33,486 nt of DNA from Myxococcales bacterium (GTDB taxonomy: Bacteria; Myxococcota_A; Polyangia; Palsa-1104; SHYY01): the NCBI GenBank assembly GCA_023248875.1, contig JAHFDT010000016.1, positions 1 to 33,486 on the forward strand. The letters are read 5' to 3'. Shown here one piece after another: positions 1 to 33,486 of this stretch. Positions within the stretch are counted from its first letter, which is position 1. Each line of letters opens with the position of its first letter. Position numbers and translations under genes: made by a program. The notes beneath the pieces were generated by a model, which ran no database searches, was not told where the DNA came from, and saw only the letters and a program-made list of their open reading frames with translations.

Positions 1-333
1 GCACTCGCACTGCTGGTACCGACTCTGACCCTGGCCGCCCCCAAAGGGAAAATGGCGCCCACGAAAGCCACCCTCACGGCCGTCATCCGAAGTGAGATGG
101 GCAGCTACCAGAAGGTCCCCAAGAATCAGCTGAACTCGAAAAAGTTCACGGCCTTTACTAAAAACCCGAATAACTTCCAGCGCCTCGACCTCACCCCGGG
201 AATGAGGGACGCGGGTATGGTCGCCTTCGTGGCCACCCGGGTCTATCCCGGCAAGGTATTCGTCAATCGCTGGGGCTGGGGGCCAAAGGGCGTCACCTCA
301 AAGTGGACCAAGGGCACGCTGCCGAAGTTTTAA
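1..333 (+). CDS. C-terminal part of a small exported protein of unknown function (5' end outside window)
   Basis: The reading frame is open from the first base, so the gene starts upstream of the window. Translation from base 1 begins with a hydrophobic run (ALALLVPTLTLAAPKGK), which looks like the end of a signal peptide. The ATG at 52 is therefore probably internal, not the start. The mature part is about 95 residues, basic, with several Trp/Gly near the end (RWGWGPKGVTSKW). I recognise no family. Its stop codon overlaps the stop of the convergent VWA gene (331-333 against 330-332). Probably periplasmic or secreted (inference). Confidence 0.6.
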   Translation, partial: ALALLVPTLTLAAPKGKMAPTKATLTAVIRSEMGSYQKVPKNQLNSKKFTAFTKNPNNFQRLDLTPGMRDAGMVAFVATRVYPGKVFVNRWGWGPKGVTSKWTKGTLPKF

Positions 334-1742
334 AGCACCAGCTGGTCGACCACCCGCTTGAGCGAGGCTAAATTTGTCACCACTTCGACGCGGTCGCAGT
401 GGGGCTCATAGTCGCGCATCGCACTATCGCCGAAATTCCACGCGACCGGCGGCTCGGGATTGAGCCACAGCACCCGCTTGGCACGCGCACGGATGGCACC
501 GAGCGCCCAGGCCTCGGGGGCATGGTAGTTGTTGCGCGCGTCGCCGATGACGATCACGGTCGTCTTGCTGGTCACCGCATCGAAAAAGCGGTCGCGAAAT
601 CCCACGAAGGAGCGGCCGAAATTCGAATTGGCAAACACGTTGATGACCGATCCGCTGTAGGCGAGCGAAATCGCTCGCTCGAGCTCGTAGCGACGGAACA
701 GCTCAGTGGTCTCACCCACTTCCGCCACAAAAACGAAGGAGCGCACGGCCGAAAACTGGTCCTGCAAGAGATAGGCGAACTGCAGCATGAAGCGCGATAC
801 GGTGCGCACCGAATCGGAGATATCGCACAGCACCACGAGGCGCGGCCTTTCCACGCGACGGCGACGGTGGCGCAGCTCGAAGGGAACCCCGCCCGAACGC
901 AAGCTCCGCCGGATGGTGCGCGCGGCGTCCAGCCGTCCGCGACGCCGGGTGCGGGGCCGGAGCGACGCCATCTGGCGCAGCTTGCGCGCCAGGCGCGCCA
1001 CCTCGGTTCGTAGACGCGCGATCTCCTCCTCGGAGAGTTGGGCAAAGGGCTTTTCGGTGAGCGCGGCCCGCCGCCAATCGGTGACGAACTGGACATTGCG
1101 CCGCGCGAACTCGTCGGCCACGTAGCGCCGCACCGCGGCCCGTAGACGCCCCATGTTCTCCTGGATCGCTGCGCCGAGCGCCTGTGCGCGCTCCGGGCCG
1201 AGCGTGCGCTCGAGACGCGCTACCAGCTGTTCGAGCTCGCGCTCCGCCTGGCGCAGCTGCAATTTCTCGCTGACCTGCTGGGTAAAAAAGCCTACCTGGA
1301 GCGGATTGGTCAGGCGATCGAGATCAACCTCGGTACCCGCCAAACGGATGAGCGACTCGACGTAGCCTCGACGGAGGCCCAACCCCATGCGGGCCGCGGG
1401 CGCCATCCGCGCCGCCTCATCGGCGAGCACTGCCAACAGGGCCTCCATCTCCTCGTCGGAAAAGCCCCGCGCCCGCAACTCATCGACCAGCGGCGCCCCC
1501 CCCGCGAGGGAGCGCACCGAAAAATCCCCCGCTCGATAAAAAAACAGTTCGAACAGCTCATCGAAGACCGTGGCATCGGAGGCGCGTTTGATGAGGGTTG
1601 CAGCAAGCGCGCTCCGTAACGCCTCGGCATCGCCGATTCCCACGCACTCCACCGCGCGCAGCGCGTCGATCGTTTCGGCGGGCGAGATGCGCACGGCGTT
1701 CTTGCGCAATAGAGCGAAAAACTCTGTCAGCCTAGCGAGCAA
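330..1742 (-). CDS. VWA domain protein of the CoxE-like family
   Basis: This 470-residue protein has a charged helical N-terminal half and a C-terminal von Willebrand A domain from about residue 300. The metal-site (MIDAS) motif is visible as DISDS at 307-311. The C-terminal stretch with LNPEPPVAWNFGDSAMRDYEPHCD is typical of CoxE-like proteins. In known systems CoxE-type proteins work with a MoxR/CoxD AAA+ ATPase to mature or remodel enzymes, for example CO dehydrogenase; no such ATPase is in this window. The start is a TTG at 1742, preceded by an AGGGTG ribosome site. Cytoplasmic, since no signal peptide is seen. The family call is firm; the client protein is unknown. Confidence 0.85.
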   Translation of the reverse strand: MLARLTEFFALLRKNAVRISPAETIDALRAVECVGIGDAEALRSALAATLIKRASDATVFDELFELFFYRAGDFSVRSLAGGAPLVDELRARGFSDEEMEALLAVLADEAARMAPAARMGLGLRRGYVESLIRLAGTEVDLDRLTNPLQVGFFTQQVSEKLQLRQAERELEQLVARLERTLGPERAQALGAAIQENMGRLRAAVRRYVADEFARRNVQFVTDWRRAALTEKPFAQLSEEEIARLRTEVARLARKLRQMASLRPRTRRRGRLDAARTIRRSLRSGGVPFELRHRRRRVERPRLVVLCDISDSVRTVSRFMLQFAYLLQDQFSAVRSFVFVAEVGETTELFRRYELERAISLAYSGSVINVFANSNFGRSFVGFRDRFFDAVTSKTTVIVIGDARNNYHAPEAWALGAIRARAKRVLWLNPEPPVAWNFGDSAMRDYEPHCDRVEVVTNLASLKRVVDQLVL

Positions 1743-1898
1743 TTCACCCTATCCATTCTCGCGGAAGCAGCGCACCGCCCGCCCGAGCCTCACCCCGAGC
1801 GGCGTCGCCGGGAGTCCTACATGTAGGAGAAAGTAAGATTTTAGACTTCATTGTCCTACCATGTTAGCCTCTCTCCCATGGTAACGATGAGGAGCAAA
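1743..1898. promoter_or_regulatory. Divergent intergenic region with a 14-bp palindrome
   Basis: This region lies between the leftward VWA gene and the rightward PilZ gene. It contains a perfect palindrome, TCCTACATGTAGGA, at 1815-1828. A partial second copy (TCCTACCATGTTAG) starts at 1854. The pair could be a binding site for a dimeric regulator controlling one or both genes; this is inference from symmetry and position. No convincing -35/-10 pair was identified. Confidence 0.35.
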
Positions 1899-2240
1899 AT
1901 GGACAAGCGGCGAACGCTGCGACTCGACAAGGTTTTTCCGGTCTCGGTCAGCAGCACCAGCTTCGGCCAGGTGGTGGCCATCGCCCGCAATATCTCGGAG
2001 GGCGGCATGTTCATCGAACTCTCCGAGCCACTCCCCCTCGGCAGCCCCATCCGAGTCCACTTCACCATGCCCGACGCGCGCGGAGAAATCGTGGCCCTCG
2101 GTGAGGTCAAGGGGCACTATTTCATGAATTTTGTCGACGGCACGGGACCCCGGGCGCTGGCAGGAATGGGCGTCCGGTTTGTCGGTTTCGACGGCGGCGA
2201 AGAGATCCTGAACCGTACCCTGTCCGAAAGCCTACACTAA
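1899..2240 (+). CDS. PilZ domain protein
   Basis: A 113-residue single-domain protein. It has the two hallmarks of c-di-GMP-binding PilZ domains: an arginine-rich N-terminal motif (KRRTLRLD, residues 3-10) and N-x-S-x-G-G (NISEGG, 31-36), followed by beta-strand-like sequence. The start was set at 1899 because GAGGAG (1889-1894) lies 4 bases upstream; in-frame ATGs at 1851, 1878 and 1887 lack such a site. As a free-standing PilZ protein it probably acts as a c-di-GMP-responsive adaptor for motility, polysaccharide or gene control, with unknown partner. Its stop is 5 bases from the stop of the convergent proline-rich gene. Confidence 0.85.
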   Translation: MDKRRTLRLDKVFPVSVSSTSFGQVVAIARNISEGGMFIELSEPLPLGSPIRVHFTMPDARGEIVALGEVKGHYFMNFVDGTGPRALAGMGVRFVGFDGGEEILNRTLSESLH

Positions 2241-2245
2241 GGCGC

Positions 2246-2677
2246 CTAACCATCCGAGGGGGGTGGACCGGGCAACCTCGGCAACCCCGCTGGGCGGGCT
2301 TCGGGATGCACGATCGGGTGAGCGGGACGAGCGGGGTGCGGTATGCGCTGGGGCGAGGCATGGGGGGCGGGCTTCGGGATCGGAGCCGGTTTGGGAGAGG
2401 GCAGCGGGGTCACAATCGGTGCCGGTGCGGGTGCGGGCGGTGCTGCAGCGGGAGCAGGCATCGTCACCGCCGCCGTCTCTGGGATCGGCGGCTTCTGATG
2501 ATGCCCGCGCAGGACCAGCAAGCCGGCCGCGGTCGCAATCACTAAACAGATAATGACCGGCGCAATCCAGGTGGCGCCACTGCGACGAGGGCCGCCACGC
2601 GCTTCAGTCTCCTCGCCGATCACCGAGCCGGGATCTCCCAGCGACGACGGCCCGCTCGCGTCCGGCTGCTCACCCAT
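2246..2677 (-). CDS. Single-pass membrane protein with a proline-rich tail, function unknown
   Basis: A 143-residue protein: a polar N-terminus (1-35), one clear membrane segment at about 36-57 (WIAPVIICLVIATAAGLLVL), then a Pro/Ala-rich tail (63-143) with repeated P-A-P and H-P units. The layout resembles TonB-like or periplasm-spanning linkers, with the tail probably in the periplasm. There is no TonB C-terminal domain or other conserved domain. It starts at an ATG and diverges from tmk. Low-complexity composition makes homology calls unreliable, but the codon pattern and membrane segment suggest a real gene. Confidence 0.6.
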   Translation of the reverse strand: MGEQPDASGPSSLGDPGSVIGEETEARGGPRRSGATWIAPVIICLVIATAAGLLVLRGHHQKPPIPETAAVTMPAPAAAPPAPAPAPIVTPLPSPKPAPIPKPAPHASPQRIPHPARPAHPIVHPEARPAGLPRLPGPPPSDG

Positions 2678-2719
2678 TCGACCTCAAAGCCTACGCGCAT
2701 CCTATGGCCTGGGCAAGTT

Positions 2720-2752
2720 AGGCCGACTCGGCCTCTCAAAGGGATCTATAGT
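2720..2752 (+). promoter_or_regulatory. Possible tmk promoter/operator
   Basis: A -10-like TATAGT sits at 2747-2752, only 6 bases before the tmk ATG. Upstream is an odd palindrome, AGGCCGA-C-TCGGCCT, at 2720-2734. No clear -35 box and no well-spaced ribosome site were seen. If the -10 is real, the transcript would begin at or near the start codon (leaderless). Weak, inferential call. Confidence 0.3.
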
Positions 2753-2758
2753 ACGGCC

Positions 2759-3382
2759 ATGCCACGCGGACTTTTGGTCGCGATCGAAGGGATCGATGGT
2801 GCCGGGACCACGACTCAGACGGCGCGTCTTGCCGAGTGGCTGGCCCGTGACGGCCATGCCGTGCACCGCACCCGAGAGCCGTCGACGGGTCCGATCGGAC
2901 AGCTCCTGCGCGAATTCTTGAGCGGGCGACACGCTCCCGGGGACCGTGCCGCGCTGGCGCTGCTGTTCGCGGCCGACCGACTCGACCACCTCCGACGAGA
3001 AATCGAACCGGCACGCGCGGCGGGACAGATCGTCCTGACCGACCGCTATCTGCTCTCCTCTCTGGCCTATCAGTCGATCGACCTGTCACGCGAATTCGTC
3101 GTCGCCATCAACTGCCTAGCGCCCGATCCGGATCTGACCTTGTGGGTCGACCTCCCGGTCGAAGCGGCGGCCCAGCGGCGGCGCCAACGGGGTGGCCCCG
3201 AGGAGCTCTTCGACGATTTCGAGTTCCAGGCGCGCGTGGGAGAGGCCTATCGCCACGAGGTCGGTGAGCTGCGTCGATCCGGCCGACCGGTGGTGATCAT
3301 CGATGGGAGACCCAGCGCGAACGAGGTCTTTGACCAACTGAAAGAAGCGCTCGCCCGACACCTGCCCGGCATGGCACCCTGA
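2759..3382 (+). CDS. tmk: Thymidylate kinase
   Basis: This enzyme phosphorylates dTMP to dTDP with ATP, an essential cytoplasmic step in dTTP synthesis; dTTP also feeds dTDP-sugar formation. The 207-residue length fits the family. Visible motifs are the N-terminal P-loop region EGIDGAGTTTQ (10-20), the DRY motif (TDRYLLSSLAYQ) and an Arg-rich LID-like segment (RRRQRGG). The P-loop lacks the usual Walker A lysine: residue 17 is Thr (codon ACC). It is first of four close rightward genes, with the deacetylase beginning 5 bases after its stop. The family call is strong. Whether the altered P-loop is typical of its lineage or changes activity cannot be judged here. Confidence 0.93.
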   Translation: MPRGLLVAIEGIDGAGTTTQTARLAEWLARDGHAVHRTREPSTGPIGQLLREFLSGRHAPGDRAALALLFAADRLDHLRREIEPARAAGQIVLTDRYLLSSLAYQSIDLSREFVVAINCLAPDPDLTLWVDLPVEAAAQRRRQRGGPEELFDDFEFQARVGEAYRHEVGELRRSGRPVVIIDGRPSANEVFDQLKEALARHLPGMAP

Positions 3383-3387
3383 AGCCG

Positions 3388-4113
3388 ATGAGTGTCTGCC
3401 TCACCTTTGATCTCGACTGGGCCCCCGATTTCGTCCTGGAAGATCTGCGTCAGCTCCTCCTCCCCCATCACCTCCCCTCCACCGTCTTTTGCACCCACGA
3501 AAGCCCGGCGGTACGCGCTCTCATTTCGGCCCCCGAATACGAGACCGCGATCCATCCCAATTTTCTCGTCGACCGCCCTCCTGAGTTGGTCCTCTCCGAA
3601 TCCTTGGCTCGGTTTCCCGCCAAGGGCGTGCGCAACCACGTACTCTATTTCCATTCGCGACTTTTGCCCCTCTTCCATCGCCAGGGCATCGAGTATTTTT
3701 CCAACGACCTGCTATTCCTGCAGCCGGGTCTACGCCCCTTCTTCGATTGGAGCGGCCTCTTGCGGTTGCCCATCTACTGGCAGGACGATGTCCACTGCAT
3801 CTACTACCGCGATCAATTTCGCCCGGAGCTCCTACACCTCGGGCAGCCCGGTCTGAAGGTGCTGAACTTTCACCCCATTCACGTGTTCTTGAATACGCGG
3901 AATTTCAACGACTACGGAGCGGCAAAACCGGACCAGAACGATCCCGATCGCTTGCGACGACACCGCAACTCCGGCCCCGGGATCCGCACTCTGCTTTGCG
4001 AACTGCTCGAGTCAGGCGCTCTCTCCGAGTCACAACAGCTCGGAGCGGTCGGGACAGAATTTGCGCGGGAGAACCGCTACGCGGGCAACTACGCCGAGTT
4101 CTTGAAACAATGA
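3388..4113 (+). CDS. Polysaccharide deacetylase-like protein (WbmS type)
   Basis: A 241-residue protein matching the WbmS-like branch of the NodB/polysaccharide deacetylase superfamily. It has an N-terminal TFDLDWAPDF (6-15) supplying the catalytic/metal aspartates, a THES segment at about 36-39, AIHPNF with His56, and a later NFHPIHVFLNT. This family removes N-acyl groups from sugars in surface polysaccharides, or acts on related activated sugars. No signal peptide is seen, so a cytoplasmic sugar intermediate is the more likely substrate (inference). Its stop overlaps the ATP-grasp start (ATGA, 4110-4113), implying translational coupling and a shared pathway. Confidence 0.8.
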   Translation: MSVCLTFDLDWAPDFVLEDLRQLLLPHHLPSTVFCTHESPAVRALISAPEYETAIHPNFLVDRPPELVLSESLARFPAKGVRNHVLYFHSRLLPLFHRQGIEYFSNDLLFLQPGLRPFFDWSGLLRLPIYWQDDVHCIYYRDQFRPELLHLGQPGLKVLNFHPIHVFLNTRNFNDYGAAKPDQNDPDRLRRHRNSGPGIRTLLCELLESGALSESQQLGAVGTEFARENRYAGNYAEFLKQ

Positions 4114-5144
4114 AACGCGTTCTAGTGACCGGCTGTGGGGGGCCGCTCGGCGTCAATGTCACCCGATCGCTCAAGAAGGATCCAGCTGTTTGGGTGCTGG
4201 GCACCGATGCCAACCGGTATCACCTTCATCTCTCGCTGGCCGATGAGTCGGTGCTCATTCCGCCGGCCCGGCAGACCGCCGACTATCTCGCGGCGCTCGG
4301 CGAACTCATCGCGCGCCATTCGATCGATCTCGTGCTACCGACCCATCCAGTCGAAGTACGTACCCTGGCCAAGAACCGCTCTCTCCTAGCGGATGTTCGC
4401 CTGTTCTTGCCCGCGACGGAAGCGATCCTGATGGCGGACGACAAATGGCAGACTCATCAGCGTCTGCTCGATGCGGGGCTGCCCGTTCCTCGGACCTTTC
4501 TCATCCAGTCGCCGGCCGATCTCGAACGCTGCTTCGCGGAAATCGCAGCACGTCCCCTCTGGGTGCGCGGCAGTGGCGCGCCCGGGATCGGCATCGGTGT
4601 GGCCTCGCTCCCCTGCCGTAAGCTGGAACATGCCATCCAGTGGGTCGACCACCACGAAGGGTGGGGCGGCTTTATCGCTAGCGAGTATTTGCCCGGGCGC
4701 AACCTCACCTGGTGCGGCCTGTTTCGCGAGGGCGAACTGGTGGCAGCGCAAAGTCGGGAACGGCTCGAGTACGTCCTCCCCCATGTCAGCCCCAGCGGGA
4801 TCACCGGCGCTCCTGCGGTCAGCCGAACCCTCGTTCGACCGGAGCTGCACCAGTACGGCACCCAAGCGGTGCAGGCCTTGCCAGGTTTACCCCACGGTAT
4901 CTATTTCGTCGATTTCAAAGAGGACTCGGCGAGCCTGCCCCGGATCACCGAGATCAATGCCGGGCGTTTTGGCACCACCATCCATTTTTACTCCGAAGCC
5001 GGGTGCAATTTCCCGCTACTAGCGCTGCAGCTCGCCTTCGGCGAAGCTGTTCCCAGAGCGCCGCTCTACGATCCGATCCCGCCCGATTGGTATTGGATCC
5101 GAACGCTCGACTGCGGTCCGGTACTAGTCCACATCGATCCATGA
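4110..5144 (+). CDS. ATP-grasp ligase (carbamoyl-phosphate-synthase-like)
   Basis: A 344-residue protein. The N-terminus has a Rossmann-type glycine motif (VTGCGGPLGVN, 6-16). The central part resembles the ATP-grasp substrate/ATP domain (KWQTHQRLLDAGLPVPRTF, from 112). The C-terminal metal-binding EIN (281-283) is followed by GRFGTT. Such short CPS-like ATP-grasp proteins form amide or ester bonds from a carboxylate and often sit in surface-glycan gene clusters. The chosen start at 4110 overlaps the previous stop; the open frame extends upstream to 3747 but that part lies inside the deacetylase gene. Its stop overlaps the next ATG (ATGA at 5141-5144). The substrate is unknown. Confidence 0.82.
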   Translation: MKRVLVTGCGGPLGVNVTRSLKKDPAVWVLGTDANRYHLHLSLADESVLIPPARQTADYLAALGELIARHSIDLVLPTHPVEVRTLAKNRSLLADVRLFLPATEAILMADDKWQTHQRLLDAGLPVPRTFLIQSPADLERCFAEIAARPLWVRGSGAPGIGIGVASLPCRKLEHAIQWVDHHEGWGGFIASEYLPGRNLTWCGLFREGELVAAQSRERLEYVLPHVSPSGITGAPAVSRTLVRPELHQYGTQAVQALPGLPHGIYFVDFKEDSASLPRITEINAGRFGTTIHFYSEAGCNFPLLALQLAFGEAVPRAPLYDPIPPDWYWIRTLDCGPVLVHIDP

Positions 5145-6517
5145 CTCCGCTCGTCATCTGCGATTTCGATGGCACTCTGGTCGACCTCCACATCGATGTC
5201 GAAGCCCTCCGCGCAACCCTTCGAAACCTCTTCTCCCGCGCCGGAGTAGAGTGCGATTTCAGACCACTCCTCCCGAGTTTGACCCGCGTTCATGCGGAGC
5301 TGGGCGACGAAGAGCTGTGGCGAAGGGCCTGGGCGATCATCGATGAGGAGGAGCTCCGCGCGTGTGAACGCGCCGAACTGCGCCCGGGTGCTGGCGAGTT
5401 TCTCCAGCGCCTTGCGGGTGCACCGATCGCACTCTTTTCCAACAACAGCCGCCGAGCGGTGGAGCGATCTGCCCAGTGCGTCGGCCTCCATCTCGGTCGC
5501 TTCGGGCAGATCATCGCTCGCACCCAGCCGGGCTCCCTCAAGCCATCGGCACAGCCGATCTTGGAGCTCTGCGCCCGCGACTGGGGATGCTCGATCGATC
5601 GCATTGTGCTGCTCGGCGACCATCCCTACGACATGGAGTCGGCTCGCGATGCCGCGCAGATCCTCTCCCAAGAGGGCGATCCACGGCCGCTGGTGGCGAT
5701 CGGACTGCCCCAAGAGCGGGCCGGCGCCGTGGCACTCGAGCAGGCGGGCGCCTGCTTCATCGCCGCCGATCTCGAGGAGGCCGCCGCACTGGCGATCACA
5801 CCGCGATCTCCACACGAGCTATCGCTGGTCTATCTCGCCCTCAATGAACAGGCCTCGATTCCCGGGGCGATCGCCGAAGCACGCCGCTTTGCCCAACTCT
5901 ATCTATCGGGCTACCAGATCGTGATCGTCGACGACGGCAGTACCGATGGAACCAGCCAAGCTGCCGAGGCCGCAGGCGAGGACGTTTGCCTGGTGCGGCA
6001 CCTCGAAAACCGAGGCATGGGCGCCGCCATGCGCAGCGGCTACCGCGCCTCCTCCAAGAACTATATCGCGCACCTTCCCGCTGATCGCCAAGTGCGCGCC
6101 CAGGCGCTGCTGCCGTTCCTCGAACGGGTCCACCCAGAGTGCGTGGTCACCAGTCGCTACAGCGCAGCTCCCGCGGGCAAGCAGCGAGCGCTGCTGTCAT
6201 GGATATTTCGCCTGCTCGTGGAGAAGGTGGGCGGACTCACGGTCGACTTCGCCGGCACCTATCTCTTTCACCGCCGCTGGTTGGAGCGGGTCGCACTCCA
6301 CACCATCCTCTCCAATACCTTCCTCTTCAGCTTCGAACTACTGCAACGCTTCGCCGAAGCCGGCGCAAGTTTCCAAACGGTTCAAATCCATCCCTTTCCT
6401 CGAGTCGATGGCCAGAGCCGTGAGCTTGCGCTGAGACGTATCGCCAACGTTGCCCGCGAGATCGTCCGCTATCGCTGGCGACAAGTTCGTGGCTACAGCG
6501 CACTTCAGTCGCGTTGA
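5141..6517 (+). CDS. HAD phosphatase - family 2 glycosyltransferase fusion protein
   Basis: A 458-residue two-domain protein. Residues 1 to about 215 are a HAD hydrolase: DFDGT (8-12), FSNNS (99-103), the Lys in SLKP (134) and GDHPYD (159-164), all catalytic motifs present. Residues about 226-458 are a GT-A family 2 glycosyltransferase: VDDGSTDGT (263-271), ENRGMGAAMRSGY (289-301) and LPADRQ (312-317) in place of the common DADGQ. The fusion suggests that a sugar phosphate or phosphoglycerate-type group is removed and a sugar transferred in one pathway. The last seven codons and stop lie within the left arm of the inverted repeat at 6494-6621. The start was chosen at the ATGA overlap with the ATP-grasp gene. 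Confidence 0.85.
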   Translation: MTPLVICDFDGTLVDLHIDVEALRATLRNLFSRAGVECDFRPLLPSLTRVHAELGDEELWRRAWAIIDEEELRACERAELRPGAGEFLQRLAGAPIALFSNNSRRAVERSAQCVGLHLGRFGQIIARTQPGSLKPSAQPILELCARDWGCSIDRIVLLGDHPYDMESARDAAQILSQEGDPRPLVAIGLPQERAGAVALEQAGACFIAADLEEAAALAITPRSPHELSLVYLALNEQASIPGAIAEARRFAQLYLSGYQIVIVDDGSTDGTSQAAEAAGEDVCLVRHLENRGMGAAMRSGYRASSKNYIAHLPADRQVRAQALLPFLERVHPECVVTSRYSAAPAGKQRALLSWIFRLLVEKVGGLTVDFAGTYLFHRRWLERVALHTILSNTFLFSFELLQRFAEAGASFQTVQIHPFPRVDGQSRELALRRIANVAREIVRYRWRQVRGYSALQSR

Positions 6518-6621
6518 GCGCGAGCGCCCCCACAGCGACCTGAGGGAGCGTACGTGGTGGGTACGTGACCGAGGGGAGCGAGGAGGTAAGCCGCGATTCA
6601 ACGCGACTGAAGTGCGCTGTA
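6494..6621. repeat. 128-bp element bounded by 24-bp perfect inverted repeats; possible MITE or bidirectional terminator
   Basis: Bases 6494-6517 are the exact reverse complement of 6598-6621. The outermost bases are TA on both sides, as expected if a Tc1/mariner- or IS630-type element duplicated a TA target; the repeat proper would then begin CAGCGCACTTCAG. The interior holds two similar GACC(T)GAGGGGAGC units (6537-6549, 6567-6579) and two GTACGTG copies (6550, 6561). It lies between convergent genes and supplies the 3' end of the HAD-GT2 gene. It may also act as a transcription barrier for both strands. The repeat is certain; the mobile origin is inference. Confidence 0.7.
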
Positions 6622-6632
6622 AGGTACTGACG

Positions 6633-7874
6633 CTACGAAACCGCCTGTAGTGCCGGACGATCCTCAAAGAAGGCCACCAGCTCCTCCTCGCGTGCACGCG
6701 CATCGCTCATGCCCAGCTCGATCAGATCGCTCGAATAGTCGCGATCGAAGAGCACATAGGAGAGCAGATCCGCTTCGGTCGACTCGCCGGAAAGAAAACG
6801 CAGCGCTCTCCCCATGACTCCGCCGATCTCCGCCAGCCGTGGCCGACGAGCGTGAGTCGCCGCTAGTGCGCCAATGTCGCGCGACGGCCGAATCAATAGA
6901 TCGCGTACCAGCCGAATGCCCTGACCGCGCAACGGCATCAACACGTTGTTGATCTGTTCGACGAAACTTTCCCCATACGCGCGGATGCCACCGTCGAAAA
7001 TCGCATTCATCCGATGAAGCCGATCGAGGTCATACTCGGTGTGGTCGAGAAGAAGCGCATTGAGTGCCTTGCCGAGCAGGAACCAGGCACTCGGGTAATC
7101 ACGAAGGTGCTCACCCGCCACGGCGACCGCCTCGCGCCGGGTCGGCATATGGCGCAGCGAGACCACCAGGACCCGATCGGCCCCGAGTCGCAGTGCCGGC
7201 GACAGCGGGGTGTTTTGCCGCAAACCACCGTCGCAGTAGAAGGCACTATCGATGGGCACGGCCGGAAACAGCACGGGGATGGCCGCTGAGGCCAGTACAT
7301 GCGCCGGCCCGATCTCCGCCGCGCGTGCCCGCACGAAGGGATCACGGCTCCAGGGCGGCAAACTACCCTCGCGGTTTTGCACGAATACCACCGTGTTGCC
7401 CGAGGCGACGTGGGTCGCCGAAATCGAAAGCGCGTTGAAGTGGCCCGCTGCCAGGTTATTGGCGATGCCGCGCCACGGTACCCGTCGAACCACGAATCGC
7501 TGGAGCCCCGCGGTGTTGAGGATCCCACCCGCCCCCATCGCCGCTTTGTCCGAACGGGGCCGCCCTCCCATCAGTAGCCGCCCCGCCCGCACTAGATCGC
7601 TCAGCGAGAGGTCCACCATCTCGCCGATCTTCAGCGAGTGCCAGTGGTTCGCCAGTCGCTGGGCCTGGTTCACCGGGTCATTCGCCGTCGCTGCCAAGTA
7701 GGTCGCGTTGATCGCCCCGACCGAGGTACCGCAGAGGATATCCAGGCGTGGCATTCGACCCAGCCGCTTCGGTAGCTCCTCGCGCAGATAGCGCACCACA
7801 CCCACTTCATAGGCGCCGCGCGCGCCGCCCCCCGATAGCACGAGCGCGGTTTTCCCCGTCGAAGGAGCGGCCAT
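6633..7874 (-). CDS. Patatin-like phospholipase
   Basis: A 413-residue protein of the patatin/RssA family, which hydrolyses acyl esters of phospholipids or other lipids with a Ser-Asp dyad. All hallmarks are visible: the glycine-rich oxyanion loop GGGARG (15-20), the nucleophile elbow GTSVG with Ser51, and the DGG motif with Asp215 ([12 protein letters not shown]). There is no signal peptide, so it is probably cytoplasmic or inner-membrane associated. Its ATG (7872-7874) lies inside the 3' arm of a hairpin at the end of the metallophosphoesterase gene and has no ribosome site, suggesting it is translated by coupling. It is the last gene of the long leftward run. Confidence 0.9.
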
Positions 7875-7891
7875 ACTTTATTTTAGTATGG
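7871..7891 (-). promoter_or_regulatory. Hairpin covering the patatin start codon (translational-coupling candidate)
   Basis: On the mRNA strand, CCATACT and AGTATGG form a perfect 7-bp stem around a 7-base A/T-rich loop. The stop codon of the metallophosphoesterase gene is in the loop and the patatin ATG is in the 3' arm. A ribosome ending the upstream gene would melt the stem and could re-initiate. Confidence 0.5.
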
Positions 7892-9044
7892 GCTGACCGG
7901 CAGGTCGAATTTCTGCTGACCGCAGGGTAACGAGAACGATCTCAGAGGGTGAACCGATGCGCAGCGGGGGGCCAGTCGTCCCGGCCCCGCGACTGACGTA
8001 GAGCTGGGCCGATCCCAGCTCATACCACCCGGCCGTGTAGCGGTAGCTGAGACTGGCGGGATTGAGCAGACGCGAAAAAATCGGAATTGCAAGCTGCCCC
8101 CCGTGAGTATGGCCCGACAGCACGAGCGACGCGCCGTGCGCTGCACACTCTTCAAACAGGATCGGGTCGTGGGCCAATATTACGGTAGCTACGCCTGGAG
8201 CTCGCCCCTTGACCGACCGGGCCACATCGTGCCGATTGCGCCAAGTATCATCGACGCCTCCCAGCCAGTAGCACGCGCCACTGCGCTCGACGACCCGGCC
8301 ACAGTTGCGCAGGACCTCAATCCCCGCCCGCTCGAGCGCCGCCACTAGCCGCACGTGGTCGCACATGTAGTCGTGGTTGCCCATACACAGCACCACGCCA
8401 TCGCGGCCGCGCAGCCGCCCCAGCTCCTCGGCGACTGCCTCGATGAAGTGGTTTCCGGAAGCCACGAGATCGCCGGTCACCGCCACCAGATCGGGGGTGA
8501 GGGTGTTGATAAGATCGACCCAACGCCTGACTCGTTTGGGCGGAGTGTGGGGCCCCATGTGAATATCGGAGAGCTGCGCGATGCGATAGCCGTCGAGCGC
8601 GCGCGGCCATCCCGGAATGGCCAGTTCGATCCGGCGAAGGCGCGCCCGCATCCGTCGGTATGTCAGTCCGCCAATCCCGGCCCAAAATCCGCAACCCAGC
8701 GCGGCGGTGGCGGCGATCCGATCCGACGCTCCGACGCAGCGGGCCAGGAAAAAACAGACAGGCGCTGCCAGCCCCGCATAGAGCGCCATCGCCCACCAGA
8801 AGTAGTAACCGTAGAGCGTCGCACCGAGCATGCCAGTTTCGCCCGGCAGGCCGATCCGGAGTCGCAGGACGAGCGGTAAGGTCATCACCGCACAGAATCC
8901 CATAGCCGCAGGAACTGCGGCTGAACCCCACCCGGGCAAAAGTAGGCGAACGAGCAGCCAGCCCCCTGCCAGCTGCCCTCCGAGGCCGATCGTCAGCGCC
9001 ATCAGAATGTAGTGGCGCCGAGTCAGCCGGTGGCGAGAAAACAT
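7878..9044 (-). CDS. Membrane-anchored metallophosphoesterase (YkuE/YaeI-like)
   Basis: About 388 residues. The N-terminal third has several hydrophobic segments (about 13-37, 42-60, 78-101 and 110-128), likely four membrane spans. The C-terminal two thirds are a calcineurin-like phosphoesterase with all metal motifs: DIH (161-163), GDL (192-194), GNHD (223-226) and GHTH (312-315), numbered from the alternative GTG. YkuE/YaeI-type relatives are linked to lipid phosphate ester cleavage, such as lipid A or lipid-linked sugars. The start is either the GTG at 9047 or the ATG at 9044, which overlaps the dnaJ stop as TGATG; I chose the ATG. Coupled to dnaJ upstream and patatin downstream. Confidence 0.88.
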   Translation of the reverse strand: MFSRHRLTRRHYILMALTIGLGGQLAGGWLLVRLLLPGWGSAAVPAAMGFCAVMTLPLVLRLRIGLPGETGMLGATLYGYYFWWAMALYAGLAAPVCFFLARCVGASDRIAATAALGCGFWAGIGGLTYRRMRARLRRIELAIPGWPRALDGYRIAQLSDIHMGPHTPPKRVRRWVDLINTLTPDLVAVTGDLVASGNHFIEAVAEELGRLRGRDGVVLCMGNHDYMCDHVRLVAALERAGIEVLRNCGRVVERSGACYWLGGVDDTWRNRHDVARSVKGRAPGVATVILAHDPILFEECAAHGASLVLSGHTHGGQLAIPIFSRLLNPASLSYRYTAGWYELGSAQLYVSRGAGTTGPPLRIGSPSEIVLVTLRSAEIRPAGQPILK

Positions 9045-10108
9045 CACGGACGGGACAGCTCGGCCAATTTAGCAATGAACGCTGCTCTCTGCGGCGTCTC
9101 TAAATTACCGATCTGGACGAAAATCGCCCGCTGCTCATCGGTGAGTGCGATCGGCGTCTCGACCACCACCCGAATATGTGCATCACCGCGCGCTCCTCCG
9201 TCGCACGGAAATCCGCGGCTGCGCAGCCGGAAGAGAGAGCCGGTCTGGGTACCCGGCGGGACGCGCATCTCCACCAGTCCGTCGAGCGTTGGGACGGAAA
9301 TGGACGCGCCCAGTGCTGCTTCGGCAAAAGAAATCGGCACCTCACACAACACCACATCGCCCGAACGCTCGAGCAAAGAGTGGGGGCGCACCCGCACCAC
9401 GACGTGTAGATCACCGGGGAGCCCACCGTGCCGACCGGGTTCCCCAGCGCCCTGCACCCGGCGCACCGCTCCTTCGAGGGTGGCCGGAGGAATCGTCACG
9501 GTAAACTCGCGCTCCTGTGCGACGGTTCCCTCACCCTCGCACGGAGGACAGGTCTCGAGCACCACCTTCCCCACGCCCCCGCAGCCCGGGCAGCTCTTAC
9601 CGACGGTGAAGAAGCCCTGTTGGAGTCGAGTTTCACCTCGCCCAGCGCAGCGTCCGCAGCTTACCCGTCCCCTCTCGCCACCGCGCGCACCCGTCCCGTC
9701 GCAGTCCGAGCAGACCCTGCGCGACGGCACCCGAATCGTCTTTTGGCATCCCAGAGCCGCTTCGACGAAGTCGACCTCGAGGGTGTAGCGGAGGTCGCGC
9801 CCCGGGCGCCTCCCCTTCTGACGGCCGAAGAGATCGCCGAACAACTTTTCAAACAGATCGGTAAAGGACTCGAGCGTCGCTTCGAATCCTCCACCGGGGG
9901 GACCGAAGCGGTCGTAGCGCGCACGGCTCTCCGGATCGCCGAGCACCGCGTAGGCCTGCGAAACCTCTTTGAAGTGCTCTTCCGCCTCTCGTGCGCCCGG
10001 ATTCTTATCGGGATGGTAGCGCATCGCCAGCTCGCGGTATGCGCGCTTGATCTCGCCCGCATCGGCCTCGCGTGGGACGCCGAGTACTTCGTAATAGTCC
10101 CGCCTCAT
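9044..10108 (-). CDS. dnaJ: Chaperone DnaJ (Hsp40)
   Basis: Co-chaperone that delivers substrates to DnaK and stimulates its ATPase. Of 354 residues, the N-terminal J domain carries the HPD motif (YHPDKNP, about residues 31-37). A short Gly/Phe-poor linker follows, then the zinc domain with four cysteine repeats ([32 protein letters not shown]), then the C-terminal substrate-binding beta domains. The Gly/Phe-rich region is shorter than in E. coli DnaJ. Its ATG overlaps the dnaK stop (ATGA), and its stop overlaps the metallophosphoesterase start. Confidence 0.95.
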
Positions 10109-11964
10109 CCTCCGTCGGTTGGGCTCGTCGTGGCGGCCGATTCCTTCTCGGTCTGCGAATCCGAAGTGCGCTTGAAGATCAGCTCACCGATCTCCTGCGC
10201 CGTCTTCTCGGCGCCACCCACCACCACCGGCAACATTGCCTCGTCTTCCGCGCTGGCGCGAGCCGCCGCAATTTGTTTTGTGTACTGGTTTCGCTCCTCT
10301 TCCGAAAAGAGCGCGGTGTATTCCTCAAGCGAACGAACTGCCGCATAGATCAGCCCTTCGAGTCGCAGCTTGAGATCCGCCACCGACTTGCGCTCCACGT
10401 CATCGATCTTCGTAGCTTCCGCCTCGGCGCAAAGCCGATCGATCTCATCGCTCGTCAGCCCCGAGCTCGGCACAACCTTGATGGCCTGTTCGCTCTGAGT
10501 GGAAAGATCGCGTGCCGACACCGACAAAAGGCCATCGGCATCGATATCGAAAGCCACCTCGATCTGCGGCACGCCGCGCGGTGCGGGAGGGATCCCCACC
10601 AGCTGAAAGCGCGATAGCGACTTGCAGTCGGCGGCCATCGCCCGCTCGCCCTGCAGCACGTGCACCTCGACAAAATCCTGATTGTCGAGGGCCGTGGAGA
10701 AGACCTCCGAATGGCGGCATGGCAGCTTGGTATTGCGCGGAACGATCGGAGTGAACACGCTTCCCGCCGTCTCGACCCCCAGTGTCAGGGGCGTAACATC
10801 GAGCAGCAGGAGACCATCCGACCGCCCCTGCAGCACCGCCCCCTGAATCGCCGCGCCGACCGCAACCACTTCATCGGGATCCACGCGCTTGTTTGGTTTC
10901 TTCCCGAAAAAGTGTTCGACCTGCGCTTGCACGAGCGGCATCCGCGTCTGTCCGCCGACCAAGATCACCTGTTCGATATCGACTGCCGAGAGGCCTGCAT
11001 CAGCGAGCGCGAGCGCACAGGGATCGATCGTCCGATCCACCAGGTCAGCGACCAAGCTCTCCAGTTTGCTGCGCGTCAGTACCGTCGTAAGATGCTTCGG
11101 ACCATTCCGATCGGCCGAGATAAAGGGAAGATTGATCTCCGTCTGCAGGGAATTCGATAGCTCGTGCTTGGCGCGCTCGGCCGCCTCCTTGAGACGCTGC
11201 AGCGCCATCTTGTCGAGCCGCAGATCGATCTTCTCCCGCGCTTTGAACTCGTCGCACAGGTGGTCGATAATGCGCCGGTCGAAGTCCTCACCCCCGAGAT
11301 AGGTGTCACCATTGGTGGCTCGTACCTCGAGTACCCCTTCGGACAGCTCGAGGATGGAGATATCAAACGTCCCGCCACCGAGATCATAGACCGCGATCTT
11401 CTCACTACGCCCCGGCTGGGCGATCCCGTAAGCCAACGCGGCTGCGGTCGGCTCGTTGAGGATACGTAGGACCTCTAGCCCCGCGATCTTGCCAGCGTCC
11501 TTGGTGGCCTGACGCTGCGCCTCATCGAAGTATGCTGGCACCGTTATCACCGCTTGGGTCACTGGCTCACTGAGGTAGGCCTCGGCGATCTGCTTCATGT
11601 AGGCCAACACCTGCGCCGAGATTTCCGAGGGCGAAGCGGATCTTCCGCCCAGCATCACTCGGCAATCGCCGTTCTGCGCCGCAACCACCTGATAGGGACA
11701 GATCGTGAGGTGCTGCTGCACCTCCTGGTCGTCGAACTTGCGTCCGATGAGCCGCTTGACCGCCGAGAGGGTGTTTTCCGGATTACTGATCGCCTGCCGT
11801 TTGGCAACCTGGCCCACCAGACGCTCGCCACCCGGTCCGTGCGCCACCAGCGATGGAGTCGTCCGAGTTCCCTCGGCGTTGGGGATCACGATCGTTTGTT
11901 CACCCTCGAGAATGGCGACGCACGAATTGGTAGTACCCAGATCGATGCCGACAACTCTGCTCAT
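10105..11964 (-). CDS. dnaK: Chaperone DnaK (Hsp70)
   Basis: ATP-dependent folding chaperone, 619 residues. The nucleotide-binding domain starts with [10 protein letters not shown] (6-15) and has the DLGGGTFD phosphate loop and the VGGQTRMP motif. The substrate domain follows ([10 protein letters not shown]). The tail ends in a Ser/Thr/Glu-rich stretch (TSPTDGG) rather than the EEV-type ending of E. coli DnaK, and the protein is slightly short for the family. It sits in the standard order hrcA-grpE-dnaK-dnaJ. The start ATG is 6 bases after the grpE stop. Confidence 0.97.
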
Positions 11965-11970
11965 GCGAAC

Positions 11971-12564
11971 CTACGCCTTGATATCGACATGCGGGGCCCC
12001 TGCCACCGATTCCGGGGGCGGCGCCGAGGGCTGCTTGGCGACCGCCACCATGGCTGCACGCAGGAGACGTGGGCCGATCAGGTAGCCGCGGCTGAAGACC
12101 TTGGCCACGGTGCCAGGAGGTACCTCGCTCGTCTCCAGCTGCTGAATCGCATCGTGGCGGTTGGGATCGAACGGCTCGCCCTGCGCCTCGAACCCTTTGA
12201 TCTCGAATTTTTCCAGTACGCTGTGCAGCTGCTTGTCGACCAGTTTCACTCCCTGTCCGAGCTGTTCCAACGTTCCACCGTTGGCCAGCGCCTCGAGCGC
12301 CCGTTCGAAATTATCCAGCGCCGGGAGCAGCTCTTTGGCCAGCTGCTCCCGCCCCCGCGTGGCCGCATCCTCTGCCTCACGCCGCGCGCGTTTTTTCCAG
12401 TTCTCGAACTCGGCAGCGACCCGCAGCATGCGGTCACGAGCATCGTCGCGCTCCCGCTCGAAGCGCGCACACTTCTCTTCGATCGCTTCGCTCGGATCTT
12501 CCTGCGCTACAGGGGCGGGTGGTGGTTCCATCTCCGCCGGAGGTTTCTCTGATTCATGGCTCAT
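11971..12564 (-). CDS. grpE: Nucleotide exchange factor GrpE
   Basis: A 197-residue protein. The acidic, Pro/Glu-rich N-terminus (1-35) is followed by a long helical coiled coil (about 35-90, with the typical LRVAAEFENWKKRARREAEDA) and a C-terminal beta region containing FDPNRHDAIQQ and GTVAKVFSRGYLIGPRLLRAAMVAVAK, the family signature. It releases ADP from DnaK. It lies between hrcA and dnaK, with 8 bases to hrcA and 6 to dnaK, so one transcript is likely. Confidence 0.96.
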   Translation of the reverse strand: MSHESEKPPAEMEPPPAPVAQEDPSEAIEEKCARFERERDDARDRMLRVAAEFENWKKRARREAEDAATRGREQLAKELLPALDNFERALEALANGGTLEQLGQGVKLVDKQLHSVLEKFEIKGFEAQGEPFDPNRHDAIQQLETSEVPPGTVAKVFSRGYLIGPRLLRAAMVAVAKQPSAPPPESVAGAPHVDIKA

Positions 12565-12572
12565 GGTCAGTC

Positions 12573-13607
12573 CTATCCATGCCGATCGATCATATTGGAA
12601 ACAATCTGGGCCGTAAAATCCACCAAAGCGATCACCTTGGAGTAGTTCATCCGGGAGGGTCCCACCACACCCAGCGTCCCGAGCGGCCGATCCTCGGCAC
12701 CATAAGCGGTCGCCACCAGCGCCAGATCGGTGAACTCGCCCAGCTGCGCCTCGGCGCCGATGAAGACCTTCAGGCCATCGGCCTGCTCCGTCCTCTCGAG
12801 TAGCCCGACCAGCGTCTCCTTCTGCTCCAAGGCCGCGAGCAGCGCTTTCATCTGCCCCACATCCGATGGCGTCGCCTGTTCGACCAGACGTGCACGCCCC
12901 TCGATGATGACTTCTCCGCCCGCTTCGTCGTGGAGCGCCACCTGAGACAGCTCCAGGGCCCGCTTCGCCATCTGATCGTAGGTCGCCCGCTCGCTCGCCA
13001 ACTCCTTCGCAATGCGGCTACGAACGGCGGCCAGCGTGAGTCCACTCAGCCGCTCATTGAGATAGTTGTTGATGCGTTCGATCTCTTCGGTGGCCACACT
13101 AAATTCGGGATGGATTAGCTTGTTCTGGACATGACCGCCCGTAGTCACCAGCACCACCAGAAGCGATCCCGAAGGCAGTCGCATGAATTCGAGATGCTCG
13201 AGCGTCGACTGTGCCATACGCGGAGTCGTGAGCACCACGGTATGCTGCGATAGATCGGACAGCACCTTGCTCGCTTCGCGCAGCGCGGTCTCCAGCTCAC
13301 CCGTCGGCAGATCGTAGCGCGACCGCATCTCCTCCCGTTCGCGCGGTGACAGCGTTCTCACCTTGAGGAGAGAATCGACAAAAAACCGTAACCCCTCGTC
13401 GGTCGGCATGCGGCCCGCCGAGGTGTGGGGCTGCTTGAGCAGACCCGCCTCCACCAAATCGGCCATCACGTTTCGCACCGTCGCAGCGGATAGGTCTACC
13501 CCATGGCGCCGCGTGACCGTGCGCGAACCCACGGCCTCGCCCGTCGTGAGATACTCCTGCACCACGACCGAGAGAATCTTTCGCGCGCGAAGGTTCAAAT
13601 CAGTCAA
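12573..13607 (-). CDS. hrcA: Heat-shock repressor HrcA
   Basis: Transcriptional repressor that in other bacteria binds CIRCE inverted repeats ahead of dnaK and groE operons. 344 residues, with an N-terminal winged helix (VGSRTVTRRHGVDLSAATVRNVMADLVEAGLL) followed by the HrcA-specific PHTSAGRMPTDEGLRFFVD, and the C-terminal GPSRMNYSKVIALVDFTAQIVS. The start is a TTG at 13607, overlapping the stop of the upstream gene (TTGA). A TTG start may keep the repressor level low (inference). I saw no CIRCE-type TTAGCACTC repeat near this gene. Confidence 0.95.
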   Translation of the reverse strand: MTDLNLRARKILSVVVQEYLTTGEAVGSRTVTRRHGVDLSAATVRNVMADLVEAGLLKQPHTSAGRMPTDEGLRFFVDSLLKVRTLSPREREEMRSRYDLPTGELETALREASKVLSDLSQHTVVLTTPRMAQSTLEHLEFMRLPSGSLLVVLVTTGGHVQNKLIHPEFSVATEEIERINNYLNERLSGLTLAAVRSRIAKELASERATYDQMAKRALELSQVALHDEAGGEVIIEGRARLVEQATPSDVGQMKALLAALEQKETLVGLLERTEQADGLKVFIGAEAQLGEFTDLALVATAYGAEDRPLGTLGVVGPSRMNYSKVIALVDFTAQIVSNMIDRHG

Positions 13608-14545
13608 AACTTGAGCCCCTCCAGCGGATCTTCCGACGGAGTTGCCGTCGAGCTCTTCGCCGGCTTGGGTGCTGCCGGCCTCCCCCCTGCCGGGGCCGGC
13701 CTGGGCGCTGCATGCTCGTCGCTCTTCTGCGTCACGCGCCCGGTGATTTCGTCGACGATATTGGCGTTGCTGTCGCCTGCCACCGCCTCCCCTTGCGTCA
13801 CCTGGTCGACCAGCGCACCGGCCGATCGCTCGCGTGGACTATGGAGCAAGCGGCTTCGCTCGATCTCGGCAACCGCGCTCTTTTTCATCAGCGACAGGCA
13901 AAAGTTGCCATAGAAGTTGGTTAAATCGAGCGCCCAGAGCAGATAGTCCCCCATCGGGGCCCACTCCAGGTGATCCAGCGTCTGCTCATCGCTGGTGCGC
14001 TTCTTCCGAAAGGTGGCGGCTGCGGCCCCGTAACGCTTCTGCACCACGGTGGCAAAATCGTCGAATTTCTTCCCGGCAAAGTTCGGATTCTCCGCGTTGA
14101 AGGCGATGAGCTGCTTCCACAGCCGATCGTTGTAGAAGAAGAGAAAGCGGCGTTGGTCCTTCTCGAGCAAAACGAACATCGACTCGCCGTTCTTGTGGGC
14201 GAATTCATGATCGACGATCGAAACATCCCAGCCCGTTTTCTGCCCATCGAACTTGACGTAGCTATTCTTGACCTTGGCGACGGCCTCCTCCCGTTGCCGA
14301 ATCAGCTCATCCTGCTTCGCCGAGACCGTCTCATTCTTGATCTTCTCGTCGAACTGCGCCGCGATATCATCGGTGACCATCTTCATAGATTGGTCGGGTG
14401 AAAGATCCCAAGTGAATTTCCCCGCCAGCTCGCTGATCGCGCGGGGAGGCGCGGCGACCGCCCTGGCGGCTGCATGCGACGGCTTTTTCGCCTGTGCGGG
14501 CGCAACGATGGTTGCAAGCGTCAACAGCCCAGCTCCTATTCGCAT
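13604..14545 (-). CDS. Exported protein of unknown function
   Basis: A 313-residue protein with a clear signal peptide (MRIGAGLLTLATIVAPAQA, cleavage near 19/20), an Ala-rich linker, a charged helical middle part and an Ala/Pro-rich tail (about 265-305). The start was set at 14545 because GAGGAGAAG lies just upstream and the signal peptide begins there; the frame is open to 14638 without a ribosome site. I recognise no family. The segment with many aromatic residues (RRFLFFYNDRLWKQL) suggests a folded periplasmic domain. It is translationally linked to hrcA by a stop/start overlap, so it may be made under heat-shock control. Confidence 0.7.
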   Translation of the reverse strand: MRIGAGLLTLATIVAPAQAKKPSHAAARAVAAPPRAISELAGKFTWDLSPDQSMKMVTDDIAAQFDEKIKNETVSAKQDELIRQREEAVAKVKNSYVKFDGQKTGWDVSIVDHEFAHKNGESMFVLLEKDQRRFLFFYNDRLWKQLIAFNAENPNFAGKKFDDFATVVQKRYGAAAATFRKKRTSDEQTLDHLEWAPMGDYLLWALDLTNFYGNFCLSLMKKSAVAEIERSRLLHSPRERSAGALVDQVTQGEAVAGDSNANIVDEITGRVTQKSDEHAAPRPAPAGGRPAAPKPAKSSTATPSEDPLEGLKF

Positions 14546-14588
14546 GGGGACTTCTCCTCGGCGAGGTCGAAATCTAGCATACCCACTC

Positions 14589-14933
14589 CTACCTGGCGAG
14601 GTGGCGGCTGTAATCGCGCCGCAGCTCCTCGTCGGCAAGAACGCGGCAGGCCTCGTCCAGTACTTCGATCATCTCGCCAAGCGAAATGCCCAGCTCCTCA
14701 CGCAGCCCCTGCGATACCCGGTCGCCGCGAAACTGGTCGCGCATCCGCTGCCAAGCTCCCCGCACCTCGAGGGCCGTCGCCTCCCGCCCGACGCCCAGAA
14801 TTGCAAAGTAGTCGCCATCGTGGACGAGTGCCCGAACGGCCAGCGCCCGCTCCCGAGTCAGAGGTGTCTCGTCGAAGTTGAGATCGATATGGACCGTGCC
14901 GAGCTCCGGCAGGGTCCGCTCAAAGTCGCCCAT
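14589..14933 (-). CDS. Small J-like protein lacking the HPD motif
   Basis: 114 residues. The segment from about 40 to 112 resembles a J domain: DYFAILGVGREATALEVRGAWQRMR for helices I-II and VLDEACRVLADEELRRDYSRHL for helices III-IV. Between helices II and III, where J proteins have His-Pro-Asp, the sequence is DQFRGDRVSQG, so it should not activate DnaK ATPase in the standard way. It lies 43 bases upstream of the exported gene that precedes hrcA-grpE-dnaK-dnaJ. It may be a regulator or scaffold using the fold for binding only (inference). Confidence 0.65.
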   Translation of the reverse strand: MGDFERTLPELGTVHIDLNFDETPLTRERALAVRALVHDGDYFAILGVGREATALEVRGAWQRMRDQFRGDRVSQGLREELGISLGEMIEVLDEACRVLADEELRRDYSRHLAR

Positions 14934-14943
14934 CGCGCCTATG

Positions 14944-17160
14944 CTACATCATCGACACCGGATCGACATCCAGCAGAATTCGCACGCCGCGCAGGCTCTT
15001 CGTGCGGGCAGCGAGCAGCATGGTGCGAAGCGGTGTGGGCTGCGAGGCCTTGACCAAGATTTGCCAGCGGGTACGCCCTTTCAGACGCGCGAGCGGAGCC
15101 TCGGCCGGTCCGACGACCGAGATCGCTGCCTCGATGGGCGCGCGCGCCGCCAAACCTCGCAATCGCAGCGCCACTTCGGTGGCTGCGTGGCGCACGGCAC
15201 CGCCATCGGGGCCGTCGAAGCGGACTATTCCCAGTCGACAAAAGGGCGGATAGTTGAGCTCCTCGCGCGCCGCCCGCTCGCTCTCGAAAAATCGCAGGTA
15301 GTCGTGAGCACGGGCGCAGAGTACGCCGAGATGTTCGGGATTGTAGGTCTGAATCAGCACCCGACCCGGTCGCTCGCCACGCCCGGCCCGCCCGGCGACC
15401 TGTTCGAGCAGCTGGAAGGTCCGCTCGGTGGCACGGAAATCGGGGAGCCCCATGCCCTGGTCGGCGAGCACCACCCCGACGAGCGTAACGCGCGGGAAAT
15501 CGTGCCCCTTGGCGATCATCTGCGTGCCCACCACAAGGTCGATCTCGCCGACGCGCAGCCCGTCGAGCACACGCTCGAGGCCACGGCCGTAGGCGCTGTC
15601 GCGATCGAGCCGCGCCACCCGCGCGTGCGGGAAACGCTCCACCACCCGTTGCTCGAGCCGCTCCGTGCCCATGCCGAACTGTTCGATCGCCGACGCCTGG
15701 CAGCGTAGGCAGTGGGCCGGCACAGGTTCGAGATGGCCGCAGTAGTGGCATGCGAGCCGCTCACCCCGCCGATGATAGGTGAGCGTCACCGCGCAGTCGG
15801 GACAACTCATGCGATGGCCGCAGACGCGACAGAGAAGGAATGTGGCGAAGCCGCGGCGATTGAGAAACAACAGCACCTGTTCGCGGGCGGCCAGCGTTTC
15901 GTCGATCGCCCGTACCAGCGGCGCCGAGAGCAGCCCCTCGTCGGCACGGATCCGGTGCTGGCGCAGATCGACCACCTCTACCCGCGGCAGCGGGCGACCG
16001 GTGGGGCGCTCGACGAGCTCGAGCCGGTGGATGCGCCCGGCGCGCGCTGCCGCATAGGTCTCGAGGGAGGGCGTGGCCGATCCCAGAATCGCCAGCGCGC
16101 CCGCCGAACGTGCCCGCACCAGAGCGACGTCGCGCCCGTGGTAGCGAACTCCCTCCTCCTGCTTGAACGATCCGTCGTGTTCTTCGTCGACCACCACCAC
16201 ACCGAGCTGGGGAATGGGGGCAAACACCGCCGAACGGGCACCCAGCGCGATCCGCATCCGCCCCGCCTGGAGACCTACCCAGGCGTCGAACCGGGCGCGA
16301 TCGGTGAGCCCGCTGTGCAGCACCGCCACCTGGTCGCCGAAGCGAGCGCGAAAGCGCGAGGCCAGCTGTGGGGTGAGGGAGATCTCCGGCACCAGCACCA
16401 GCGCGCCCCGCCCCCGTTCGAGGGCTACGGCGATGGCATGAAGATAGATCTCCGTCTTGCCACTGCCGGTAATGCCGTGCAGCAGAAAGGGCGCGAAGTC
16501 GCGCCGCTCGAGCGATGGCAGCAGTACCGCAAGGACGCGCAGCTGCTCCGCGGTCAGCGAGGGTGCCTCGTCTCGCGTAATCGCGATCGCAGTGAAGGGA
16601 TCGCTCGCCCGCTCGCGCCGCACCTTGACTTCCGTGTTGCGTTCGACCAGCCCTCGCCCTTCCAGTGTCTTGAGCACCCTGCTCGCGCCAGCTCCGAGAG
16701 AGCTCACCTTGGCTTCGCCCTCGGCCTGGAGCAGCCGCTCGAGTACGGCCCGCTCCCGTAGCGAAACACCGTCGAGCAACGGCGATTCGAGCGCCTGGCC
16801 CAATCCCTCTGCCGCCCGCTGGCCCCGATCCGTCAGCACGACACGCTGCGCTTCACGGGCCCTGCCCCCCGATGGAACGAGCAGACGCGCCACCTCGCCC
16901 GGGGGCGCCAAGTAGTAGTCGGCGATCCAGCGCCCGAGCTCCACCAAATCCGGTGTGGGGCCAGGGCCGTCGATGATCCGCTCGATGGGTCGCGGATTAT
17001 CGACGATTGTCGTCGCCTCGCCGAACACCAAGCCCTCAACGCTGCGCCCGCCGCAACGCACCCACACTCGGGAGCCGACCGTCACCAACATCCCTTCCGG
17101 CACCGCATAGGTGAGCGTGGTGGGCATGGGAAGAAAAACCGCAACTTCGACGGGGTGCAC
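14944..17160 (-). CDS. priA: Primosomal protein N' (replication restart helicase PriA)
   Basis: A 738-residue 3'-5' DNA helicase that reloads the replisome at stalled forks. It shows the N-terminal DNA-binding domain (PLPTTLTY-like start), Walker A GITGSGKTE (about 229-237), DEEH Walker B (VVVDEEHDGSFKQ), paired zinc sites (CRVCGHRMSCPDC, CHYCG, CLRC) and helicase motif VI QVAGRAGRGERPG. Length matches the family. The start is a GTG at 17160, 5 bases after the galU stop. Ends 10 bases before the J-like gene. Confidence 0.96.
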   Translation of the reverse strand: MHPVEVAVFLPMPTTLTYAVPEGMLVTVGSRVWVRCGGRSVEGLVFGEATTIVDNPRPIERIIDGPGPTPDLVELGRWIADYYLAPPGEVARLLVPSGGRAREAQRVVLTDRGQRAAEGLGQALESPLLDGVSLRERAVLERLLQAEGEAKVSSLGAGASRVLKTLEGRGLVERNTEVKVRRERASDPFTAIAITRDEAPSLTAEQLRVLAVLLPSLERRDFAPFLLHGITGSGKTEIYLHAIAVALERGRGALVLVPEISLTPQLASRFRARFGDQVAVLHSGLTDRARFDAWVGLQAGRMRIALGARSAVFAPIPQLGVVVVDEEHDGSFKQEEGVRYHGRDVALVRARSAGALAILGSATPSLETYAAARAGRIHRLELVERPTGRPLPRVEVVDLRQHRIRADEGLLSAPLVRAIDETLAAREQVLLFLNRRGFATFLLCRVCGHRMSCPDCAVTLTYHRRGERLACHYCGHLEPVPAHCLRCQASAIEQFGMGTERLEQRVVERFPHARVARLDRDSAYGRGLERVLDGLRVGEIDLVVGTQMIAKGHDFPRVTLVGVVLADQGMGLPDFRATERTFQLLEQVAGRAGRGERPGRVLIQTYNPEHLGVLCARAHDYLRFFESERAAREELNYPPFCRLGIVRFDGPDGGAVRHAATEVALRLRGLAARAPIEAAISVVGPAEAPLARLKGRTRWQILVKASQPTPLRTMLLAARTKSLRGVRILLDVDPVSMM

Positions 17161-17165
17161 GGGCC

Positions 17166-18068
17166 CTAACCGTAGCGATCGATGAGGTCTCGCATCAGCG
17201 CCACCAGCCCGGGGCGAAGTTCAGGCCGTTTGAGGGCATAGGCCAGATTGGCGCCCAGATAGCCGAGGCGGTCGCCCGCATCGTGGCGCACACCGCGCAG
17301 CCGCAGCCCGTAGCAGCCATCGCCCTGCGCTGCGAGGGTGCGCAGCGCATCGGTCAACTGGATTTCGCCCCCCTTACCTGGCGCAGTGCGCTCGAGGATC
17401 GGCCAGATCGACGCCGGCAGGACGTAACGCCCGAGGATCGCCAACTGGCTCGGCGCGGTCCCCGGCGCCGGCTTCTCCACCAGCTGACTCAGTCTGAGTA
17501 GCCGCTGCTCGTCGCTGTCCACCACGACATCGCCGGCGACCACGCCATAGAGGTGCTCCTCCCCCGCGGGTACTTCGGTGAGCGCTACCACCCCCGCTTC
17601 GCCGCCGAGGCGTTCGAACACGGAGCACAGTTGTCCAATGCCCCCTTGCGGCAGACCCTCACAATCGATCAGATCATCGCCCAGCAGCACCGCCACGGGC
17701 TCATCGCCCACCGCCTGGTGCGCCACCGCCACGGCATGGCCCAATCCAAGCGGCTCCTTTTGCCGCACCGAGATGAGCCGAACGCGCCGCGAAATCGCTG
17801 CCACCTGTTCGTACAGCTCGCGCTTCTGTCGCTTGGCGAGCGTCTCCTCGAGCTCGTAGGAGACATCGAAATGGTCCTCGATCGCTGACTTGCCTCGTCC
17901 CGTGACCAGCACGATCTCCTCGATGCCAGCGGCGAGTGCCTCCTCCACCACCAGCTGAATCGTTGGCACGTCGACGATCGGCAGGAGCTCCTTCGGCACC
18001 GCCTTGGTCGCCGGAAGGAAACGTGTACCGAGCCCCGCCGCTGGAATCACCGCCTTGCGAACGCGCAT
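17166..18068 (-). CDS. galU: UTP-glucose-1-phosphate uridylyltransferase
   Basis: Makes UDP-glucose from UTP and glucose-1-phosphate, a precursor for surface polysaccharides. 300 residues, with nucleotide-binding IPAAGLGTRFLPATKAVPKELLP-type N-terminus (residues 8-30), LLGDDLI for metal binding, VEKP (the sugar-site Lys) and GEIQLTDAL. All typical of bacterial GalU. It follows the FlhB/SctU-like gene by 11 bases and precedes priA by 5, so it belongs to the same leftward run. Confidence 0.95.
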   Translation of the reverse strand: MRVRKAVIPAAGLGTRFLPATKAVPKELLPIVDVPTIQLVVEEALAAGIEEIVLVTGRGKSAIEDHFDVSYELEETLAKRQKRELYEQVAAISRRVRLISVRQKEPLGLGHAVAVAHQAVGDEPVAVLLGDDLIDCEGLPQGGIGQLCSVFERLGGEAGVVALTEVPAGEEHLYGVVAGDVVVDSDEQRLLRLSQLVEKPAPGTAPSQLAILGRYVLPASIWPILERTAPGKGGEIQLTDALRTLAAQGDGCYGLRLRGVRHDAGDRLGYLGANLAYALKRPELRPGLVALMRDLIDRYG

Positions 18069-18079
18069 GATGCGCCAAC

Positions 18080-18715
18080 CTACCGCGCTCGGGGCGGGTC
18101 GACAAGCTCGCGATGGCGGCGGCGGCGTTCGCTACCAAGGCGGGGATCCCCCTCCTCGTCGCGCTGCTGCCGTGCGATTTCGGCGCGGCTCATCTCCAGA
18201 CGGCGGGCGAGCTGCGCACGACGCAGGGCCCAGTCAACGAGTCCTACCAACACCAGCAGCCCCGCCATACGCACAGCGATTCGCCCAGCAGCCGCGAGGG
18301 CGAGCGTGAGGGCGATCGGCGCTCGCAGAAGATCGAGCTCAGGTCGCAGCGCCAGCGCAAGACTCGCGAGGGCAATCGCCCACCATCCGACGCGCGCCAC
18401 CAGTGTCGGACGCGGACTCCGTACGCTGCGCCAGGGAGCCACCACGATCGCGCGGGTCTGCACCAACCCAAGGAGCAGCGCCGCGCCGACTGCCGCCAGC
18501 AGGGGTAGACCGACCAGCCGCGCCAGCACGCCCCACACCTCGTGCATGGCCACCGATCCCGACCAGGCCGCGCGCGCCAGCTTCAAGATCCCGCCATCGC
18601 CCCCCAGTAGCAGCGTTGCGGTGCCGGCGCCAAGAGCGGCTGCGCCACACAGCAGGGGGCTCAGCGCGACCTCCCCACGCCGGCGCGCATCTGCATGTTG
18701 CCGTTCGTTGGGCAT
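18080..18715 (-). CDS. FlhB/SctU-like export-gate protein without the autocleavage domain
   Basis: A 211-residue protein resembling the membrane half of FlhB/SctU, the switch protein of flagellar and type III export. The N-terminus HADARRRGEVALSPLL matches the family's charged amphipathic start; about four hydrophobic segments follow. After them comes MSRAEIARQQRDEEGDPRLGSERRRR, the family's cytoplasmic linker (MSKQEVK...EGDP type). The gene then stops (TAG at 18080-18082), so the NPTH-containing cytoplasmic domain is missing altogether. The stop is followed 11 bases later by galU, so this looks like a settled short form rather than a visible frameshift. The ATG directly follows the stop of the barrel-protein gene. 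Confidence 0.75.
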   Translation of the reverse strand: MPNERQHADARRRGEVALSPLLCGAAALGAGTATLLLGGDGGILKLARAAWSGSVAMHEVWGVLARLVGLPLLAAVGAALLLGLVQTRAIVVAPWRSVRSPRPTLVARVGWWAIALASLALALRPELDLLRAPIALTLALAAAGRIAVRMAGLLVLVGLVDWALRRAQLARRLEMSRAEIARQQRDEEGDPRLGSERRRRHRELVDPPRAR

Positions 18716-19384
18716 CTACAAACCCAATCCTACTTTGAAGGTGACGCTGTCCCCCACGAAATCTAAAAAGTGCGGCTCATCGAGCGGATGCAACTTCGAG
18801 TAGGCGACATCGATCCCCTTGTAGTCGGAGTGGGCCCAGCCGATCGCACCGCTCACAAAGAGTCGGTCCACCAAATAGAGCTCCACACCGGCATCGATCC
18901 CATAGGTGTACATCCAGCTGATCGCGCTGGATCCAGCGATATCGCCGCCGATGATGCCGCCGACCAGGCGCGCGTCGACGAACGGGGTGACCCGCCAGGG
19001 GTACTGGAAACCGATGTCGAGGCCACTGACGAAGGACCAGACGCCGATCGACCTCCCTTCGAGCATACCCTTGCCCACGCCAAACTCGGCGTCGATGGCG
19101 ACGCGGAACCAGCGGGTCGAAATCGGATAGAGCTCGAGCTCGCCGGCATCGATCGGCAGAGGACTGCCGTCGAGTCCGGGCAGCGTGAGGCGGCGCCAGG
19201 CGAGCTTCAACGAGGGCGCAGGATGGCCCTCGTCCTCCTCCGGTGGCGGTGCGGGCTCGTCGTGTGCCTGAATGGTCCGAGCGAACTTGGGGTCATCCTC
19301 ATCGGCCCACCCCGCGTTCCACTCCTCGGCGGCCGCGGGAGCAGCCGCCATAAGCAGGAGGGACAACGCGAGGATAGAGAACAT
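18716..19384 (-). CDS. Predicted outer-membrane beta-barrel protein, function unknown
   Basis: 222 residues. It begins with a signal peptide (MFSILALSLLLMAAAPAAA), then an acidic Pro-rich segment (about 20-55), then alternating hydrophobic/aromatic strands (WFRVAIDAEFGVGKG, VSGLDIGFQYPWRVTPFVDARLVGG, GIDAGVELYLVDRLFVSGAIGWAHSDYKG). It ends SVTFKVGLGL; the pattern is that of a small outer-membrane barrel, although the final residue is not Phe. It lies between the FliR/SctT-like and FlhB/SctU-like genes, adjoining the latter directly, so an envelope partner role for the export gate is plausible but unproven. Confidence 0.65.
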   Translation of the reverse strand: MFSILALSLLLMAAAPAAAEEWNAGWADEDDPKFARTIQAHDEPAPPPEEDEGHPAPSLKLAWRRLTLPGLDGSPLPIDAGELELYPISTRWFRVAIDAEFGVGKGMLEGRSIGVWSFVSGLDIGFQYPWRVTPFVDARLVGGIIGGDIAGSSAISWMYTYGIDAGVELYLVDRLFVSGAIGWAHSDYKGIDVAYSKLHPLDEPHFLDFVGDSVTFKVGLGL

Positions 19385-19395
19385 GGAGACGGCTC

Positions 19396-19401
19396 ATTAT
19401 A
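19396..19401 (-). promoter_or_regulatory. Consensus -10 (TATAAT) before the barrel-protein gene
   Basis: The leftward strand carries TATAAT 11 bases upstream of the ATG at 19384, in the 56-base gap after the FliR/SctT-like gene. The region 17 bases upstream is G-rich and has no recognisable -35 box, so the call is tentative. Confidence 0.3.
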
Positions 19402-19440
19402 CCCTGCTTCGGTGCGCTCCCCCGGGGCGATCGGTGGCGC

Positions 19441-20115
19441 TCATCCCGCCAGGGTACGTGCGGCGGCGCTAAGCTCTGCGCCCATCCCACTCAGCCCACC
19501 GTCGAGCAGGCCGGCCAGCGCGGCAGCAGCGACCGCGACCGCGGTGAGCGCGAGCAGCCCCCGCACGGAAGCGAGTATCGCGCCGCCGCTGCGGGAGCGC
19601 CTTCCCGAGTCGACTCGGCGCACCAGGCCCCACGATAGATCGGCCAGCAGCAGGGCGGCCAGCACGGGTGCCGCCAACTCCACTGCAGCAGTGACAAGGC
19701 GCGCCATCGCCGCGACAGCGACTGCAGATCCACCCACGGGTGCGCTACCGAGCGGTAGGGCCAGATAGCTCTCGCCCACGGCCACCGCCCAAAAGCGCGG
19801 TCCGTCGAGCGCGCCAAAGAGGGCCAATGCCAACCAGAAGTACAAACGATCCAGTGTCACTCCTTGGGGGCCCTGCCCGACCAGCCGCCCGGCCACCTGA
19901 GCGGCGCGAAAGACCACCGAGGTGACAAAGCCCAGCGCCAACCCGACCGTCAGCTCATGTACGGCGGCTGGCCAGCCTTCGGCGACGCCCTGCTCGGCCG
20001 CAGGGAGTGCGGCCAGCGCGAGTACCACGCCGACCCACAACCGCGCAGCGCGGGAGGGGAGCGGCAACCCCACGAGTGCAAGCGGCACGGTCCGAGCGAG
20101 GAGCAGCCAGGGCAT
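19441..20115 (-). CDS. FliR/SctT-like export-gate membrane protein
   Basis: 224 residues, almost entirely hydrophobic, with about six membrane-type segments. The fold pattern, the conserved position after the FliQ/SctS-like gene, and stretches such as ELTVGLALGFVTSVVFRAAQVAGRLVGQGPQG, which mirrors the family's E-hxxGhhxGhhhxhhFxxhxhAGxhhxxQ region, support FliR/SctT. It is shorter than usual (about 250-260) and diverged. In known machines FliR/SctT joins FliP5 and FliQ4 in the helical core of the export gate. Its ATG overlaps the FliQ/SctS stop (ATGA). Confidence 0.75.
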   Translation of the reverse strand: MPWLLLARTVPLALVGLPLPSRAARLWVGVVLALAALPAAEQGVAEGWPAAVHELTVGLALGFVTSVVFRAAQVAGRLVGQGPQGVTLDRLYFWLALALFGALDGPRFWAVAVGESYLALPLGSAPVGGSAVAVAAMARLVTAAVELAAPVLAALLLADLSWGLVRRVDSGRRSRSGGAILASVRGLLALTAVAVAAAALAGLLDGGLSGMGAELSAAARTLAG

Positions 20116-20384
20116 CAGGGGTGCCCTAGCGAGGGCACCAGGGCCAACATTCCGGCCATGAACCGTCCCAGCTGCGCGCCGATCCAGGGAGCGGCGATCG
20201 CCAGGGCCAACAGGCCGGCCGCGATCCGGGGAACGACGCTCAGCGTGCGCTCCTCGATCCGGAGAGCGCTCTGAATCAGGGACATGACCAGCCCGGCCCC
20301 GGCGGCAGCGAGTAGTGGTGGGGCAGCGAGCAGGAGCACCAGGGAAAGCGCCTCACGTAGCGCGTGGAGGAGCGGATCAGCCAT
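20115..20384 (-). CDS. FliQ/SctS-like export-gate membrane protein
   Basis: An 89-residue two-span protein. The first hydrophobic hairpin LVLLLAAPPLLAAAGAGLVMSLIQSALRIEERTL corresponds to the family's LvhxhSaPxhhhAhhhGhhhSLhQAxTQhQExTL, and the second to the WhGxxL region (APWIGAQLGRF). Length matches FliQ/SctS. The start at 20384 gives the normal N-terminus (MADPLLHALREAL) and overlaps the preceding FliP/SctR-like stop by 8 bases; an upstream in-frame start at 20435 lies inside that gene and is rejected. Confidence 0.8.
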   Translation of the reverse strand: MADPLLHALREALSLVLLLAAPPLLAAAGAGLVMSLIQSALRIEERTLSVVPRIAAGLLALAIAAPWIGAQLGRFMAGMLALVPSLGHP

Positions 20385-21012
20385 AGCTTTCGATGAGGCC
20401 ACGGGCCAAGAGGTGCCAGCCATCGGCGAGCACAAACAGCAGCAGCTTGAAGGGCAGCGCGACCGAGCGCGCGTCGAGCGAATGCATGCCCAACGCGGTC
20501 AAGAGGCTGGCCACCACCAGCTCCAACACGAGGAACGGCAACAACAAGAGGAAGCCGACTTGGAAAGCAGCGCGCAATTCCGCGATCACGAAGGCGGGCG
20601 CGAGCACCAAGAGATCGCGATCGCCGATCGCCGCGCGATCCACCGGCGGTCGCAGACGGCGCGCCAATTCCAGGAAGGACTGGCGCTCGCGGTCGGGCAC
20701 GTGGCTCGCTAAAAATTCGCGCACCGGCTCGCGCCCGAGCTCAGCGGCTTGGGCCAGCGAAGCAGCGTCGCCTCGGGCCAGGCCGGGTGCCGCCGCCTGC
20801 CAAACCTTCTCACTGACGGGTGCCATGACAAACAGCGTGAGCAGCAGCGCCAGCGCGGTGATGACCGACGCCGGAATTGCGACCGGTCGGGAAAAGGCGC
20901 CGCGCAGGACCGAAAGCACAACGACAATCTTCACAAAGCAGCTCATCAGGATGGCTCCCAGCGGCACGAGCGCCGCGAAAGCCAGCCAAGCAGCCCAATC
21001 GCCCGGCTTCAC
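20377..21012 (-). CDS. FliP/SctR-like export-gate membrane protein
   Basis: 211 residues from a GTG at 21012 that overlaps the FliO-like stop (GTGA); the open frame to 21150 runs inside that gene. Clear family signatures: LMSCFVKIVVVLSVLR (22-37, closer to SctR than to flagellar FliP, which has a T-R pair), ALALLLTLFVMAPV (53-66), APAFVIAELRAAFQVGFLLLLPFLV (138-162) and ALPFKLLLFVLADGWHLL (185-202). No signal peptide. The conserved methionine stretch after ALG, which forms a gasket in the closed pore of known gates, reads M-H-S here (176-178). The PPN loop after LLR is also replaced (SRPVAIPASV). Confidence 0.87.
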   Translation of the reverse strand: MKPGDWAAWLAFAALVPLGAILMSCFVKIVVVLSVLRGAFSRPVAIPASVITALALLLTLFVMAPVSEKVWQAAAPGLARGDAASLAQAAELGREPVREFLASHVPDRERQSFLELARRLRPPVDRAAIGDRDLLVLAPAFVIAELRAAFQVGFLLLLPFLVLELVVASLLTALGMHSLDARSVALPFKLLLFVLADGWHLLARGLIESYG

Positions 21013-21329
21013 TGCCCGAGTCCCATCGTGCGACGCACCAGCGCAGCAAACGTTTGCGGCCCGGCCGGCTGAGCCTCGATCTGCGCCGCCTGCGCTGGAT
21101 CGAGCTCGGCGAGGAGGGAGATCGGCCCATCGCCAACGCCCACCAGCCAATAACGGCCCGCGACGGCGATCCCGTAGACCGACCGGCGCGGCTCGAGTTC
21201 AAGTCGCCCCAACACCCGCATCGCTCGCGAAGGACTTTCCCGTCGGCGAAGCAGCCGGAGCACCAAGGCCGCCAGCAGGGAGACGCCGAGGAGCGCTATT
21301 CCTGTCTGCAGAAAGTAGGAGGTCGGCAC
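21009..21329 (-). CDS. FliO-like export-gate assembly protein
   Basis: 106 residues: one membrane span near the N-terminus (TGIALLGVSLLAALVLRLL), a basic stretch, then the FliO-type cytoplasmic domain (VLGRLELEPRRSVYGIAVAGRYWLVGVGDGPISLLAEL). In flagella FliO helps FliP assemble and is not part of the finished gate; injectisome-type systems usually lack it, which makes the combination with an SctR-like partner mixed in character. GTG start, no ribosome site; the upstream sequence may be a promoter giving a leaderless transcript. Confidence 0.72.
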   Translation of the reverse strand: MPTSYFLQTGIALLGVSLLAALVLRLLRRRESPSRAMRVLGRLELEPRRSVYGIAVAGRYWLVGVGDGPISLLAELDPAQAAQIEAQPAGPQTFAALVRRTMGLGQ

Positions 21330-21335
21330 AGTGCG

Positions 21336-21364
21336 ATTTGAACGTGCGGTTCGCCCGACGTCAA
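21336..21364 (-). promoter_or_regulatory. Possible promoter of the export-gate genes
   Basis: On the leftward strand TTGACG (21359-21364), a 17-base spacer and TCAAAT (21336-21341) precede the FliO-like GTG by 6 bases. The -35 is good and the -10 is 4/6. The expected transcript start falls on the GTG, which would fit the lack of a ribosome site. Confidence 0.35.
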
Positions 21365-21390
21365 GACTTCGCTACCCAAATACGACGAGA

Positions 21391-21894
21391 CTACCCTCCC
21401 GCAGCAGGAGTTTCAGGCTTAGACGATTTTGGGGTAGTCTTCTTAGCCTCGGCCTTGTCGCTGGGCTTCTTGGCCTCGCTCTCGGGGCGAACCACCAACT
21501 CAACCAACGACATCGGCGCCGCATCGCCGCGTCGGTTGCGTACCTTGATGACGCGGGTGTAGCCGCCTTGGCGCCCGAGAAAGCGTGGCCCCACGTCGTC
21601 AAACAGCTTGGTGAGCGCCGCACGGCTCTTCACCACGCGTGCCGCCATCCGAATCGCATGCACCCTGCGCGCACGGTCCTCAGCGTCGAACTTGGCCTCG
21701 TCCTTGGTCAGTAGCTCACCGAGCGAAGTCGACCAGGCGATCACTCGATCTGCATGACGCCGCACCTGCTTGGCCTTCACATCGGTGGTCTCGATTCGCT
21801 CATGCTCAATCAGCGACGCAACCATATTGGACCACATCGCGCGGCGGTGCGCGGATAGGCGCCCAAGTTTCTTTCCATCCTTTTGGTGACGCAT
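21391..21894 (-). CDS. rplQ: Ribosomal protein bL17
   Basis: Large-subunit protein near the exit tunnel. The N-terminus MRHQKDGKKLGRLSAHRRAM is diagnostic, followed by the conserved helical core to about residue 120. Total length is 167; compared with about 120-130 in many bacteria it has a C-terminal Lys/Ala/Pro-rich tail (about 137-167). It ends the alpha-type operon, 10 bases after rpoA, and precedes the export-gate genes by a 61-base gap. Confidence 0.97.
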   Translation of the reverse strand: MRHQKDGKKLGRLSAHRRAMWSNMVASLIEHERIETTDVKAKQVRRHADRVIAWSTSLGELLTKDEAKFDAEDRARRVHAIRMAARVVKSRAALTKLFDDVGPRFLGRQGGYTRVIKVRNRRGDAAPMSLVELVVRPESEAKKPSDKAEAKKTTPKSSKPETPAAGG

Positions 21895-21904
21895 AACTCT
21901 TTCC

Positions 21905-22930
21905 TTATGCCTTGCCGCGCTGGACCGGCGCTACCCAGCCATCGAGCTTGATACCGAGCGATAGGCCCATCTCGGAAAGGATTTCCTTGATCTCCTTCAG
22001 CGACTTACGGCCGAAGTTCTTGGTCTTGAGCATTTCCGATTCGCTGCGCTGCACCAGTTCACCGATGTAACGGATATTGGCGTTCTGTAGGCAGTTGGCG
22101 GATCGCACTGAGAGCTCGAGCTCCTCGACCGACTTGTCGAGGTTTTCGTTGAGCTTCTCCTGCTCCTCGGAAACGGTCTCCTCGATCGGCTCGTTGGTCT
22201 CCTCGAAATTGATAAAAATGGTCAGCTGGTCCTTGAGAATCTTGGCCGCGAAGGCGACCGCATCCTCCGGTCCCACCGATCCATCGCTCCACACTTCCAG
22301 CGTCAGTTTGTCGAAGTCGGTCTGCTGCCCGACGCGAGCGTGGGTGATGGTGTAGTTGACCTTCTTGACGGGCGAGAAGAGCGCATCGATCGGAATGGTG
22401 CCGACCGACATAGTGGCTGTCTTATTGCGGTCGGCGTTGACATAGCCGCGCCCCATCTGAACCATGAGTTCGAGATGCAGCTTGCCGCCATGCGACACGG
22501 TGGCGATATGCTGATCGGGGTTGAGAACCTCGAGCCCGTCCACGACGGCGATATCGCCAGCGGTCACCTCACCAGCGTCCTCTTTGTCGATGCGGACGAC
22601 CTTCGGCTTCGGGTCGTGCATCCGCAGCATGACCTCTTTGAGATTGAGGACGATATCGGTCACATCCTCGACCACGTCCGGCAGCGTCTGGAACTCGTGC
22701 AGCGCGCCCTCGATCTTCACGGCCGTAATCGCCGCCCCCTGAAGCGAGGATAGCAGCACGCGCCGCAAGGAGTTGCCCAAGGTGGTGCCAAAGCCGCGTT
22801 CGAGCGGCTCACAGGTGAACTTGCCGTAGGTCTCGGTTAAGGACTCGCGGTCCACCTCGAGATTCTTCGGCCGGATGAGATCTCGCCAGTTCTTGGCATA
22901 TACAGCAGGATTGGCGCTAGCGCTCGGCAT
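21905..22930 (-). CDS. rpoA: RNA polymerase alpha subunit
   Basis: 341 residues. The N-terminal assembly domain contains [25 protein letters not shown], the hallmark dimer/beta-contact region. The C-terminal DNA-binding domain contains [25 protein letters not shown] and [15 protein letters not shown], which binds UP elements and activators. Length and order (rpsD-rpoA-rplQ) are standard. Confidence 0.98.
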
Positions 22931-22945
22931 GTGCGACTTCTCCTT

Positions 22946-23575
22946 TTACTTAGAATAAAGCTCGACGATCAGCTGCTCGCGGATCGGCAGAGTGAAATCT
23001 TCGCGTGAAGGCAGCCCCTTGACGCGCCCTTCGAACTTCTCCTTGTCCAGCTCCAGCCAGGCCGGTACGCCGCGGCGGTCGACCGCTCCCAGGCTATCAT
23101 TGATGCGCGCGACCTTACGGCTGGACTCCTTCACCGATAGCACATCCCCGGTGCGAACCAGGTAGGACGGGATATTGACCCGCTTGCCATTGACGGTGAA
23201 GTGGCCATGGCGCACGAGCTGGCGGGCCTCGGCGTGGTCCCCGGCAAAACCGAATCGGTAGGCGATATTGTCGAGGCGGCGTTCGAGCAGCACCAGGAGG
23301 TTCTCACCGGTGACGCCCTTCATACGATTGGCCTTATAGTAGTAGCCGCGAAACTGGCGCTCGAGGACACCGTAGATGCGCTTGACTTTCTGCTTCTCGC
23401 GCATCTGCTCACCGTAGTCGGAATTCTTCTTGCGCCGCCCCTGGCCATGCTGGCCGGGGGGGTAGGCACGCCGCTCATAGCCGCACTTGTCGGTGTAGCA
23501 GCGGTCGCCCTTCAAAAAGAGCTTCATGTCTTCGCGGCGACAGAGCCGGCAAACTGGACCAATATAACGAGCCAT
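22946..23575 (-). CDS. rpsD: Ribosomal protein uS4
   Basis: 209 residues. Primary 16S rRNA binder and assembly starter. The N-terminus has the zinc-type cysteines CRLC (9,12) and C26/C31, so this is the zinc-binding form. The S4 RNA-binding domain follows ([39 protein letters not shown]). Alpha-operon order is normal; in other bacteria S4 represses this operon's translation. Confidence 0.98.
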
Positions 23576-23601
23576 GGTTCTCCTTCAGAAAATCAGCGGC
23601 A

Positions 23602-23991
23602 TCACACGCGGCGGCGCTTGGGCGGGCGGCTGCCGTTGTGCGGAATCGGTGTCACGTCACGGATCAGCGAAATCTTGAATCCGGCCTGCTGCAAGGCACG
23701 CAGCGCCGACTCTCGTCCCGATCCCGGCCCCTTTACGTAGACCTGGATCTGGCGCATCCCGTGCTCCATCGCCTTGCGCGCGGCATCCTCAGCCGCGAGC
23801 TGGGCGGCAAAGGGCGTCGATTTTCGTGACCCCTTGAAGCCCCGCACGCCGGCCGACGACCAGGCGACCACATTGCCGGAGACGTCAGTAATAGTGACGA
23901 CAGTATTGTTGAACGTCGACTGGATATGAGCAATACCGCTCTGGACGTTCTTCTTGACGCGCTTTTTGGCTTTCGGTTTTACAGTCGACAT
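23602..23991 (-). CDS. rpsK: Ribosomal protein uS11
   Basis: 129 residues. Core sequence includes [30 protein letters not shown] and the C-terminal [18 protein letters not shown], fully typical of platform protein S11. The N-terminal [13 protein letters not shown] is basic, for rRNA contact. It lies between rpsM and rpsD. Confidence 0.98.
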
Positions 23992-24003
23992 CCGATTCCT
24001 TTG

Positions 24004-24399
24004 TTAAGCGGCCGGGCCGGCGGTGCCGGTCGGCTTCTTGGGCTTGAGCATCCCTTTGCGTGGCCCTTTGCGCGTACGCGAATTGGTGTGGGTGCGCTGC
24101 CCGCGCACGGGAAGCCCCTTGCGATGGCGGAGCCCGCGGTAGCAACCGAGATCCATGAGCCGCTTGATGTTCATCGAAACGTCGCGGCGCAAATCGCCCT
24201 CGACCTTCTGCTCCGCTTCGATGACATCGCGAATCTTGCGCACTTCGTTCTCATCGAGCGCATCGGTACGCTTGTTGAGATCGATCCCCGCTTTGCCGAG
24301 GATCAGCTTCGCCTTGACCTTGCCGATGCCGTAGACGTAAGTGAGGGCAATCTCCATGCGCTTATTGCGCGGCAAGTCGACGCCAGCAATACGAGCCAT
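24004..24399 (-). CDS. rpsM: Ribosomal protein uS13
   Basis: 131 residues. Signature start [25 protein letters not shown] and the tRNA-contacting tail [18 protein letters not shown], extended by a short Pro/Ala-rich end. Head protein contacting the P-site tRNA and L5. It starts 9 bases after the rpmJ stop. Confidence 0.98.
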
Positions 24400-24408
24400 T
24401 CAGGTCTC

Positions 24409-24522
24409 CTACCCTTGCCGTTGCTTGTGACGGGGGTTTTCGCAAATCACGCGGACGACGCGTTTGCGCCGCACCACCTTGCACTTATCACAAATCCTTT
24501 TGATCGACGCTCGAACCTTCAT
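24409..24522 (-). CDS. rpmJ: Ribosomal protein bL36
   Basis: A 37-residue gene that translates as [20 protein letters not shown] followed by [17 protein letters not shown]. The four zinc ligands are present (Cys11, Cys14, Cys27, His32), so it is the zinc-binding form. The ATG at 24522 has GGGAG 8 bases upstream. Stop is TAG at 24409-24411. It is the first gene of the alpha-type block after the promoter at 24550-24578. Confidence 0.96.
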
Positions 24523-24549
24523 CGAACTGCTCCCATTCAAAGGCCGCAC

Positions 24550-24578
24550 CTTATACAGCTATTGACTGATGTTGGCAA
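24550..24578 (-). promoter_or_regulatory. Sigma70-type promoter of the rpmJ-rpsM-rpsK-rpsD-rpoA-rplQ block
   Basis: On the leftward strand: -35 TTGCCA (24573-24578), exactly 17 bases of spacer, -10 TATAAG (24550-24555). This predicts a start near 24543 and a 5' leader of about 20 bases carrying the GGGAG ribosome site of rpmJ. It lies in the 76-base gap that follows the broken glycosyltransferase gene. Confidence 0.6.
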
Positions 24579-24598
24579 GACAAATTCGTATCGAGCAC

Positions 24599-24793
24599 TT
24601 ACAGCAGCTCCTGGTGGCGTTCGAGAAAGCGGGTCCCTACCCGTGCGCCGCTATCGCCCCAGCCGGAGGTGGCCGCCAGGAATCGCTGCTGCAGTACGTC
24701 GTCCGGCTGCGAGTACCCTCTCGTGCCCGCCGCAAATTCGAACATCTCCTCTGCCACCTCCAGGATCTCTTCCGGTGTATTATCAATGGCTTA
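24599..24793 (-). pseudogene. Cut-off C-terminal 63 codons of the glycosyltransferase gene, behind an in-frame TAA
   Basis: Directly after the TAA at 24791-24793, the same reading frame continues for 63 codons to a second TAA (24599-24601). It starts AIDNTPEEILEVAEEMFEF and ends RVGTRFLERHQELL. NTPEEI...EM and the closing FL..H..LL are the normal C-terminal features of TIGR04372-family proteins as I know them. The segment therefore belongs to the upstream gene, which is interrupted by a single stop codon and not by a frameshift. No start codon with a ribosome site is evident for separate translation. Confidence 0.75.
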
Positions 24794-26194
24794 CAAGCCC
24801 TGCTGGCGGTAGATCGCCCCCTGGACAGCGGTCGGGACGGAGGCGATCATCTGGGCAAAACTCAGCACCTCGGCACCGACAGTGCGCCGGAGAAGCTTGG
24901 GAAGGAATAGCGCATTCGGCGAGAAGGGGCAGCCGCCCACCAGCGGGATACAATTGGTCAAAAGAAACGGTACCCCAAAACAGTGCGGCACGAAGGCTAG
25001 CCCCGAACCGCTGCCGAGAAAGAAGCGACATGCTGCGCAGAGAAAAACGTCCATCCAGTCGCTGCGCAAATCGGTGTGCACATAGTCGACCACGCGCGAC
25101 ATCTTGGGCAGGGGGCGCATCGAGGGATCGCCCATCCGAAACACCCAGCCACCCCGGCGTGTGATCGACTCGATGGCGGGCAGGTAGGTGTTGATCTCGC
25201 AGTTGTTCATCTCGTTGCCGGACTGGTCGCCGTGGAACCCTCTCTCTCGCACGTGCAGACAGACCCACCAGGCGTCACCCGGGATCCCGTGACGAACAAG
25301 CGCCTCCCACCCTCTGCGCCGGTGGTCCTCCTGGAGCCGCAAGAGCGGCGGGCGCCCTTCGGCCCGCCACTGTCTCTCCGCCGCGGCGACGGCGAAACCT
25401 GCCGGGAGATACTGATCGCGCACCTGGACGCTGAACGAGATATTGCGATCGAGTCGCTCCGCCAGCGGGGTCAAGGCAGCGATGAGCACGGGATCGGTGA
25501 CGATGGAAAAGTAGTCTTTGAAATATTCGAGAAAGGCGAAGTTGACCACCTTTTCCCGCGGCGCGAGTACGATGGTCCGCTTGCGTTCGATCCAGCCGAG
25601 CTGCTCCAGTTTGGCGTACATATCGAGGAAGCTGATATGGCCGATTCCAACGTTGCCAGAAGGAAAGCCGAGGCGACTCGGATTCCGGGGAGTCGGCGCC
25701 GAAAGCAAGAAGCGCAGTCCCAAGGATCGTAGCTCGGCATATGCGGGTGCAGTCGCTCGGAACTCATCGGCCCGGCGCAGCGCCTCCGACCCCTCCATGG
25801 CCTGGCCATAGTTCCCGAGCGCCAACCAGAGCTCCTCGAGGTATTCGACCGGATCGGGTGCCAAATCGGCGGCCCGGCGAAAAGCCGCGATGGCGGCGGC
25901 GAGATCGGCGCGAGCCTCCGGATTCTTATGGCAAGTGGCGTGATAGCGGAACTGGTAGGCGCGGGCCGCACCGCCCCATGCTTCAAGATGAGTGGGCTCT
26001 ACGGCAATCACCCGTTCAAAGTTGGTGATCGCATCGTTGTACATCGACCGCAGGAGTGCCAGCTGGCCGAGGAAGAATCGGGCATCGACCTGTTCAGGAT
26101 CGGTTTGCAGCACGTCTGCCACCCGCCGAATCGCCTCCTCATGGCGACCCGAGCGGAATAGCTCCCTGGCCTCGTCGATCGAACCTTCAGCCAT
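24791..26194 (-). CDS. TPR plus TIGR04372-type glycosyltransferase, ended early by an in-frame stop
   Basis: The 467-residue reading frame has N-terminal TPR-like helices (about 1-130: [52 protein letters not shown]). The C-terminal domain carries the TIGR04372 putative glycosyltransferase features: VCLHVRE (311-317), RMGDPSM (353-359), [22 protein letters not shown] (382-403), and TNCIPL. The frame stops at TAA 24791, 63 codons before the natural end, so the protein lacks its last helices. It lies between map and rpmJ, where many bacteria have infA, and its ATG overlaps the map stop by 8 bases. Probably cytoplasmic; substrate unknown. Activity of the short form is uncertain. Confidence 0.82.
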
Positions 26195-26945
26195 GGGGTC
26201 GGCTCAGCACATACGGCCCCTCGGCGGTGATGGCCACTGAATGCTCAAAATGGGCCGATAGGCTCCGATCGCGCGTCACTGCCGTCCAGCGATCGGCTAG
26301 CACCTCGACCTCCGACAGCCCCTGATTCACCATCGGCTCGATCGCCAGCACCAGCCCTTCGCGCAGACGCAGTCCGCGCCCGGGAGTACCGTAGTTCGGC
26401 ACCTGAGGATCTTCGTGCATGGCCTGGCCGATCCCATGGCCGACGAAGGACCGTACGACCGAATAGCCGCGCTCCTCGACGTAGGACTGCACCGCCCAGC
26501 CGATATCCTGCAGTCGATTCCCGAGCACGCAATGGGCGATCGCCCGTTCGAGCGACTCGCGCGTGGCATCCATGAGGGCCTGCGCTTCTGCACTCACTCT
26601 GCCGACGGGAAGCGTACGCGCAGCATCGCCGCAGTAGCCCTCTTTGAAACAGCCGAAATCGATACCGATGATATCGCCCTCTTGGAGGATCAGATCCTTG
26701 CGTGGGATCCCGTGCACCACCACCTCGTTCACCGAGGTGCAGAGCACCGCGGGATAACCGTGGTAACCGAGAAAGGCCGAGGTCGCACCGGCGCGCTGGA
26801 GCTCGCGGTCGGCGATCTCATTCAGATCCCAAGTGGACACACCGGGCCTGACGGCCGCCTCGCAGGCGTCGAGGACTCTCGCAACGATCTGGTTCGCTGC
26901 CTGAAGCTTCTTGATCTCTTCAGGCGTCTTGAGAAATATTTTCAT
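26187..26945 (-). CDS. map: Methionine aminopeptidase, type I
   Basis: 252 residues. Removes the initiator Met from new proteins. Metal ligands are visible in the motifs [36 protein letters not shown] and [10 protein letters not shown]; the HGIP substrate motif is VVHGIPRKD. Length and sequence are type Ia. It overlaps adk upstream (ATGA) and the glycosyltransferase gene downstream. Confidence 0.97.
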
Positions 26946-27586
26946 CCTACAAGAGCACGCTGGATGCGCTCGAGAATCGCATCGAGCGCGCCCGTGCCAT
27001 CGACCCGCTTAGCACGCGTTCCGTAGTGAGCGACCAGCGGCGCCGTCTTGTTCTGATACTCTGCGAAGCGTTTCGAGATCGCCTCTGGGCGGTCATCCTC
27101 GCGCTGGAACAGCTCGGCTCCGCACTGATCACATTTGCCGATCTGCCGGGGCGGATTGAACTTCACATGGTAGGGCGTGTTGTCCTTGGGACAGGAGCGG
27201 CGACCCCCCAGCCGAAGCTGCAACTCCGCCTCCGGGACATCGATCGCCAGCACCCAAACGGGCTCCCGCTTCAGCTTGGCCATCAATCGGTCGAGGGCCT
27301 CGGCCTGGGGAATGGTGCGCGGAAAGCCGTCCAAAATCACGCCCTCGCGCGTATCGGGCCGGCCGAGCCGTTCTTCGACGAGGCCGATCACCACCTCGTC
27401 GGGCACCAGCTTGCCCGCATCCATGAAAGCCTGAGCCTTTTGGCCCAGCGCCGTGCCCTGGCGACGTGCCTCACGGAGCATATCGCCCGTCGAGATCTGC
27501 GGTATGCCCCACAACGCAGAGAGTTTTTGTGCCTGCGTCCCCTTCCCCGCACCGGGCGCACCGAGCAAAATTAAATTCCGCTGCAT
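26942..27586 (-). CDS. adk: Adenylate kinase
   Basis: 214 residues. Interconverts ATP + AMP and 2 ADP. P-loop [12 protein letters not shown] (8-19), NMP-binding [16 protein letters not shown], and a LID with zinc cysteines (CDQCGAEL; the first pair contains the Cys of RRSCPKD). Position between secY and map is the standard one in the spc operon. Confidence 0.97.
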
Positions 27587-27608
27587 AGCGACCTCGTGGG
27601 TGGAAAAA

Positions 27609-28946
27609 TTACGCTCTTTGGCGGATCGGCGCCCGACCCCGGATTCGGGGCCCTTTGGGGCCAGTGAATCCCTCGTAGTTCCGAGTGATGAGATGCGATT
27701 CGATCTGCTGCACAGTATCGAGGGCCACGCCCACCACGATCAGCAGTCCCGTGCCCCCGAACGAAAACGGAACCTTGAAATGTTGCTGCATCAGCTGCGG
27801 CAAAATGCACACGGCAGAGATGTACACAGCGCCGCCAAAGGTGAGGCGCGTCAAAACGCGGTCGATATACTCGGCGGTCTTCTTGCCGGGTCGGATCCCG
27901 GGGATGAAGCCGCCATACTTTCTCATGTTGTCGGCGACATCGACGGGATTGAAGGTGACGGCAGTATAAAAGTAGCAGAAAAAGACGATGAGCCCCACGT
28001 ACAGCACGTTGTACTGCCAATTGCCGGGCTGAATTGCATCGGAGAATTTCTGCAACCAGCCGACCTGGATCCAGCCGGCCAGTTGGGATGGGAATAGCAA
28101 AATCGACGAGGCGAAAATCGGTGGAATGACGCCTGCGACGTTGATCTTGAGCGGCAGATGGGTCGACTGCCCGCCATACATTTTTCGCCCCACTACCCGC
28201 TTGGCGTATTGAACCGGAATCTTCCGCTGCCCTCTCTCGAAAAAGATAATGGCTGCGATGACGACGAGTACGATCACCAGAATCACGAACAGATCGAATA
28301 CGGTCAGGTCGCCCTGCCCCTGGGACTTTTCGAAGAGGCGCATCACGGCGGTGGGAAATCCTGCGACGATGCCAGCAAAAATGACCAGCGAAATCCCGTT
28401 ACCGATCCCGCGCTCTGTGATCTGCTCGCCGAGCCACATGATGAAGGCCGTGCCAGTGGTGAGCGATAGGACGGTCAGAAACAGAAATCCCGGACCGGGA
28501 TCGATGACGACGGCCGCCCCCGTGGGACTGACCGACCTCTCAAAGCCGCGTGCCATCATGAAACCCTGGACCAGTGAGAGCACGACGGTCCCGTAGCGGG
28601 TGTACTGGTTGATCTTCTTTTGTCCCTGCTGCCCCTCTTTTTGCAGCCGCTCGAGCGCGGGAACCACCACGGTCAGCAGCTGCAGAATAATCGAGGCACT
28701 GATATAGGGCATGATGCCAAGGGAAAAGATTGAAAATCCCTCGAGCGCGCCGCCCGAAAACATGTTGAATAGCCCGAGAAATCCGCCCGAGCCCTTCGAT
28801 ATCACGTCTTTCATCGCCGCGCGGTTGACTCCCGGAACGGTGACGAAGATGCCGAGGCGATAGACCGCCAGAAGAGCGAGTGAAAACAGCAATCGGCGGC
28901 GGAGCTCTGGGACCTTGGCGATGTTCGCGATATTTGAAATGGCCAC
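27609..28946 (-). CDS. secY: Protein translocase subunit SecY
   Basis: 445 residues with about ten membrane spans. Family signatures: [18 protein letters not shown] near the N-terminus, [45 protein letters not shown], and [21 protein letters not shown]. It forms the pore of the Sec translocon with SecE and SecG, neither of which lies in this window. The start is a GTG at 28946, 8 bases after the rplO stop. Slightly longer in periplasmic loops than E. coli SecY, nothing unusual. Confidence 0.98.
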
Positions 28947-28954
28947 GGTGGGCT

Positions 28955-29467
28955 CTAGGCCTTCTTCTTGGCCGCGCGCTCATGCTGCGCCGGCACCTTG
29001 AGTGCAATCTCCTCGACCGTGGCCTTGGCTGCGGCCAACTTATCCTTCGCTGCCGCCGAGAAGCGGTGGGCCGAAACGGTGAAGTTCTGGAGTTTTCCTT
29101 CGGCGCCGCCCGCCAACACATTGACCAGCTCCGCCGAGCGCGGAACCAATCCCCGCGCCTTCATGCTCGCGACATCGGCCCGTTCGCCCGCGGCAAACTT
29201 GGCCGCCAAATCCCCGAGATTGACCGGGAAGAATTCGAGCCGAAATCGGAAGTTGTTGAATCCGCGCTTGGGAAGGCGGCGCGCCATCGCGGTCTGGCCG
29301 CCTTCAAACCCCGGCTTCGGAATGCCGTGATGGCCGGTGCGCGCCTTCTGCCCCTTCACTCCTTTGCCCGAAGTCTTGTGAAGACCTGAACCATGGCCAC
29401 GGCCGAGGCGCTTGCGGTTGCGGGTGGCCCCGGGATTCGGGGTCAATGTATGTAGCGTGGTGCCCAT
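28955..29467 (-). CDS. rplO: Ribosomal protein uL15
   Basis: 170 residues. N-terminal glycine/basic extension ([31 protein letters not shown]) that runs through 23S rRNA, then [20 protein letters not shown], the conserved central motif. The C-terminal domain is slightly longer than in E. coli (144), ending in an Ala/Lys-rich tail. Position before secY is standard. Confidence 0.97.
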
Positions 29468-29481
29468 GGACTTCTCCTCGT

Positions 29482-29670
29482 CTAATTCGCTGGACCCAGC
29501 ACCCTCACGAGATGAGATACCTTTCGAATCATCCCGCGGATCGCCGGGGTGTCGTTGAGAGTGACGGTCTGGTGGAGCCGGGTCAAGCCCAACCCCCGAA
29601 TTGCATCTTTCTGATCCTGCGGGCGATTGATCCCGCTACGGAACAGCGTGACTTTGAGTTTCTGTGCCAT
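29482..29670 (-). CDS. rpmD: Ribosomal protein uL30
   Basis: 62 residues. [45 protein letters not shown] is the classical small L30 fold. Located between rpsE and rplO as expected. Confidence 0.95.
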
Positions 29671-29679
29671 GGATGCCTC

Positions 29680-30180
29680 TTACGCCTGGAGCTCTTCCAG
29701 CGTTTTTCCGCGCGAGCGCGCCGCCGCGTCGGCGCTGCGCAGCTGCTGCAGCGCGGCCACCGTCGCGTGGATCACGTTGTGGGGGTTCGACGTCCCGATG
29801 CACTTGGTGAGGATATCCTGAATGCCTGCTACTTCCACGACCGCACGCACCGCGCCACCGGCGATGACCCCCGTGCCCTGCGAAGCCGGCTTGAGCAGCA
29901 CCTCGCCGGCGCCAAAGACACCGAGTACCTCGTGCGGAATGGTCCCCTTATCGAGCGGGATCTTGAACAGATTCTTCTTGGCCTGCTCGGTCCCTTTGCG
30001 GATCGCTTCGGGCACCTCATTGGCCTTGCCCAGCCCCGCGCCGACATATCCATTCTGGTCGCCCACGACCACCAGCGCGCTAAAGGAAAACCGCCGGCCG
30101 CCCTTGACCACTTTGGCGACGCGGTTGATGTAGACCACGCGGTCGACCAGCTCGCCTACTTCATTGAGGTTGATTCCCAC
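29680..30180 (-). CDS. rpsE: Ribosomal protein uS5
   Basis: 166 residues from a GTG at 30180, chosen because AAGGAG lies 6 bases upstream and the protein then begins with the normal [22 protein letters not shown]5 N-terminus. The open frame reaches to 30399 but that part is rplR in another frame. Core motifs: [26 protein letters not shown] and [24 protein letters not shown]5 shapes decoding accuracy. It lies between rplR and rpmD. Confidence 0.96.
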
Positions 30181-30190
30181 CAATATCTCC

Positions 30191-30553
30191 TTAGAATTTG
30201 AGCCCGGCTTCGCGGGCGCCGTCTGCCAGCGCGCTGACGCGGCCATGGTAGATGAAGCCGTTGCGGTCGAACACCACTTGGGTGATCCCCTGCTTGAGGC
30301 AGCGCCCGGCGATCTCGGTGCCCACCTTCTTGGCGCGTTCGCCCTTCTTGAGCCCCTTGAGCTCGGCCTGCACCTTCTCGTCGAGGTCCGACACCGCACA
30401 GAGCGTCTTGTGCGTCACGTCGTCCACCACCTGGACGTAGATATGCTTGAGCGAACGGAACACGCTCATGCGCGGCCGCTCAGTTGTCCCGTGGACGCGC
30501 TTGCGAATCGAATGCTTCCGCTTATCGCGCGCTTCCTCTTTTTTCGTGCTCAT
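30191..30553 (-). CDS. rplR: Ribosomal protein uL18
   Basis: 120 residues. [33 protein letters not shown] and the end [26 protein letters not shown] are diagnostic. It binds 5S rRNA with L5. The stop lies inside the rpsE ribosome site region, 10 bases before the rpsE GTG. Confidence 0.97.
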
Positions 30554-30577
30554 CCTCTTGCCCTTCCCTCGTCGAAA

Positions 30578-31114
30578 TCAGCTCGCGCCCGTCTTGCCAA
30601 CCTTACGCCGAATGGTCTCTTCGACGTACTTCACGCCCTTGCCCTTGTAGGGCTCAGGGGGTCGGAAGCCACGGATCTTGGCGGCCACCTCACCGAGCAG
30701 CTCCCGATCGCTGCCATTGAGGACCAATAAGTTTTTGTCCACCTTGGCCGACACACCCTTCGGTACATCGAAGACGACCGGGTGAGAATAGCCGAGCGCC
30801 ATCGTCAGCTTCTGCCCGACCACCTCGGCCCGATAGCCGACCCCGTTGATCTCGAGCTGCCGCTCAAAACCGTTGGTGACTCCGGTGACCATATTGGCGA
30901 GCAGCGCCCGAATCAGCCCATGTTTGGCGCGGTTCTCGCGAGAGTCATCGGCGCGCTCGACCTGCGCTTCACCGTTGACTACCTTCACGCTCACTCCCAT
31001 CGGGAGATCGCGCTTGAGCTCGCCCTTGGGCCCTTTGACAGCAAGACTGCGCCCACTGAGCGAAACATGAACCCCTTTGGGAACCACCACGGGCTTGCGT
31101 CCGATGCGCGACAT
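30578..31114 (-). CDS. rplF: Ribosomal protein uL6
   Basis: 178 residues from the ATG at 31114 ([15 protein letters not shown]), which overlaps the rpsH stop as TGATG; two GTG codons just upstream are less likely. Two repeated L6 domains, with the end PEPYKGKGVKYVEETIRRKVGKTGAS typical. It stands near the sarcin-ricin loop. Confidence 0.97.
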   Translation of the reverse strand: MSRIGRKPVVVPKGVHVSLSGRSLAVKGPKGELKRDLPMGVSVKVVNGEAQVERADDSRENRAKHGLIRALLANMVTGVTNGFERQLEINGVGYRAEVVGQKLTMALGYSHPVVFDVPKGVSAKVDKNLLVLNGSDRELLGEVAAKIRGFRPPEPYKGKGVKYVEETIRRKVGKTGAS

Positions 31115-31506
31115 CACCACACCTCGCAGATCACTTCGCCACCGAGGCCCGCCTTGCGCGCCGCGCGATCGGTCATGAGGCCATGCGAAGTCGTGAGCAC
31201 GGAGATGCCCAGCCCCGAGCGAACTTTCTTGATATCGTCCTTGCCCACGTAGGCACGCTGGCCCGGTCGTGACACCCGCCGAATCCCATGGATGACATTG
31301 GCATGGTCGTGGCCGTAGCGCAGTGTAACGGTCAAAATCCCCTGCTTGCCGTCAGCACGCTCATCGACACTGCCGAGATAGCCCTCATCACAGAGCAGTG
31401 CGGCAATCTGCCGCTTCAGCTGCGATGAAGGGAGCTCCACCTTCGCCTTACGCGCAGTAATCGCGTTGCGCACACGAGTCAAAAAATCAGCAATTGGATC
31501 GGTCAT
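31114..31506 (-). CDS. rpsH: Ribosomal protein uS8
   Basis: 130 residues. [14 protein letters not shown] at the N-terminus and [33 protein letters not shown] at the end are the S8 signatures. It binds 16S helix 21 and, in enterics, represses the spc operon at rplE. Spacing to rpsN is 8 bases. Confidence 0.98.
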
Positions 31507-31514
31507 GATGTCCT

Positions 31515-31724
31515 CTACCAGCTCGATTTGATCACGCCGGGGATATCGCCCTTCAGCGCGAGGTTACGGAAACAGATGCGGCATAGCCGAAACTTGCGCA
31601 GAAAAGCGCGCGACCGGCCGCATACCGGGCAGCGCGAACGATCGCGTACCGAGCGCTTGTGTCCACCCGCGAGCGTGTGCGTGAATTTCCGCTTACGCGG
31701 CACCATCTGTGAGAGTCGGGCCAT
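31515..31724 (-). CDS. rpsN: Ribosomal protein uS14, zinc-binding type
   Basis: 69 residues with [22 protein letters not shown] (zinc site of four Cys, 33-53 region), thus the short, zinc type (also called rpsZ). AGGAG 7 bases upstream fixes the start at 31724, giving an N-terminus about 8 residues longer than the common 61-residue form. Ends [11 protein letters not shown] as usual. Confidence 0.96.
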
Positions 31725-31727
31725 CGA

Positions 31728-32456
31728 TTAACTCCTAAAGGGCATGCCCAAGTGGCGCAAAAGGGCTCGCCCCTCTTCGTCGGTGCGAGCGGTGGTGACA
31801 ATCGACACGTTGAGCCCCTTGATCTTGTCGATCTTGTCGTAATTGATCTCCGGAAAAATAATCTGCTCTTTGATGCCGAGCGAGTAGTTCCCACGCCCGT
31901 CGAAAGCGCGCGGCGACACGCCCTTGAAGTCGCGCACGCGCGGTAGCGCCAGATTGACCATGCGGTCGAAAAACTCGTACATCTTCTGCCGGCGCAGGGT
32001 CAACATGCAGCCGATCTTCTGCCCTTCGCGCAGCTTGAAGGTCGCGATCGACTTCTTGGCCTTGGTCACCACCGGCTGTTGAGCAGCGATCGCCCGCAGC
32101 TCCTCGATCGCCGAATCCATCACCTTCGGATTCGAGATCGCCTCACCGAGCCCCATGTTGATGGTGATCTTGGTGATTTTCGGTGCCTGCATGCGGTTCT
32201 TGTAGCCAAACTCTTTCATCAGCTGCGGCACTACCTCATTCTGGTAGACCACCTGCAACCGAGGCAGGCCCTTGCGCGGCGGCGGATCTTCCGGAGAGGC
32301 CGCCCGAGTCAGGCCAGTCTGTTCCTTGGCCTTTTGCGCACGCGCCTTGCCCTCGGCGGCCATCGCCTCGCGCTTGGCCTTCTTCTCGGCCGCCGCTGCC
32401 GCCGCCTCATGGTCGGCCGGCGCCTCATCACCCTTCTTTTTCTTATCGTCTGCCAT
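31728..32456 (-). CDS. rplE: Ribosomal protein uL5 with an N-terminal extension
   Basis: 242 residues against about 180 in most bacteria. The canonical L5 begins near residue 63 ([23 protein letters not shown]) and includes [11 protein letters not shown] and [30 protein letters not shown]. Residues 1-62 are a low-complexity Lys/Ala/Glu stretch ([26 protein letters not shown]...). The start at 32456 is preceded by a TAGGA ribosome site and follows the rplX stop by 9 bases, so the extension looks translated. It binds 5S rRNA. Confidence 0.95.
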
Positions 32457-32465
32457 TGTCTAATC

Positions 32466-32780
32466 CTACTTAGCCGCCTCGATCACCGTGCCCGACCTAC
32501 CGACCCGATGACGCCTATCGCCGTCCACTTTGACCTTCACGCGGGTGGGCTTGTCGGAGCCCGGATCCAGCGGCATCACATTCGAGATATGGAGGGTGCC
32601 CTCCTTCTCGATGATGCCACCCTTCTGATCCTTCTGGCTCTTGGTATGCCGCTTGACCATCATCACGCGTTCCACCACCACCCGCTGCTGATCCTTGAGG
32701 ATGCGCAGCACCTTGCCGCGCTTGCCCTTGTCTTTGCCGGCAATCACCACCACGGTGTCGCCTTTTTTTATCCGTTCCAT
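32466..32780 (-). CDS. rplX: Ribosomal protein uL24
   Basis: 104 residues with the KOW motif at the N-terminus (IKKGDTVVVIAGKDKGKRGKVLRIL), then VMMVKRHTKSQKDQKGGIIEKEGTLHISNVM. Assembly initiator of the 50S subunit. Its ATG shares one base with the rplN stop (TAATG), indicating tight coupling. Confidence 0.98.
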   Translation of the reverse strand: MERIKKGDTVVVIAGKDKGKRGKVLRILKDQQRVVVERVMMVKRHTKSQKDQKGGIIEKEGTLHISNVMPLDPGSDKPTRVKVKVDGDRRHRVGRSGTVIEAAK

Positions 32781-33148
32781 TACAGAACCTCAGGTGCAAG
32801 ACTGATGATTTTCATGAATTTTTTCGCTCGGAGCTCACGGGCCACCGGCCCAAAAATGCGCGTGCCAATCGGTTCGTTGTCCTTATTGATGAGCACTGCC
32901 GAATTGGTATCGAACCGGATGTAGCTGCCGTCCGCCCGCGAAATCTCCTTCTTGGTGCGCACGATCACTGCTTTCGCCACCTCACCCTTTTTCACCTTGG
33001 CACCCGGGATCGCCTCTTTGATCGACACCACGATCACATCGCCGATGGAGGCGTACTTGCGCTTCGATCCGCCCAGGACCTTTACGCAGAACACCTTTTT
33101 GGCACCCGAATTATCTGCCACATCGAGCACGCTGGTCATCTGGATCAT
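32780..33148 (-). CDS. rplN: Ribosomal protein uL14
   Basis: 122 residues from the ATG at 33148 ([27 protein letters not shown]), the standard start; the frame is open to 33271 but that overlaps rps[35 protein letters not shown] is the diagnostic C-terminal half. Intersubunit bridge protein. Confidence 0.98.
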
Positions 33149-33167
33149 CGCTCTACTCCGCTCTGCC

Positions 33168-33458
33168 TTATTCGAGGTTGGCGCGCGTGACCAGCTCGAG
33201 CACGCGCCAGCGCTTGTACTTAGACATGGGGCGAGACTCCACGATGCGAACGGTATCCCCCGTGTGAACATCGTTCTTCTCGCAATGCGCCTTGTACCTA
33301 TCCCGCTTGGTCAGATACTTCTTAAATGCCCCCGACTTGACCCGACGAGTCACGGTCACAACAACGGTCTTCTGCATCTTGTCCGAGGTCACTACGCCCA
33401 CCAGCTCACGCCGGCGGCCACGCTCGTCCTGATTCTGAGTCTGAGTCTGTTCAGCCAC
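33168..33458 (-). CDS. rpsQ: Ribosomal protein uS17
   Basis: 96 residues starting at a GTG (33458) with AGGAG about 8 bases upstream. [66 protein letters not shown] is the S17 OB-fold. The first 16 residues are a Gln/Arg-rich tail absent from many S17 proteins. Next gene in order is rplN, 19 bases on. Confidence 0.97.
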
Positions 33459-33461
33459 GGG

Positions 33462-33486
33462 CTACTCTCCTGCCTTCGCGCTCGCC
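33462..33486 (-). CDS. rpmC: Last codons of the upstream gene, probably rpmC (uL29), cut by the window edge
   Basis: A frame entering from the right edge ends with the codons for ASAKAGE and TAG at 33462-33464, 3 bases before the rpsQ start. rpmC normally precedes rpsQ in this operon. Only seven residues are visible, so the identity rests on gene order. Confidence 0.4.

Follow-up and report, generated by a model that had tools for sequence, protein, structure and literature searches.

A reduced type III export gate beside rplQ in a Myxococcales genome, probably part of a scattered non-flagellar apparatus

Gene content of the gate locus

Examination of the window, by which we mean the whole stretch of 33,486 nucleotides that was analysed, revealed at 18080-21329 on the minus strand a compact block of six genes lying directly after rplQ and coding for FliO, SctR/FliP, SctS/FliQ, SctT/FliR, a barrel-like protein and an SctU/FlhB-like protein. 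The conserved neighbours are rplQ upstream (21391..21894, minus strand) and, downstream, a gene for a galU-type nucleotidyltransferase (17166..18068, minus strand; Pfam NTP_transferase, 1.8e-23) followed by priA (14944..17160, minus strand; Pfam PriA domains). All six genes were found where the initial annotation, made from the sequence alone, had placed them, and each of the five gate genes scores above the curated cut-off of its Pfam model, so that chance is no explanation.

The first gene of the block, fliO (21009..21329, minus strand), encodes a 106-amino acid protein (Pfam FliO, 5.2e-14) whose orthologue in a genome of the same family, G001, is 45% identical and occupies the same place. 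The SctR/FliP gene (20377..21012, minus strand) begins with a GTG that overlaps the fliO stop and encodes 211 amino acids lacking a signal peptide (Pfam FliP, 3.4e-53). This protein passes the cut-off of NF009438, a model of the EscR/YscR/HrcR subfamily, and falls below that of the FliP model, which bears out the mixed SctR/FliP character, without the FliP signal peptide, that had been noticed at first. SctS/FliQ (20115..20384, minus strand; 89 aa; Pfam Bac_export_3, 8.9e-20) and SctT/FliR (19441..20115, minus strand; 224 aa; Pfam Bac_export_1, 5.1e-19) follow. The last gene (18080..18715, minus strand) encodes a reduced SctU/FlhB of 211 amino acids consisting of membrane hairpins only. Its match to Pfam FlhB (Bac_export_2, 3e-16) covers positions 150-240 of 335, and its best NCBIfam model is that of SctU, TIGR01404. 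The likeliest starts are 21329 for FliO, 21012 for SctR, 20384 for SctS, 20115 for SctT, 19384 for the barrel-like protein and 18715 for SctU, and all frames are open.

Among the window genes scanned, no FlhA, ATPase, ring, rod, needle or secretin gene was recognised, in agreement with the initial annotation, which had seen no FlhA/SctV, ATPase, ring, rod or needle gene in the window. A weak match to Spore_II_R at 13604-14638 lay below cut-off and was disregarded. In the window, a TPR-looking gene of 467 amino acids (24791-26194) separates rpsM from the following genes of the ribosomal superoperon, whereas G001 and G006 (loci L041 and L042) have a 251-aa gene directly after rpsM.

The barrel-like protein (18716..19384, minus strand; 222 aa) has an N-terminus that by eye resembles a signal peptide; it is probably secreted, and likely to the outer membrane. 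Its match to OMP_b-brl is sub-threshold (E 0.12; 0.03 for the best member of its family), and nothing meaningful was matched by the family in PDB or Pfam. Single-sequence structure predictions were too weak for use, with a pLDDT of 37 for this protein and 64 for SctU. Homologues occur in the gate loci of seven relatives, as an accessory gene of families f1, f3 and f5 only, in which the protein could be the outer-membrane partner of the gate.

Conservation of the locus

An rplQ gene on the same strand, at most 6 kb upstream of SctR, is found in the window and in the loci of 18 relatives. Downstream, same-strand priA is present in 15 relatives' loci and same-strand galU in nine, counts that are to be read with several other loci being cut by contig ends and the gate being located elsewhere in some relatives. 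The order rplQ-FliO-SctRST-SctU-galU-priA, first noticed in this single window, thus recurs in many families of the class, and the place of the gate beside the ribosomal operon is old and stable in many of them.

Other type III genes in the genome

The genome assembly amounts to 4.0 Mb in 304 contigs and is 88% complete. One contig, C172, carries a flagellar export gate (FlhA, FlhB, FliR, FliQ, FliP and FliO) together with flagellin, FliD, FlgK, FlgI, FlgH and FlgG-type genes, and another, C52, carries flagellar FliF, FliG, FliH and FliI. In addition, the genome contains a second, non-flagellar set that has no gate of its own: SctV on C4, SctL-SctN on C123 and SctQ on C142. The SctV of C4 scores higher with TIGR01399 (SctV) than with the FlhA model, SctQ reaches 118.8 bits with TIGR02551 against a cut-off of 100.8, and in general the injectisome models of NCBIfam outscore the flagellar ones for SctV, SctN, SctQ and SctU. 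Together with the gate of the window, these genes occupy at least four separate places in the genome. The gate had been described as solitary, a description that no longer holds, since other contigs carry an SctV, an SctL-SctN pair and an SctQ that share its non-flagellar type. The displaced gate of an ordinary system, against which the initial annotation had set its own reading, is largely what was found, except that the partners are scattered and are also reduced. A SpoIID-domain gene near SctV on C4 was not seen in the map of the unannotated G002 region that surrounds SctV, and was not counted as a part.

The 88%-complete assembly yielded no SctJ, its sole YscJ/FliF match being the flagellar FliF. 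A short SctJ distinct from FliF is present in 64 of 96 relatives' genomes. A flagellum is thus not needed for the second system to persist, as 32 of these 64 genomes have no FliF. The SctJ proteins of G001 and G002 (same family) and of G006 (same order) are lipoprotein-like and have a C-terminal membrane helix. In G001 and G002 the gene adjoins ttcA, and as ttcA too is missing from the assembly of the window, an assembly gap is suggested, though not proven. A system ringless by nature was rejected for the family of the window, as both G001 and G002 have SctJ.

Elsewhere in the class, G029, G037, G045, G059 and G077 (family f14) and several f8 genomes have a second-system SctV, SctR or both, and no short SctJ at E 0.01; some of these f14 and f8 genomes are 99% complete, and they may have a truly ringless form or a very divergent SctJ. 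G004, also 99% complete, yielded nothing FliP- or FlhB-like, although it has a short SctJ and a second SctV.

Phylogenetic placement of the second system

Myxococcus xanthus possesses a needle-less T3SS* encoded by mxan_2434-2464 (Herrou et al. 2025, PMC12075869; Thiery et al. 2022, cited there), which acts together with the Tad-like Kil pilus to lyse prey (PMC12075869). The corresponding clusters of Archangium and Myxococcaceae contain SctL, SctN, a FliJ-like gene, SctQ, FliO, SctR-S-T-U and SctV, a content that agrees with what has been described for this T3SS* (PMC12075869) and for the 'Myxo' NF-T3SS (PMC3459982). Trees of three core proteins place the genes of the window's genome on the non-flagellar side. 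The ATPase of C123 falls among the non-flagellar ATPases (96/97) and there joins the T3SS* of Archangium and Myxococcaceae (100/99). The SctR of the window groups with those of rplQ loci, T3SS* and injectisomes, apart from the flagellar FliP clade (100/100). In the SctV tree the flagellar clade (100/100) again stands apart, and the C4 protein groups (99/96) with those of G002, G004 and G006, which belong to the same family or order.

Given the grouping of SctN with the T3SS* of Myxococcaceae and the non-flagellar position of SctR, we consider the block to be the displaced inner-membrane export gate of a second, non-flagellar, scattered apparatus of the 'Myxo'/T3SS* type, in a reduced and switch-less form, a reading to which we give a probability of about three in four. 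That the unlinked parts would form one machine is suggested by their phylogeny and co-occurrence. The presence of FliO and of flagellar genes in the genome would also agree with a spare gate for the flagellum, but a complete flagellar gate already exists on C172, SctR lies outside flagellar FliP in the tree, and relatives that have no FliF, among them the 100% complete G006, still carry the second system; this explanation is highly improbable.

Reduction of SctU

FlhB/SctU wraps round the pore, and its loop is critical for the gating of secretion (PMC7064499). At the rplQ locus, a canonical SctU has two membrane hairpins joined by a loop of about 35 residues, and its cytoplasmic domain carries NPxH. 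Alignments showed that in the window the TM2-TM3 gating loop is replaced by 26 unrelated residues carrying no motif. The protein ends 24 residues from the EGDP start, and the whole cytoplasmic autoprotease domain with NPxH is absent. The block had been called stripped-down, which is correct for SctU to a greater degree than was recognised, the loss of the domain and of the gating loop having been missed.

Fourteen second-system SctU proteins have no domain (G000, G006, G010, G028, G031, G036, G051, G054, G065, G070, G082, G088, G093 and G095), and all of them have short, non-canonical loops of 22-32 residues; among those with NPxH, the loop measures 33-35 residues in 13 of 14, the exception being G094, which was read from a split frame. 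These sequences are related, and the tallies do not represent independent events. Judging from the alignments, the losses of loop and domain go together. A degraded domain without the site was observed in f14 (G029, G037, G045, G059 and G077) and also in G039 and G060, and an alteration of the site only in G030, G035 and G038.

Loss of the SctV D2 subdomain

The groove between D1 and D2 of FlhA/SctV docks chaperone-substrate complexes (PMC9431611). The SctV of the window's genome is without exactly D2, with 8 residues in its place against 60 in G002 of the same family, and is 64% identical to the latter elsewhere. Mapped on a tree from which the D2 columns had been excluded, the D2 state changes seven times, six of these changes being forced by well-supported branches. 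As one of the seven hangs on a length threshold (G094), we count about six, and since D2 is kept in flagella and injectisomes, their direction is one of loss. The D2-less form is common to whole families. A strict coupling between the losses of the SctU domain and of D2 was rejected: G006 and G054 have no SctU domain and keep D2, and the reverse is the case in G047, G072 and G041.

In family f10 (G028, G036 and G093; loci L278, L279 and L280), the second SctV is only about 470-560 residues long and leaves the D2 region of the alignment empty; a larger part of the cytoplasmic domain may have been lost.

Selection on the gate genes

Comparison with G001, G002 or G006 gave dN/dS values of 0.24 for SctR, about 0.26 for SctS (against G001), 0.30 for SctV, 0.37 for the barrel-like protein, 0.41 for SctT and 0.60 for SctU, with 0.24 for galU and 0.09 for rpoA as references, figures that are rough as synonymous sites are near saturation. 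Values below 1 are evidence against a gate that is a dead relic. This evidence is weakest for SctU, which is the fastest-evolving gate protein and could be decaying.

A T3SS* remnant in decay, whose gate exports nothing any more, would account for the scattering of the partners, for an SctU without loop and C-terminal domain, for an SctV without D2, for the SctU value of 0.60 and for the SctJ not found in this assembly. On the other hand, the frames are all open, the values for SctR, SctS and SctV are close to that of galU, and the reduced forms persist in many families at a conserved locus. The excision of D2 is moreover clean, with the remainder of SctV 64% identical to G002, and is family-wide. 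Decay of this kind appears unlikely, and the relic that the initial annotation had entertained is not favoured either, given the rplQ linkage in 18 relatives' loci and dN/dS values of 0.24-0.6.

Putative function of the reduced gate

In type III systems SctR5S4T1 forms the pore, to which the ATPase, the stator and SctQ deliver substrates. By homology, SctRST of the window would form a helical pore assembled with the aid of FliO, SctV would form the ring below it, and SctN-SctL-SctQ would be the ATPase and sorting platform feeding it. The parts predicted to serve gate opening and substrate choice are gone, namely the SctU gating loop, the SctU autocleaving domain and SctV D2, which would provide half of the groove for chaperone-substrate docking. 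With these three parts missing, the apparatus would be unlikely to switch in an ordered way or to dock chaperones canonically. An apparatus with no specificity switch may constitutively export one or few substrates over the inner membrane; their probable destination is the periplasm or a partner, and the partner might be the barrel-like protein or, as in Myxococcus, a Tad pilus. A Tad locus is present on C174 (Flp pilin, CpaA-F and TadB/C, the names given by eye except for TadB/C), and its pilus may possibly work with the switch-less T3SS* during predation. Tad loci are common in bacteria, and the presence of one shows no Kil-like partnership. Transport activity, a substrate and a predatory role of the switch-less T3SS* are putative.

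The same absences, of the SctU gating loop and switch domain and of the SctV docking subdomain, could also be expected if the reduced gate were mainly a conduit, or an ion-conducting or nanotube-type platform, in place of a regulated protein exporter; the formation of membrane nanotubes has been reported to involve core gate proteins (cited in PMC9380563). A passive conduit would not need the export ATPase, the stator and the sorting-platform protein, which are kept, and we regard this explanation as quite improbable. The initial annotation had considered a different kind of envelope export or conduction device, which nothing in these results requires.

A broader proposal, which we advance only tentatively and which may well prove wrong, is that of a recurrent switch-less type III exporter: several lineages would have shed the SctU loop and domain and, independently, SctV D2, under selection, giving an export without hierarchy or canonical chaperone docking and a functional class apart from flagella, injectisomes and the described T3SS*.

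Relation to known systems

Like the M. xanthus T3SS*, the scattered system comprises homologues of SctRSTUV, SctN, SctL, SctQ and FliO with no needle or secretin linked to them, but the former is a single large cluster and the latter occupies at least four separate places. Furthermore, in Archangium and Myxococcaceae (L120 and L122) SctU keeps the loop and NPDH and SctV keeps D2, all of which are lost here. The window's system, with its reduced SctU, is regarded as a variant within T3SS*, because loop and domain are retained by other members of the class at the rplQ locus. The 'Myxo' NF-T3SS, with short and long loci, is clustered and was described from Cystobacterineae (Abby and Rocha 2012, PMC3459982). 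It is similar in being basal and non-flagellar and in having an export apparatus, an ATPase and, as far as close relatives of the window's genome show, a small ring, without secretin or needle (none being seen here beside the parts); it differs in that here the genes are scattered, belong to another probable myxobacterial class and include many members with eroded switch parts. A spread over several loci is shared with the injectisomes of Chlamydiales, which in contrast were counted as complete NF-T3SS (PMC3459982), no secretin or needle gene being seen here beside the parts. The apparatus is distinguished from the flagellar one by the separate gate on C172 and by SctR and SctV lying outside the FliP and FlhA clades, and from a host-cell injectisome, as far as linkage in the window goes, by having no linked secretin, needle or translocon.

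FliO in NF-T3SS of Myxococcota has already been reported (Andrianova et al. 2025, PMC12248157), so the mixture of traits remarked upon at first is in itself not new; to the extent of the available portion of that paper, T3SS* and its FliO are already known (PMC12248157) and a reduction of SctU or SctV is not mentioned. The literature covered, which was partial, described neither the scattered form linked to rplQ nor a repeated loss of the SctU loop and domain and of SctV D2. Lineages without the SctU loop or D2, in which selection still acts on the other parts, offer natural experiments on how little a type III exporter needs, and they bear on the workings and evolution of the needle-less predation machine of myxobacteria. 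Owing to the scattering, searches based on gene clusters would miss this system in a whole bacterial class.

Additional features of the flagellar genes

Several flagellar genes of C172 depart from the usual pattern. The flagellar FlhB (L008:15980-17041) has NPTE where the autocleavage motif would read NPTH. A PF01052 search showed no separate FliM, and two short single-SpoA proteins (about 104 and 89 aa) stand in tandem at the place expected for FliN at the end of the contig (L009:412-986). Finally, L008:6246-7097 encodes an FlgJ-like protein in which the N-terminal rod-binding domain is combined with a Peptidase_M23 domain and not with the usual glucosaminidase.
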